Below, piece after piece: positions 1-64,000 of a DNA stretch of 64,000 bases. The notes beneath the pieces are model-generated. The model searched no databases, was not told where the DNA came from, and saw only the letters and a program-made list of their open reading frames with translations. Made by a program: the position numbers and the translations under genes. How positions within the stretch are numbered: the first letter of the stretch is position 1; the number at the start of each line of letters is the position of its first letter. The stretch comes from Siphonodentalium dalli (lineage: Eukaryota; Mollusca; Scaphopoda; Gadilida; Siphonodentaliidae): the NCBI GenBank assembly GCA_032622095.1, contig CP136064.1, positions 260,317,863 to 260,381,862 on the forward strand, given 5' to 3'.

Positions 1-597
1 CAATCGTCTGCTTCTCAGTCGTCTTCGTTCCCTCCTTGACGAGCAGCAGCATATTATCACTGTCGTCTCTTTGTAGTAACATTTTCAAATCTCTTATAGA
101 TAACAGTTTAAGGGTCTCACATTGGACATTATTATCTGTATTAACTGAGTCACTATTACCTCCCTTTGCCACTGCTGCCTTGACAACCCTCTCATCAAAG
201 CTTGGTTGTGTATTATAAGCTAACGCGACCTGAGACGACATATAGTTGCTGCCGGTTTTAATAAGCTTCTCTTGTCTATGTACTATATCGTCTGTATTTT
301 TTCTTTTCTGTGCTTGATTCTGACCCACTGAATCATTTGTCTTCTGGCTTTCATTAAGCTTTTCACATGGTTGAGCTAGCGTAACTGTTCTTATATTTGA
401 AGCAGACGCCGGTTTGACTGTTACATTATTTCCAGCACCTTGACTTGGAGACAGCGTTGATGTTGGAAGATTCCTTTGTTGATATATGTCGGGATCAGAA
501 TAGACAAGTGACGTTGATCCTGGATGTGTAATTGCTGTTGAGGACTTCTCAATATCTCCTTTTTCATTCGGTTTCTGCCTTGCTTTTTCACCTTCCT
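1..597 (-). CDS. Zinc-finger gene exon 10 (partial, low-complexity C-terminal region)
   Basis: The exon opens after the acceptor TTTTACAG at 598-605 and stays open to the window edge (198 codons), so the stop is outside. The two leading bases complete the Glu codon started by the 25-nt exon 9, giving ETE-EGEKARQ. The product is rich in Ser, Thr, Asn, Gln and Lys, with a basic QKRKN patch that could be a nuclear localisation signal, and has no recognisable fold. The last 40 residues are more hydrophobic and charged (LKLLSIRDLKMLL), perhaps a short helix. Exon status rests on the long open frame, codon phase and splice site; function is unknown. Confidence 0.75.
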
Positions 598-3500
598 CTG
601 TAAAACAGAAAATGGATGGACTTAGATCATTTAGATAAGCAAATGTCATGTGCTATGCAACACAGATAATATAATTATTAATTATACCCCCACTCTCGAA
701 GAGAATGAGGGGTATACTGGATTGACCTCGTCCGTCCATCCGTCTGTCTAGCTATCGTCTGTCCGTCCATCTATCCCTCCGTTTTTTCGTCCATCCATCC
801 GGGCAGATATCTCAAACACCAGTTGTCGGATCTGAATGTAATTTAGTATGGATGATCACTACTATGAGGACATTCAACAGTGTTCAATTGTTTTTTCCAG
901 ATTTTCCATTTTAAAAGTTATTCATCTGGAAATATTGTTATTTTGTCCGTCCGAGGAGATATCTCCACCACCAGTTGACAAATCTCAATGAAATTTGGTA
1001 TGGATGTTCACTACTATGAGGGCAATCAATTGAGTGTTCAATCATTTTATTGAGTGTTCAAACATTTTTTCCCCCGGTTTTTCATTCTAGAGTTATTCAT
1101 CTTTGTAGATTTGGAAGTGTTGGTTTTTTGTCCGTATCCCACCACCGGTTGACGGATATCAATGAAATTTGGTATGGATGTCCACTATTATTACGGCAAT
1201 CAATATTCAATCATTTTGTTCATGTTTTTCCATTCTACAGTTATTTATCTTTTTTTATATGAAAATGTTGGGGGTTTTTCCTGTCCAAGCAGGTATCTCA
1301 CCCATACTTCGTCAGTTCGATTTTGCCAACGTTGGGGTATGCCAGCACCGCCGGTGCAATCTCTTGTTGCTATCTAGGTCACTATCAGTCAATGATATCT
1401 AGTACTCATTTTTAAACACTTGTTGAATCTAGGTTTTTATTAGTCAATGATATTTAGTACTGGTTTTTATATGCCCATTGAATCTAGGTTTTTATCAGTC
1501 AATGATATTTAGTACTGGTTTTTATATGCCCATTGAATCTAGGTGTTTATGCCTGTTGAATCTAGGTTTTTATCAGTCAATGGTATTTCATACTTGTTTT
1601 TATATGCCTGTTGAATCTAGGTTTCTATCAGTCAATGATATTTAGTACTGGTTTTTAAACACCTGTTGAATCTAGGTTTTTATTAGTCAATGATATTTAG
1701 TACTGGTTTTTATATGCCCATTGAATCTAGGTTTTTATCAGTCAATGATATTTAGTACTGGTTTTTATATGCCCATTGAATCTAGGTGTTTATCAGTCAA
1801 TGATATTTAGTACTGGTTGTTATATGCCCATTGAATCTAGGTTTTTATCAGTCAATGATATTTAGTACTGGTTTTTATATGCCCATTGAATCTAGGTTTT
1901 TATCGGTCAATGATATTTAGTACTGGTTTTTATACGCCCATTGAATCTAGGTTTTTATCAGTCAATGATATTGCTGGTTTTTAAACGCCTGTTGAATCTA
2001 GGTTTTTATCAGTTAATGATATTGCTGGTTTTTTAACACCTGTTGAATCTAGGTTTTTATCAGTCAATGGTACTTAGTTCTAGTTTTTATACGCCTGTTG
2101 AATCTAGGTTTTTATCAGTCAATGATATTTAGTACTGGTTTTTATCAGTCAATGATATTGCTGGTTTTTTTAACGCCTGTTGAATCTAGGTTTTTATCAG
2201 TCAATGATATTTAGTACTGATTTGTATACGCCTGTTGAATCTAGATTTTTATCAGTCAATGATATTGCTGGTTTTTAAACGCCTGTTGAATCTCAGTTTT
2301 TATCAGTGAATGATATTTAGTTCTGGTTTTTATCATATATTGTTATAGATCGATATTTTTATACGCCTGTTAAAAAAACAGTTGTATTATGTAACTGCTC
2401 CATCCACCCGTCAACATTTTGGTTTCCGTGTGATAACTTTCGTATTCATTTTTCGATCAACTCAAATCTTGGTATGTGGTTTAACCACAGAAACACACAG
2501 GTTTGAATATGGGGTCAGTCCGACAAATTATGCCTAAGTTATGGCCCTTATTGGACTTAATTGTAATATGCATGGTTGATTTTGAATTCAGTCTGTGGCG
2601 AAACACTTCAGATATGTCAATCATAATATCATATTATCAGACCATACATATACTCAAAATCTGTGAAATATTTGCAAAACATTGTTATGTCATTTTCGGA
2701 AAGCCCTCATTCTATCAAGAAAAGAGATTTGCATTAGAATTCTAGATATGTTAATCTAAAAGATCAGCATTGGCTTTTTAACCCTTTCTTTACTAAATAG
2801 ATTCTCTCATTCAGTTATAATATACACTGGAATGGTCTATTATTAACCTGGAGGGGTGTTCAGGGGAAATCAGCCAACGACAGACAGTCAAAACGATAAT
2901 AATACAGTGCAGTTATATTCTAAAACATTTTTGGGAAATAGGTAGTATGTTGAACTTATTATCTGAACATTTCCTGAGGGACCTACTGGTACTCGTCAAT
3001 GAGTATTTAGTATAGAAAGAGTTAAATAGTGGAGTTTTACTTGTGAGCTCCGTGGTCCGGTGGTTAGCGTGCCGGACTTGTATTCGCTGTAAACACATCG
3101 ATATGGGTTCGCAGCGCGTCACCGGTCATTGAGTCTCCACATAGCAGTGGCTTGGCCGCTTTGATCGATGTGCAATTGTCGGATTGCTCGCTGTTTCAAA
3201 ACCCGTGCCAAGTTGTGACCCTTGAGCAAGGTCACTCGTACTGTGTCGGCTTCGCATCACTCATGCGTTAAAAGCTTGTCATACTGATGAGTATCAGAGC
3301 ATGTTCTGATCAAACTAGAGCAGCACCTACAATGACTACAGCCGGTTCATTGGTTGGCTTGTATAAATGACTGGGGTAATATTGTACCAAGCGTGTTAGA
3401 GCAAGTAATTGGTTAATCGCTATATAAAACTGGTCATTATTATTTATTATTATGTGAATGCAAGACATATTGAGACTATAAATAAACATTCTCACCTGTT

Positions 3501-6500
3501 TCTGTTTCCCCCATCAATTTCTATAAAATAGAAGAAATATTGTGTGTCATTGTATTGTTATTTAGCTTTAACCCTTTCAGTGCCAAGTCCGATTTTTGTA
3601 TCAACCCATATTTCCTTGATCATTTTTAGAGCTCTTTCCATCAATGTATCACATTATAATCAATAAATTTGAAAAATGATCAAGGAAATATGGGTTGATA
3701 CAACACAATAGTCAAAATTCACACATTCTGACACATTTTTGATCACAGAAGCCAATAATATGAGGGAAAAAAACATGTCTCGGTTGGAACAGAATCACAT
3801 CGATCGGTTTTGGTCATTTCTGTTTCAAAACCGAAACCTAGTTGTTTTCTCGGTTAACCGCCCATCATTAATTTATAATCTGCCTGGTTATTTCGCAATA
3901 GCGTTGTCAAATAAAGTATGTTGTTATGGTGCTAACCCAACCTAACTGATCATGTTCATGTAAACTTTTCTGTTTGTCAAAAATAAAAACACATTTAATT
4001 ATGTTCCTTGAATAAATCTACTTATATTACTGTATATGTTCAGAATTTGGGCTTACTTTATAGGCTGATAGACCAATAATAGATACTTGCAATTGATTGC
4101 ATGGACTGAGATCTTCCTCCAGCAGTTATAGGCGTCCATTCACCCAACACCTAGTGGAATCCCTGCTTACTCATTATTATAATCCCTCACCTCAACTATG
4201 TGGGGTGTGAACCCAGTTTCATGGTACAGGATTGAGTGACTTGTCAAAGACCATGTCAGGCCAGTTATTTAATTGAATACCTTTAGTATGAGTGACTGCA
4301 CAGCAGTTATTCCCGAAACTGATCCATAGATGACAGGAAGATTAGATCCACCTGATGGTGATGAAAACACGCAGTCATGTTGTGTTGCTAAATCATGCAG
4401 ACAGCTGTCAAGGTCATCAACTACCGCTCTCAGGGCATGGATAATCTTCTCAGATAATACCGCATTAACCGTTTCAAATACCTGCAATGAAGAAGGTAGC
4501 CTGTTTTTACAGTTACAGATATAGTGTGTCTTACATTCAAATACCTGCAATGAAGAAGGTAGCCAGTTTTTACAGTTACAGATATAGTGTGTCTTACATT
4601 CAAATACCTGCAATGAAGAAGGTAGCCTGTTTTACAGTTACAGATATAGTGTGTCTTACATTCAAATACCTGCAATGAAGAAGGTAGCTTGTTTTTACAG
4701 TTACAGATATAGTGTGTCTTACATTCAAATACCTGCAATGAAGAAGGTAGCCTGTTTTTACAGTTACAGATATAGTGTGTCTTACATTCAAATACCTGCA
4801 ATGAAGAAGGTAGCCCGTTTTTACAGTTACAGATATAGTGTGTCTTACATTCAAATACCTGCAATGAAGAAGGTAGCCCGTTTTTACAGTTACAGATATA
4901 GTGTGTCTTACATTCAAATACCTGCAATAACAGAGCAATGTTCCCAAGTCTGGATATACAGTAATGCCCTAATTCATCGACTGCTTAACCCTTTACCCAA
5001 CAAACCGGCCAAATAAAGCTTCAACAGCCTAAAATATCTTGAGTCTGTCTCAATAAAACCATACAAATATGGATATCATTGGAATCGGCTCATTGACCAC
5101 ATTGTGATAGTTACAGTTATGCCCTGTGCCAATGCATTCTCTTATATATGCGAGTCGACCATAGATCGCCTCGCATATATAAGAGAATGCATTGGCCTAA
5201 AAAAAATTTATAATTTTTTCTTACATTTTTTAACAATTAATATGTGTTAAGCCAATGCATTCTCTTATATATGCGAGGCGACCTATGGTCGACTCGCATA
5301 TATAAGAGAATGCATTGGCACAGGGCCGTTCTGTTGGGTAAAGGGTTAACCACAGCAGAATTATGGGTAACTTTTCAGGATTTAGTCGGAAATATGGCTT
5401 CTTACCATTCATCGGAAAGCTCTCGGGGAGAGCTTTCCGATGAATGGCAAAAAGCCATATTTCCGACTAAATCCTGAAAGGTTACCCATAATTCTGCTGT
5501 GGTTAAGCAGTCGATTAATTAGGGCATTACTGTAGTGCGTCTGACATTCAAATACCTGCAATGAAGAAGGTAGCCCGTTTTTACAGTTCTTGGTGCAATG
5601 AATCAATTCAAGCCTTTAAATAATTGCTATTTGACTGTCTGACATTTTGTGAAGCACCAAACAGACATTGTCTGGCATTTCAAAATGAGGCCTGACATGT
5701 CTTTTTTATCACCCAAAATAATGCCAATTATGTTCCTCTTCTCAAATGTCACTTTTTTACCACAAATAATGAAAATCTTCCCACCTTGGCCACAACATCA
5801 AACATGCTGGCCAATTTCAAGCTCAATTCTAAGATTATAGAAATTGCTCTGATCCCGTAGTACTAGTAGCATGTAAGGGTATGCCTACCATTATGAAAAT
5901 ATGACCGTATGAAATCCAGGACAGTATTATGTTATAACTCGAACAAGAGGAAAAACTTGTTCCATAATTTTCCAATTCCAATATTTTGTAGACATCCAAG
6001 TTCTAATCTGAAAAACCCAGATTTTGGCAAAACAAATAATTAAAAACTACTCTCCAATAGAATAAATTTCATTTAACAGCACACTACGTATATCAATTTA
6101 TTTGGCAAAATATCACATCACCAGTGATATTTTCCTTAATAATATGTCAATATTTCAACCTGTGACGCAATCCCGCACAGCAGGTTAGCAACACCAAATT
6201 TACCCTCTGGGAACCTCAGTCTGCTTAGGCCTCAACTGTTATGGGAGACCTAGGTTCAGATTTACATTTCTCAGTTGAAGTTGGTGATGTTCACCCATTA
6301 GTCACCTTGATTGTGCATTATATCTTCTGCAAATTAGGGGATAAAAAACAGAAGGGGAAAAAATAATCAAAAATAATGTTAATTTGAGATTATAGATACT
6401 TTCCAGAAGATGAGGCCTAAGCAGAATGGGGTACCCAGAGGGTGAATTTGGTAATGCTAGCCCATTGTGTGGGATAATATCACTAAATTCACCCTCTGGG

Positions 6501-9500
6501 GACCTCATTCTGCAAATGTCAGACACACTATATCCAGACATGTCTAATACTTACATCTGTTAGGTCTAATTTACTGTCTCTTATTCTTTTCCTGATTTTC
6601 ATTTGATGTCTCTTTTCAGCTTGTAGCCTCAATTCCGTCATATCCTTCTCCACTGTTTGGCCATCAGAGTCAAAATAGTGAGATTTTTCCCAGCACCGCC
6701 AGAGATGTCCAACGACTGACACGTCAGAATAATGTTCTAATGTTGTCAGACACATAGGGCAGTGGTAGTGTCTGTGGCTTAAGAACTCCACATCACAGTC
6801 ACAGAGTTCAACTGTTATATCTGTTGAAAAAATGACATATAGGTAGTTTTTATAATAACTAAAGCCAATAGCTGGAATCCTCATGCTACAATTATTTTAT
6901 TTAATTTATCACATAATTAACCCACAAAACCAGCTTCATAATTATTGGTTTACAAGACACACGTGTAATATTAACGAGTGTGATGATGTCATTGTTTAAA
7001 TGACTTGCGATTGCTAAAGTTTATGATTGTTGTTTTCAATGAATACTTCGCGTTTATTTGATCATGCGATAATAGGTATTTAAAACTCGTTCTATTTTAT
7101 TGTAATTTATCAACCTCGTCCACCTAGGCTCAAATCGAATTTCGTGAACTCGGTTGATAAATTCCGTATAAAATAGAAACTCATGTGAGATCCTCTATAT
7201 GTGTACCTATATTATAGCCTACGTTAATAATATATGCACCAATATAATAGCCTGCTTTAATAATATATGCACCAATATAGAAGTCTAATTTACAAACATT
7301 CAACCTTGAAATAGTGTGCCAAACATTTGCAGAATGAGGTCCCCAGAGGGTGAATTTAGTGATGCTATCCCGCATAGCAGGCTAGCAACACCAATTTCAC
7401 CCTCTGAGAACCTTATTCTGCTTAGTCTCATCACTTACAAATTATTTTTTCCGACAACGACCTGACTCAGATTGGCTGGTTTTTATTTGATAGCGACTTG
7501 AAAAAAAATGGAAAATTGTTTACTCATTGAAATGGTTAACCAGCGATGGCAAAGGCGATGCCATTGTTTTCATTATATAGCAACCAGGTAACGGAAGTCA
7601 GCTGATGTCAAAACTGATGCCTAGGAATATCGAACATTGGGACTACACTTTGCTACTAGTTTATCAATAACTGACCCCCTCCACAAATCTTTGATGCTTC
7701 AAGCGGTATATTAGCAACTGGTGAAGGTGAATTAGAATAAATAATAAACCACACAAGATTCTCTGAACATCTAAATAATGCATCAATGTCAGAACATCGA
7801 CAGATGTAAATGAGCAAAATTAAATGTGGTTCAAATTGAAATTTGGAGTTTCCATTTGCCCCTCGAGGTTAACAACATTCATTGGATTTATCATTTTAAA
7901 GGTACTCAATCCAATTCGATGGTCACCATATAATCAGATTCCAGCAACAACAACATTTTTTGAAATGCTGCTTCAGTTATCAGAATCGATTAATTGCCGG
8001 TTTGTCAAATATCTGACACAAAAAAGCCACTTGATTTAGAGTAATCCATCTTCATCTGCAATTTGGTCTGAGACCGTCTTCTTGTCAACTTCTACTGGGC
8101 CACTAAAAAATTATTGGTGGTGAAAAATAATAGATTTCAAAAATCGATATCCGATCACTCTGAGCTTTGACTCGAATCAAATATATTTTACCCCCGAAAC
8201 CAAGGAAATAGTAATTTGCGAGCGTTAATTTGGATTATGTATCTTTAACACCTGAAGACTACATGTATATGAGAAGTGACAGACCCTTGATGGCATCATG
8301 AGTTATAATGGTTTCACTGTTTCAGTCTGGCCAATACATCCTGAGTAGTTGAGATAAATATTTGTTTTAAATCTAACCTTTAATTGTGATAGCTGTTGCT
8401 AGTGTTGGTTTGCCAATCAATGTAACTTCATCTTCAGAGTTTCCCTATAAATTGCAAAAACAAAAGAAATATGTTATTAAAGCCACATGGCAGTTTGCAT
8501 TTCCAAAATACACATAATATTATTCGCATTTGAATTTTTCCCGGCATCGAAATAGGTAGAAAAATATCTGAATTATCTTCTACGACCATTCTGTAACCCA
8601 AAAAAATACATTGAAGTAATGAACGGGAGGCCGATCGTGATCGGCAGATGTTTAACCCATACCTTGGTGATATGATTAGCTATTTTCAGCTTGGACACTA
8701 AAATCCATAACATTCAATGTTAATCTTCAAAGATTAAAACAATTTAATTTTGTTTTTCAAAAGGGCCATAACTCCATTAAAAAAATTCGGATCAAACCCA
8801 AAACAATTCGAATTCGAGTTTACTAGCTCGTTGCAATATAAACAAAACAGTGGCTTTGCTTTTGTCGAAATTTGACAGTCAGTACATTCGCCCTGTATAC
8901 ATGTACTTTCAGAAATCACAAAACACCACACCATTATATCCCATCAATATCATTGTCTCGATATCATTTGACCAAATTTCTTGACATGAAACAGTGACAG
9001 ATACGGCTTGAAATACACATCTCAACGAGTAAAACTTTTTCATTGCTAGCCCACTGTGCGGGGTTGCATCACTAAATTCACCCTCTGGGGCCCTAATTTT
9101 GCAAATGACCAGCACCATATTTTGAGGACTCTACATGTATATGCATTGTATTTCATTGGAAAGAGCATTCAAAACAAGTCCATTCCTGACAGAAGAAAAT
9201 CTTGTGGTGAAATTTCATCTGCATATGTTCAACATCAGTTTGACAAAAAAGGATTTAGCTGTATTTTCCAATTGGGAAAGGAGCTAAATTTGACCCGAAG
9301 AAAACTCTGGATTAAATCCTGATGCTGTTTAAGAGAAAACTAGAGATGGGCCTATCCCAGGTGGGACTAAGGTATACCCCCCCCCATATTGAAAATTTTC
9401 TAAGTAAAAAAAGGGGATAACTCCACAACAAAATGTCTGACAGACGCACAGGTTCCCATGGTACTAAATATCTGTGCCAAGTTTAAAAAAAATTGACCAG

Positions 9501-12500
9501 TAAATGTAGGAATAAAAGCTCAGACAAAGGTATACCCTTGTATTGAAAATGTTCTAAGTCGAAAAAGGGGGATAACTCCACACAAAAAAAGTCAAACAGA
9601 ACTCATAATCCCAGTTGAACAGGTTACCATGGTGCTAAATAGCTGTGCCAAGTTTAAACAAAAATGACTATAAATTGTAGGAATAAGAGCTCAGACAAAA
9701 TTGCATCCACGGATGAATGGACAGACGGACAAGCTGATTGTAGTATACCCCCCACAACTCATTGCAGGGGGTATAATTAGGCTTGGAATTATTGGCCTAT
9801 TTGGAATGAAGTCTATAATCCTACCAAACTACACTAATTTCAGGGCACTCTGTTTGGTTCTAAAACTATGGTAATGTGTATACATACTAGTTGCTTGTTG
9901 TGGAATCTGAAGGTGGTAAAGTGTATACATACTAGTCGCTTGTTGTGGAACCTGAGATGTCGTCTCAGCAGATGGCGCTTGAGTATTACCGCTGAACAAT
10001 ACACACAGTGATAGTGACCGTCCTTCTTGAATTTATCAGTGCACAGAAGGTGACATTTAAGAATCAACATATCTGTCAAATAAATAAATAGAAGACTATA
10101 GACAATGAAAGTGAAAATGTTTAAATAAATTTCTCACTACAAGAGTGGTGTTATTTAACCCTTCCATGACTGGAGTTCCTAAAATTTAGTGAAAACCCTG
10201 TGCCAATGCATTCTCTTATATATGCAAGTCTCAATTATTAAATGTGTCGTCTGCTTGGGTCTGTGTCAGGCTCCATACGGGGGTGTTATTTAACCCTTTC
10301 ATGACGGCAGCTGAGCTGGTGCAGCATTAATGATCCTGTGCAGTGCAATCTCTTATATATGCAAGTCTCCCATAGGGAGCCTCGCATATATAAGAGAATA
10401 CATTGTACTAACTATATTTACCTTGACCTTGTATGTAAGCCAGTTCATTCTCTTATATATGTGAGGCTCCTTATGGGAGACTCGCATATATGAGAATGCA
10501 CTGGCACAGGATCTTAATTATTGTGTGCTTATTTCAGTGAAACAAACTGATAAGTGAGAACTGAGAACCCACAGAAATAATGTGGGACTTAACCCTTTCA
10601 TGGTGGGAGCTGCGCTGGTGTAGCATTAAAGATCCTGTGCCAGTGCATTCTCTTATATATACGAGTCTCCCATTGGGAGCCTCACATATATAAGAGAATG
10701 CACAGGCTTACAAGGTCAAGGTAAATATTGTTAGGCCAATGCATTGGCACAGTGGGCTAGCATCACCAAATTCACCATCATTCTGCATAGACCTCATATT
10801 CTGGGAAGTATCTATAGTCTCAAATTAACATTGTTTTTAGTTACTTTTTACCTTCTGTTCAGTTTCTATATCCCCTAATTTGCAGAAGATAAATGCATAA
10901 TCAAGGTGACTAATGGGTGAACATCGCCAACTTCAACGGGGGAACTTTAATCTGATCGTAGTTCTCCCATAGCAGTTGAGGCCTAAGCACAATGAGGTTC
11001 CCAGAGGGTGAATTTGGTGATGCTAGCGCACTGTGCGGGATAGCGTCAATAAATTCACCCTCTGGGGACCTCATTCTGCAGATAACAGACACACTATTTG
11101 CACCATTGTTCTTACCTCCATAGAATACTAAACGCTTGATATGAACACTTTGAATGTGATCCTGTACTTTGGCTGGTCTCTTACACGGCTTGAAATGTTC
11201 GATTGAGCAGAATGGACAGTGGATCTTACGACAGCCACACGCCTCGTCTTCACACCAATCCAGTATGATGTCTTCATCTTTCTTGAGGAATGTTGAGTGT
11301 GACCGCTGCTCAGGTGTCTGTAAGGAATCATATAAATCATATAAGTCATTACAATGAAAAATGTTTAAGGGCCCATTTAATTTTCAAGTCACCAAATATT
11401 TTTTATATATGGTTTTAATAACAATCTATGCCATAAAATATGATTAAAATACTATAATTCATTACTATTTGAAATATCTGTGTCTCAGAAGGTGCCCAAT
11501 GAGTAATAACTGAAATCAAATAACATTTCCCCCATTGTGGCTCCAAGAATGTACCAGAATTCAATGGAAGGGGAATAACTCTCTGTATCTAAATATATAG
11601 CGTTATCCCCCTTCCATTGAAAATAATAGACTGTGCAGAAACTTGAGCACAGAACATACGTCAGTATCTCAACAAACACAACATGTTCACACTTTATTAC
11701 ATCGAATAAGTTGAAAATACAATGTTTTGGAGAGCTCTTCCTCTTTCAAATGGTATATAATATGGCATATATTTTAAATGATATGATCTGGGGGTTCGAA
11801 TATTAAGTGGGCCTTAAAAGGTACCCAATCTGATTCGATGGTCCCCATATAATCAGATCCCACAACAACATTTTTAGAAATGCCGCTTCAGTTATCAGAA
11901 TCTATTAACTGCCAAAAATAATGCTAACCACTGTCAACTATAGTATAAAATTCCCCGAAACGTGTTATTTATCAACATGTTGTTCGACGAAATTTGGCCT
12001 TATTACCAACAGAAAGCCGCTTGATTTTAGAGTTATCCATCTTTTTCCGCAATTTGGTCCGAGACCGTCGACTGTTTACTGGGCCACTAATAATTCTCGA
12101 TGGTGAAAAATAATAGATTTCAAAAATCGATATCTAATAACTCTGAGCTTAGATATGCGGGTTCCTCGACTCAAATCAAATATTGTTTACCCCAGAATCC
12201 AAATAAATAGTAATTGAGGGGCGCTTAATCGGATTATGCATCTTTAACTCTATTTCAAGATTAAATTACTTTACTTTAGTGCTGTGACATATAAAAACAC
12301 GGTGGTAATTCTAAAATCACCCCGGGGTATACCCTATCATTGATTACTGATTATTAATAATCACACCGGGGTATACCTTATCATTGATTACTGATTATTA
12401 ATAATCACACCGGGGTATACCTTATCATTGATTACTGATTATTAATAATCACACCGGGGTATACCTTATCATTGATTACTGATTATTAATAATCACACCG

Positions 12501-15500
12501 GGGTATACCTTATCATTGATTACCGATTATTAATAATCACCCTGGGGTATACCTTATCATTGATTACCGATTATTAATAATCACACCGGGGTATACCTTA
12601 TCATTGATTACCGATTATTAATAATCACACCGGGGTATACCTTATCATTGATTACTGATTATTAATAATCACACCGGGGTATACCTTATCATTGATTACT
12701 GATTATTAATAATCACACCGGGGTATACCTTATCATTGATTACCGATTATTAATAATCACACCGGGGTATACCTTATCATTGATTACTGATTATTAATAA
12801 TCACACCGGAGTATACCTTATCATTGATTACTGATTATTAATAATCACACCGGGGTATACCTTATCATTGATTACCGATTATTAATAATCACACCGGGGT
12901 ATACCTTATCATTGATTACCGATTATTAATAATCACACCGGGGTATACCTTATCATTGATTACCGATTATTAATAATCACACCGGGGTATACCTTATCAT
13001 TGATTACCGATTATTAATAATCACACCGGGGTATACCTTATCATTGATTACCGATTATTAATAATCACACTGGGGTATACCTTATCATTGATTACTGATT
13101 ATTAATAATCACACCGGGGTATACCTTATCATTGATTACTGATTATTAATATTAACACCGGGGTATACCTTATCATTGATTACCGATTATTTCCACATAT
13201 AATCAGTAACTGAAGCTGAAGAGGTCACTCTCACCACAAAATGTGCTGAAGGGTACACAGGTTTTGAAAATATGCTGAAGGGTACACAGGTTTTGAAAAT
13301 GTGCTGAAGGGTACACAGGTTTTGAAATCTCGCTCTAAATGACGTTTAGTTTTTATGTCTGCCCTGATTTCTGTTAGATAATAATTGTTTACGTTCCAAT
13401 GAAAATTAAAATGAACTGAAAACAAATACTGCTGATGGGCACCAGACTTTCCTGTACACAGTTGAAGTAACGGCGTTAGTGCTGATCACAAACCCTGTAC
13501 CCTTCAGCACATTTTCAAAACTTTCAGTACTTTTTTGGATGAGAGTGACCCCTTCAAGATACCTCTAATTTTAATTTGAAATTAATTAATTTAAGTCGCA
13601 AAGCCATTGTCTTGTCATACGCCATGTCAAATTTCCCTCAGAATTTACTACGATGTTTGGGAATGATCATATGGATATGGTCGCGGTAATCTGGGATGAA
13701 GCATGAATGAAAGGAGTTAGTACACGAATCACTGATCATAGTCACTCGTAATCTGAATGTCTAGCAAATCGATGTTGTATGTAAGGCACCAAATACACAG
13801 ACAGAAACGCACTGCGTGTGAATGTGGTAAATAAAAAAATTTCCAGAGGAGATGAGGCCTAAGCAGAATGAGGTCCCCATAGGGTGAATTTAGTGATGCT
13901 AGCCCACTATGCAAGATAGCATCACTAAATTCACCCTCTGGGGACCTCATTCTCCAGATGACAGGCACACTAAACTCAGACTTGCTTGAATCAAAGGATT
14001 TTTACCACACTTATATTCATTATTCACATACTCAAATAAATTACAAATCATTTATTCAACATTGAAATGATGTGCGTGATTGGATTGGAAGTGAATCCAG
14101 TCAATAAGATGATAGTTATATCAGTTTTGATACTAAACCGTTAGGATATTGGCTCCCAGGCACCCGTTTAGTACAAATAGTAAAAGTCTTCGATAATCCC
14201 CAAGCAGAGTAAGAAGATACCATGCCATTAGACTTAATAAGCACAGAAGATGGTAATCTTAATATAACTAAGCTAAGACTGAAACAAAAGAGAAAATGGA
14301 AGAATTTTTGCACTTATTATAAACATGAGGAATGTTTAGTTGGAACCTGAGAGTAAATATAAACAGATGTTTTTAGCCGGCAAATAGTGTGTCTGTCATT
14401 TGCAGAATGAGGTCCCCAGAGGGTGAACTCAGTGCAAAATTCACCATCTGGGGACCTCATTCTGCAAATGACAGACACACTATTTTCAGGCTTGTTTTAG
14501 GTTGACATACCGTTTCCTTGGAGTAGCTCGCAGCCATTTGCCCACTTTTACACACAGTTGCTTTGTGGTAGATGTTATTTGATTTACAGATAGGGCAGAG
14601 ATCGATAAACTTCTCCACCACTGACCTTGGAATACATGCATATTCATTAGCAATCTGAAATGAATAATTAAATTAACATTGGGTTTTATAAACAAATAGA
14701 AAGTGAAGTTTGTGCTTAGCAGCTAAGATGATTGTTTCATGATATACTCGTAATAATGCTTGATTGTTTCATGATATACTCGTCATAATGCTTGTTATAA
14801 AGCAATCACAGTTGAAACAGTCCTCAAAATTGGCTTGACAATAAGCATTGCCCTGGGAAATGCCGTGTCAACATGTGGAATCTGCAATATCCTCCAATCA
14901 AATAGATGCTGGTCATATTGAGAAAGCATGGCTCCCACAGGTCAGATCTATTAAAGATGCACAATCCGATTCGATGGTCCTGTATCATCCAGTTACAACA
15001 AGGTAATTTCACCAAAAGATTATTTAATTATCCAAATTAGTTTATTACCAATAAATACGCACAATACCAAGCACAGTATCATATTTGCCTAAAAAAAAGT
15101 CATACACATGTAATATCATTTTATTCTTGGCAGTTTGGATGGTGAGGGAGTGTGGTTTACAACTTTCATATATGGTGATGCCTAGTTCAAACTGGAATTT
15201 CCCAACGTGTGTCATCACAAAACATCTAATTACATACACGGCATGTGTAGTCAGCATGGTGTTATATAGCATGTGTATTTGCATGAATATCTATGTATCA
15301 TAAGATACCTTAATTTTTGTTGATGGCAATAATATCGTTTTATCGTCTGAAAATAATTACGATCACCATGCAAAGGCACCGCATGACCTTGCATGATATC
15401 TCGTGATGCATCCACGCATGTCCGTATATATTTCTAGAAGTCAGTGGAATTTTTGCTAGGCTGACAACAATTCGAGGTGGAGAAAATTAGCAGACTTTCA

Positions 15501-18500
15501 AATCAAAACATTATAACTTTGAGCTATGAGTGGTGGGTTTAAGGTGTTAAATCGGATTATGCATCTCTAAATGAAATTCTAGGCAATCAAGGCTAATTTC
15601 AAAAATCTAAATTTTCAAGGCCCTGTACTCTGAAATCTCCAGGCAGTTTATTTGAATATTATTGTGTATCAAATGTGTAGAGAGCAGCAAATATTGCTGG
15701 AAATCAATGCATCCATGGCAAGACAAGTAGTTTACAGATCTTGAATAGTTATTTGTGACATTTAAAGATGGATTATCTCTTCCTAAATGCATTTTATATA
15801 GTTTTTGGGGTATAAAATAATAAATATGAGTGGAAGACACCTGTCCGGAAATGCTTCTATCATATAATATTGATTTTATATCAATATTTTCTTTGGTCGG
15901 CAAATTTCAGAATTATTGTATGTGAATAAATTTCCTGAAAGATTTTAGTTTAGGCCGATATAAAAATATTGCTAGATTATCATCCCCTCCTGACCCTATT
16001 TTTGTCCCTTCCCCAAATAATTTTATTCTGATTATTTTTATGTGAAATTTTGTTTCTCATGCTTTACTCTTCTTTGTATACTGAAGTGACCATAATAATC
16101 AGTTTCCTTTTATCAAATTTGGTAATTTGAAACAAGTTGTATTATATAAGGTAGGATATTGTTTGAATTTCTATAATTGACTATGACCATTTATGTTGGC
16201 AAAAATAAAATTAAAAAAATAAAATTCGCCCTCCCGCCCCAATTTTCCAAAAAAGTTGGATGATAATCTAGCAATTTATTTATATTGGCCTTAAGTACTA
16301 AAATTTAATTGGAATATATATAAATTATACAAGAGCATCACTAGGGCATGGCAAAATATGCCCGTGGTAATTTCAACAAAGTCCATAACGAGTAATCCAT
16401 ATTCCAAAATATAAAACAATAAATAAAGCTATCTCCCGGAAACCAAAATAATCGTCAAATTATAAGTCAACAAGGAAGAAAACTCCAGTTAAAATAGGCG
16501 GTCATAACCCATATTCAAACTTAACCTGTATTTTCATATGAGCAATTCATATGCCAAATGAGAAAACAATCTATACCGAAAAAATGGGTGGACCGAATCC
16601 AAATTTGAACTTGACCTGTATATTCATGTGGCTAATCTACATACAAAATTTAAGAACAGTCAGACAACTAAAACTAAAGTTTTCATCCGGAAACCAAAAT
16701 AATTGGCATATTCTAAGTTGACCAAGGACCATAACTCCGGCAACAATTCAGTGGTGGGCGGCAACCCAAATTATAACTTGACCTGTGTTTTCGGCTAGTA
16801 AACTCAGATACCAAATTTCATTTCATTCAGTTCAGATTTACTAAACTTATCATCCAGAAATGAAAAAAAGCGTACTGATGGAAGACGAACAGATGGACAA
16901 ACCAATAACATAATACATTCAATTCTTTTCTAAACCGGTGTATAAAAATCAGATTCACACTTGTGATGTTATATTCTTCAAAATGCACCCTGAAATTTCC
17001 AATGCCCTTATATAATAACTAATTAACAACCAACATGAGGACCTTTTCTATGCACCTAATTGCATTGATCAACTGCGTCGAATAATATGTCAAAATTTAA
17101 TACAATGACCTGGGCGCGAAAAGCTATATATGGTCAGCCTAGACTTCAGTTATCGTGCATAGTAATAATTTCTCAATGCCTTATATAATAACTAACTAAC
17201 TCACTACCGAAATAAGGATCTATGCTATGCACCGGCGTCTAGCGCCAATTCGTTTTGAGATTCGATTCGATATCGACATGAGCCTCCCAATTTATATCAA
17301 ATTTAGAATCTGCGGAGAAGTGCTGGTTCGTAGGGCCTTATAGAGTAAGATATTTACCAGGAGGATTCACTCTAATTCTTGTGTGACAGGCACAAAAGCC
17401 TTGAAATAGTGTATCTGACATTTGCAGAATGAGGTCCCCAGAGGTTAATTTAGTGCAGCAGGCTAGCATCACCAAATTCACGCTCTGGGAACCTCATTCT
17501 GTTGGGGGCTTCAACTGCTATGGGAGTCCCAGGATCATATTGAAGTTCCCAAGCTGAAGTTGGTGATGTTCATCCGTTAGTCACTCGATTATGCATTTTA
17601 TCTTCTGCAGATTAGGGGATATAGAAACTGAACAGAACAGCAAAGTAACTAAAAACAATGTTAATTTGAGACTACAGATACTTCCCAGAAGATGAGGCCT
17701 AAGCAGACTGAGGTCCCCAGAGGAATTTAGTGATACTAGCCCACTGTGTGGGGTAGTTTCAATAAATTCACCCTCTGGGGACCTCATTCTGCAAATGATT
17801 GACACACTATTTCAAGGCTAGTGTTAGTACAACATTAATGTGCTAGTGTTAGTACAACATAATGTTTCAGGAACCATGAATACATCTTTGTTATTTTGCT
17901 TTCAACAATATTTTACCTCTTTGAGCATTCTCTTGGATCCTTTGTGACAATCTGGAAGCAAGTGGCTGGCTTTCAGTATTGGGTAGAAGTCCTCAGCACA
18001 TACAACTTTCTTCAAGTCTTCATCTTTAATCTTTTTAGATTTCTGAAAAGTTGTTACAAGAAACATTTAATTAAATGATGATGATTGTTTATTTGTATAA
18101 TATTTACAAGCTTATGACAATGGTGATAATAAACAAAACAAAAATGATATAATAGAGGAGTGGCATGAAGCATGTTTCACCCATATCGCATCCCATTTTT
18201 TTTCAATGCAGCGCTGTAGCGGCTGCAGCAGTGCTCTGGAGGGTTTTGAATCTATTTTTTTACAGGTAGAAATGAAGCATGTTTCACCCATATCGTGACC
18301 CATTTGTTTTTCAATTCAGCGCTGTAGCGGCTGCAGCAGTGCTCTGGGGGGGGGGGGGGGGGACTTAGAGCTTCAACAGGTAGAAGTGAAGCATGTTTCA
18401 CCCATATCGCGACCCATTTTATTTCGATGTATAGCGCTATGAATTCACATAAATATTTTCCTCATAAGTTTAATGGTGCAATTGTAGCGGCGATAAATTT

Positions 18501-20484
18501 CTGCTTTTTTATGTGTAGCGATGCAGCAGGGGAAAAAATGGATACGTCTAATTTTTCGACCACATTATCTGCCATATATGGATGAACACCAGCCTCCCAT
18601 AATTTACTTCATCTTAGTATGTTACATGTATTGAGTAATGGACCTTTCCACAGATGTCAATCAAATATTTATTAGCAAATACTTTCTACCAATCAGTGAC
18701 TGGGGTCACTGGGCAGGTCGCATGTTGCATTTAAAATTGTTCGTTCACCCTAATTTTGACATCTGCTCATACTAATGATACTTTCAGTGTTAAATTACCT
18801 ATATTCAAACACCTTTTTTTGTCAAATCACAATGTACTGAAATTTCAATTGGAGCAATGATATTGGAAATTCATTTATGACAATTTACACTGCTTTTCAT
18901 TTTACGTGACATATATTATTTCACAACTAAAGGCAAAAAGAATGTATGTTACCGGATGTATTTATACCATTATATACCGTAGCATGACAGCAGTCACTGA
19001 AAACTAATTAACTGTCTATTACTGCAGAGTTTTCTCCCACTAATGAATGTGAGGAAAGCTCCATTTGCACATTTTTTATGTTATTCATCAGTTTGTCAAT
19101 TAAATAATAAATAAATTTGAGCATACAGGTGTGCCGGAAACACTACTAGTACCAGTGTAACACGATATCTCCCCCCCCCCACCCTGGGTATCTTCCCCCC
19201 ACCCTGGGTATCTCCCCCCCCCCCCCCCCCCCCCCCCCCACTCGTACATTTTTTTCCTTCACGGTATGGGCGGCCGGGACACAATTAACTTCCAGAAAAG
19301 GGCTTTTCAGTCAAAGGTACTAGTTAAGTACATTGTATTAAAGGTACTCAATCTTATTTGATGGTCCCCATATCATCAGATTCCAACAACAAACATAAAT
19401 TTTTAAATGCCGCTTTAGTTATCAGAATCGATTAATTGCCCTACAAATAATGCTAACCACAGTCAACTATAGTATAAAATTCCCGAAAACCTGTTATACT
19501 ATAGTATATCAACATTTGTTCAACGAAATTTTGCCAGTTTGTCAGATATCTGACACAAAAAAAGCCACTTGATTTTAGAGTTATCCATCTTCATCTGCAA
19601 TTTGGTCTGAGACCGTCTTCTTGTCGACTGTTTACTGGGCCACTTTGTCAAAAATAAAAATAATAGATTTCAAAAATGGATATCTGATTACTCTGTCAGA
19701 GCTTTGATGTGCGGATTCCTTGACTCGAATAAAATATTTTTTAACTCCCAAAGCGAAGGAAATAGTAATTTGTGAGCATTAATTTGAATACTGTTTCATT
19801 GTATTAACATAATAACAAACGGGCAATATTATGGTAAACATACAGCATTTTAAAACACTACCCAGCACTGGAATTGATACATTCCTTTTCTCTAATATGG
19901 TAGCTAGCCTATATGGTACTATCCAATGCTGTTTCAGGGGTGGCACCATGGTGCCATGATTAATTTCAGGTGTTATGATTACGGGACTATATAATAGGGC
20001 TATAGAATGTCGGAAGCTATTGGACCAACCATTTCAGATTACCCTTGATTGAAGGCAGCCTTGAATTTTGAGACATCGGCTTTCCATACTTGTCCAATGC
20101 AACATTCATATACATTGTAAAGGACATCAAAGAAGCCGACAACTTGGCGATAAGATAGCCTGTTAGAGAGCGTTTTAACAATAAAGAACGACATGGCATT
20201 ATAACTTACATCATCTGATTGTGGGGACATGTGAAGAACATTATTAATAACTTAAAACACTTCTGCTTCACCCAGAATTTGAATTTCGGCGTGACTGTAG
20301 CAGAAGGATTTCTGAGATGCTGAGTAATCTCCTCGCGTCTTTCTCGTGTAATAACTTTACTGGTTGTTTTAGTCAGAATAAATCTCTTTTCGATGTATTT
20401 TTCAAATTCATCTCGAAGTCCAGGTATTTCGTCTACATCGACGGTCAGTTTGCCGGGAACATTGTCCATAACATCTTCATCCAT
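1..20484 (-). CDS. Ten-exon zinc-finger protein with NOL4/KRBA2-like and integrase-like modules (3' end outside window)
   Basis: Gene-level entry; exons are listed separately. Exons joined from the minus strand: 20484-20210, 18042-17917, 14654-14511, 11317-11116, 10072-9933, 8444-8378, 6820-6555, 4481-4281, 3520-3496 and 597 to beyond 1. Every junction from exon 2 onward is GT-AG and phase-consistent. Domains in order: an N-terminal module (about residues 15-80) ending in KFKFWVKQKCFK, resembling the NOL4/KRBA2 domain; a zinc module His-x5-His (exon 2) then CPIC (exon 3), the layout of integrase-type HHCC domains; three Cys/His modules (exons 4, 5, 7), each with HCxxC; and a Ser/Thr/Asn-rich tail. 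Family knowledge: such proteins are host or transposon-derived DNA-binding proteins. Nuclear DNA or chromatin binding is inferred; I do not know a name for it. Exon 1 has an apparent one-base frameshift, so it could be decaying. Downstream neighbour of HLTF, same strand. Confidence 0.75.
675..1365. repeat. Dispersed intronic repeat with three diverged internal copies
   Basis: The stretch begins with an inverted GAGAATGAGGGGTATACT/ATACCCCCACTCTC pair and then holds three diverged copies of a block about 140-190 bp long (near 830, 985 and 1160). Each block contains variants of GATATCTC-CACCACCAGTTGAC, AATGAAATTTGGTATGGATG and CACTACTATGAGG. CCGTCCATCCGTC runs are typical of dispersed repeats in mollusc genomes. 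Short open frames here are not coding. Confidence 0.6.
1395..2345. repeat. Intronic tandem array, about 55-bp unit
   Basis: About 17 copies of a roughly 55-bp unit containing TTGAATCTAGG, TTTTTATCAGTCAATGATAT and TTAGTACTGG. Adjacent units at 1721 and 1776 are 55 bp apart. Several units have internal deletions (for example the TGATATTGCTGG variants near 1970, 2030, 2150 and 2270). The array lies in the last intron of the zinc-finger gene, with no coding signal. Confidence 0.9.
2371..2777. other. Intron sequence without recognised features
   Basis: AT-rich intron. The first 150 bases (CCATCCACCCGTCAACATTTTGG) resemble dispersed repeats elsewhere in the window. I see no exon, RNA gene or intact mobile element here. 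Confidence 0.5.
2778..3025. mobile_element. TTAA-flanked MITE, TACTAAATA family (copy 1)
   Basis: Bounded by TTAA on both sides. The left end is TTAACCCTTTCTTTACTAAA, and the reverse complement of the right end is TTAACTCTTTCTATACTAAA. A second copy at 22034-22764 shares the interior (ATGGTCTAT, GTTGAACTTATTATCTGAAC) but is split by another transposon. The TTAA target and CCCTTT start suggest a non-autonomous piggyBac-like element; no transposase is present. Confidence 0.75.
3043..3453 (+). mobile_element. tRNA-headed SINE with V-like central domain
   Basis: The head GTGAGCTCCGTGGTCCGGTG continues into GGTTAGCG (A-box-like) and GGGTTCGCAGC (B-box-like), as in tRNA-derived pol III promoters. 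The central part has CAGTGGCTTGGCCG, GATGTGCAATTGT and GACCCTTGAGCAAGGTCACT, a V-domain-like core also present in the SINE at 58149. The 3' part differs from that copy and ends in TCATTATTATTTATTATTAT, suggesting a different LINE partner. It ends 43 bp from microexon 9 of the zinc-finger gene. Not a functional tRNA: it is followed by SINE body and the stem pairing is imperfect. Confidence 0.8.
3496..3520 (-). CDS. Zinc-finger gene exon 9, 25-nt microexon
   Basis: Acceptor TATTTTATAG lies immediately upstream (3521-3530, minus strand) and donor GTGAG immediately downstream (3491-3495). The exon reads KLMGETET plus the first base of a Glu codon. It is the only piece found that links exon 8 (ending phase 0) to exon 10 (needing two bases), and 25 nt gives exactly that phase change. 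A SINE lies just inside the adjacent intron. Confidence 0.65.
3598..3702. repeat. Intronic inverted repeat (foldback)
   Basis: Arms TATCAACCCATATTTCCTTG/ATC (from about 3599) and GATCAAGGAAATATGGGTTG/ATA (from about 3677) are perfect reverse complements of about 29 bp with a spacer of about 45 bp. This is probably the remnant of a small foldback transposon. The rest of 3521-4280 shows no gene. Confidence 0.7.
4281..4481 (-). CDS. Zinc-finger gene exon 8
   Basis: 67 codons, phase 0 at both ends. The acceptor is TTCATTGCAG and the donor is AAG|GTATTC. The product begins VFETVNAVLSEKII and reads through an amphipathic stretch (IHALRAVVDDLDSCLHDLA, helix-like) to a Ser/Gly region ending AVQSLILK. 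No known domain. Its acceptor and first six exon bases are the seed of the 63-bp array immediately upstream in the transcript, so up to seven alternative in-frame 3' splice sites exist. Confidence 0.7.
4472..4930 (-). repeat. 63-bp minisatellite carrying the exon 8 splice acceptor
   Basis: Seven near-identical units, each (minus strand) CTTCTTCATTGCAG|GTATTTGAA followed by TGTAAGACACACTATATC and AACTGTAAAAA. Unit length is 63 bp, except one 62-bp copy near 4620-4681 that lacks a T. On the minus strand each unit is open, encoding a 21-residue segment with VFECKTHYICNCKN, so use of an upstream acceptor would normally add 21 residues per unit in frame. Differences between units change residues (R, W, K or G at one site), so there is no sign of protein-level constraint. 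A stray unit lies at about 5540-5588, beyond the transposon at 4959-5532. Confidence 0.9.
4959..5532. mobile_element. TA-target palindromic MITE split by a TTAA MITE
   Basis: The ends are CAGTAATGCCCTAATT and its reverse complement, flanked by TA (4957-4958 and 5533-5534). The right part folds on itself: ATATGGCTT-CTTACCATTC against GAATGGC-AAAAAGCCATAT, with centre TCTCGGGGAGA near 5426. An intact 213-bp relative at 52405-52617 gives the empty-site structure. The left arm is interrupted at 4985-5349 exactly at the TTAA of CTGCTTAACCACAGCAG. The CAGT-type TIR with TA duplication fits Tc1/mariner or pogo-like MITEs. Confidence 0.85.
4985..5349. mobile_element. TTAA MITE family P1, double-hairpin type (copy 1)
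   Basis: Ends TTAACCCTTTACCCAACA and TGTTGGGTAAAGGGTTAA, with duplicated TTAA. Inside are two hairpins, each a GCCAATGCATTCTCTTATAT/ATGCGAG stem closing over a GTCGACCATAG-type loop. The two hairpins are separated by an AT-rich spacer and are inverted copies of each other. There is no coding capacity. TTAA duplication and CCCTTT termini point to a piggyBac-like transposase acting in trans (inference). Confidence 0.85.
5600..6160. other. Intron sequence without recognised features
   Basis: AT-rich, unique-looking intron of the zinc-finger gene. No exon with matching phase, RNA gene or repeat boundary was found. Confidence 0.4.
6163..6543. mobile_element. Palindromic MITE, GGTGAATTTAGTGATGC family (long form)
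   Basis: Both ends carry the family hairpin: CACCCTCTGGGGACCTCATT at 6488-6507, and the inner arm GGGTACCCAGAGGGTGAATT. Between the hairpins is the conserved long-form core with CTCAGTTGAAGTTGGTGATG, CTTCTGCAAATTAGGGGATA and CAGAAGATGAGGCCTAAGCA. The right end reads CAAATGTCAGACACACTAT. It abuts exon 7, ending 12 bp from its splice donor. About 20 copies of the family occur in the window. Confidence 0.85.
6555..6820 (-). CDS. Zinc-finger gene exon 7, C2HC-like zinc module
   Basis: Acceptor TTTTTTCAACAG, donor GAT|GTAAGT; starts with two bases completing an Asp codon and ends in phase 0 (88 codons with the split one). An N-terminal pair LCDCD is followed by HYHCPMC and, 16 to 25 residues later, GHLWRCW, so Cys-x2-Cys with a downstream His and Cys could bind zinc. 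The C-terminal half is a charged, Glu/Lys/Arg-rich helix (RLQAEKRHQMKIRKRIRDSK) likely to be coiled coil or basic nuclear targeting. HYHCxxC is shared with exon 5, suggesting repeated modules within the protein. Confidence 0.8.
7085..7435. mobile_element. Small foldback, 36-bp repeats and a short palindromic MITE
   Basis: Three adjacent items. At about 7090-7172 an inverted repeat pairs TTCTATTTTAT...AATTTATCAACC with GGTTGATAAATT...ATAAAATAGAA. At about 7200-7280, imperfect 36-bp repeats contain AATAATATATGCACCAATAT. At about 7300-7432 there is a short-form member of the GGTGAATTTAGTGATGC palindrome, starting CAACCTTGAAATAGTGTG. Confidence 0.7.
7896..8248. mobile_element. TTAA foldback element, CACTTGATTTTAGAGTTATC family (copy 1)
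   Basis: TTAA at both ends: left TTAAAGGTACTCAATCCAAT, right GGATTATGTATCTTTAA. Internal landmarks shared with other copies are CACTTGATTTAGAGTAATCC, CAATTTGGTCTGAGACCGTC and GACTCGAATCAAATATATTT. The complete foldback form is at 28651-29113. Confidence 0.8.
8378..8444 (-). CDS. Zinc-finger gene exon 6
   Basis: A short 67-nt exon with acceptor CAATTTATAG and donor AAAG|GTTAGA. It encodes GNSEDEVTLIGKPTLATAIT-IK and ends phase 1, which fits exon 7. It probably makes an acidic linker followed by a beta-prone stretch between two zinc modules. Confidence comes from phase compatibility on both sides, since the exon is too short to judge by content. Confidence 0.65.
8450..9330. other. Intron 5 sequence with a palindromic MITE fragment at about 9038-9112
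   Basis: Mostly unique AT-rich intron. At 9038-9112, TTGCTAGCCCACTGTGCGGG and CATCACTAAATTCACCCTCT followed by GGGGCCC are one arm of the GGTGAATTTAGTGATGC palindrome family. Nothing else is recognised. Confidence 0.6.
9366..9775. repeat. Dispersed repeat with GGTATACCCCC/GGGGGTATA ends and two internal copies
   Basis: Ends AAGGTATACCCCC and GGGGGTATAATT are inverted. Two internal copies (near 9380 and 9540) share TTCTAAGT...AAAAAGGGGATAACTCC and GTGCCAAGTTTAAA. The end includes GGATGAATGGACAGACGGAC. The layout is similar to the repeats at 675-1365 and 56690-57530. Confidence 0.65.
9888..9975 (-). repeat. 45-bp tandem duplication carrying the exon 5 splice donor
   Basis: GTGTATACATACTAG-T/C-TGCTT with TGTTGTGGAA occurs at 9876 and again at 9921, 45 bp apart. 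Read on the minus strand, both copies end in a CTA|GTATGT donor in the same phase, so the distal donor would add 15 residues in frame. The two copies differ at a few positions. Confidence 0.8.
9933..10072 (-). CDS. Zinc-finger gene exon 5, C2H2-like module
   Basis: Acceptor TATTTGACAG; two leading bases complete an Asp codon (DMLILKCHLL). The module reads KCHLLC, then HYHCVYC, then HLLRRH, giving Cys-x2-Cys-x7-His-x4-His, a compact C2H2-like finger preceded by an extra Cys pair. The proximal donor CTA|GTATGT is phase 0 and fits exon 6; using the copy at 9888 would extend the exon by 45 nt. The alternative donor CAG|GTTCCA leads to a stop in exon 6 and is rejected. Confidence 0.75.
10155..10757. 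mobile_element. Cluster of TTAA MITE family P2 copies, partly rearranged
   Basis: Three left ends of the form TTAACCCTTTCATGAC or a close variant start at about 10155, 10290 and 10588. They are associated with the shared hairpin stem (CAGTGCATTCTCTTATATAT), and complete hairpins lie at about 10340-10400, 10440-10510 and 10630-10700. The units look tandemly inserted and internally deleted, so boundaries between copies are uncertain. Confidence 0.7.
10758..11100. mobile_element. Palindromic MITE, long form
   Basis: Contains the long-form core in inverse orientation (CCCCTAATTTGCAGAAGATA, AACATCGCCAACTTCAAC) and a terminal hairpin at about 10990-11080 (GAGGTTCCCAGAGGGTGAAT paired with AATTCACCCTCTGGGGACCT). 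It ends CAGATAACAGACACACTAT, 16 bp before the donor of exon 4. Confidence 0.85.
11116..11317 (-). CDS. Zinc-finger gene exon 4, Cys-rich plus C2H2-like module
   Basis: Acceptor GATTCCTTACAG, donor GGAG|GTAAG; 67 codons plus one base. After an acidic start (KKDEDIILDW) comes CEDEACGC, then HCPFC, 10 residues on a Cys, then DHIQSVH, giving Cys-x2-Cys...His-x4-His. Several additional Cys could complete a second site. This is the first of three modules sharing the HCxxC signature (exons 4, 5 and 7). The GG split codon joins exon 5 as Gly-Asp with correct phase. Confidence 0.8.
11318..11813. other. Intron 3 sequence with a small inverted repeat
   Basis: About 11555-11622 holds AATGGAAGGGGAATAAC and GTTATCCCCCTTCCATT, a near-perfect inverted pair about 28 bp apart. 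The rest is AT-rich intron with no recognised feature. Confidence 0.5.
11814..12247. mobile_element. TTAA foldback element family (copy 2)
   Basis: Starts TTAAAAGGTACCCAATCTGA and ends GGATTATGCATCTTTAA, with TTAA on both sides. It shares GATGGTCCCCATATAATCAG, AAATGCCGCTTCAGTTATCA and CAATTTGGTCCGAGACCGTC with the copies at 7896 and 19338. Non-coding. Confidence 0.8.
12317..13193. repeat. 44-bp satellite array, about 20 copies
   Basis: The unit contains CACCGGGGTATACCTTATC and GATTACTGATTATTAATAAT/CA. Period is exactly 44 bp (for example 12361 and 12405). The unit embeds the 14-bp perfect palindrome GATTATTAATAATC. Variation is mostly GATTACTG/GATTACCG. There are no unique spacers, so it is not a CRISPR array. 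Confidence 0.95.
13219..13560. mobile_element. Inverted-repeat MITE, GTGCTGAAGGGTACACAGG family (copy 1)
   Basis: Left end AGAGGTCACTCTCACC, right end GAGAGTGACCCCTTCA, an inverted pair. Both sides carry GTGCTGAAGGGTACACAGG or its complement; on the left this block is repeated three times at about 37 bp. A second copy is at 44249-44577. Probably a MITE; superfamily not determined. Confidence 0.8.
13845..14500. mobile_element. Two palindromic MITE copies (13845-13980 and 14380-14500)
   Basis: The first has GAGGCCTAAGCAGAATGAGG, a GGTGAATTTAGTGATGCTAG arm and its complement, then ACAGGCACACTAAAC. The second begins GGCAAATAGTGTGTCTGTCA, has a deleted centre (GGGTGAACTCAGTGCAAAAT) and ends GACAGACACACTATTTTCAG. 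Sequence between 13981 and 14379 shows no feature. The second copy ends 11 bp from the exon 3 donor. Confidence 0.85.
14511..14654 (-). CDS. Zinc-finger gene exon 3, CPIC half of integrase-like zinc module
   Basis: Acceptor CATTTCAG, donor ACG|GTATGT; 48 codons, phase 0 at both ends. The sequence IANEYACIPRSVVEKFIDLC-PIC resembles the second half of the integrase-type HHCC domain found in GIN1, KRBA2 and SCAND3-type proteins (Y-x-x-I-P/T-R...F...LCPxC). With His-x5-His in exon 2 it completes a zinc site. The remainder (HKATVCKSGQMAASYSK) is a linker. Confidence 0.8.
14951..15571. mobile_element. Degenerate TTAA foldback relative
   Basis: Left end TTAAAGATGCACAATCCGAT with GATTCGATGGTCC; right end TAAATCGGATTATGCATCTC. 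These match family ends at 11814-12247. The interior differs and probably contains an unrelated insertion (15020-15450). Boundaries are approximate. Confidence 0.45.
15765..16290. mobile_element. Harbinger-like MITE (15954-16290) next to a GATGGTCTATCTCTTCC repeat arm
   Basis: 15954-16290 is flanked by TTA (15951-15953 region and 16291-16293). It begins GGCCGATATAAAAATATTGC and ends in the complement of GGCCAATATAAATAAATTGC, both continuing TAGATTATCATCC. A TWA duplication with GGCC termini is typical of PIF/Harbinger. A near-identical copy is at 25775-26072. Before it, 15765-15900 is one arm (GATTATCTCTTCCTAAATGC, GGGGTATAAAATAATAAATA) of the inverted-repeat element at 25341-25722. Confidence 0.8.
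16291..17395. repeat. Dispersed repeat region in intron 2
   Basis: 16330-16940 has three diverged copies of a block with CCATAACTCCGG, GGCGG...ACCCAAAT...CTTGACCTGTATTTTC and ATCCGGAAACCAAAATAATC, ending ACGAACAGATGGACAAACCA. The same family occurs at 61290-61650. 16941-17395 has a smaller duplication (CCTTATATAATAACTAA at 17007 and 17180) and no gene. Confidence 0.6.
17398..17820. mobile_element. Palindromic MITE, long form
   Basis: Begins CCTTGAAATAGTGTATCTGA, has both terminal hairpins (CCCCAGAGG...CACGCTCTGGGAACC and CCCCAGAGGAATTTAGTGAT...CACCCTCTGGGGACC) and the long-form core AAGCTGAAGTTGGTGATGTT. It ends TGATTGACACACTATTTCAA. This is the first element downstream of exon 2. Confidence 0.85.
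17917..18042 (-). CDS. Zinc-finger gene exon 2, His-His half of integrase-like zinc module
   Basis: Acceptor CTTTTCAG, donor GAG|GTAAAA; 42 codons, phase 0 at both ends. After a Lys-rich start (KSKKIKDEDLKK) comes VVCAEDFYPILKASHLLPDC-HKGSKRMLKE. The His-x5-His spacing and the following G-x-K-R-x-L match the first half of integrase-type zinc-binding domains (H...H-x-G). Joined to exon 3 it gives LKE-IANEYACIPR. Cys in place of a small residue before the second His is unusual. Confidence 0.8.
18155..18440. repeat. Tandem repeat, about 110-120-bp unit, three copies
   Basis: Each copy holds GAAGCATGTTTCACCCATAT, CAGCGCTGTAGCGGCTGCAG and CAGTGCTCTGG. The middle copy ends in a G-run (18347-18362) where assembly length may be unreliable. 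Confidence 0.85.
18441..19337. other. Intron 1 sequence with long C-tracts
   Basis: No exon with matching phase. C-rich runs at 19169-19240 include two long poly-C tracts separated by ACCCTGGGTATCT. These can form G-quadruplexes on the minus strand and may be collapsed in assembly. Confidence 0.5.
19338..19790. mobile_element. TTAA foldback element family (copy 3, right end lost)
   Basis: Left end TTAAAGGTACTCAATCTTAT, shared interior (GATGGTCCCCATATCATCAG, CACTTGATTTTAGAGTTATC, CAATTTGGTCTGAGACCGTC). The right end decays after GGAAATAGTAATTTGTGAGC without a clear TTAA. Lies in intron 1 of the zinc-finger gene. Confidence 0.75.
20210..20484 (-). CDS. Zinc-finger gene exon 1 with start codon and apparent frameshift
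   Basis: ATG at 20484 opens MDEDVMDNVPGK, then DEFEKYIEKRFILTKTTSK, ITRERREEITQHL and TPKFKFWVKQKCFK. This pattern (aromatic/basic helix, TR-x-R-x-E-I...L, F-x-F-W-V-K) resembles the N-terminal domain of NOL4 and KRBA2-type proteins. The donor GATGAT|GTAAGT is strong, but in the ATG frame it ends in phase 2, whereas exon 2 needs phase 0. The reading frame one base over gives ...VINNVLHMSPQSDD and ends in phase 0. The exon is 275 nt; one extra base after KCFK would give 92 whole codons and a clean join. So there is a one-base deletion, real or from assembly. Confidence 0.7.
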
Positions 20485-20952
20485 TCTCCAATTTGGTAAT
20501 TAAATCGATGGATAATCGAATGTGGTTTGCGCAATTCCCAAACACAACATGGCCGCGACAAGATATAATATCGAGGCCATGAACACGTGACGGCTGCTTT
20601 GAGAGAATGGCGGGAACTCCGATATGCGCCCAAAAACTGTGCAGTTCCGCCCGTTTAAGCGAGATGCCCCATTCGATGACACCACAACACTTTTATTTAT
20701 ACTGATTTCTACGTTGAATATGCAAAAAAATAGTGAGATTGAACTTATACGATCCCGTTAATGGGAGGTTTTGGTGGTTATAATTATGTCGAATTTCTCG
20801 GAAGCAATTTTATAAAAAATTTGAATTTCGATCGGGCGCGCAAAACATTCGAACACTGGATCACATACCATAAGGAGCGTTTCCTGTCCGCTAGCGGCCA
20901 ATAATAAAGAGCGTTCCTATTCCCAATCTATAACACATACTTGTTTTTATTC
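20485..20952 (-). promoter_or_regulatory. Probable promoter/5' region of the zinc-finger gene
   Basis: Unique sequence upstream of the start codon. It is locally richer in CpG than its surroundings, with GGCGGGAACTCC (20608-20619, E2F-site-like) and GATCGGGCGCGC (20830-20841). No TATA box is evident at a usual distance from the ATG. Assignment is from position and composition only. Confidence 0.35.
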
Positions 20953-21090
20953 TTATTTGTTTTTATCATACTCAGTATCGTTCCGATGTCTGAGTTTCGC
21001 GATGCATGTATAGTTTCCTAAATTATCTGTATCAATGCATGGAACGTTCACAACGTTGTCCAAATTTATCACCACGCGCTCATATTGGAG
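20953..21090 (-). CDS. Possible terminal exon of an unrecognised minus-strand gene
   Basis: After a good acceptor (GTGTGTTTTCAG) the frame is open for 45 codons and ends in TAA. It includes YERVVINLDNVVNVPCIDTD and GNYTCIAKLRHRND. The NYTC motif recalls the F-strand of Ig domains but is too short to rely on. No partner exon was found upstream before the HLTF gene, so it may be a chance frame or a non-coding 5' exon of the zinc-finger gene. Confidence 0.25.
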   Translation of the reverse strand, partial: LQYERVVINLDNVVNVPCIDTDNLGNYTCIAKLRHRNDTEYDKNK

Positions 21091-21331
21091 CTGAAAACAC
21101 ACATAATTGAAAAATGGAAGCTTATTGTCACACTTCATCGAGCATTTCGTCACTTTATGGAGCTTTATTCGCGAACTGTTAACATTTGATTGAAGCTGAA
21201 TTCACCATGCACCTCGTGGATCCGGAGTTGCATCATGCATGCATGATTGTGTCCGAAGAAAAACCATTAATACACACATTCCCTCAAAACAAACATACCT
21301 GTACACTTCACTCGTGCCCGTAGTCCCAAGT

Positions 21332-21473
21332 CTTCTCGTACTAAAACCAGCTAAGATATTGGGATGGAGATGCTGGTGTTTAAAAAAACCAGCTAAGATA
21401 TTGGGATGGAGATGCTGGTGTTTAAACACCAGCATCTCCATCCCAATATCTTAGCTGGTTTTAGTACGAGAAG
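21332..21473. repeat. Perfect hairpin with duplicated arm
   Basis: The left arm CTTCTCGTACTAAAACCAGC continues to GGAGATGCTGGTGTTT (21332-21381). The same core is repeated directly at about 21386-21424 and is followed immediately by the perfect 50-bp reverse complement at 21424-21473. A single strand could fold with no loop using the second arm, or with a 42-nt loop using the first. Lies about 850 bp upstream of the zinc-finger gene start. Confidence 0.95.
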
Positions 21474-22033
21474 AATTGGACTATCGTGACCGTAACGGGG
21501 TTTACTCAATATTTGCCCGCAGCGGGTATTATAGGATGACCAGCGTGGTATGTATAGTAAGGAATGGCGTTAATTGCTGCAATTTAAAGATCACGGCAGA
21601 TTCGTGTGATTTGAGACCACAGCACTACCATCGACCACTTTATATACGTATTCTATATATACCAGAAAATAATTAGATCGTTCCAACCATCGTCTCATAT
21701 AAAGAGCGTCCATGTTGCCCCTCCCAAAAAACAGTAGATAATAAAGAGCGTTCTCAATTATGATCCTTTGTGATCGTTTCAACATAAAACCTGAGGATTC
21801 TTTTATGGATTTTCGCTATACAAATGATGGTGATTGCAAGTAGACTGTAGTTCTCTTTTTGATCTGCCCGGTAGCCGAAAATTACCTCAAGGAAGTTTGA
21901 CTACAAGTTAAGTGTTAAATCGGACAGTGGTAATGTCTATAGTACATGTCATTTTGAATAGTTTGCTTTCAAATCGGATGGTGAATTTCCGATTTGTGGG
22001 TCAATAATATATGTTACCTATCATTATGTTAGT

Positions 22034-22764
22034 TTAACCCTTAAGTTCATTTACGCATTATACTGAATGGATTCTCACATTCACTTACAGAATGGAATGG
22101 TCTATATTATTCATCTGGAGGGATGTTCAGTTAATAAAATCAGACCACAAACAGACGAAAAGATAATACAAGACATACTGATGGACAGGCCTGCAAATAG
22201 CGTGTCTGTCATTTGCAGAATGAGGTCTCCATGCAGAGCGTGAATTTAGTGATGCTATCCCGCATAGCGGCTATAGCATCAATAAATTCACCCTCTGGGG
22301 ATCTCATTCTGCTTAGGCCCTCAACTGATATGGCAGACCTACGATCAGATTGAAGTTCCCCAGTTGAAGTTGGTGATGTTCACCCATTGGGCACCTCAAT
22401 TATGAATTTTATCTTCTGCAAATTAGGGGATATAGGAACTACCTAGAAGGGAAATGTAACTAAAAACAATGTTAATTTAATACTATAGATACTTCCCAGA
22501 AGATGAGGCATAAGCAGAATGAGGTCTCCAGAGGGTGAATTTGGTGATGCTAGCCCGCTGTGCGGGATGGCATCACTAAATTCACCCTAATTCTGCAAAT
22601 GACAGACACGCTAATTGCAGGCTTGCTGGTGGATTTCTAATAATTGATGGGGAAATGTTTAGATAATAAATTTAATAGATGATATGGTCGTTTGTTGAAC
22701 TTATTATCTGAACATTCTCTAAGGGAACTACTCTTCAATGAGTATTTAGTATAGAAAGAGCTAA
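22034..22764. mobile_element. TTAA MITE, TACTAAATA family (copy 2), split by a palindromic MITE at about 22190-22628
   Basis: The left part TTAACCCTTAAGTTC...GGAATGGTCTATATTATTC and right part GTTGAACTTATTATCTGAAC...GTATTTAGTATAGAAAGAG correspond to the uninterrupted copy at 2778-3025. The insertion is a long-form GGTGAATTTAGTGATGC palindrome starting CCTGCAAATAGCGTGTCTGT and ending GACAGACACGCTAATTGCAG. The right TTAA has decayed to CTAA. Confidence 0.8.
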
Positions 22765-22799
22765 TTATAAATTTTTATTTAGGAAACAGCATTGTATTA

Positions 22800-24199
22800 G
22801 CTTGGTTCACAAACACATCCGTATACAACATTTTTCACCCCAAATATTGTGAAAAAAAAAAGAAGAAAAAAAGAAGAAACATGGCGATGTTCACTAGAAT
22901 ATCAAGCATTTGATAAAGAAAATAGTTGATAGCGAAGTAATTCCTTGTGTGCCCCCCCCCCCTCTGATAGCAGGTTCATTCCTTGTGTGCCCCCCCCCCC
23001 CCCCCCCCAATTAGTTCAACTGTTGTATGAGAAGAAATAACTTAGTATATTTGTATAAATTGACTAAAATATACTGTTTCAAAAATCTTGTAAAATTCAT
23101 GCGCATTTCCAATATTTAGGTGGTGATGAATACTGTTCTTACTTTCCTCCTAACCCAAGTGTTCTTATGTCAGGCTTAATATTGGTGGGTTGCCTCACCA
23201 TCCATAATTGAGGTGTTTAAGCACAAGGGCATATACTGATAGATGTACAGGAGAACATGCGTCTTGTACCGGAATATAAGGACCTGTATTTATTTTGTTG
23301 TACTTACACAGAAATTTTTTATCAAGTCTTACTTCCCAGATAAACATTTCATCATCATAATCATGGAACAAGTCTCTAGACTTTTCATTCCAGTACTAAT
23401 ACTAATTAATATTAATACATATTGTCACAAATCAAGTTTATCAAGTCTTACTTCCCAGAGAAATGTTTACCAAGTCTTACTTCCCAGAGAAAGGTTTATC
23501 AATTCATTGTTATTGGCTATTGACAATTTTCACCAAAAACAGTAAAATATAGAGCATACCTGCAGTATTTGTTTGAATACCGAAATATCTCATGAGTATC
23601 TGGAAAGAAATATTAAATTTTCACAAGCAGCTGCAAGAGAGATTTCCTTTCCAGACACGAATGAGATGCTTCAGGTATTCAAACAAAAAACTGTAGGTAT
23701 TCTTTTTATTATATGCGCCTTATTAATGCCCAAAGTGGCTAATTTATGCGGCATTTTCATTTTAATAGTACAACAAATTGAACAATACTCTGAAAGAAAC
23801 AACTGCCTGGTTGACCCCAAATTTCTAAAAAGCTAAAGTGAAATAACAAAAGCTACAGTGTAATAATGAAAGATGCCAGAGATATGATGAAATCATATTT
23901 CACTGTGGCCTCTAAGACATCCATAAGACGATCTACGTTTCAGTAAATTTCCGCTATTTTATAGGCAAGCATATAATAAAAGGGGTTATGTTTTCTTTTA
24001 CAAAAAATAGAGCATTTTATACTCCATATGAAATTCAATCCCCTGTTGGCCACAGAAAACACTGGGCCTCTTTTCAAGCCCATGCCATTTACAAAATGCA
24101 AAACATGCCCCCTCCAATTGGGTTGTAATTTTTTCATATGGTCTCTCCGACTCCAAGCCTACCAAGCACTTGCTATCTCTTCAGCGAGGCGAGATATGC
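22800..24199. other. Intergenic sequence, no gene recognised
   Basis: Includes an A-rich run (22850-22880) and two poly-C tracts (22953-22964, 22990-23009). At 23320-23505 there is a small cluster of CAAGTCTTACTTCCCAGA repeats (four occurrences). GTTTGAATAC...GTATTCAAAC at 23571-23688 is an inverted pair. Open frames of 60 to 100 codons here have no splice support or recognisable motifs. Confidence 0.5.
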
Positions 24200-24625
24200 A
24201 AGCCTGCAAATAGCGTGTCTGTCATTTGCAGAATGAGGTCCCCAGAGGGTGAATTTAGTAACGCTATCCCACACAGCAGGCTTGCATCACTAAATTCACC
24301 CTCTGGGAACCTCATTCTGCTTAGGCCCTCAACTGCTATGATAGACCTATAATCAGATTGAAGTTCCTCAGTTGAAGTTGGTGATATTCACCCATTGGGC
24401 ACCTCGATTATGAATTTTATCTTCTGCAAATTAGGGGATATAGAAACTTCCCAGAAGGGAAAACTAAAAACAATGTTAACTTGATACTGTAGATACTTCC
24501 CAGAAGATGAGGCCTCCAGAGGGTGAATTTAGTGATGCTCGCCCGCTGTGCGGGATAGCATCACTAAATTCACCCTCTGGGGACCTCATTCTGCAAATGG
24601 CATGCACACTATTTGCAGGCTTGGA
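24200..24625. mobile_element. Palindromic MITE, long form
   Basis: Begins AAGCCTGCAAATAGCGTGTC and ends ATGCACACTATTTGCAGGCTT, a terminal inverted repeat. Both hairpins are nearly perfect; the core has TTAGGGGATATAGAAACTTC. The inner junction lacks about 20 bases (GATGAGGCCTCCAGAGGGTG), an internal deletion relative to other copies. Confidence 0.9.
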
Positions 24626-24669
24626 GATATGTTTTGAGGGTGTACACTACAGTATGATCCAGTACATAG

Positions 24670-24805
24670 GATAAATATAAAGGACAATCATTGATGAATC
24701 AAAGGCTTTACTTTAAATATAAAGGACAAACATTGATGAATCAAAGGCTTTACTTTAAATATAAAGGACAAACATTGATGAATCAAAGGCTTTACTTGAA
24801 GAATA
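24670..24805. repeat. 42-bp tandem repeat, three copies
   Basis: AAATATAAAGGACAAACATT and GATGAATCAAAGGCTTTACT repeat with starts at 24679, 24721 and 24763. Intergenic, non-coding. Confidence 0.9.
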
Positions 24806-25340
24806 AAATGTGACATGTGACATACACATGTAAAATAAAGTGATCTTTATGAACCAACATCAAAAGATAAAAAGTTCAGCCAGTTATAACAATGAACAAC
24901 CCTGGTTAGCTGCATATCTCACACAGAAATGTAGGGAAGAATAATATATATATATGAACATAATTATATTATCATAATATCTTAGCTCACACTAGTCTCG
25001 ACTTGAGATCATGTCATGAATTTCTAGTCTGGCTTTGCCCACCAAGATCTTATTCACCTGTTCAAAACCTCATAACTGTTTGCAGAAGTTTTGATGGGGA
25101 ACTCTATATCATTGAAAAATAATGCAGGTAATGTCTTTCTTAGTCAATACCTGTTCCCATATGAAGGTCCCAGCTGGAGATTGCACGATTTGGGTGACTT
25201 ATGTGAGCCGATACCATGATAAACATGGAATTTATCACCCAGGCGAAATTTCATGATTGTGGAGATGCAGTTCGCAATAGGCTCATAAAGTCACACATCT
25301 CATGTAATCTCGAGCTGTGACCTTCACATACTGTGAAATA
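24806..25340. other. Intergenic sequence, nothing recognised
   Basis: AT-rich with a short (TA)n run near 24945. No gene or repeat boundary seen. Confidence 0.4.
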
Positions 25341-25722
25341 TATTATTAAATATGGTCTATCTCTTCCAATAACAAGTTTTATATAGTATCTTGGGTATAA
25401 ATTAATAAATATGAATAAAAGACGCTTATCCAGTAACGCTTCTAACAATTAATATGATAATCAAATGGGACATGTTTTTATTACTATTTTTAGAACAGAC
25501 TGTGATGAACCGTTCAAGCAATCTCGGATAGAAATAAAGTTTTCCCCACTTGCTATGCTCCGCGAGCCTTAATAGTCCCAAATTGACTATGTATTATACC
25601 AGAAAATTCAAAATAAAATCAATATTAATTGATCGAAGCAGTTCTGGGTCTTTGATTCATTTTTATTATTTTATACCCAGGAAACTATAACTTGTTACAG
25701 GAAGAGATAGACCATCTTTAAG
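25341..25722. mobile_element. Inverted-repeat element, GATGGTCTATCTCTTCC family
   Basis: Left arm TATGGTCTATCTCTTCCAAT...GGGTATAAATTAATAAATAT, right arm ATTATTTTATACCCAGGAAA...GGAAGAGATAGACCATCTTT: the arms are reverse complements of about 60-70 bp. Single arms occur at 15765-15900 and 58090-58147, the latter truncated by a SINE. Confidence 0.75.
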
Positions 25723-25774
25723 GAACAGGTATCAACTAAGATATATATCATCTGTTCTTATTTTTTCAATGTTA

Positions 25775-26072
25775 GGCCATTATAAAAATATTGCTAGATT
25801 ATCATCCCCTCCTTTTTGTCCCTTCCCCAAATAATTTTATTCTGATTATTTTTATGTGAAATTTTGTTTCTCATGCTTTACTCTTCTTTGTATACTGAAG
25901 TGACCATAATATCAGTCTCCTTTTATCAAATTTGGTAATTTGAAACAAGTTGTATTATATAAGGTAGGATATTGTTTGAATTTCTATAATTGACTATAAC
26001 CATTTATGTTGGCAAAAATAAAATATAAAAAATAAAATTCGCACTCCCGCCCCAATTTTATTTATATTGGCC
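25775..26072. mobile_element. Harbinger-like MITE (copy 2)
   Basis: TTA duplication at 25772-25774 and 26073-26075. Starts GGCCATTATAAAAATATTGC and ends TTATTTATATTGGCC. The interior (ATGTGAAATTTTGTTTCTCA, GTTGGCAAAAATAAAAT) is nearly identical to 15954-16290, indicating recent mobility of the family. Confidence 0.85.
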
Positions 26073-26075
26073 TTA

Positions 26076-26534
26076 CAAAGTTCCCCATCAGAACATCAAA
26101 CTGTTCCCAATTTTATACTGGTGGAACATGATCTCCATAGCCAGAGTAGAGATTCATGGTATGATTTAACACATATTATGTTTTACTACATTCATAATCT
26201 CTTTTTGAAATGAGGTCAGACTGGTCAGTTTACTTTAATCAAATGGCAAATAAAATACTAATTTACTTTTGAAATTCCATTCATAATTTATGTTAGCAAG
26301 CTTTGTGCATACAGGAGTGAAATTGAAAATTGCAATCAGATTTTGATTTGATTATAAAAAAAATGTACTGATTCCTAAAGATAATGATGAGATGAGATAA
26401 AGGGATTGGAGAAAAAGTAATACAACTTATAGAAGCTCCTCTCCCATATGTGTGTATGGAGATTATTGCTGTTCATTTACATATTACAGATAGAATTTAG
26501 TTTCAAAGTTTGCTGCTCATTTTTCATTGTCAAG
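26076..26534. other. Intergenic sequence, nothing recognised
   Basis: AT-rich unique-looking DNA between two transposons; no coding or RNA signal seen. Confidence 0.4.
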
Positions 26535-26975
26535 CCTGAGTTTAGTGTGTCTGTCATTTGCAGAATGAGATCCCCAAAGGGTGAATTTAGTGAATATGTG
26601 GGATAGCATCACCAAATTCACCCTCTGGGGACCTCATTCTGCATGGCCTCATCTGCTATGGGAGACATAGACTCAGATTGAAATTCTCAAATGGTGAATA
26701 TTGTGATGTACACCCATTGGGAACATCGATTATACAATGTGTCCTCTTCCAATTTGGGGATATAGAGAAAGTAAACTAAAAAAGAAATAGAATCTATTTG
26801 AAGAAGCTTCTATAGAAATTTGATAATAAATTTTCCAGAGAAGATGAGGCCTAAGCAGAATGAGGTCCCCAGAGGGTGAATTTAGTGATGCTAGCCTGCT
26901 ATGCAGGATAGCGTCACTAAATTCACCCTCTGTGGACCTCATTCTGCAAATGACAGGCACTAAACTCAGACTTGT
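26535..26975. mobile_element. Palindromic MITE, long form
   Basis: Starts AAGCCTGAGTTTAGTGTGTC and ends ACAGGCACTAAACTCAGACTT (inverted ends). Two hairpins with CACCCTCTGGGGACCTCATT arms; the core is diverged (CATTGGGAACATCGATTATA). Confidence 0.85.
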
Positions 26976-27440
26976 TATCGTTGAATATTTTTTCATGCCA
27001 TATAATCCTTAATAGAATAGTCTTCAAACCCCATGTCTGAGATCACACATACATGTAACTGCACAAACATCTTCTACAAGTCTTACTGAAATGCGTCTGA
27101 AATCAAGAGAACCAATAATGTGGTCTGTGATAAGGTCTATAACTGTTTTTGTCCCTGAGTGCGACATGAGCCATGAAAAACAATGTTAAACAACAAAACG
27201 GACTGGTCCGGTCAGTTTAAATACACATGTAACACAATTAATATCCTTTTTAAAAAACCTCATCTACCGATAACTTACTCGTCTCTAACTTCTTGTGGAT
27301 GCAAAATTTGCACACAATTTATGTGTACCAATTTAATTAAATTCTGCAAGAAGTTCAAAGCAATTTTGAGAAAACAAGGAGAAAGTTTTCACTGTTGCTC
27401 ACAACCAAAGATGAGAGAGATACATTTGATCCATGTGTTA

Positions 27441-27682
27441 ATAACCCTTTCATGACTGGAGCTTCTTGAAATTTTGAGAAAATCCTGTGCCAATGCATTT
27501 TCGTATAAATGCGAGTCTCCCATAGGGTGATTACATTGACCTAACAATATTTACCTTAACCTTGTAAGCCAGTTCTCTTATATATGCGAGGCTCCCTATG
27601 GGAGACTCGCATATATAAGAGAATGCACTGGCACAGGATCTTTAATACTGCACCAGCACAGCTCTCGTCATGAAAGAGTTAA
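27441..27682. mobile_element. TTAA MITE family P2 (copy)
   Basis: Left TAACCCTTTCATGACTGGAG, right CTCGTCATGAAAGAGTTAA. Two hairpins with TTCTCTTATATATGCGAG-type stems (the left one damaged), separated by GACCTAACAATATTTACCTT. The right flank matches other P2 copies (GATCTTTAATACTGCACCAG). Confidence 0.8.
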
Positions 27683-27795
27683 AAAGCCATCCACATAAGA
27701 GCAACCTAACAAAAATACCCAATTCATGTGCAAGGGAGATGCAAATGTTCATCATCACATTACTGAATTTTTTTTACCAGTATACCTGTTATATA

Positions 27796-28295
27796 CAGGG
27801 TTCGCGCTGCCACTTGCCAAAGTCAAAAATAATTCACATTTGGCAAAAAATATTTTCATTTGGCAAAAATTTTGGCAAGTCACTTTTGATTTCTCAAGAA
27901 AGTTTATTAATATTTGTCAATCAATGCCATTCATTTCAGAATTCATTTCATTATTAATGGTACTAGTGGTGATTTACACATGCATAAAGTTATGAAAAGT
28001 TAACACATCTATCAATCTGATATCATATCGACGGGTGGAGGGATTGCAAGTATGTCTGGTTGTGGTGTTTACAAAGCTAATCCTCTTTGTTTCGATGTTC
28101 CTTTCTGATGAAGAAACCCTTCTACATTTGCATTGTTATGTTGCTGGTTTGGTTAGATTGTCGAAATAGTTAAATAAAGGAAACAATATTGTAGAGACTG
28201 ATAGCATTTGGCAACTCATAACAGCATTTGGCAAAAATTATTTTCATTTGGCAAAATATTTGGCAAAAGTAAATTTCGGGCCAGCGCAGACCATG
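27796..28295. mobile_element. hAT-like MITE, CAGGGTTCGCGCTG family (copy 1)
   Basis: Exact 8-bp duplication GTTATATA at 27788-27795 and 28296-28303. Left end CAGGGTTCGCGCTGCC, right end GGGCCAGCGCAGACCATG. The interior is rich in TTTGGCAAAA motifs on both sides. An 8-bp duplication and CAGGG start are hallmarks of hAT elements. A second copy is at 49776-50390. Confidence 0.85.
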
Positions 28296-28303
28296 GTTAT
28301 ATA

Positions 28304-28650
28304 CCAGGCATAGAAAGATATATGTGACGAGAACCACCAAAAGGTATCGTTGATAGTCTTTATATCTTCATATCAACAATGGAATCTGGAGCATAATACC
28401 CTAAACTTCAAAAAATATTTGTTTAATTGCATAAATGCCAAATGTTCAGATGTGAAAATTCTGCAAAATTTGCACCAACACAAAATTTGAGGAAAGTAAA
28501 ACTAAATATAGACTAAATATTCATGCAGCGACAGAAGAATAATACAATTCCGTATCTGAAAAGTTATAAAAATTTGTAAGCAGTTCTTCCAGAAGATAAC
28601 AATTAGTGCAATCTGGTAATACCTTTACGTTTATTAAATAAAAATAGCTC
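28304..28650. other. Intergenic sequence, nothing recognised
   Basis: AT-rich DNA between two transposons; no gene seen. Confidence 0.4.
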
Positions 28651-29113
28651 TTAAAGGTACTCAATCCATTCAGACGCTCCTAAATTACAATTTCTTTGGC
28701 TTCGGGGGTAAAAAATATTTGATTCAAGTCGAGGGACCCACCCATCAAACCTCAGATTGATCAGATATTGATTTTTTAAGTTTGTTATTTCTCGAGATGT
28801 GTACTAATAATTGGCCGAGAAACACGTGGTCAAACGGGCAAATTGCAGATGAAGATGGATAAATCTAAAATCAAGTGGTAATAATAACCACTTGATTTTA
28901 GAGTTATCCATCTTCATCCGCAATTTTAACGGAGACCATACTTTTGACGGCGTTTTTCTGGGCCACAAACAATAGAAATAACAAACTTCAAAAATCGATA
29001 TCTCATCACTGAGCGTTGATGGGTAGATTCCTCGACTAGAATCAAATATTTTTTACCCCCGAAGCCAAAGAAATACTAATTTAGGAGCGTCTGATCGGAT
29101 TGAGTACCTTTAA
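28651..29113. mobile_element. TTAA foldback element, complete form
   Basis: TTAA at 28651-28654 and 29110-29113. Left arm TTAAAGGTACTCAATCCATT, AGACGCTCCTAAATTAC, AAAAAATATTTGATTCAAGT; the right arm is its reverse complement. The centre is ATCAAGTGGTAATAATAACC/ACTTGAT. Nearly the whole 463 bp is one imperfect hairpin. Other copies: 7896, 11814, 19338, 49944 (half) and 61708 (interrupted). Confidence 0.9.
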
Positions 29114-29334
29114 AAGATACCTGTATAACAGCTACCCGGTATTTACTGATCAAATGTGCACAGCTGTTGGAGTGTAAAGATAAATCGCGCACAAGTATCA
29201 CGATTCTTTCTGAAGAATTATAAAGCAGTATTGACAACAAAAATAATATAAAAAGAATAGATAACAAAAAAAGACTAGAAGTAACAAGACAACAAAATAT
29301 AAGGTGAAATATAAGGTACATAAGTAAGAACTGT

Positions 29335-29950
29335 ACAAGCATGCAAATAGTGTGTCTGTCATTTGCAGAATGAGGTCCCCAGAGGGTGAATTTAGTGACG
29401 CTATCCCGCAGTGGGCTAGTATCACCAAATTCACCCTCTGGGGACCTGATTTTGCATTGGTCATAGTAAAAGCAGATCTGGTTGGATAAGACACAAAACA
29501 AAATAATTTTCATACTAGTAGGTGCAGATTAAATTTAGGTCCAAGCCTTGAAATAGGGTGTCTGTCATTTGCAGAATGAGGTCCCCAGAGGGTGAATTTA
29601 GTGATGCTACCCCGCATAGTGGGCTAGCATCACCAAATTCATCCTCTGGGGACCTCATTCTGCTTACACCTCAGCAGAATGAGGTTCCCAGAGGGTGAAT
29701 TTGGTGATGCTAGCCCGCTATGTTGGGTAGCATCACTAAATTCACCCTCTGGGGACCTCATTCTGCAAATGACAGACACCCTATTTCAAGGCTTGTACAT
29801 AAGTAAGAACTGTACAAGCCTGCAAATAGTGTGTCTGTCATTGCAGAATGAGGTCCCCACAGGGTGAATATAATGACGCTACCCTGCATGGCGGGCTAGT
29901 ATCACCAAATTCACCCTCTGGGGACCTCATTCTGCATTGGTCATAGTAAA
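29335..29950. mobile_element. Cluster of three palindromic MITE copies and a local duplication
   Basis: Copies at about 29335-29480, 29545-29800 (complete double form, ends CCAAGCCTTGAAATAGGGTG and complement) and 29815-29950. The flanking AAGTAAGAACTGTACAAGC and GGTCATAGTAAAAGCAGATC are also duplicated: 29320-29480 is repeated at 29805-29960, and 29500-29560 at 29980-30050. So a segment of about 480 bp was tandemly duplicated after insertion. Confidence 0.85.
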
Positions 29951-30025
29951 AGCAGATCTGGTTGGATGAGACACAAAACGAAATAATTTTTATACTGGTA
30001 GGTGCAGATTAAATTTAGGTCCAAG

Positions 30026-30893
30026 CCTTGAAAATAGGGTGTCTGTCATTTGCAGAATGAGGTCCCCAGAGGGTGAATTTAGTGATGCTACCCCGCATAA
30101 TAATAATAGAGAACATTTATATAGCGCTTTTCCCAAAAGGCCCAAAGCGCTCGGCCACAACACAAGTTCACGCACAAATATGCAATATACAAGTGGGTCA
30201 CGTAATAAACATATGCAGAACTAAGAGGCATCACTCTCAGGGACGACGTTTCCATAGTAGAATTTGAAAAGTTCCGATTTAAGTAATGTTTTAAAAGTGT
30301 CCATGGTATCGGCTTTCTTTGTGTCGGCCTGTAGCCCATTCCAGACGGACGGAGCATGATATTCAAATGATCGTCTTCCGTAGTTTTCCGAGTCACGTCT
30401 AGGAACAGCCATCAGATTTAGATCTTCTGATCGCAATTTCGCGCGGCGGAGAGTACATATTGAGAATAGAGTCAATATAAACCGGCAAAGGCTTTGTGAT
30501 GTCATTTGAGAATTTCTTATAACAAAAAGTGGCACATTTATAATCAATTCGAGCTTCAATTGGAAGATAGTGTAGTTTCGTGAGAAGAGGTGTGACGTGG
30601 TCAAATTTATGTTTTTGTAGAGCAATGCGAGCCGAAATGTTAATTATTCTCTGCAGCTTTGCCAATTGATCTTGTGGCAGACCAGCGAATAGAGCATTGC
30701 AATAATCCAGTCGTGAAAATACAAATGAAGAGATCAAAGTCTTCGTGGATTCTACCGACAGATGTGATCGCATATGAGAAATACACCTCAGCAGAATGAG
30801 GTTCCCAGAGGGTGAATTTGGTGATGCTAGCCCGCTATGCGGGGTAGCATCACTAAATTCACCCTCTGGGGACCTCATTCTGCAAATGACAGA
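30026..30893. mobile_element. Palindromic MITE interrupted by a LINE fragment; right end displaced to about 37731-37746
   Basis: The left end CCAAGCCTTGAAAATAGGGT runs to CTACCCCGCAT at 30100. The family sequence resumes at about 30785 (CACCTCAGCAGAATGAGG) and runs to GACAGACACA at about 30893. The expected end, CTATTTCAAGGCTTG, is found only at 37732-37746. So this one element hosts both the LINE piece and the 6.8-kb block at 30894-37730. Confidence 0.85.
30101..30784 (-). mobile_element. 5'-truncated non-LTR retrotransposon fragment (reverse transcriptase C-terminus and 3' tail)
   Basis: Minus-strand translation gives the familiar end of Jockey/CR1-like ORF2: LISSFVFSRLDYCNALFAGL, QLAKLQRIINISARIAL, HLPIEARIDYK-type, then after a frameshift near 30400 the final PRRDSENYGRRSFEY, APSVWNGLQ and DTFKTLLKSELFKFYYG. 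The 3' end is GAGCGCTTTGGGCCTTTTGG followed by an ATTATTATT tail at 30101-30110. It lacks fingers/palm catalytic motifs and endonuclease, so it is dead on arrival. It replaced about 47 bp of the host MITE. Confidence 0.9.
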
Positions 30894-31219
30894 CACAATA
30901 TTTTCCTAAATAAGTAAAATATATATCTCCTAGAAGTATCTTGCCCACTGAACTATATGGTATATTATCCCAAGTAGGAGGGGGTTAACTCTCCGAGTTG
31001 AAAAAACGGTACGAAATTCTATGGTACATATCCTCTGTCATGTTCATGACACGTGTAATCACGTGATTTCTGACACGTAGTGAAGTATTCGCCATATTTT
31101 TTATCCCCAGTAGGACATTCCTCGTGAGCGGGGTGGGTGCGAAACCCTGGGAGGGAGCTCAGCGTTCAGTGGGCAAGATACTTCTAGGAGATATATATTT
31201 GACTTATTTAGGAAAATAT
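30894..31219. mobile_element. 326-bp element with about 58-bp terminal inverted repeats
   Basis: Left CAATATTTTCCTAAATAAGT then AAATATATATCTCCTAGAAG, TATCTTGCCCACTGAAC; the right end is the reverse complement with one visible mismatch. The interior (CAAGTAGGAGGGGGTTAACT, GACACGTGTAATCACGTGAT) is repeated in inverse orientation at 37540-37690, inside the right end of the adjoining large element. Superfamily undetermined. Confidence 0.8.
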
Positions 31220-32759
31220 TGTATCTCCTTCAAAGGTATCTTGCCCACTGAACTATATGGTAAAGAATAGAATTTTCTAACAGGTGTAGGCCACAAGGAA
31301 ACAAAAACACCGCTATGCATCTGAATCAAAGAACTGGATTGACCTGATAACCTACAATATATACATATACATGCACAGACATATAGATAGTATATGTATA
31401 TACATATATATATAGTATATATACACATGCACAATAGGACCATAAGCCAATGTAATATTACGTCCTAAAACTAATACCTGTCAGCAAGCTCAAACTAACA
31501 AAAAGTGGCCACTTAAGAGTTTAAGACCCCTGCAAGTAAAGTAAATAGCTTCAGAAGACATGGAGACGGAGACGACATTCGCATCGGAACTTAGGGCTAA
31601 TAATGTATCAGCCGAGTACTTGCCGGGAAAGGTACGGGTAACACCCCCCCCCCCCCCGCCCCCCCCCCCCCCCCCCCCCCCCCCCGAAAGGGGAGAAGCA
31701 TCCATGTTCTAAGGAAATGGAAATAGAAAAATACCCGTTGACAAGAAATCCCCAGCCGGGTATTATAAACCCAGGGATGGCTAAATACTAATAACGCACC
31801 TAACAGGCTAACCCAGGCAGCAAAAGCCGCAAGTTATAAAGAAGACCCCCCTTAAAAACAATAGAACCAACCCCCGAACCAAATATTGAGTGGGTTGGGC
31901 CGTGTCCCAGTACACGATGAGAGCCCGATGAAAAACCAGCTGCAAGCTCCCAAAAAAGAGCCCCGACACCAACTAATTGGAAGACATGCCATTGTCGATA
32001 AGGAGGAGGTATCATTGACCAATAGTCTGACCGGGAAGTGAATGGGTATTACACGGACATACGTTGCAAGGCTCAGGCCGTATGAAGAACAGGGCTCAGA
32101 ATTGGAGTTTCACAGCAGAAAACTTAGTTTGAAGCCTGGAGTTCGAGATATGACTGACTAAGATGCAATAAGCCATGGCATTTTCCCCTGATGACGTTCC
32201 CAAATGTGGAAATGCCCACCAACACAGTTAAACCCAACTGACCAATCACAGGCTACTGAATCCATGACAGAAAGGCAGCCAGGAACCGAAATTCCAATGT
32301 CGTTAAGGTGGAAATCCACAAAAACAAAAATTGGACTAACAATGCATCAGGATTGTGGCACAAGCCCAAAACCAGCGGAAACCGACGGCAGGTAGGTAAT
32401 GAAAAGCAGACCAAGGGCCACCGCGCCCCAACTGTTCGAGCTCTGCTGACTGGTCCCCGACGAGTCGATGGCGCAAGGTATCCCTTCTGGTAAGGATGGG
32501 GTGCCCCTCCAATGGGACCCTGTTCCGGAGACAACCATCGCCCGAAGTGCGAATCGAGAGGGCGGATCATATGATCTGGCATCCGACACCCAATGCTAGT
32601 GAATCTCGCACGAGGAGAAGCATCTGGCAAGAATTTTCATCCGGCTTTATGAAGTGTGCCCAACACGATTCATATGCTGCCCCATAGGTGCAACATTATC
32701 CTGCATTGGCAATCGCTGAGGTCAGCAAAGGACCTGGCTTATGTACCGACAACCGAGCC

Positions 32760-33480
32760 CATAAGAAGAACAAGACAGTCAATGACTGTGGGTCGCTCAC
32801 CAGACTGCAAAGACTGACAAGACTGGGACTCTGGAGACCACAACAGTCAGAACTTTTCATAATCACTTTAAAAGAAATAGCTCTAAACAGGATATGTGCT
32901 AGAGAGACTTCACGTATATATAGATTGGTGAAAATCCACCTTGAAATTACCAAATGTACACTACTGATCACCCCCCCCCCCTCCTCCAGTTCAACAAGTC
33001 CCCTCCCGACCGGGCTACAGACTCCCAAGTCTTAGGTTGGAATTTCACAACTGACACCTCAAACTTTCTCAATTGTTGGAAATTTTCAATCTCACAAGCG
33101 CCTTTTTCTAAAACCATTTAGACATGTCTGAAGCCCAATTATCCATGGACCCAAAACACAATACATGTATGTCAGATTAATCAGTCAGGTGGTTCCAAGG
33201 TAGATGTTTTAATGAATTTGGTATTTCAATGATTTTATTAGACACAAAAGTGTTGACTCCCCATAGCCCCGCCATTTCTTGACAGGTTGACCTCATTTTA
33301 ACAAATCTGAATCTCAGTCACGAAAGGATCCTCCTGATTGCTCCATACATATAGTTATGTCCCTGGTCCCACCCTATTTAACCTGGTGACCCCATCTGAA
33401 TAAATTTGAATCCCAGACACCAAAGAACCCTTCATACATGATAAATATCAGTAAAATAGACCTGATGGTCCTTGTGAAGG
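32760..33480. repeat. Dispersed repeat, GACAGTCAATGACTGTGGGT type
   Basis: GACAGTCAATGACTGTGGGT and CGCTCACCAGACTG followed by CTCCAGTTC-type and ACCTGGTGACCCC-type segments match 44715-45840 in the HLTF intron. The repeat tail carries AATCTGAATC...CAGTCAC and ACCCTTCATAC. No coding capacity. Confidence 0.65.
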
Positions 33481-33515
33481 AAGCCTATTAAGAGGGAAAC
33501 TGTCCTTCGTTTGGA

Positions 33516-33880
33516 GTGGGCTAGCATCACTAAATTCACCCTCTGGGGACCTTATTCTGCTAAGGCCCTCAACTGCTATGGCAGACCTAGGATAAGATTG
33601 AAGTTCCCCAGTGGGAAGTTGATGTTCACCCATTGGGCACCTCAATTATGAATTTTATCTTCTGCAAATTAGGGGATATAGAAACTTCCTAGAAGGGAAA
33701 TGTAACTAAAAACAATGTTAATTTGATACTATAGATACTTCCCAGAAGATGAGGCCTAAGCAAAATGAGGTCTCCAGAGGGTGAATTTGGTGATGCTAGC
33801 CCACTGTGTGGGATAGCATCACTAAATTCACCCCCTGGGAACCTCATTCTGCAAATGTCAGACACACTAAATTCAGGCAG
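33516..33880. mobile_element. Palindromic MITE, long form, inside the large element
   Basis: GTGGGCTAGCATCACTAAAT, CACCCTCTGGGGACCTTATT, long-form core (CAAATTAGGGGATATAGAAA) and terminal hairpin, ending CAGACACACTAAATTCAGGC. The left outer arm is missing. Confidence 0.85.
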
Positions 33881-34289
33881 TTTGTTTAAATTTGCTAGCA
33901 GTATGTTTATACAAGCTGTCAGTGACATATTATTCTAATCTTGATTAATGACATGTGTTTCTCTCTGTTTATCCACAAAGAGATATCTGCAACTTTAATA
34001 GAACAGGTATTAATGTTGGAAGCTGGAAATGATATACGTTGGACGGGATGTTGGTTGGGTGCAGGCCACTGCAGGGTGGGTCTGGGCCATGTGGGAGGGG
34101 GGATGGGTAATGGAATATTTCTGTAATTTCAGAAGATTAAAGATTAAAGTTTCATAACTCTGCAGATTTTATAATGGTGTAACTTTTTTCAAATTTTATA
34201 AAATGATTAAAAAATTAATTTTTTGTTTGTTAATTTGAGTATGGTGAAAATTTCAAAAATCTGAATTTGACAATTTTTTTTTTTTTTTT

Positions 34290-34680
34290 AGTTATGTCAC
34301 TGGCTCCGCCCACATTCGACCCAGTGACCTCATTTGAACAAATCTGAATAACAGTCCCCCAAGGACCCTTTGTACCAAATATGAACCAATTTTGCCAAAT
34401 GAAATTTGAGAAGAAGTCGTTGTAAGAATTACAGAGTTATGGCCCTGGCTTCGCAACTATTTGACCCACTGTCGTCATTTGAACAAATCTGAATGAGAGT
34501 CACCTAGGGAACATCCACACCAAATATGAACCAATTCGGCATATTGGTTTCAGAGGAGAAGATGTTCAAAGAATTGTTGACGGACAGACGGACGGACGAA
34601 TGGACGGACGGACGACGGACGAGGAGTGGCGACTATAACTCCACCGGAGACTTCGTCTCAGGTGAGCTAATGACGTATTA
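34290..34680. repeat. Dispersed repeat ending in TCTCAGGTGAGCTAA
   Basis: Begins after an AT-rich run with GTTATGTCACTGGCTCCGCC. It contains GACCTCATTTGAACAAATCT, CACACCAAATATGAACCAAT, then GACGGACAGACGGACGGACG and GAGACTTCGTCTCAGGTGAG. The same repeat occurs at 46500-46880 and partly at 45020-45860. This repeat type is common in mollusc genomes. Confidence 0.7.
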
Positions 34681-34871
34681 GACGCAAAGGCCGATATCAC
34701 AGAAGCCATTTCGTTCTTCTTTTCCATGCTAATATACGCCGTGTTGCCCATTAAGCCCGAGTGGGGTGCTGAACTAGACCACATGTCAACAGCGTTCTGA
34801 AATTGAGCATATGTCGAACCATGGATAATGGACTCATCTATGTATGACTGGACAACAAAAGTGAAATCCAT
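34663..34871 (-). other. Unassigned open frame in the large element
   Basis: Minus strand, from an ATG at 34871 that follows an acceptor-like TTTTGTCTTCAG: MDFTFVVQSYIDESIIHGST, then AQFQNAVDMWSSSAP and ISMEKKNEMASVISAFAS, running into the dispersed repeat. A segment such as F-x-N-A-V-D-M-W-S-S-x-A-P recalls the start of matrix-metalloprotease catalytic domains, but no zinc motif follows. It could be a captured exon or chance. Confidence 0.2.
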
Positions 34872-35444
34872 GTTGAGTTAGAACTGAAAGCAACCTGAAG
34901 ACAAAAGATATGTCATTCGTATCTATTACAGAAACACAGCGAGGTCGGAGATAAAGCATGTATGCTTGTTTATCTCTGATTCTTGCGTCCCAAATCGAGA
35001 TGTAAATATTTACCCTTTCGAGCACCCGAACCAGTCCAGAACACGTCTTAAAAGTCAGGAAAATGAAAGAGCGAGAGTCATATACTAATCTAGTGATATG
35101 AATGACTAGACATTCTCCAGCAAAGCCCGTGACCACGAAAGAGCTGGATGGAACATGGAAAGAAGCAACAACTTATAAAGCAAGAAGTGGAACACATCCC
35201 AAACCGAGAACAGTAAAATGGTTGAATACCTCTCAGGATGGTCGAACCCAGGTCGCCAAGTGTGCAGTCCGATGGCATCACCACCCAGCTCTGACGACGT
35301 TAGGCAGGGTATAAATTGACTGGCATCACAGGGCAAGTTGCTACCCAAATGCGAACAAAAGCCATGCAACTTGGATCCTATTTCCTCATTTGACTGTCCC
35401 AGGGTACGCCAACAGTCGTCCCGAGTATCCGACTTGGAGTCCCT

Positions 35445-36830
35445 GTCGATAGTCCAGAAAGCCCACCAAATGCGGCCAATGGGTTCGATGGGTAGCCCCA
35501 ACCCGCGACCTGTTTGGTGGGACTATCGTCATGAGCACTAATTACGCCAATGAAGGGAACACTATACATCGACAAGTGACAGTGTCCTGGTCGTAAAGGT
35601 TTCTATCTCTTCCAGGGAACCCTCGAAACAAGGGAAAGCACTCTGATGTTCTGTTAAATTGTAAATGATTGCAGAACAATGCTATCAAATCATGTCAATC
35701 TGAGGTTATTTGCTAATCAAAACTCGACATTAATTTTCTTCCTGCGCTTGGCTGCATCAGAGAACACTGAACAACTAACTGAGCTTCCTCGTAAGCGCAT
35801 GTAAAGGTGACCCGAAAGGAATGTCGAAAGCCCTTTCACCTCGTGCTGGAGCGACTGCTCGATCTGATCCCGATCTCCATCCGTCGATGGGGTGTTAACA
35901 GCACAATACACCACGACAAGCTTCATTTCTAATTGCATGTGAGGTCTGGTCATTGGGGACCCCGGAGGAATGTCCAGAGCCTGTACATCTCGGGGATGGA
36001 GCAGCAGCTCGACCTATCCCGATATCCAACCGACCGAACTGGCGATGGGAGGTTAGTAGGTACCAGTTCCCAAGCAAGCTTCCTGCTATAATGGCGTCAG
36101 GGAATAAGATCTTTTGTTTTCATTTAAAATCAAACCCGAAGTTACTGGTAGCTGTTGGCCAGAATGCGGCCAGTAACCTGTCTGCCAAGCCCCCGGAAGT
36201 GGTGGCTTATAATAAGGAGGAAACAAGCCTGTGAACTGTGATCCCATTCCAAGCCCAGCTGGGGCAGAAGGCATGGAGGATAAACTTTCAGGTGCCAAAT
36301 AATAGCGTAAATGTAATATTTTTTTAGAGAAAATGTCTCCTAATTTGAATTGAGACAAAGTAAAATGGCCATTCTACTAGTAATTTTAGCCGAAATTCCC
36401 ACACACTATTATCATAAGGCACCGGAGAGCCTGGTCAGGGAGTATCCCTCAGCCGCGCTGACCCCGAGATGACAACTTGTAGCGATGGACGGCGTGTGTC
36501 GAGTGTTAGTAGAGCTGAATCACAGCCGAGGAAGCAGATTGACGTCCCGTTCGATAGTCCAGGGAGCGCACCAACTGTGACTAATGGGTTCTATGGGTAG
36601 CCCCAACCCGCACCCTGTTTGGTGTGACTATCGCCCTGAGTGCTAATTACGCCAATTAGAGGAACACGATATATCGGCAAGCGTCAGTGTCCTAGGGGAA
36701 GCAACTCGTGGGAGCTACGGGTTCGATGGGTAGCCCCAACCCACGTCCTGTGTGGTGTGACTATCGCTCCAAGTGCTAATTACGCCAATTAGAGGAACCC
36801 TATATATCGACTTTCGTTCTCTACTCTTGG
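35445..36830. repeat. Triplicated GTAGCCCCAACCCGC block plus a diverged duplication
   Basis: Copies at about 35445-35592, 36546-36695 and 36716-36830 share GGTTCGATGGGTAGCCCCAA, CCTGTTTGGTG-GACTATCG and GCTAATTACGCCAATTAGAG. Two further diverged copies of another block (AAGGAATGTC...CCTCG...GGAGC...GCTCGA) lie at 35816-35930 and 35963-36080. GC-rich compared with flanks; no recognised product. Confidence 0.75.
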
Positions 36831-38210
36831 GACCTCGAAACGAGGGAAGCGACTTCAAGGGGAGCTACAGGGAAGGCGATTCATGAACCTGGTCTTACCT
36901 CGATTAGCAGTCCTGTGAAAGTAATTAATGTGATTGCACAAATACACCTGTTGTGTTATGTTACCATGTGGCAACCAAGGCAGTAACGGCCCCATTGTTA
37001 ATCATCCAGGGTGAAAAAGGTTCAAATTGACATTCGGGATTTACAATCCTATCAGCCTATTTCACACTGCTTTTTCCGTCAGTTGTACCCCAGACGATGA
37101 GTGTCAACGTATAAGGAAAGCCACCTAATTTCGTGATACCTTTAACCACCGTCAACGCACGTGGTAACTTAAATAACACGTCACCTGTATGCCATAGATT
37201 TGTTATAAAGAAAACGATCAGCGTCTTTAGTCATATCCAATGGTGCCTCGAATGTTCTGCCTTTAATAGGCCAGAAATGCTGCATTGTCTGCATAGACAA
37301 CGGATATTAAATCATTGACCGATTAAAATTATGGAAGACAAAGTCGGTTAAAACGAAACGAGTCATCCGATTCCGATATTATATTCGGAACAAACCGTCG
37401 TAATCTTTATGTGAATTGTACATAATTTTCAACTATAAGCAAAGAAATAATGTTGTTTGTATAATACAACAAAACAAAACTGTTTTTGCTATACAAAAAA
37501 CTGCAACTTAGCTTCGTAGGAGTGCCGTCCGTCCATGGCAGGAGGGATAAAAAATATGACGAATACTTCACTACGTGTCAGAAATCACGTGATTACACGT
37601 GTCATGAACATGACAGAGGATATGTACCATAGAATTTCGTACCGTTTTTTCAACTCGGAGAGTTAACCCCTCCTACTTGGGATAATATACCATATAGTTC
37701 AGTGGGCAAGATACCTTTGACGGAGATACACTATTTCAAGGCTTGCAAAGACAATTTCCCATTTCTAAGGCCAAAAACTGTTGAAAAGCATATGCACATG
37801 CGATCGAAAAAAAATTAATTAATTCTCGACACACGCCATCGAAGCATTACACCTCTGCATTGGTTAGCTCCTGGTCTTGATTTATTTCATCCCAATTCAC
37901 TGAATCAAGTATGAATTTTTTTTACTGAGATTGCAGTCGTGATTATTTCGTACTGATTAAAAGTTTCTCTGATATATTAAACACAAATAAAAGATTTCAC
38001 TCACAGGTTTCGGGACCATGTGTGCTGACCTGTGAAACAGGAAATTGACTGCATGATCTCATGGTCAAATTTGTCAGATTGCAAGAAAATGGTGAGCATT
38101 ATAATGATAAGTACATGATATAAAAGTTTGTGAAACATGAAACAGTACCGTAAAATGGGGTGGATATGGACAAATTTTCGATTAGTGAAAAATCTCTACA
38201 GAAGTTTCTT
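36831..38210. other. Right part of the large element and following intergenic DNA
   Basis: 37540-37690 repeats, inverted, the interior of the element at 30894-31219 (ACTACGTGTCAGAAATCACG, CGTACCGTTTTTTCAACTCG). After the MITE end at 37746, the segment GCCAAAAACTGTTGAAAAGC is repeated at 40310. No gene recognised. Confidence 0.5.
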
Positions 38211-38610
38211 TTAACCCTTTACCCAACAAACCGGCCAAAACCGGCCAAATAAAGCTTCAACAGCCTAAAATATCTTCGGTCTGTCTCAATAGAACCATAC
38301 AAATATGGATATCATTGGAACCGGCTCCTTGACCACATTGTGATAGTTACAGTTATGCCCTGTGCCAATGCATTCTCTTATATATGCGAGTCGACCATAG
38401 GTCGCCTCGCATATATAAGAGAATGCATTGGCCTAAAAAAAATCTTTTTTTAACACTTTTTACCATTTTTTCTTACATTCTTTAACAATTTTATAATTTT
38501 TAATGTGTTAAGCCAATGCATTCTCTTATATATGCGAGGCGACCTATGGTCGACTCGCATATATAAGAGAATGCATTGGCACAGGGCCGTTCTGTTGGGT
38601 AAAGGGTTAA
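38211..38610. mobile_element. TTAA MITE family P1 (copy 2)
   Basis: TTAA at 38211-38214 and 38607-38610; ends TTAACCCTTTACCCAACA/complement. Both double-hairpin modules are intact (GCCAATGCATTCTCTTATAT stems with GTCGACCATAGGTCGC loop). Confidence 0.9.
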
Positions 38611-39179
38611 CTGGGTGTAAATTTGATCTAACCACAGTCTCTAAACGAACACAAGTATCAACTGTATTCAACATGATTGATGTTTATATGCGATATACAT
38701 ATATTTTATATAAAAACAATGACCTGTTTAATAGATGGTGATTTATATTTATAGAAATAATGCATCATGAATCGTGTGTGTTGTCAACTTTTACCATGAA
38801 AACCTCCGATGAATAGGGATGGGCAGTATTTATATATTTACTTATTTATGGCAGGTCATATATATGGCATGAGGATCAATTTTTTGGGGATAGTTAATAC
38901 ATAGTGGAGGTGCTTATCATATACAATTGGGACAATGATGGAACTAAGTATAACTAAAATGACAGACAAACATATTGCTCACTCTCTTACAGCTAGTGAA
39001 ATCGGTTGGAATGATGTGCGGTTGCCTTACTATTCTATAGCAGACTTTATGCCCATATCCAGTGGCGGGATCTTCATCAATTTTAATCGACTTTATCATA
39101 CAAATCAGTACAAAATGCTATATTTATTGGAAAGAGTGATCTTACAGTCATAATGATGTATTATAAGCTAACTGTTATG
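38611..39179. other. Intergenic sequence, nothing recognised
   Basis: AT-rich, no gene. One open frame of about 70 codons on the plus strand has no motif or splice context. Confidence 0.4.
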
Positions 39180-39636
39180 TTAACCCTTTACCCAACAAAA
39201 GGCCAAAAACGCCCAAATAAAGCTTCAACAGCCTAAAATATCTTCGGTCTGTCTCAATAACACCATACAAATATGGATATCATTGGAACCGGTTCATTGA
39301 CCACATTGTGATGGTTACAGTTATGCCCTGTGCCAATGCATTCTCTTATATATGCGAGTCGACCATAGGTCGCCTCGCATATATAAGAGAATGCATTGGC
39401 CTAAAAACACTTAACACTTTTTACCATTTTTTCTTACATTCTTTAACAATTTTATAATTTTTCCTTACATTTTTTAACAATTTATATAATAATTTTATAC
39501 ATTCTTTGACAATTTTATCATTTTTAATATGTGTTAAGCCAATGCATTCTCTTATATATGCGAGGCGACCTATGGTCGACTCGCATATATAATAGAATGC
39601 ATTGGCACAGGGCCATTCTGTTGGGTAAAGGGTTAA
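39180..39636. mobile_element. TTAA MITE family P1 (copy 3)
   Basis: TTAA at 39180-39183 and 39633-39636. Two hairpins; the spacer is expanded by repeats of TTTCTTACATTCTTTAACAA. Confidence 0.9.
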
Positions 39637-40059
39637 ATTATGCACAGAATATGCCATGTAATTAGGAGTAACCTCACATTTGATGTTTGTTTAGGTCTAG
39701 AGAAGACGGCAAATAAGTCTGTATTCTTTTGAAATTGTGTAAACATTGTGATAAAATATATATTTCTCATTAAATTACTACTTTCAGTTGACAAATCTTG
39801 TGGAGTTCAGAACAAATATAATGCTTTCTATAGAATAAACTGGGTTGCTTTCACAATGACTGGAAGGTCATAAATATGCAATAATTGGTTGCTTTCACAA
39901 TGACATATTATTACTGTCAATGGTGATTTTAGATGCGTGGATGATTTACTCTTGAAGTACGCTATAGAAGAGTAAGGCAAATGTACTTTTGATGTAAACC
40001 AGTCTTATCCCTACCGATTTCAATAGTTGTTTTACGTCGAATGAAACTTGGACTAACTC

Positions 40060-40260
40060 CCCTGTGCCAATGCATTCTCTTTAATATATATGCAAGTCGA
40101 CCATAGGTCACCTCGCAAACATAAGAGAATGCATTGGCCTGACAATTTTTATAATTTTTTATCAATTTTTCTTACATTCTTTAACAATTTTTATAATTTT
40201 TTCTTACATTCGATAACAAATTGACTCGCATATATAAGAGAATGCATTGGCACAGGGTTT
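40060..40260. mobile_element. Stand-alone double-hairpin module
   Basis: CCCTGTGCCAATGCATTCTC and GAGAATGCATTGGCACAGGG face each other with the usual AT-rich spacer (TTTCTTACATTCTTTAACAA). No TTAACCC ends are visible around it. The left hairpin is imperfect; the right hairpin has lost one arm. Confidence 0.7.
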
Positions 40261-40535
40261 TTGCAAAACTTAGTCCACACAAAGAAAGCCCATTTCCCAT
40301 TTCTCAGGCCAAAAACTGTTGAAAAGCATTTGCACAGGTATTATCCCGACCAAATAGGTGGTTTACGTCATTTGAAACTTGGATAATTGTCCTGAAGAAT
40401 TTAATGATTGATTATCATAAAAATCTGAGAAAATGTACCCTTTTCACCTCAGTCACAATTCCACCCCATTTTACAGTAAAAACCTGTGGAAAATAGCACC
40501 AATTAATAATGTCAACATTCTATGTAAGGAATACA

Positions 40536-40685
40536 TCACAGATCCATCAGAGTTGTAATGTCGTGTATGCGGTTCTTCCTGAGCTGTTCATGTGACATCT
40601 TCTTCCCAAATGCGCCTTGCATAAGTTGCCTTTTTCTCTCCTGTAGTTCCATCATTCTCTCTTCAATACTGTTCTCAACGATGAA
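40536..40685 (-). CDS. HLTF: HLTF last exon
   Basis: Acceptor CATATTACAG; encodes FIVENSIEERMMELQERKRQ, LMQGAFGKKMS and ends IHDITTLMDL with TGA at 40538-40536. This corresponds to the conserved C-terminal brace of the second helicase lobe (FIV..S.EE.M...Q..KR.L..GAFG) and the RTLIDL-like terminus of animal HLTF. No polyadenylation signal was identified with confidence in the following 200 bases. Confidence 0.92.
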   Translation of the reverse strand, partial: FIVENSIEERMMELQERKRQLMQGAFGKKMSHEQLRKNRIHDITTLMDL

Positions 40686-43600
40686 CTGTAATATGATTTA
40701 AACATATGTTATTATCCCTCAATAAAATGATAAAAATTGTTAAAGAATGTAAGAAAAATTATAAAAATGATAAATATTATTAAAGAATGTAAGAAAAAAA
40801 TTATAAAATTGTTAAAGAATATAAGAAAAATATCAGTAAATTTTTTTTTGGTACGCACTATTCCATGCCTGATAACGGCAAAAATTCCATTGTTAAGTTT
40901 GTTACCATAGCAAATAAGAACTATATTGATATACAGTATTCAACGATGCCGTAAACACAATTCTGAACTGTCCTCATTGTTATTACCATAATGCAACATC
41001 CGCTGTTTGTTACACCGGTGTAAACTTTTCCATAAACTGGCAGATACCCACTGGTATTCTGCAAGCCTTGAAATAGTGTGTTTGTCATTTGCAGAATGAG
41101 GTCCCCAGAGGGTGAATTTAGTTATGCTACCCCGCATAGCGGGCTAGCATCACTAAATTCACCCTCTGGGGACCTCATTCTGCTTACACCTCAGCAGAAT
41201 GAGGTTCCCAGAGGGTGAATTTAGTGATGCTAGCCTGCTATGCGGGGTAGCATCACTAAATTCACCCTCTGGGGACCTCATTCTGCAAATGACAGACACC
41301 CTATTTCAAGGCTTGCAGGCAGACGAAAAGCTAATACAAGTGATGAAGCATGAAATGTTCAAAAAATAAGTTCAATAAACAACCTTTGTTGCAGGATTTA
41401 GTCATGCAAAGAATAAAATCCAAGATGGCTGATGGTGGCCATGTTTTTTGGCCGAATGACTCCAAAATGACTTGTGCCCATCTGTATGTCAATATTAACA
41501 TAAATGACAAATTTCATGATGATCAGACAAACAGTATGGCCTGTAGTCCATGCTTATGGATTGAATTTTGAAATCCATGATGGCCGCTGGCAAACAAACA
41601 AACACTCCGCCTGCAGTCTGTGCTAATGGATTGAATTTTGAAATACAAGATGGCTGCTGGTGGCCATGTTTTTTTGCCGAATGACCCCAAAATGACTCGT
41701 TCCCATCTAGATATCAATGTCAAATTTCATAATGATCCGACCAAAGGTACGACGTGTAGCCTGTGCCAAAAGATTTAGTCATGCAAAGAGTAAAATCCAA
41801 CATGGCTGCTGGTGGCCATGTTCTTTAGCCGAACGACCCCAAAATGACTCGTTCCCATCTACATGTCAATATTAACTTACACGACAAATTTCATGATGAT
41901 CAGACGAACACTCCGGTCTGTAGCCCGTGCTAGTGGATTGAATTTTGAAATCCAAGATGGCCACTGGCGGCCATGTTTTTTTGCCAAATGACCCCAAAAT
42001 TACTCGTTCCCATCTACATGTCAATGTCAATGCCCATAACAAATTTCATAATGATCCGACCAAATGTACAACCTGTAGCCCGTGCTAAAGGAAATTGTTG
42101 ACTAATCATGCACACACACGCGCACTCACACACGCGCACACGGACGACGGATACCAAGCCATGGCATTAGCTCAAACTTTACAAAGTAAAGTTGAGCTAA
42201 AAAAGGATTTGGTTTTCAGGCCCCGCCGCATTGAAAAAAAATAGCCATTGAGGTTATTTATTATATTCTTGCAGCCCTTGAAATTAGGAAATATTTCCCA
42301 CAGCAAATTTAATACTGTGGCATTATAGGTTCCACATGTTGCCACAGCATTTACCATAGCATTGCTTATTGCCGTAGCCAATTTCAAGGACTGCTTGTTA
42401 CTGAAAAATCTCCCAATTTAAACCCTTGGAATATAAATTGAATACAGAAAAACACGAAACAATGTAAACATAATTGGGTTCACCAACAAACAGGCTCTTT
42501 GAAATAAACGGATATTCAAGACAAAAATATAATAGGAGAAATCTTTGCCATACGATATCAGATGGGTGTGTTATAAACACAAATCCATACAAACATATTA
42601 CTGTGACTAACTGGACTAATAAACACAAAGCCATACAAACATATTACTGTCACTAACTGGACTAATAAACACAAAGCCATACAAACATATTACTGTCACT
42701 AACTGGACTAATAAATACAAAGCCATACAAACATATTACTGTCACTAACTGGACTAATAAATACAACGCACTCCTTCAAATGCCGAAGAAGATTTAATTA
42801 AAGACCAGTGTGCAAGTCAGCAAATAATGTGTCTGTCCTTTGCAGTATGAGGTCCCCAGAGAGTGAAGCAAAGCAGGCTAACATCACCAAATTCACCCTC
42901 TGGGGACCTCATTCTGTTTAGGCCTCATCTTCTGGGAAAGTATCTATAGTCTCAAGTTAACATTGTTTTTAGTTTATTTTTCCCTTCTGGGATGTTTCTA
43001 TATCCCCTAATTTGCAGAAGATAAATTGCATAATCAAGTTGACTAACGGGTGAACATCACCAACTTCAACTGGGGAAATTCAATCTGATTCTGGTCTCCC
43101 ATAGCAGTTGAGGTTGAGGCCTAAGCTGCAGATGATACTTGACTGCTCCAAGCTCAACATACCATCTCAACTGGCATGCCGTATCGAGGTCGCTTCCAGG
43201 TCTCTGCTATAAACTGCATCAACACAGACTCTACCTAATGACTACATCCACTAAGAAGAAGCAGACTTTCCTAAACTCAGAATAGGAACTAAGCCCAGCC
43301 ACTTCCGATGTTTTGTTTATATTCACCATATCATGAATCTCTTCAATTAAGTATGCAGGATGTATATAAGCGGAGCTGACTATTCCCACAGTTAGGCAGA
43401 GTAGGTTCTCCTACCAAAGAAGGTATCTACCAGCTAGGTAAAGGTACCCAGAGGGTGAATTTGATGATCCCAGCCAAACATAAGGATAGCGTCACTAAAT
43501 TCACCCTCTGGGGACCTCATTTTGCAAAGACAGACACACTATTAGCAGGCTTGACAGTGTGTTATCCTCATGCCATCACACTTAAAGTGATGTGAAACAC

Positions 43601-46600
43601 TCTGGTAGGGTGATCAAATATAAATGGATAATAATCTTGTTCAAAGTAGTAATTTGTACAAATATCATATCCAAATTGACAACACACACCGTCATTCTTA
43701 AATATTAATTAAATGCAGTGACTCTCGATGGCGAAATCGTTTTCGTTAGTTTATCGTCGATAGATGTGTCCCGAATCGAGTAGTAAATATTTACATTTGA
43801 GCGTAGTTCAGACGATGTTTTCTATGGAGTGGTACGGTCGATTTGCTTCAGATTTTCGGCGATGTTAGTAGAAAGGTACATTCCTCCAGTTGGTATAGCG
43901 CCTGGATACTAACTGATCAGTGTCACGCACCCGAACAAGTACATAATATGTCAATGACTGCCAGTAACAAGTGTTGTTCTCGGATATATCAAATAAATGA
44001 TTAAAATCAGACATATTTCATGCCTTGCTGATACAAAAGTAATTACACGAAGAGAAGCTGATCTAACCTTAGTGATGGTGACATCTTTGGTTTGACCGAG
44101 TCTGTGGCATCTATCAAAGCACTGGTCTTCAGAAGCTGGGTTCCAAGCCTAAAAATCGGTAAATTGTGTTAATTAATATTATAAGAACAATAAGAGATGG
44201 ACTGTCATCCGTCTCATAACCCCATGTGGCATACCGTCTAGTATGGCTGAAGGGGTCACTCTCACCATAAAAAGTGCTGAAGGGTACACAGGGTTTGAAA
44301 ATGTGCTGAAGGGTACACAGGGTTTGTGATCGGCATAAACACCATTACTTAAATTGTGTTTATGAAAGTCTGGCGCCCATAAGCAGTTTGTTTTCAGTAC
44401 ATTTTAATATTCATTGGAAAGTAAACAATTATTCTCTAACAGAAATCATGGCAGATACGAAAACTGAATGTCCTTTAGAACGACATTTCAAACCCTGTGT
44501 ACCCTTCAGCACATTTTGAAAATCCTGTGTACCCTTCAGCACTTTTTTTGGTGAGAGTGACCCCTTCAGCTCTAGTATGGGCATACATATAATCTATGAC
44601 TGAAATAAAACAAAGATGAATAACTCTAAAATGGAAAACCAGAACAAAACGATTGAACACTCCATTCAATGTCATCATAGTGGTGACAACCGGTGGTGGA
44701 GATATCTGCTCTGTCAAGACAAAAAGACAGTCAATGACTGTGGGTCGCTCACCAGACTGTAAAGACTGAGCAGACTGGGACTCTGAAGACCATATGAGTT
44801 AGTATTTGTCAAAATCACATAAAAACAAGTACATGTAGTTCTAAACAAGAAAATAGCTAGAGGGTCTCCGTTAATTAAGCAGTGGGGTGTCCACATTGAA
44901 ATTTTCAACTGCACACCCCTGATACCTCCCATCCCAGCCTCTCTGTCGCCTAATTTAAGCAAACACACGCCCAAGTTCATAAAAATTCCTTTGCACATGT
45001 TAGAATTTTACAACTGATATCTCAAGCTTTCCCAACTGTTGCAAAGTTCCAACCTGACATTCCCCCATTTTTAATGGCTGACCCCATTCAAACATATTTG
45101 AATCCAAACTATCCATGAACCCTACACACCAAATGCCATTCTAACCTATTTTAAAATGTAACCCAGTCATCTGAGGCCCATCCATACTCTATATAGGCTA
45201 AATAGGCCTAATGACTCTTGAGTAGACGTTTTAAGAATTATGTCCCTGTTCTAACCCCTATTTGACCTGGTGACCCTATTTGAACAAATCTGAATCCCAG
45301 TCACCTAAGGACCCTCCATACAAAATATAAGCTAAATATGCTAAATGATTCTTGAGAAGATGTTTTAAGAATAACTATTGAGGTAAAGAGTTATATACCT
45401 GGCTCTGCCCTTATTTGACCCAGTGATCCACAATTTGAAAAAATCTGAATCATAGTCACCCAAAGACCATCCATACCAAATATGCTGAATAGGGCTGATG
45501 GTTCTTGAGAAGGTGTTTTAAGAAATACTAGAGAGGGAACAAGTTGCGTCCATGGCTCCAACACTATTTTACCTGGTGAACAAATTTAAACAAATCTGAA
45601 TCCCTGTCATCCAAGGACTCTGAATACCAAATATAAGCTGAATAGGTCTGATGGTTCTTGATAAAAAAAATTGAAGAATTACAATTGATGGACAAGTTAT
45701 GTCCCTGGCTGTTCCCTTATTTGACCCGGTGACCCCATTTGAAAACATATGTACCACAGTCACCAAAGGACCCTCCCTACCAAATTTAAGCTGAATAGGT
45801 CTGATGGTTCTTAAGAAGAAGACTATAGCTCCACCAGAGACTTGGTCTCAGATGAGATAAAAAGCCCACCCCTTCCATCCAGTTTCCCATATATATAATT
45901 GTGTCAGAACACAGGTATTTATTTTTAATGTCAGAATCACACTTGGCATAATTTTTCTCCATGAATACAACAAACTTAAGAATGTGGATTGCTAGTTATC
46001 ATAGCCATTCTGGGTCATTTATATACAAACAGCTAACACTGTGACACAAGCATGGCATATGCCAGTTACCAGTATCAGTATGGGATATTCCACACAGAGC
46101 TGTCACAACAATCCGATTTAATTTCAATCACAGCTGCCATAATGACTTTATAATCACCTTTCTGATTTCTATGCTGTTATTAAGTAAACACTCTGTCTCC
46201 TATATCTCATTGTGCTGTGTACATATGTTCTGGATTTTAGAGTGATTTAAAACCAAATTTGCTGTTGGGACTCCAGGTACCTGGGGATGTTATAATGGCA
46301 AGAGTTTTTCATATCTTTTAACAAGTTTTTAAAAAACAAAAAAACAAACAAACAAAAAAACAAATCATTGAGCAAGGAGTTGAATCTAAATTAATCAGTC
46401 TAATTAAACAAAATAAAAATATTTTCTTTTTTGTTTTTAATATTTTTTTTAATTGAGCAATGAGTTCAATTTGATTTATTTTTTTTTATTGAGCAACGAG
46501 TTCAATCTGAATTTTTTTTTTTTTTGGAGTTAGGTCCCTGACTCCGCCCACATTTAACCCAGTGACCTCATTTGAACAAATCTGAACCCCAGTCACCCAA

Positions 46601-49600
46601 GGACCCTTCATACCAAATATGAACCCATTCGGCCTTATGGCACTTGAGAAGAAGTTGTTCTAAGAATTACTATGGAGGGAAAGAGTTATGGCCCTGGTTT
46701 CGCAACTATTAGACCCAGTGAACTCATTTGAACAAATCTGAATGTGAGTCACCTAGGGAACATCCACACCAAATATGAACCGATTCGGTCCTAAGGATTT
46801 AAATAAGATGTTCAAAGAATTGTTGACGGACGGACGGATGGACGGTACGATGGAAGGATGGACGGACGACGAATGAGGAGTGATGACTAAAGCCAACATT
46901 TCCAGATAAACAAAGATGAATAACTCTAGAACGGAACACTGTCAAGACAAAAAGCCAACATTTACAGATAAACAAAGATGAATAACTCTAGAACGGAAAA
47001 CCAGAACAAAACAATTGAAAGCTCCATGACATGTCCTCTCAGTAGTGACAATCTATTCCAAATTTCATTGAAATCCGAGCACTACTGTTATAACCTGAAC
47101 AGACATCAGTTGGATGAACAAACAGAGAGACTGATGAAAAACAGTATATTCCCATCTTTATTTGTTTAAAAGGGGGGTTTAACAATATATAACTCTGAGT
47201 TAATGAAGTACAAACATTCACAGAATAAAACTTAGCCACTTGATTATTAATGCTTGTTAGTAGTGAATATGGGCACTGGTTTTGTGAACTGGGTAGCATG
47301 AATAGGCAGTTTCAGTTGCTTTGACTAAAATCACTGTTATAAAAGGTCGCTGGCCAAAATATCCCCTTGTTAGCAGACGTCAGGTTAAGTCCAACCCCTC
47401 CGAAGTACAGTTTACTTACTGGATCGAGGAGGTAGACTTTATTAGCAGACGTCAGATTAATACCCACCCCTCCAGAGTACAGTTTACTTACTGGATCGAG
47501 GAGGTAGACTTTATTAGCAGACGTCAGATTAATTCCCACCCCTCCAGAGTACAGTTTACTTACTGTATCGAGGAGGTAGACTTTATTAGCAGACGTCAAA
47601 TTAATTCCCACCCCTCCAGAGTACACAGTTTACTTACTGGATCGAGGAGGTAGACTTTATTAGCAGACGTCAGATTAATTCCCACCCCTCCAGCTTTGAG
47701 TGACAGCAGCATGATCGTTGGTGATCCTGGAGTCAGGTCGGAGAATTCATCGACCGACTTCACCCTCTTTACGGCGGTCATTGTTCCATCGAGTCGACTG
47801 AAGCTGAACCCATTTGACCTGATATGCATGAAAAATATTATTAACCCTTTACCCAACAAACCGGCCAAATAAAGCTTCAACAGCCTAAACTATCTTCGGT
47901 CTGTCTCAATAGAACCATACAAATATGGATATCATTGGAACCGGCTCCTTGACCACATTGTGATAGTTACAGTTATGCCCTGTGCCAATGCATTCTCTTA
48001 TATATGCGAGTCGACCATTGGTCGCCTCGCATATATAAGAGAATGCATTGGCCTAAAAAAAATCTTTTTTTAACACTTTTTACCAATTTTTCTTACATTC
48101 TTTAACAATTTTATAATTTTTAATGTGTTAAGCCAATGCATTCTCTTATATATGCGAGGCGACCTATGGTCGACTCGCATATATAAGAGAATGCATTGGC
48201 ACAGGGCCCTTCTGTTGGGTAAAGGGTTAATTAGATATCACATTGTTTTCCTTGAGCGACCTCTTATCGACCTCGGCTGATATCACGCCAAACTTGGCTG
48301 ATAACACATTAAACTCGCGAATAAGCCACCAAACTTGGCTGATATCAGTTGTGATGTCACCAGTCGACATGTAGTGTTTACGTCTAATGTAACAGCCATT
48401 CAAGGGACATAGCCACAATGATAGTCCAATATAATGAGAATTTCTAAATTGATTTGAGGTAATGGAGGTGACAGTTCCGTGCTATTTCAAACTGTTTACT
48501 CCCTAATTTCAATGTAAATTGTGAAAGTATTTAAGTATATTTAGTGATTTTTATTACAATCTACATGCTATCCATTCAATCTTAAGTTTACACCTATGAA
48601 CTGATATCGGAATGGATAGCAATGGTATTGCATATATGTGACCCGCCATATCAAATCCAGTCGTAAGTCGGGATTTTTTTACCCTGTGCCAATGCATTCT
48701 CTTATATATGCGACCATAGGTCGCCTCGCATATATAAGAGAATGCATTGGCCTAACAATTTTTTACAATTTTAATAATTTTTTCTTGTATTCTTTAACAA
48801 TTTTATAATTTCACCCACACAGAGCCCCAGACAAACATGAGCAGACAACACTCTTCTATATGCTTCTATATATGTGTGGGGCTCCCTGCAGGGTAATGGA
48901 TGTTTTTTATTTTATGTCCTAAAAATTGTAAGAAACATTTATTTAAAAAAAATGATAAAAAATTGTTGGGCCAATGCATTCTCTTATATATGCGAGGCGA
49001 CCTATGGTCGACTCGCATATATAAGAGAATGCATTGGCACAGGGTAAAAAAATCCCGACTTCCGACTGGATTTGATATAGTGGGTCATATATTATATCTA
49101 ATTAATAACGAGGTTATAATTTGGTTAGTTGGATATCCACTGAGGTGTGAACACACTCACCTCAAAGGGACTTGGACGAGGTCGAGCAATGATGTGAATT
49201 GTGATACAACGATGGACTTTGTGGATGTATCCTCCAGCCTGTTTCTCAACAGTGCATTCATCAGAGCATCAATCTGTAATGTGTTCATGGAATAATATTG
49301 TGTAAGCAGATTTGTGCAGAGCAATAAATGCCATTCATGAAATTGATTACTGAAGTAAGAGAAAAAAACTTGCAACTACTCAGATTTTCAGACTGAATCT
49401 GTCAAAAAAGAATTTCAAATATCATGCTAATGGCGTTAAAATCGCTAAAACTAGGGGCCATAACTCAGATATAAAAATGTGACAAACATGGATTTCGAAC
49501 TTGATTGAGATATTTTTTAGAGGTGCCACGATTATTGATTTTGATAATCTATAATCGGTCGTCAATAATCGACTATAATTGATTAATCGTACCTATAATA

Positions 49601-52600
49601 ACATCAGTGGAAGTATTCCATAATATGGCCTATTGGCTGGGTGCTGGTTAACTGCACTATCGCTGGTTGTTTGAGGCATCGGCTGATGTAATTTTTACGT
49701 TAATAAAGTGCATGATAAACCACTGTTAATGACCAATGGACACAATGAATTCAATACCAGCACAGTTCTCGGTGACAGGGTCCGCGCTGGACTGAAAATT
49801 ACTTTTGCCAAATGAAAATAATTTTTTGCCCAATTCGTTTAGAAGTTGCCAAATGCTATCTCCGATAGAATTAATTTATGCAACACAGTCTTATATTTTG
49901 GTAATCGTTATTTGAACGACTTACAATATCAATAGGAAAGCAGTTAAAGGTACTCAATCCGATCAGACACTCCTAAATTACTGTTTCTTTGGATTCGGGG
50001 GTAAAAAATATTTGATTCGAGTCGAGGAACCAACCCATCAAAGCACAGAGTGATTAGATATCGATGTTTGAAATGTGCTGTTTCTATTGTTTGTGGCCCA
50101 ATCTTTTCGAGGACCGCGTGCTAAAAACGGACAAATTGCGGTTGTAAGATGGATAACTCTAAAATCAAGTGGTTATTATTATCAATGTTGATAACTTTTC
50201 CAAAACACCATTAATATACAACTATAGTGTAATCCTGAAATTATTGGTTAATTGATTGACCAATTATTTTCAACTATCTTGAGAAATTAATAACAGACTT
50301 GCCAACACTTTTGCCAAATGACCATATTTTTGGCCAAATGTGAATTATTTTTGCCAATGGCAAATTTGGTAAGTAGCAGCGCGAACCCTGCTCGGCGAGT
50401 TTATGGTTATAATATTTGTAAGTTCATTAGAACGAATGTAACGATTAATTTCAGTGTTAGATCCAAACAATATAAAAGTAGGAATGCAAACAATATAAAA
50501 GTAGGAATGCACAATGGATGGCTGGTGGTTCCTAAAACAAGGAAACTGTAAGTTTCATCAAACTTCCAGAGCGTGGATAACAAACACAAAGGTGTGCCCC
50601 CACCCGCAAATTGCAGGACTCAGAACAAGTTAAGTATTTGATAATATCAAGTTTCATTCAGCATTCGCCGCATGAAACGTGTTAGCTTGTACTAGTAACA
50701 TATAAGTATACTTATGCAAACAAAGTATACGTATACTCGCAAGTGACATCGCGGAGAACATCACTGACTAAAATGCCGTAGGTTCCCTGGTTTCCAGAGA
50801 ATGTTAATCAACTCCCCATTGGTCCAATCAGATTCAAGGGTGAGGGCATTCAGTTCATTGAACACAGTGACAGTCGGCACATTTCAAGTATTTCAAGTAT
50901 AAATATACAATGACGTCGCCATAAGTTCAAAGCTGCAGTGCCGCCAATTTGTAGAATACACAACGACCCGAAAAGTAACCATGTCGCATCATCAAATGAA
51001 CTGCCTACTGTTTGCAACATAAGTTAGTACTACTCATGTTTTCAGAATCTCATTGATACGCGATCAAAGGTTGTTAACCCTTCGGTTGTAGATTAAACAG
51101 TGTAAAACAAACACGGTATTCAATAATACCCGGCATTTTCCGACAACGAAATAAATAATGCAGATTAATCGACGATGGAAATGGTAATCGATTATCGGCT
51201 TTATCAACGGTTCATCGATTATACGATTAATCGTGGCACCCCTAATATTTTTGTGGAAGATCAATATACCAAATGTGAATGGAATCGGTTGATGTTTGTT
51301 CAAGTTATCACAAGAAAAGTCTAAACCCTTTCATGACTGGAGCTTTCTGAAATTTTGTGAAAGCCCTGTGCCAATGCATTCTCTTTTATATGGGGGTCTC
51401 GCATATATAGAGAATACATTGGCCTATTACCTCAACATTGTAAGCAAGTGCATTCTCTTATATATGCAAGGCTCCCTATGGGAGACTCGCATATGTAAGA
51501 GAATGCACTGGCATAGTATCATTAATGCTGCACCAGTGCAGCTCCCATTATGAAAGGGTTAACATTGCTGAAAATAGACAAACTAAGGGCCATAATTCAG
51601 GTAAAAAAATCAAGACAAACCTGGTTATCAAAATCCATAAATAAACGACTAAGTTAGGAAGGATTAGCACCGCCCACCCCAACCATCCCTCATCAAATTG
51701 TCAGTCATGTTTTCTTGTTTAAATTGATGTGAAACATTCAGGTAGGGTGATCAAATAAAAATGGGAGATTAATCTTGCTCAAAGTAGTTATTTTAACAAA
51801 TATTATATCCAAATTGACAATACACACCACCATTATTATATATTAATTAAATGCAGTGACTCTCGATGGTGAAATCGTTTTCGTTAGCTTATCGCCGATA
51901 GTTGCATCCCGAATCGAGAAGTAAATATTTCAAATTGAGCGTAGTTCAGACGATGTTTTCTATGGAGTGGAACTGTTGATTTGCTTGAGATTTTCGCCGA
52001 TGTTACATTCCACCAGTTGGCACTGCGCCTGAATACTAAATTATCAGTTCCACGTACCTGAGCAAGTACATATGTATTTAAAACTTGACGGAAAATAAAG
52101 CCTGAGGAACAAATAATTAATTTTGGATGGATTTATGTATTAATTTTATAAATGACCTTTGAACTTGATTGCCAGGAGGCATCATCGACCTTGAAAGTTG
52201 GATTCTCTTTAGCATCATCCTTGGCCTGAGGAGGTGGAGGAACTTCTAATAATTTACTGGTATCTATTTCTCCTCGACACAGCGGGCATCTGGGTTGAGG
52301 CTGAAAGATGGTTTGAAATATTATTCTAAAACTTGCTGCAGGTTTTTTCCCAGTATCTCCAAATCATACATGTATTCCTTCATGTTTTATTTTCTGAGCA
52401 CATACAGTAATGCCCTAATTAATCGACTTCTTAACCACAGCAGAATTTTGGGTAACTTTTCAGGATTTAGTCGGAAATATGGCTTGTTGCCATTCATCGG
52501 AAAGCTCTCCCCGAGAGCTTTCGGATGAATGGCAACAAGCCATATTTCCGACTAAATCCTGAAAAGTTACCCATAATTCTGCTGTGGTTAAGAAGTCGAT

Positions 52601-55600
52601 TAATTAGGGCATTACTGTAAACCATTATATCCTGAAGTTCATGAGTAGCACTAGGGAGTGACTTCATCGACTTACTATTGGCTCCTGCGAATCCTGCATT
52701 TTTCATCAAATCTAACTTTGAATTGAAAATATGGATAATATAAAGACATGATGCACATTTGTCTGACTTAGATTTGTTACACATTCTGCATGATAAATCT
52801 CGCCTTCTCATTTCCGTTGACACTTTCTACACACATTCTACAGAAAACGTGAGCACAGTGCGTTATCACGGCATTCTTTAATGAATTGAGACATACTGCA
52901 CATTCCTCGTCAGAGTCTACTAAGGTTCGTTACACATTCTGCATGATAAATCTCACCATCTCATTTCTGATGACGCATTCTATACACATTCTACAGAAAA
53001 CGTGAGCACAGTGCGTTATCACGGCATTCTTTAATGAATCGAGACATACTGCACATTCCTCGTCAGAGTCTACTAAGGTTCGTTACACATTCTGCATGAT
53101 AAATCTCACCTTCTCGTTTCTGATGACACTTTCTATACACATTCTACAGAAAACGTGAGCACAGTGCGTTATGACGGCATTCTTTAATGAATCGAGACAT
53201 ACTGCACACTCCTCATCAGAGTCTGACTAAGGTTCGTTACACATTCTACATGATAATTCTCACCTTCTCGTTTCTGATGACGCTTTCTATACACATTCTA
53301 CAGAAAACATGAGCACAGTGCGTTATGACGGCATTCTTTAATGAATCGAGACATACTGCACACTCCTCGTCAGAGTCTGACTAAGGTTCGTTACACATTC
53401 TACATGATAATTCTCACCTTCTCGTTTCTGATGACGCTTTCTATACACATTCTACAGAAAACGTGAGCACAGTGTGTTATCACAGCATTCTTTAATGAAT
53501 CGAGACATACTGCACACTCCTCATCAGAGTCTGACTAAGGTTCGTTACACATTCTGCATGATATATCTCACCTTCTCGTTTCTGATGACACTTTCTATAC
53601 ACATTCTGCAGAAAACGTGAGCACAGTGTGTTATCACAGCATTCTTTAATGAATCGAGACATACTGCACACTCCTCATCAGAGTCTGACTAAGGTTTGTT
53701 ACACATTCTGCATGATATATCTCACCTTCTCGTTTCTGATGACACTTTCTATACACATTCTACAGAAAACGTGAGCACAGTGCGTTATCACAGCATTCTT
53801 TAATGAATCGAGACATACTGCACACTCCTCGTCAGAGTCTGACTAAGGTTCGTTACACATTCTACATGATAATTCTCACCTTCTCGTTTCTGATGACGCT
53901 TTCTATACACATTCTACAGAAAACATGAGCACAGTGCGTTATCACGGCATTCTTTAATGAATCGAGACATACTGCACACTCCTCGTCAGAGTCTGACTAA
54001 GGTTCGTTACACATTCTACATGATATATCTCACCTTCTCGTTTCTGATGACACTTTCTATACACATTCTACAGAAAACGTGAGCACAGTGCGTTATGACG
54101 GCATTCTTTAATGAATCGAGACATACTGCACACTCCTCATCAGAGTCTGACTAAGGTTCGTTACACATTCTACATGATAATTCTCACCTTCTCGTTTCTG
54201 ATGACGCTTTCTATACACATTCTACAGAAAACATGAGCACAGTGCGTTATCACGGCATTCTTTAATGAATCGAGACATACTGCACACTCCTCGTCAGAGT
54301 CTGACTAAGGTTCGTTACACATTCTACATGATAATTCTCACCTTCTCGTTTCTGATGACGCTTTCTATACACATTCTACAGAAAACGTGAGCACAGTGTG
54401 TTATCACAGCATTCTTTAATGAATCGAGACATACTGCACACTCATCAGATTCTGAATAAGGTTCGTTACACATTCTACAGAAAACATGAGCACAGTGAGT
54501 TATCACGGCATTCTTTAATGAATCAAGACATACTGCACACTCCTCATCTGAGCCTGACTAAGGTTCGTTACACATTCTGCATGATAAATCTCACCTTCTC
54601 GTTTCTGATAACACTTTCTATACACATTCTGCAGAAAACATGAGCACAGTGTGTTATCACAGCATTCTTTAATGAATCGAGACATACTGCACACTCCTCA
54701 TCAGAGTCTGACTAAGGTTCGTTACACATTCTACATGATAATTCTCACCTTCTCGTTTCTGATGACACTTTCTATACACATTCTGCAGAAAACATGAGCA
54801 CAGTGTGTTATCACAGCATTCTTTAATGAATCGAGACATACTGCACACTCCTCATCTGAGCCTGACTGTAGCACAGTGAGGAGAGTTTCTACCAGCTTCT
54901 TCCTCAAATCCTCATTGATGTTCACGCCACTCTTCGCAACGGTTTCTGAAAATGAAAATGAGATGTGACATCCAGTTTCATAAGAACACCCCTACTCGGA
55001 CTAAGGCAATTAAAATATCTGTGTTCTCAGGCAATTAGATGAGGATGGGAAGCATTTCATTTTAATTTTTTTCTCAAAATCTGGAAAACACACTCAAGAA
55101 ACCAAATTTACTTTCGCTGTTCAAACCAATATTTCTAACAGAAAATATTGAAAAAAATGTTTGCCGAGGCTTTTTAAAAGAAAATTCGGGAGGTGCCCAA
55201 GAATAGATTTTTTAAATTATTGAGCGTAATTGAATAATGGACATATTAAATTCTACTTTATTGCCGGGCAAAGCAGACTAATCTTAAAATACATTATAAT
55301 AATGCATTTATATAGCGCATTCCACAGTAAATTAGTTTCAATGCGTTTTACATTTTATTTATTTATTATTGCCCCAGTTACAGGGCATTGATTACCAATC
55401 CTTGCTTAGGAGGAAGGAGCTAATGAGTGCATCAGGATTACCATACTGACATAACCCAACGACTTCCGACCGGATACTCGGTAAACAGGTGAGTCCCCAC
55501 GACAATTGTAGTATGAGATCGCTAGCCAGAGGGAATTAATGTGGCATTTGACGTTCAATGGCAGAGAGCGGTATTCGAATGCACGACATTTAACCCCATG

Positions 55601-58600
55601 ATGTTACACAAGTCAAAAACGCTAACCACTGGAACACAGTGCCACTATGAGCAAAGGCAAATTTTGAACATTGATTTTGTGAGAATTAGGGTTGAAAAGT
55701 TAGTCAACCAGTCTACACCGAGTCGATTATTAACGAAGTCAACCAAGCCTTGAAATAGGGTGTCTGTCATTTGCAGAATGAGGTCCCCAGAGGGTGAATT
55801 TAGTGATGCTACCCCGCATAGTGGGCTAGCATCACCAAATTCACCCTCTGGGGACCTCATTCTGCTTACACCTCATGTAATATAAACATGACCTGTCCCT
55901 TCTAAAATATAGAACATGTAACATATTACATCAAATTAAATTGTATATTTTTCCAAGGTAAATTTTGGGGAATAGCTTAACGTTTCCATCACTGGAATTT
56001 CCTGAAATTTTGCGATAACCCTGTGCCGATGCATTCTCTTATATATGTGAGTCCATCTTAGGGAGCCTTGCATATATAAGAGAATACATTGGTCTAACAA
56101 TATTTACCTTGACCTTGAATGCCAGTGCATTGTCTTATAAGCGTGGCTCCCTATGGGAGACTTGCACATATAAGAGAATACACTGGCACATGGTCTTTAA
56201 TGCTGCACCAGCACAGCTCCTGTCATGAAAGGGTTAATTTCTTAAGTGAACTGATCGCATAAATGAAACTTATTTATAAATAAATGAACCGAAAATTGTG
56301 AGCTCACCAACTGTTTCTTTGGCAATAGCTGCAGCCTTGGCAACCAGCAGTGGATGACAGCACAGCTGTCTTAACCTCATCATGATCGCCAAAACCTGAC
56401 CGTAGTGGTGAAGCAAAGTACCTTCCTGGAAATATCTGCAAATATATACAAATGTATTACAAGACCGCCTCACGTTACACAAATTTCTGTCACTGAAATA
56501 TCTGCAAATATAATACAAGCTATCCTCACAGAACAAGAAGTTGCACCTTGGATGCTGGAATACCTCCATGTTGCCAAATTAAAACATGGCATGATGGAAA
56601 CCAAAATTAAACAAGAGATTGCACCACGGGTGCTGGGATACCCCCATGGTGAAAATTGAAATATGGACAGGTCAGAAACCAAATTGTGAAGAAAAAATGT
56701 GATGAACAAACGAATTACTTGACAATGCTATCGAAAGACGGACAGAAATCCAACATTTTCAGATAAAGAAAGAGGGGTAACTCTTTAACGGAAAATGTGA
56801 ACAAAGTCAGTGAACCCATTTTTGTAAGCCCTCCTGATGCCAAACCTTCATACCAAATTTCATTGAGATCCGATCAGCCATGGTTGAGATATATGAGTTG
56901 ACAAATGGACGGACGGATGGCTAGATGGACGCATGTGATCCACTATACCCCCATCTTTTGGGATAGGGGGATTAATACACAAAGAACAAGTGCCCCCGAC
57001 TGAACAATCAGAGAGGATTTTTCTTATTTTTGTGCAAATGCTTATTAAATGGCAGTTTGTAAAGTTATGTTATTCATGAGTAAACAATCCAAAATCAAGT
57101 TATCATCTGGAAACCAAAAAAAGTAGCAGAAAACCTGAATTTTCTAAGTCCAAAAAGAGGCGTAACTCTGGAAAAAATGGGCGGACGAAACCACGGCTAT
57201 GGGGAAATCTTGTCCCCCCCGGCTGGTCTATTAGCATACCAAATATCAACTGAATTGAGTTAGCGAAACCAAAGTTATGAGTTGAAACGTTCGTACGGAC
57301 AATTTTCTAAGTCCAAAAAGGGGCGTAACTCTGGAAAAAAAGGGCGGACGAAACCGCAGTTATGGGAAAATCTTGTCCCCCCCCCCCCGGCTGGTCTATT
57401 AGCATACCAAAGATCAACTGAATTGAGTTAGCGAAACCAAAGTTATGAGTTGAAACGTTCGTACGGACGGACGGACGGACAGACGGAGGGCTCCACTATA
57501 TACCCCCAAATCTCCATCGGAGATCGGGAGCATAATAACACTAGAAGAGAAAATACAAACATCATTGGGCACTCTTTTGAAAACAGTCATGATGATGAAT
57601 CTTCATACAAATTCCATTTAGATCCGATAACCCATGGCTGAGATATCTGAGCAGACGGACAAAAACAAAGAATTCAGATAAAAACAGAAGGATAACTCTA
57701 GAAATCGAGAACAATGTTGTTCCTATTTTGAAAGCAGTAGTGATGGCGAACCACGATACTAAAATTCCTTCAGATCTGATAACCGATGGCTGAAATATAT
57801 GTCAGGATATACAGACTGATGGAAAAAGTCAATACATTCTACTGCCCATTTCCTTTGAAAAGTGTGCGATACAGTGAGTAAAAATATCTGCAAGAAATAT
57901 ATGTATAACATGACAATAGAATTCTATAGATAGAACGAACATTGTAGAATTGTATTCTATGAAAATGTCAATGCATCAAGTGATGCATCCATTCATTTTT
58001 TAGAATTCTTTGAATAAGATTTGAAAAAAATAACCTCCCTCCCTCTTCCAACTAACCATATAGCATGAGAACATAGATATTTATTTTTAAAGATGGTCTA
58101 TCTCTTCCTAAACACGTTTTATAGTTTCCGGGGTATAAAATAATAGATGTGGAGCTCCGTGGTCCAGTGGTTAGCGCGTTGGACTTGTCTTCGCTGTCAA
58201 CACAGCGAGGCGAGTTCGCGGCTGGCTGGTGGTCTGTTATGAGTTTCCACACAGCAGTGGCTTGGCCGACTTGAGCGATGTGCAATTGTTGGATTGTACA
58301 CTGTTTGAATCTCGCGCCAAGTTGTGACCCTTGAGCAAGGTCGCTCGTACTGTGTCTGCTTTGCACCACCCATGCATTATAAGGGTACCTGATAATGAGC
58401 AGTGAAAGATCTTGTCAGTATGCTAGCCATATGGTATCCTCGCATACTCCCGGCTGTACCTCCCCCTGTCCCGGGGAGCAGTAGATGGTTACTGAATGTT
58501 CAGGCTCATCAGGGTAATAATTGTAAAACTTTGAGCGCTTTGGGCCTCATGGGAAAGGCGCTTTACAAATGCTATACATTATTATTATTATGTTATAAAT

Positions 58601-61600
58601 GATATCCTCGGAGCGATGGGTGAGTCTTATTACATCTCAAAAACCACTTTTCTAAACATCTACATAGATCATCAAATTAAAATTTGTGTCCTATCAATTC
58701 AACTGGATTCCAAACATTCATTTAAATGAACGACATTATCTAGATCTAATTATTGTATCTTATCAACTGCTATAAACAATCACATTGTAAAACTACAATG
58801 TCCAATTTATCTGTAGGACATTTTATAAATTTGTATTTTTAACATCGCACCTAATAAAATGATCAATCTCTATATCTATCTATATCCTCTAATATTTTAT
58901 CTCACGTGACTATCTAAGCCTTATCCACGATTGTGATTGGTTGATTGACATTCACTATTCACTATCGATATTGTCGTCCACGAAGCCATAGTGGGCCTCC
59001 TAAATTAGCACACCCACTATCGCTTGGAAAATCCAGAAATCTATTTTTAGCATGCCCACTATTCCGGGGAGGTAATTTGAAAGTCATCTCCGTCTCGCTG
59101 CAAAAGTTCAACATATTTTTATCCGAAATGTCTTTGTAATCGACAACTAGAGCACAATAAATTATAAGCAATTTCTTTATGTTATTTGTGATGTTTTACC
59201 CATGTTTGATGTGGCGATTTATCATGTTCCTTTCTCCGCTGATCATAATATCGCTTCTATATTTTTGTCTATTTCCTCAGTTCGCACTACTAAATTTTCT
59301 GAACAAAATATAATAAATTATAGTAATTTTCGGCAAAAAAAAGTATTGTTTTGAACTGATGTCATTGTTTAACAACGACGACGTCTGCTTTCCATTGTTA
59401 ATAATTCTCGAGGAAGAAAATTTTAGATTTGCCCAATTAGAAGCCAGGCAATTTATTGAAGAATATTTGACAAGCAAAAAAAACAAAAAACTTTGCACTG
59501 AAAATATTGAAATCGTTCTGCAATGAAAAGGGAATACATGGGAATATAGATGATTGTGAATTGTGTTGACATTATTCATTAAGACATTATGGGACAGAAT
59601 GAAATTCATTAAGACATTATGGGACAGAATGAAAAATGTTCGATAAAATATAATAAATATTGCACGGTTTGTCGGTGACTATGCCAAATAGTGGTCCTCG
59701 GTGGAGGAATAGTCCCCAAGCCGGAGGCGAGGCAAAATGTCAATTGTTACAAACACGGTCAGACGATTTTACCTGCCCGACTTTTTTCGCTGCCTTGGAG
59801 GCCAAACTTTCCAATTTTCGACCAAGCGCGGGATTTCTCTTCCCGGCTCGGGGACTATTCCTCCCCTATTTTGGCATAGTCACCTCCAAGCCATGCAATA
59901 TTTATATATTATATACCTGCCAATGATGAGTCGACCTTCCTGTTGCATAGACTCATAAACCTTTCTCTCCTCTTCCGATAACTCAACATGCTCGATGAAC
60001 ACGTCGCGACTGGGCAGGTTGACGATTGGCTTCCCATTCACCTTCTGTGTTTTAAGTCGTCTGAGAGCGACATGACCAATTAGGTGCTGGACTCTCCTGG
60101 AAGTATGGAATAAATCTCTGATGAAAAGGAGCAATTATTTAATTATGGAAGTTTGAACAACTACGACTTTATTACAAAACAGAGAAGTGTTTTTAGAACT
60201 ATAGCTGCCAAAAATGACAAATTTAAAACGTCACCAAAACAAACATTTTAAATCAAGTTTGCATCATATGGGACTAATTTTTAAGAATGGATACCATGTT
60301 CGTATATGAGATACGTCACAATGACAGAGAAAGATGGGAAAATAGGACTTAACCCCTTAACCCTTCCATGACTGGAACTTCCTTAAATTTGTGAAAACCC
60401 TGTGCCAATGCATCCTCTTAAATATGTGAGTCTCCCGTAGGAAGCCTTGCATATATAAGAGAACACACTGGCCTAACAATATTTACCTTGACCTTGTAAG
60501 CCAGTGCATTCTCTTATATATGCGAGGCTCTATATAAGAGGATGCACTGGCACAGGATCTTTAATGCTGCACCAGCGCAGCTCCCGTCATGAAAGTGTTA
60601 ACTGGTAATAATTATCATCATAAGGCTACAAGAAAGACATGCAAATGAAATATTTGTTATGCCTTTTTGTGACTTAATAAAATGATCGAAGATGTGATGA
60701 TTGAGGTTGGTCGGGATAACAAAAGTTAAATTAGGATTTGGGAGTAAAGATTTCACTAGACTTCACTCAGATCAAAACCAGACTCATGATTTTATTCAAC
60801 CTAAAATTTTGAATATTCAAGACTCTAAATAATCTCTATTTTTATTGTATCAAACAATGGTTAGATATCGTGCAACCAGTTATTATATGGATTATTTCAG
60901 AATACATGTTGCTAACACCAACTGCGAGGGGTATGATAACATATTCTGCTAATATGATATGCCCATGGTAATGCTCAAAAAATACAATGTGCAACTAAGA
61001 TCTGTCCATGGTACTACAATCAGAATGCATTGGGCAATGATCAATTTCCCAAGGTACGGATCACATTGTCACTCACTTGATTGCACTTTCATTTCCTTGA
61101 GCTAGCGGTCTCTCTATCGTTCTGTGCCACCATTTCTTGTCTGTGAACGGACTGATCTCCAGGAAATTTATAATTGACCACAGATCCTTCATGGAATTCT
61201 GTATGGGTGTTCCTATAACAGATAACAGCCGAGGTATGAACCGACCATTCTTATACTTATATATATTCCAAATACACATGATCCTATAAAACCCAGGTGA
61301 AAATTGGCGGGCGGAATCCAAATTATAATATGACCTGTATTTTGGGCTAGTAAACTCAAATACCAAATTTCATTCCATTCAATTCAGACTTACTAAAGTT
61401 ATCATCCGGAAATGAAAATTAAGTGCAAATTCCAACAAAAAGGGCCCTAACTCTGGTGAAAATTGGCGGGCAGAAACCCAAATTCAAACTTGAACTGTAT
61501 TTTGTGCTAGTAAACCCACATGCCAAATTTCAGTCCATTCAGTTCAGACTTACTAAAGTTATCATCCGGAAATGAAAAAAGCGAATGGATGGATGGACAC

Positions 61601-63988
61601 ACTGTCAGGCAGACGCACTGACAGACGGACGGACCAATAACATAATATGTCGTTTTTTCAAAACAGTCATTTAAAAAATTATTTATTAATCAAACAATAT
61701 TTTACATTTAAAGCTACTCAGTCCGATTAGACGCTCCTAAATTACTATTTCTTTGGCTTTGGGGGTAAAAAATATTTGAATTGAGTCGAGGAACCCACCC
61801 ATCAAAGCTCAGAGTGATTAGATATTGATTTTTGAAATCTATTAATTTTCGGAGATGTGGGCCACAAGTTAACAGAACCACGTGCTCAAAACGGACAAAC
61901 TGCGGGTGTAAGATGGATAACTCTAAAATCAAGTGGTTATTGTTGTTAACAGTACCCACTTGATTTTAGAGTTATCTATCTTACACCCGCTGTTTGTCCG
62001 TTTTAAGCACGTGGTTCTGTCAACTTGTGGCCCACATCTCCGAAAATTAATGGATTTCAAAAATCGATATCTAAGGCCAAAAAAAACAAGTGTTTTTGAG
62101 AATCGATGAGGGAGCGAGGGTTTTATTTTTATTTTTTATTTTTGTTATGGGGATAATGCCCATAGTTAGCATGGGTTATTATACCTTCCCAGGTTAAGAA
62201 AATCTAAGGAGAACATTGTTTTGATATAAACTAATGTATTCCACTATAAAGGATGACCAATTATCACATTATACTACCCGTACATCAAATCTTAAATAAA
62301 GAATGACATAAATATATGAAATTGTACTATCCCTACATCCTATAGGGATATACCAGAATGATATATATATACACTAGTACAATGTATATTTCAATTTCTG
62401 AACCATTGTTGATATATTTGATATATGTATGTACCTTTTTATAGTATATATCTATTTATATCAGACCTGTTTACTTTCATAATTGGAAATAGGGAGATTT
62501 GTCCTCAGAAATAGGAAAATTTAGTTAAAAATAGGAAAATTTAGTTAAAAATAGGGAGATTTTTTTCAATGTCAGTATTAAACATGGAAATCACTTCACA
62601 TTTTTTATTTAACTGTCATAGACTGTTTGTTGCATTTGGTTTGCATCTGCCACACCTCAGTTACCTATTTCTTGATTTGCTGCATTCAAAGGCACACCCT
62701 TTCAGTAGTTTCACAGTTTAGTACAGCTATGATCTATGCACACAATTAACGGCCTTGACACCGACCGAATACCGAGTGTCTCTAAATCTAATTTCTAAAA
62801 TCACTGAATCATTGGGAATAAAATTACGATTTTTCGGTTGGATCACGCTTTATTTCCATCAAGCCAAAATACACGATTAAAAATATATTTGCACACTATA
62901 AAATGGTGCTCTCGGATAATTTTGTCGCCAAATATATTCAGTAACATCGGTGAATTTAAAGAGAATACGCATGGACAGAATTGATTGAGGTCTGTTCGAT
63001 TTGCGGTCTCACGGTTACTGCGTATATAAAACACGGAATACCACAAAGACGGAAACGGAACTAAAACAAACAAAGTTTAAATCAGGATTATAAATTTTAT
63101 ATCTATCTATATACTTTAATATTTATCCATCTATACTATAGTAACTATACATGCTAGCCATAAAAACTTCAAATACTATTATATTAAACCAGCATACACA
63201 TCGCCAATATGCACCATATTTCTTTCCGGTTTGCATTCCCGAAATTGGAAATCTCATAATTGTTTTCCGCACGGTAACACATTTGACTTAATAAACTTGG
63301 GTGTTGGGCAGCTTGTGGTGACAATATACATGGTAGTTATCATTGCCTAGTGTCTACCAACACATACACCATTGTATGTCTATCATATTCGATGTTTGAA
63401 ACATCACTAATTTCTCTTTTCTAGTTTCCTATTTTCGTGTTAACAAATTGAAAATCGTAATAAAATAGTTCCCGCGTTGAACCATTTTATTACGCCTTTT
63501 TTCCAAACGCGGTTATGTCCGAGAATCAAAACCCTTTTTTTTTTTTGGCCTAATCACTCTGAGCTTTGATGGATGGGTTCCTCGACTCGAATCAAATATT
63601 TTCTACCCCAAAAGCCAAAGAAATAGTAATTTAGGAGCGTCTAATCGGACTGAGTACCTTTAAATAACAACATAATATTGTCAAATATAGCTCCATCTAA
63701 TGAACTCTTACCTGTTAGCACCCATTTGCGTTCTGCTTTTAAAGATATGATAGCCTTGGTTTGTTGGGCATTTGGATTTCTGATGATATGACCTTCATCA
63801 AGGACGATTCGCAGCCAATTAACCTTCTGTAAAGTCTTGTTGGTTTTAGCATCAGCCGCAAGCGTGGCATACGTTGTCAGTATTATATCTTGTTCAGCCA
63901 GCAGCTTTGAATTCTTGGAGCGACTTGGGCCATAATATGTATAGACATTCAGGTGAACATTCGGGTGCAAATGAAGTTCCAACTGGTC
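40536..63988 (-). CDS. HLTF: HLTF: SNF2/Rad5-type DNA translocase and RING E3 ubiquitin ligase (C-terminal part)
   Basis: Gene-level entry for ten exons: 63988-63712, 61212-61077, 60117-59917, 56435-56308, 54945-54749, 52300-52157, 49273-49161, 47818-47638, 44148-44068 and 40685-40536. All junctions are GT-AG and phase-consistent; the ORF ends TTLMDL-stop, matching the HLTF C-terminus in length and sequence. Seen: DEGH box, TGTPIQNS, a C3HC4 RING inserted between the two helicase lobes, LVVSQF-like motif IV, [8 protein letters not shown] motif V and CHRLGQ motif VI. Family knowledge: HLTF/Rad5 polyubiquitinates PCNA and remodels stalled replication forks in the nucleus. The HIRAN domain, Walker A and first exons lie beyond 64,000. 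Two exons are seeds of tandem exon-junction arrays (47.4-47.8 and 52.8-54.7 kb). The split RING-in-SNF2 layout separates it from ordinary SNF2 remodellers; SHPRH and Rad16-like proteins are less similar. Confidence 0.95.
40686..41064. other. HLTF intron sequence with AT-rich repeats
   Basis: 40735-40835 has three imperfect copies of GTTAAAGAATGTAAGAAAAA followed by ATTATAAAA, the same AT-rich spacer used in double-hairpin MITEs. Nothing else recognised. Confidence 0.5.
41065..41320. mobile_element. Palindromic MITE, complete double form
   Basis: Ends CAAGCCTTGAAATAGTGTGT and CACCCTATTTCAAGGCTTG. Two near-perfect hairpins back to back (GAGGTCCCCAGAGGGTGAAT...; centre GCTTACACCTCAGCAGAATG). 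Together with 29545-29800 it is the cleanest reference copy for the short form. Confidence 0.95.
41390..42195. repeat. Intronic repeat, CAAGATGGCTGCTGGTGGCC type, four to five diverged copies
   Basis: Copies contain AAATCCAAGATGGC, GGTGGCCATGTTTTTT, CCGAATGACCCCAAAATGAC, TCGTTCCCATCTACATGTCA and AATTTCATGATGATC. It ends with a CA-rich run and TTAGCTCAAACTTTACAAAG/TAAAGTTGAGCTAA, a small terminal palindrome. Non-coding despite short open frames. Confidence 0.8.
42572..42770. repeat. 46-bp tandem repeat, four copies
   Basis: AAAGCCATACAAACATATTA and CTGTCACTAACTGGACTAAT repeat with starts near 42585, 42631, 42677 and 42723. Intronic. Confidence 0.9.
42815..43555. mobile_element. Palindromic MITE, long form, with a 310-bp foreign segment (about 43126-43437)
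   Basis: Left end CAGCAAATAATGTGTCTGTC, long-form core inverted (CCCCTAATTTGCAGAAGATA, ACATCACCAACTTCAACTGG) up to GAGGCCTAAGC at 43125. The family resumes at GGTACCCAGAGGGTGAATTT and ends CAGACACACTATTAGCAGGC. The inserted piece is unique in the window, less AT-rich, and contains TGTATATAAGCGGAGC near 43365. Confidence 0.8.
43570..43975. repeat. Intronic duplicated segment (copy A)
   Basis: About 400 bp closely similar to 51720-52080. Shared blocks are TGATGTGAAACACTCTGGTA, AAATGCAGTGACTCTCGATG, GAAATCGTTTTCGTTAG and CAGACGATGTTTTCTATGGA. It lies about 95 bp downstream, in transcript order, of the motif VI exon. Possibly a dispersed transposon of unknown class; no terminal repeats seen. Confidence 0.75.
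44068..44148 (-). CDS. HLTF: HLTF exon, helicase motif VI
   Basis: 27 codons: AWNPASEDQCFDRCHRLGQT then KDVTITK. Acceptor CGATTTTTAG, donor AAG|GTTAGA; phase 0 at both ends. Contains the arginine-finger motif VI (D-R-x-H-R-x-G-Q form) of SNF2 lobe 2, needed for ATP hydrolysis coupling. Confidence 0.95.
44249..44577. mobile_element. Inverted-repeat MITE, GTGCTGAAGGGTACACAGG family (copy 2)
   Basis: Left AGGGGTCACTCTCACCATAA, right TTGGTGAGAGTGACCCCTT, perfect inverted termini. Two GTGCTGAAGGGTACACAGG units on the left and two complements on the right. The centre shares CAATTATTCTCTAACAGAAA with copy 1 at 13219, in opposite orientation. Confidence 0.85.
44585..46900. repeat. Block of dispersed intronic repeats
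   Basis: 44630-44715 holds the GGTGGAGATATCTG-type repeat seen at 950. 44715-45860 is the GACAGTCAATGACTGTGGGT repeat with four diverged copies of a segment about 190 bp long (TTTGACC-GGTGACCCC, AACAAATCTGAATCCCAGTC, GGACCCTCCATACCAAATAT, GGTTCTTGAGAAG). It ends CCACCAGAGACTTGGTCTCA. 46500-46880 is another copy of the element at 34290-34680. 45861-46499 is AT-rich with A/T homopolymers and no gene. Confidence 0.65.
46901..47320. other. HLTF intron sequence
   Basis: AACATTT-CAGATAAACAAAGATGAAT occurs twice (46890 and 46950), part of a dispersed repeat. Otherwise no feature. Confidence 0.45.
47350..47637 (-). repeat. HLTF: 72-bp array duplicating the 3' end of the motif V exon with its splice donor
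   Basis: Four extra units downstream (transcript order) of the genuine donor at 47637, with donor positions at about 47634, 47560, 47488 and 47416 (spacings 74, 72, 72). Each unit reads TCTGGAGGGGTGGGAATTAA, CTGACGTCTGCTAATAAAGT, CTACCTCCTCGATCCA|GTAAGT. Read-through is open in frame, giving repeats of [24 protein letters not shown]. Internal changes include GGT/GGA and CTG/TTG (silent) and one P-to-T. The most distal unit (47350-47410) is diverged and has lost its donor. Confidence 0.9.
47638..47818 (-). CDS. HLTF: HLTF exon, helicase lobe 2 (motif V)
   Basis: Acceptor ATGCATATCAG, donor CCA|GTAAGT. One leading base completes Arg; then SNGFSFSRLDGTMTAVKRVK and, after an acidic loop, [28 protein letters not shown]. 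This matches FxRLDGxM and motif V ([12 protein letters not shown]) of HLTF; the following exon supplies AWNPASEDQ. Phase 0 at the end. The last 56 nt of the exon plus the donor are the seed of the adjoining 72-bp array. Confidence 0.95.
47841..48230. mobile_element. TTAA MITE family P1 (copy 4)
   Basis: TTAA at 47841-47844 and 48227-48230, 22 bp upstream (transcript order) of the motif V exon, so it borders the polypyrimidine/branch-point region. Both hairpins intact; nearly identical to the copy at 38211. Confidence 0.9.
48231..48654. other. HLTF intron sequence, nothing recognised
   Basis: A short cluster of GGCTGATATCA/AACTTGGCTGATA repeats near 48290-48345. No exon or element boundary seen. 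Confidence 0.4.
48655..49087. mobile_element. Third MITE family with the shared double hairpin (P3)
   Basis: The outer inverted repeat ATCAAATCCAGTCGTAAGTC/GGGATTTTTTTACCC on the left faces GGGTAAAAAAATCCCGACTT on the right, unrelated to the TTAACCCTTT ends. Inside are the same CCAATGCATTCTCTTATATA/TGCGA hairpins and AT-rich TTCTTGTATTCTTTAACAAT spacer. The flanks are TATATG/CATATA. Confidence 0.8.
49161..49273 (-). CDS. HLTF: HLTF exon, start of helicase lobe 2 (motif IV)
   Basis: Acceptor ACACATTACAG, donor TTGAG|GTGAGT. Reads IDALMNALLRNRLEDTSTKS then IVVSQFTSLLDLVQVPLR. This corresponds to INALMHAL...KSLVVSQFTTFL of vertebrate HLTF, motif IV of the second RecA-like lobe. Ends with two bases (phase 2), matching the next exon. 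Confidence 0.95.
49776..50390. mobile_element. hAT-like MITE, CAGGGTTCGCGCTG family (copy 2), nested
   Basis: Near-exact 8-bp duplication CTCGGTGA (49768-49775) and CTCGGCGA (50391-50398). Ends CAGGGTCCGCGCTGGACTGA and GTAGCAGCGCGAACCCTG. TTTTGCCAAATG motifs on both sides as in copy 1. Confidence 0.9.
49944..50178. mobile_element. Half copy of the TTAA foldback family
   Basis: Starts TTAAAGGTACTCAATCCGAT at 49944 and follows the family to the hairpin centre (ACTCTAAAATCAAGTGGTTA), where it stops. Only one arm is present, as if resolved at the hairpin apex. Confidence 0.8.
51321..51562. mobile_element. TTAA MITE family P2 (copy)
   Basis: Left TAAACCCTTTCATGACTGGA, right CATTATGAAAGGGTTAA. 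Two hairpins (the left one shortened), connected by TTACCTCAACATTG. The right flank TGCTGCACCAGTGCAGCTCC is typical of the family. Confidence 0.85.
51720..52080. repeat. Intronic duplicated segment (copy B)
   Basis: Counterpart of 43570-43975 in the same orientation, with scattered substitutions and short indels (a stretch of about 9 bp, TAGAAAGGT, is missing). It lies about 75 bp downstream (transcript order) of the CPLC exon. Confidence 0.75.
52157..52300 (-). CDS. HLTF: HLTF exon, second half of the RING finger and linker
   Basis: Acceptor CATCTTTCAG, donor AAG|GTCATT (weak). Reads PQPRCPLCRGEIDTSKLLEV, then PPPPQAKDD and a linker ending WQSSSK. CPLC supplies the last zinc ligands of the C3HC4 RING begun in the preceding exon; PxCPLCRxxI is the canonical E2-facing half. 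48 codons, phase 0 at both ends. Confidence 0.95.
52405..52617. mobile_element. TA-target palindromic MITE, intact
   Basis: 213 bp, TA at 52403-52404 and 52618-52619. CAGTAATGCCCTAATTAATC at the left and its complement at the right; the whole element folds into a near-perfect hairpin around CTCTCCCCGAGAG. It shows the uninterrupted CTTCTTAACCACAGC site that is filled in the copy at 4959. Confidence 0.95.
52804..54711 (-). repeat. HLTF: Tandem array of 13 RING half-exons
   Basis: The repeat period is 154 bp: 117 nt like the second part of the RING exon (from TCAGACTCTGACGAGGAG to CGAGAAG) plus a 37-nt spacer GTGAGAATTATCATG...GAACCTTAG. Exon-like intervals: 54711-54595, 54557-54458 (truncated, no donor), 54455-54342 (acceptor mutated, one codon lost), 54304-54188, 54150-54034, 53996-53880, 53842-53726, 53688-53572, 53534-53418, 53380-53264, 53226-53110, 53072-52957 and 52919-52804. 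Most begin after CCTTAG and end at AAG|GTGAGA, with phase 0 on both sides, encoding SDSDEECAVCLDSLKNAVIT then HCAHVFCRMCIESVIRNEK. The two lowest copies have a one-base loss at the 5' end and some residue changes, and the last has a GC donor. Confidence 0.9.
54749..54945 (-). CDS. HLTF: HLTF exon, first half of the RING finger
   Basis: Acceptor CATTTTCAG, donor AAG|GTGAGA. After a helical segment (NEDLRKKLVETLLTVLQSGS) the RING starts: DEECAVCLDSLKNAVITHCA then HVFCRMCIESVIRNEK. Cys-x2-Cys, then Cys-x-His, then Cys-x2-Cys give six of eight zinc ligands; CPLC comes from the next exon. It is the only copy joined to the upstream HLTF helix and is the likely parent of the downstream array. Confidence 0.95.
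54946..55291. other. HLTF intron sequence, nothing recognised
   Basis: AT-rich intron between the RING exon and a SINE. Confidence 0.4.
55292..55647 (-). mobile_element. tRNA-headed SINE, second type
   Basis: On the minus strand the head TGGCACTGTGTTCCAGTGGT continues GTTAGCG (A box) and GTGCATTCGAATACC (B box), followed by a body with ACCTGTTTACCGAGTATCC and a tail TGGAATGCGCTATATAAATG ending CATTATTATAATG. The body differs from the SINEs at 3043 and 58149, while the GCGCTATATAAATG tail resembles the LINE end at 30101. Confidence 0.75.
55745..55875. mobile_element. Palindromic MITE, half of the double form
   Basis: CAAGCCTTGAAATAGGGTGT to CTCATTCTGCTTACACCTCA: the first hairpin only. It ends where the complete copies (29545, 41065) begin their second hairpin. 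Confidence 0.9.
55977..56237. mobile_element. TTAA MITE family P2 (copy)
   Basis: TTAA at both ends (left TTAACGTTTCCATCACTGG, diverged; right GTCATGAAAGGGTTAA). Two hairpins with partly degraded stems, spacer CTAACAATATTTACCTTGAC. It ends 70 bp from the following HLTF exon. Confidence 0.85.
56308..56435 (-). CDS. HLTF: HLTF exon between SNF2 lobe 1 and RING
   Basis: Acceptor ATATATTTGCAG, donor GTTG|GTGAGC. One base completes Arg, then YFQEGTLLHHYGQVLAIMMR and LRQLCCHPLLVAKAAAIAKE. Matches RYF.EGT...HYA.VL..L.RLRQ.CCH of HLTF. Phase 1 at the end fits the RING exon. A second acceptor-like TTTCCAG five codons in would break the family alignment. Confidence 0.93.
56690..57530. repeat. Dispersed repeats including a 160-170-bp tandem duplication
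   Basis: 56690-56975 has CGGACAGAAATCCAACATTT, TACCAAATTTCATTGAGATC and ends with ATACCCCCATCTTTTGGGAT/AGGGGGA. 57135-57300 and 57301-57470 are tandem copies with TTTCTAAGTCCAAAAAG, GGGCGTAACTCTGG, GGCTGGTCTATTAGCATACC and GTTGAAACGTTCGTACGGAC, with C-tracts of different length. 57531-58080 has two further diverged dispersed-repeat blocks and no gene. Confidence 0.75.
58149..58592 (+). mobile_element. tRNA-headed SINE with V-like domain and LINE-shared tail
   Basis: Head GTGGAGCTCCGTGGTCCAGT, GGTTAGCGCGTTGG (A box) and GCGAGTTCGCGGC (B box). Central CAGTGGCTTGGCCGACTTGA, GTGACCCTTGAGCAAGGTCG. The 3' tail GAGCGCTTTGGGCCTCATGG continues GAAAGGCGCTTTACAAATG and ends ATTATTATTATTA. The tail is the counterpart of the LINE 3' end at 30101-30160, so that LINE probably mobilised it. 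It interrupts an arm of the GATGGTCTATCTCTTCC element (58090-58147). Confidence 0.9.
58593..59650. other. HLTF intron sequence, nothing recognised
   Basis: AT-rich; one direct duplication of GAAATTCATTAAGACATTAT/GGGACAGAATGAAA (59570-59635). No exon with correct phase, RNA gene or element boundary. Confidence 0.45.
59652..59912. mobile_element. Inverted-repeat MITE abutting an HLTF splice donor
   Basis: Left AATAAATATTGCACGGTTTG then GGTGACTATGCCAAATAGTG, right CTATTTTGGCATAGTCACCT then CCATGCAATATTTATATA: inverted ends of about 45 bp. The centre is moderately GC-rich. The right end stops about 5 bp from the exon donor at 59916, so intron position +6 onward is transposon sequence. Confidence 0.8.
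59917..60117 (-). CDS. HLTF: HLTF exon, end of SNF2 lobe 1
   Basis: Acceptor CTTTTCATCAG, donor GGCAG|GTATAT. Reads KDLFHTSRRVQHLIGHVALR then RLKTQKVNGKPIVNLPSRDV, FIEHVELSEEERKVYESMQQ and EGRLIIGR. The LRRLKT and LP-R-D-V-F-I...L-S-x-E-E-R-K-x-Y patterns match HLTF. Two leading and two trailing partial-codon bases fit the neighbours. Confidence 0.95.
60357..60602. mobile_element. TTAA MITE family P2 (copy)
   Basis: TTAA at 60357-60360 and 60599-60602; ends TTAACCCTTCCATGACTGGA and CGTCATGAAAGTGTTAA. First hairpin degraded, second loop shortened (GCGAGGCTCTATATAAGAGG). Confidence 0.85.
60603..61076. other. HLTF intron sequence, nothing recognised
   Basis: AT-rich. ATGATAACATATTC...TAATATGATATGCCCATGGTA resembles scattered repeat fragments. 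No gene. Confidence 0.4.
61077..61212 (-). CDS. HLTF: HLTF exon, SNF2 motif III region
   Basis: Acceptor TATCTGTTATAG, donor ATCAA|GTGAGT. The split Gly gives GTPIQNSMKDLWSIINFLEI then SPFTDKKWWHRTIERPLAQG. GTPIQNS completes motif III (LTGTPIQN) begun in the previous exon; KWWHRTI and RP are HLTF-typical. Phase 2 end fits the next exon. Confidence 0.95.
61290..61650. repeat. Dispersed repeat, ATCCGGAAATGAAAA type
   Basis: Two diverged copies of a segment about 150 bp long (GTGAAAATTGGCGGGC, CCAAATTTCA-TCCATTCA, CAGACTTACTAAAGTTATCA, TCCGGAAATGAAAA) ending GACAGACGGACGGACCAATA. Same family as 16330-16940. Confidence 0.75.
61708..63663. mobile_element. TTAA foldback element interrupted by a Harbinger-like element
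   Basis: TTAA at 61708-61711 and 63660-63663. Left arm through the centre (CAAGTGGTTATTG...ACCCACTTGATTTTAGAG) and most of the right arm are present up to ATCGATATCTAA at 62074. The arm resumes at 63551 (TAATCACTCTGAGCTTTGAT) and ends GGACTGAGTACCTTTAA. It ends 49 bp before the donor of the HLTF DEGH exon. Confidence 0.9.
62075..63550. mobile_element. Harbinger-like non-autonomous element, 1.48 kb
   Basis: TAA duplicated at 62072-62074 and 63551-63553; ends GGCCAAAAAAAACAAGTGTT and, reverse-complemented, GGCCAAAAAAAAAAGGGTTT. TWA duplication and GGCC ends fit PIF/Harbinger. The interior is AT-rich with short repeats (AAAATAGG...TTTAGTTAA) and no transposase or Myb-like frame. The empty-site sequence ATCTAATCAC can be inferred from other copies of the host element. 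Confidence 0.8.
63712..63988 (-). CDS. HLTF: HLTF exon, SNF2 lobe 1 with DEGH box (first exon in window)
   Basis: Acceptor CTTTAATAACAG at the window edge, donor ACAG|GTAAGA. Reads DQLELHLHPNVHLNVYTYYG, then EQDIILTTYATLA and NWLRIVLDEGHIIRNPNAQQ, TKAIISLKAERKWVLTG. The DEGH box (motif II, Mg-ATP) and IRNPxAQQTKA are diagnostic of Rad5/HLTF. Motif I (Walker A) must be in an exon beyond 64,000. Confidence 0.96.
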
Positions 63989-64000
63989 CTGTTATTAAAG

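Follow-up and report, generated by a model that had tools for sequence, protein, structure and literature searches.

Minisatellite-like tandem duplications of exon-intron boundaries, called mirages, have been described in amphioxus in Adh3, TnC, the globins BflGb6 and BflGb9, and PGBD5 (PMC3087553, PMC3902484). Their units measure 10-72 bp in Adh3 and 150-160 bp in the globins, many units hold splice signals, and the centre of the arrays is homogenised while the edges are excluded (PMC3087553, PMC3902484). RT-PCR suggests that splicing is undisturbed by them (PMC3087553, PMC3902484). In human segmental-duplication genes, repeats likewise located at exon-intron boundaries, with units averaging 30 bp repeated 4 times, are found in recent paralogues and have been considered as a possible origin of new introns; since new introns and alternative transcripts can arise from them, arrays of this type need not be silent (PMC2812944). 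The literature searched, which excluded most subscription journals, yielded no exon-boundary minisatellite in a mollusc and no work joining HLTF, bivalves and tandem repeats. In another kind of array, known from Dscam and myosin heavy chain, tandem exons are used in a mutually exclusive manner and their spacing hinders splicing between neighbours.

The window, i.e., the whole 64-kb stretch of Siphonodentalium dalli DNA analysed here, carries on its minus strand an HLTF gene whose 5′ part extends beyond the window. In the translation of the window, ten GT-AG exons give one open frame of 529 residues terminated by a stop, which corresponds to the C-terminal part of the protein:

63991-63712, minus strand: HLTF exon, joins in frame, GT-AG
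61212-61077, minus strand: HLTF exon, joins in frame, GT-AG
60096-59917, minus strand: HLTF exon, joins in frame, GT-AG
56435-56308, minus strand: HLTF exon E4, preceding exon A, donor in phase 1 (splice sites, frame)
54945-54749, minus strand: HLTF exon A, helical linker and first six RING zinc ligands (splice sites, frame, RING Pfam match, HLTF matches)
52300-52157, minus strand: HLTF exon E6, last two RING ligands (CPLC), joins copy c1 (see below) in phase 0 (splice sites, frame)
49273-49161, minus strand: HLTF exon, joins in frame, GT-AG
47818-47638, minus strand: HLTF exon E8, joins in frame, GT-AG
44148-44068, minus strand: HLTF exon, joins in frame, GT-AG
40685-40536, minus strand: HLTF exon, joins in frame, GT-AG

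Judged by its predicted protein, the gene is HLTF, with a RING lying within a SNF2-type helicase: the best named matches are HLTFs with SNF2 and helicase C domains, and the RING half is found by Pfam. Among the best 120 of 6,372 matches, the closest proteins are bivalve HLTFs, with 71% identity at best; over residues 1-309, the matches listed include those of Crassostrea virginica (71%), Mercenaria (68%), Ostrea (70%) and Mytilus (70%). In a tree of 23 HLTF rows, the S. dalli gene groups with 14 rows including 12 named bivalves (support 87/87, not starred), and no placement nearer than this group was obtained in that tree.

Inside this gene lies a tandem array on the minus strand, whose unit of 154 bp consists of a 117-nt exon-like part and a 37-nt spacer. 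The repeat comprises the 3′-terminal 117 nt of exon A, the RING exon, and the first 37 nt of the following intron; in TRF it appears as two rows that overlap, one at 52761-54479 (score 3025, 11.2 copies) and one at 54467-54867. Counted from the exon's own copy, c1, there are 14 units:

54749-54865, minus strand: copy c1, the end of the real exon A (splice sites, frame)
54595-54711, minus strand: copy c2, 117-nt exon-like part (sequence comparison of copies)
54342-54557, minus strand: copies c3 and c4 fused in frame, 72 codons with no stop (sequence comparison of copies)
53110-54304, minus strand: regular copies c5-c12 with the 154-bp period (sequence comparison of copies)
54188-54304, 54034-54150, 53880-53996 and 53726-53842, minus strand: exon-like parts of c5-c8
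53572-53688, 53418-53534, 53264-53380 and 53110-53226, minus strand: exon-like parts of c9-c12
52804-53072, minus strand: edge copies c13 and c14, each with a 1-nt deletion; the donor of c14 is GC
52761-52771, minus strand: intron flank CTAAGTCAGAC, downstream of c14 (read from sequence)

In the gene model c1 stands directly before E6 in frame, so that the whole array falls within a single intron of 2,448 nt. A first-pass annotation of this DNA had reported a repeat of the six-ligand RING segment in HLTF with a period of 154 bp, and TRF and the comparison of copies bear this out, as they do the 117-nt part, the donor GTGAGA, the acceptor-like CCTTAG, and the start of the CPLC exon at 52300. 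Its count of 13 half-exon copies agrees with the 13 units present beyond c1, but two of these are fused and two are decayed; the regular full 154-nt copies are nine (c2 and c5-c12). The two deviant outermost copies do exist, but both sit at the far end (c13 and c14) and not one at each end. In c3, 52 nt including the donor are lost, and this length equals the distance between two 13-bp direct repeats within the unit, which are present in c5 and, with one mismatch, in c2. In c4, the acceptor-like signal is changed to CCTTAT and 3 nt are deleted, while c13, frameshifted by its 1-nt deletion, has a GT donor and CCTTAG.

The 5′ edge of the units suggests how the array was founded. At the unit start, exon A reads CTACAGTCAGGC (54860-54871), which has AGTCAG in common with the intron flank CTAAGTCAGAC, and the unit junction, CTTAGTCAGAC followed by exon sequence, resembles a join of exon A and the intron flank at AGTCAG. 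The match is likely the microhomology of the founding duplication, and the acceptor-like CTTAG (junction CTTAG|TCAGAC) seems to have arisen as a side effect of the same event.

From its sequence, the array is, in its structural features, a mirage. The tandem units include the host exon-intron boundary, i.e., the end of exon A, the donor and the start of the intron, and a complete exon predicted to be functional stands beside the array, with c1 preceding E6 in frame. The likeness to the amphioxus mirages as reported extends to the splice signals inside the units, the homogenised centre and the diverged edge, and the unit size of 154 bp is close to the 157 bp given for amphioxus BflGb9 (PMC3087553, PMC3902484). 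There are differences as well. The HLTF array, in a bivalve-like gene instead of an amphioxus one, is larger, with 13 extra units against 6 and 3 in the two haplotypes of amphioxus BflGb6 (PMC3087553, PMC3902484), and its units, unlike those described from amphioxus, have gained an acceptor-like 5′ edge and so resemble whole phase-0 exons. Compared with the human boundary repeats described (PMC2812944), it is built of 154-bp units, 13 of them extra, in an apparently single-copy gene model. The near-pure synonymous variation described below is a feature of the HLTF array, and the word "synonymous" is absent from the main text of PMC3087553.

Within the nine regular copies, the exon-like parts differ at 8 sites, all of them synonymous (GAC/GAT, GCC/GCT, GTG/GTC, ACG/ACA, CAC/CAT, TGC/TGT, AGC/AGT and GTC/GTT), and a single identical peptide is encoded by all nine. 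None of them has a frameshift or a stop. By whole unit they fall into eight types, and by the exon part into seven. The near-purely synonymous variation claimed by the first-pass annotation is therefore real, with the qualification, overlooked there, that 5 of the 8 variable positions fall at CpG. When c1-c12 are compared, 10 synonymous and 2 nonsynonymous sites are counted, and without site 92, where the c3 fusion produces an artefact, the numbers are 10 and 1, the latter being a Gly/Asp change at codon 2 near the junction. From the counts of variable sites, the first 18 nt of c4 (one missense change and the 3-nt deletion) were masked, and c3 beyond the fusion point was left out, as was site 2 of c13 and c14, where the alignment of the 1-nt deletion appears as missense. 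Singletons in c1-c12, few and counted by hand, are 3 silent and 1 missense besides one 3-nt deletion. In neutral simulations, run with CpG factors of 1-200 under two transition biases and from two starting sequences, an outcome of 8 changes without any nonsynonymous one had P<0.001 in each of the 24 settings.

At the edge, c13 and c14 contribute a further 2 synonymous and 6 nonsynonymous sites, and the core (8:0) thus differs from the edge (2:6; Fisher p=0.007). Furthermore, the four-gamete test is violated by 29 of 55 site pairs, indicating that the copies are mosaics, and c4 and c10, as well as c5 and c7, are identical where compared. The centre of the array is homogenised, and c13 and c14 are excluded from the homogenisation. 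The spacers had been described as varying more freely than the exon-like parts, which did not hold: variable sites make up 4/37 of the spacer and 8/117 of the exon part (Fisher p=0.48), no significant excess, and the spacers are not significantly less variable than third positions either (p=0.35).

The observed structure and reading frame, together with the synonymous bias, the mosaicism of the copies and the decay at the far end, lead us to favour, with moderate confidence, the explanation that the array is a mirage, a minisatellite grown from an exon-intron boundary, in which c1 is spliced to E6 and the other copies keep their sequence by exchange; as exons, these copies are most likely unused. 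A first tandem duplication, probably at the 6-bp AGTCAG match, would have copied 117 nt of exon and 37 nt of intron, and later unequal exchange would have expanded the array. A duplication that crosses the 5′ splice boundary would be tolerated, since the exon, ending in c1, stays complete and the extra copies end up in the intron. In the mRNA, c1 would be joined directly to the CPLC exon, the array being removed as part of the intron. The core copies would exchange sequence with c1, for the most part across alleles of the population, and their protein sequence would be kept because c1 blocks missense variants and lets silent ones through, while the two far-end copies, outside the exchange, would decay. 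The first-pass annotation had offered, as one of two possibilities, a minisatellite exchanging with coding variants; this fits best, with the addition that the array spans an exon-intron boundary and so belongs to a known kind.

The exchange itself was simulated in several forms, scored by the numbers of synonymous (S) and nonsynonymous (N) variable sites. Refreshment of a passive array from a constrained c1 along one lineage is rejected: S of 7-9 was reached in 21 of 45 settings, always with N>0 and in none of those samples with N=0. At most one ancestral lineage of the copies of a haplotype can be in c1 at once, so that at least half of the tree of the copies is unconstrained. Seeding of the array from c1 alleles, simulated with seven independent seeds, gave P(S>=8, N=0) of 0.05-0.23 only where neutral diversity was 0.04-0.08 and seeding was as recent as any tried, against <=0.041 at a diversity of 0.02 and <=0.003 at diversities up to 0.01; population alleles could therefore have seeded the array in this simple way only if diversity was high and the seeding recent. 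As a yardstick from a single bivalve, the silent diversity given for Ostrea edulis is 0.007 (PMC3564993).

The simulations of exchange in a population were small (60-80 haplotypes). In the first set of 16 settings, P(S>=8, N=0) was <=0.0054 and P(N=0 given S>=7) was <=0.014; in the second set of 8 settings, P(S>=8, N=0) was <=0.045, and in its six interallelic settings with theta >=0.007, P(N=0 given S>=7) was 0.18-0.78. The conversion of at least 1 per copy per generation in the second set is a scaling device at an unrealistic rate, which itself lowers S. Intra-allelic exchange was rejected: samples with S>=7 occurred in 5 of 6 settings of the first set, with N=0 in none of them, and S>=7 was reached in no sample of one first-set setting and of the sole intra-allelic setting of the second. 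With frequent interallelic exchange, diversity is shared family-wide, missense variants are cleared by c1, and S is kept high relative to N. An unused array can thus give the synonymous-only pattern, but not easily. Indeed, the rarity of S>=8 with N=0 in the exchange simulations stands against the mirage reading. The striking synonymous bias is real, and neither CpG effects nor a single-lineage constrained copy explains it.

Alternatively, the copies might be used as exons. One copy would be spliced in downstream of c1, with one neighbouring copy or more passed over, and HLTF would gain a further half-RING of 39 aa; the RING would be completed by the last copy with CPLC, and weak but real use would keep the protein sequence of each copy. 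We consider this possible but rather unlikely. In its favour are the eight purely synonymous sites with the neutral P<0.001 in all 24 settings, the intact frames of c2 and c5-c12, and the c3+c4 fusion, which stays open over 72 codons with its inner acceptor lost. The donors of c2 and c4-c12 are identical to that of c1, matching 7 of 9 consensus positions where nine real donors seen match 6-8, and inclusion of a copy, in phase 0 on both sides, leaves the frame intact. The 37-nt spacers are not G-rich and are shorter than the ultra-short human introns that serve as a length yardstick, spliced at 43 (ESRP2), 49 (NDOR1) and 56 nt (HNRNPH1) (PMC4463651); being shorter than the 43-nt intron, they probably make a copy joinable only to a non-neighbour. 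A copy could thus be added after c1, and the predicted protein would gain a second half-RING.

On the other hand, the acceptors of the copies are weak, with 7 of 17 pyrimidines against 9-14 of 17 in nine real acceptors seen, and the frameshifted c13 is tolerated in spite of its GT donor and CCTTAG. The half-RING motif occurs exactly once in 119 of the best 120 of 6,372 HLTF matches and not at all in the remaining one (P0020, a partial entry), so that none of the 120 has two, with the caveat that many of these are gene models, which may omit extra half-RINGs. The amphioxus mirages are, moreover, reported with normal mRNA (PMC3087553, PMC3902484). A redundant bank of about a dozen interchangeable same-peptide half-RING exons, each under purifying selection and any of them able to complete the RING after c1, is likewise doubtful, and we would place it marginally below the use of copies in general.

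A neutral intronic minisatellite, with its synonymous bias due to chance or CpG hypermutability, is improbable. The 5 CpG sites among the 8 variable ones speak for it, but at CpG sites with one silent and one missense transition each, 5 silent changes stand against 0 missense (p=0.03), and elsewhere synonymous changes are found at 3 of about 17 sites against 0 of about 87 nonsynonymous ones (p=0.004; site numbers set by hand). CpG hypermutability as the sole cause is rejected by these counts and by the simulation, in which a CpG factor of up to 200 still gives P<0.001. It is slightly more improbable still that variants of several individuals or paralogues were chained into a false array during assembly: the regular 154-bp units, the decayed far edge and the defined junction look biological, the c3 fusion is accounted for by the 13-bp direct repeat, and a diploid source would supply two alleles, against eight types among nine units.

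The first-pass annotation had also proposed a mutually exclusive cassette, in which a copy takes the place of c1, after the manner of classical tandem exon duplications, and had noted phase 0 on both sides. The phase is true of the copies, but exon A has an acceptor in phase 1, so a copy cannot simply replace it; the phase-1 donor of E4 does not fit the TTAG acceptor of the copies, and a TCAG four bases past TTAG fits the phase, although another AG precedes it by 6 nt. The GT found within exon A at 54893 (CTG|gtagaa, phase 0) could in principle act as a donor, but it matches 5 of 9 consensus positions against 6-8 in the real donors and would remove 9 residues. Despite the likeness to Dscam and myosin heavy chain in the row of exon-like copies and in spacing that hinders neighbour-to-neighbour splicing, the cassette is the least credible of the readings and finds poor support: c1 is contiguous with 80 nt upstream in exon A and is the 3′ part of that exon instead of a separate alternative exon between common neighbours, the copies do not fit the phase of the upstream donor, the acceptors are weak, the frameshifted c13 is tolerated close to the CPLC exon, and the nine regular copies, all encoding the same peptide, bring no protein diversification.

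The array is not the only one of its kind in the gene, which speaks for the mirage reading:

47367-47637, minus strand: second exon-boundary array, after HLTF exon E8 (TRF, sequence comparison)

Its unit of 72 bp is GGVGINLTSANKVYLLDP followed by GTAAGT; the first spacer is 2 nt longer, and the last unit is diverged, with 4 synonymous and 1 nonsynonymous changes from E8 over 36 nt. This unit appears to hold more silent divergence than allelic exchange readily gives, which counts against the mirage reading. In the window as a whole, tandem arrays occupy 46 loci and 15.5% of the sequence (TRF rows merged by hand), as in a minisatellite-rich genome. Among the 18 HLTF exon boundaries, 2 lie in arrays, where 1.9 are expected, so that no special targeting is needed and boundary arrays may simply follow from the high density of minisatellites.

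Elsewhere in the window, a 63-bp x7.3 array at 4473-4928 (minus strand) has units in which CTTCTTCATTGCAG is combined with 9 nt from the start of a putative exon (4481-4272), and is a candidate 3′ splice-site mirage. At 9869-9955 (minus strand), a 45-bp x1.9 repeat ends a putative Cys/His zinc-finger exon and is followed by GTATGT, a candidate 5′ splice-site mirage. Neither of these two exons was confirmed by Pfam, which gave nothing above a curated cut-off for six pieces of putative exons in other parts of the window. Repeats of other types were also seen. The intron of the HLTF array contains a long inverted repeat at about 52407-52620 (longest exact stretch found, 50 bp), which looks like a small inverted-repeat element and which the sequence near 4960 resembles by eye. 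A dispersed palindromic family, GCAGAATGAGGTCCCCAGAGGGTGAATTTAGTGATGCTACCCCGC, has several copies in the window, at 29571-29766, 41091-41286 and about 55780-55870.

Exon-boundary minisatellites of such size were named from amphioxus, and one 64-kb window of S. dalli holds two in HLTF and two candidates. Such arrays have been proposed as a way in which new introns and exons arise. The HLTF array is a warning that a dN/dS below 1 among intronic exon copies does not alone prove use. If unused copies keep their protein sequence only by interallelic exchange with c1, c1 must carry the same silent polymorphisms in the population; otherwise, the copies would be used. The protein-preserving variation of the HLTF array is unusual, and it offers the basis for a clean test between used and unused copies.
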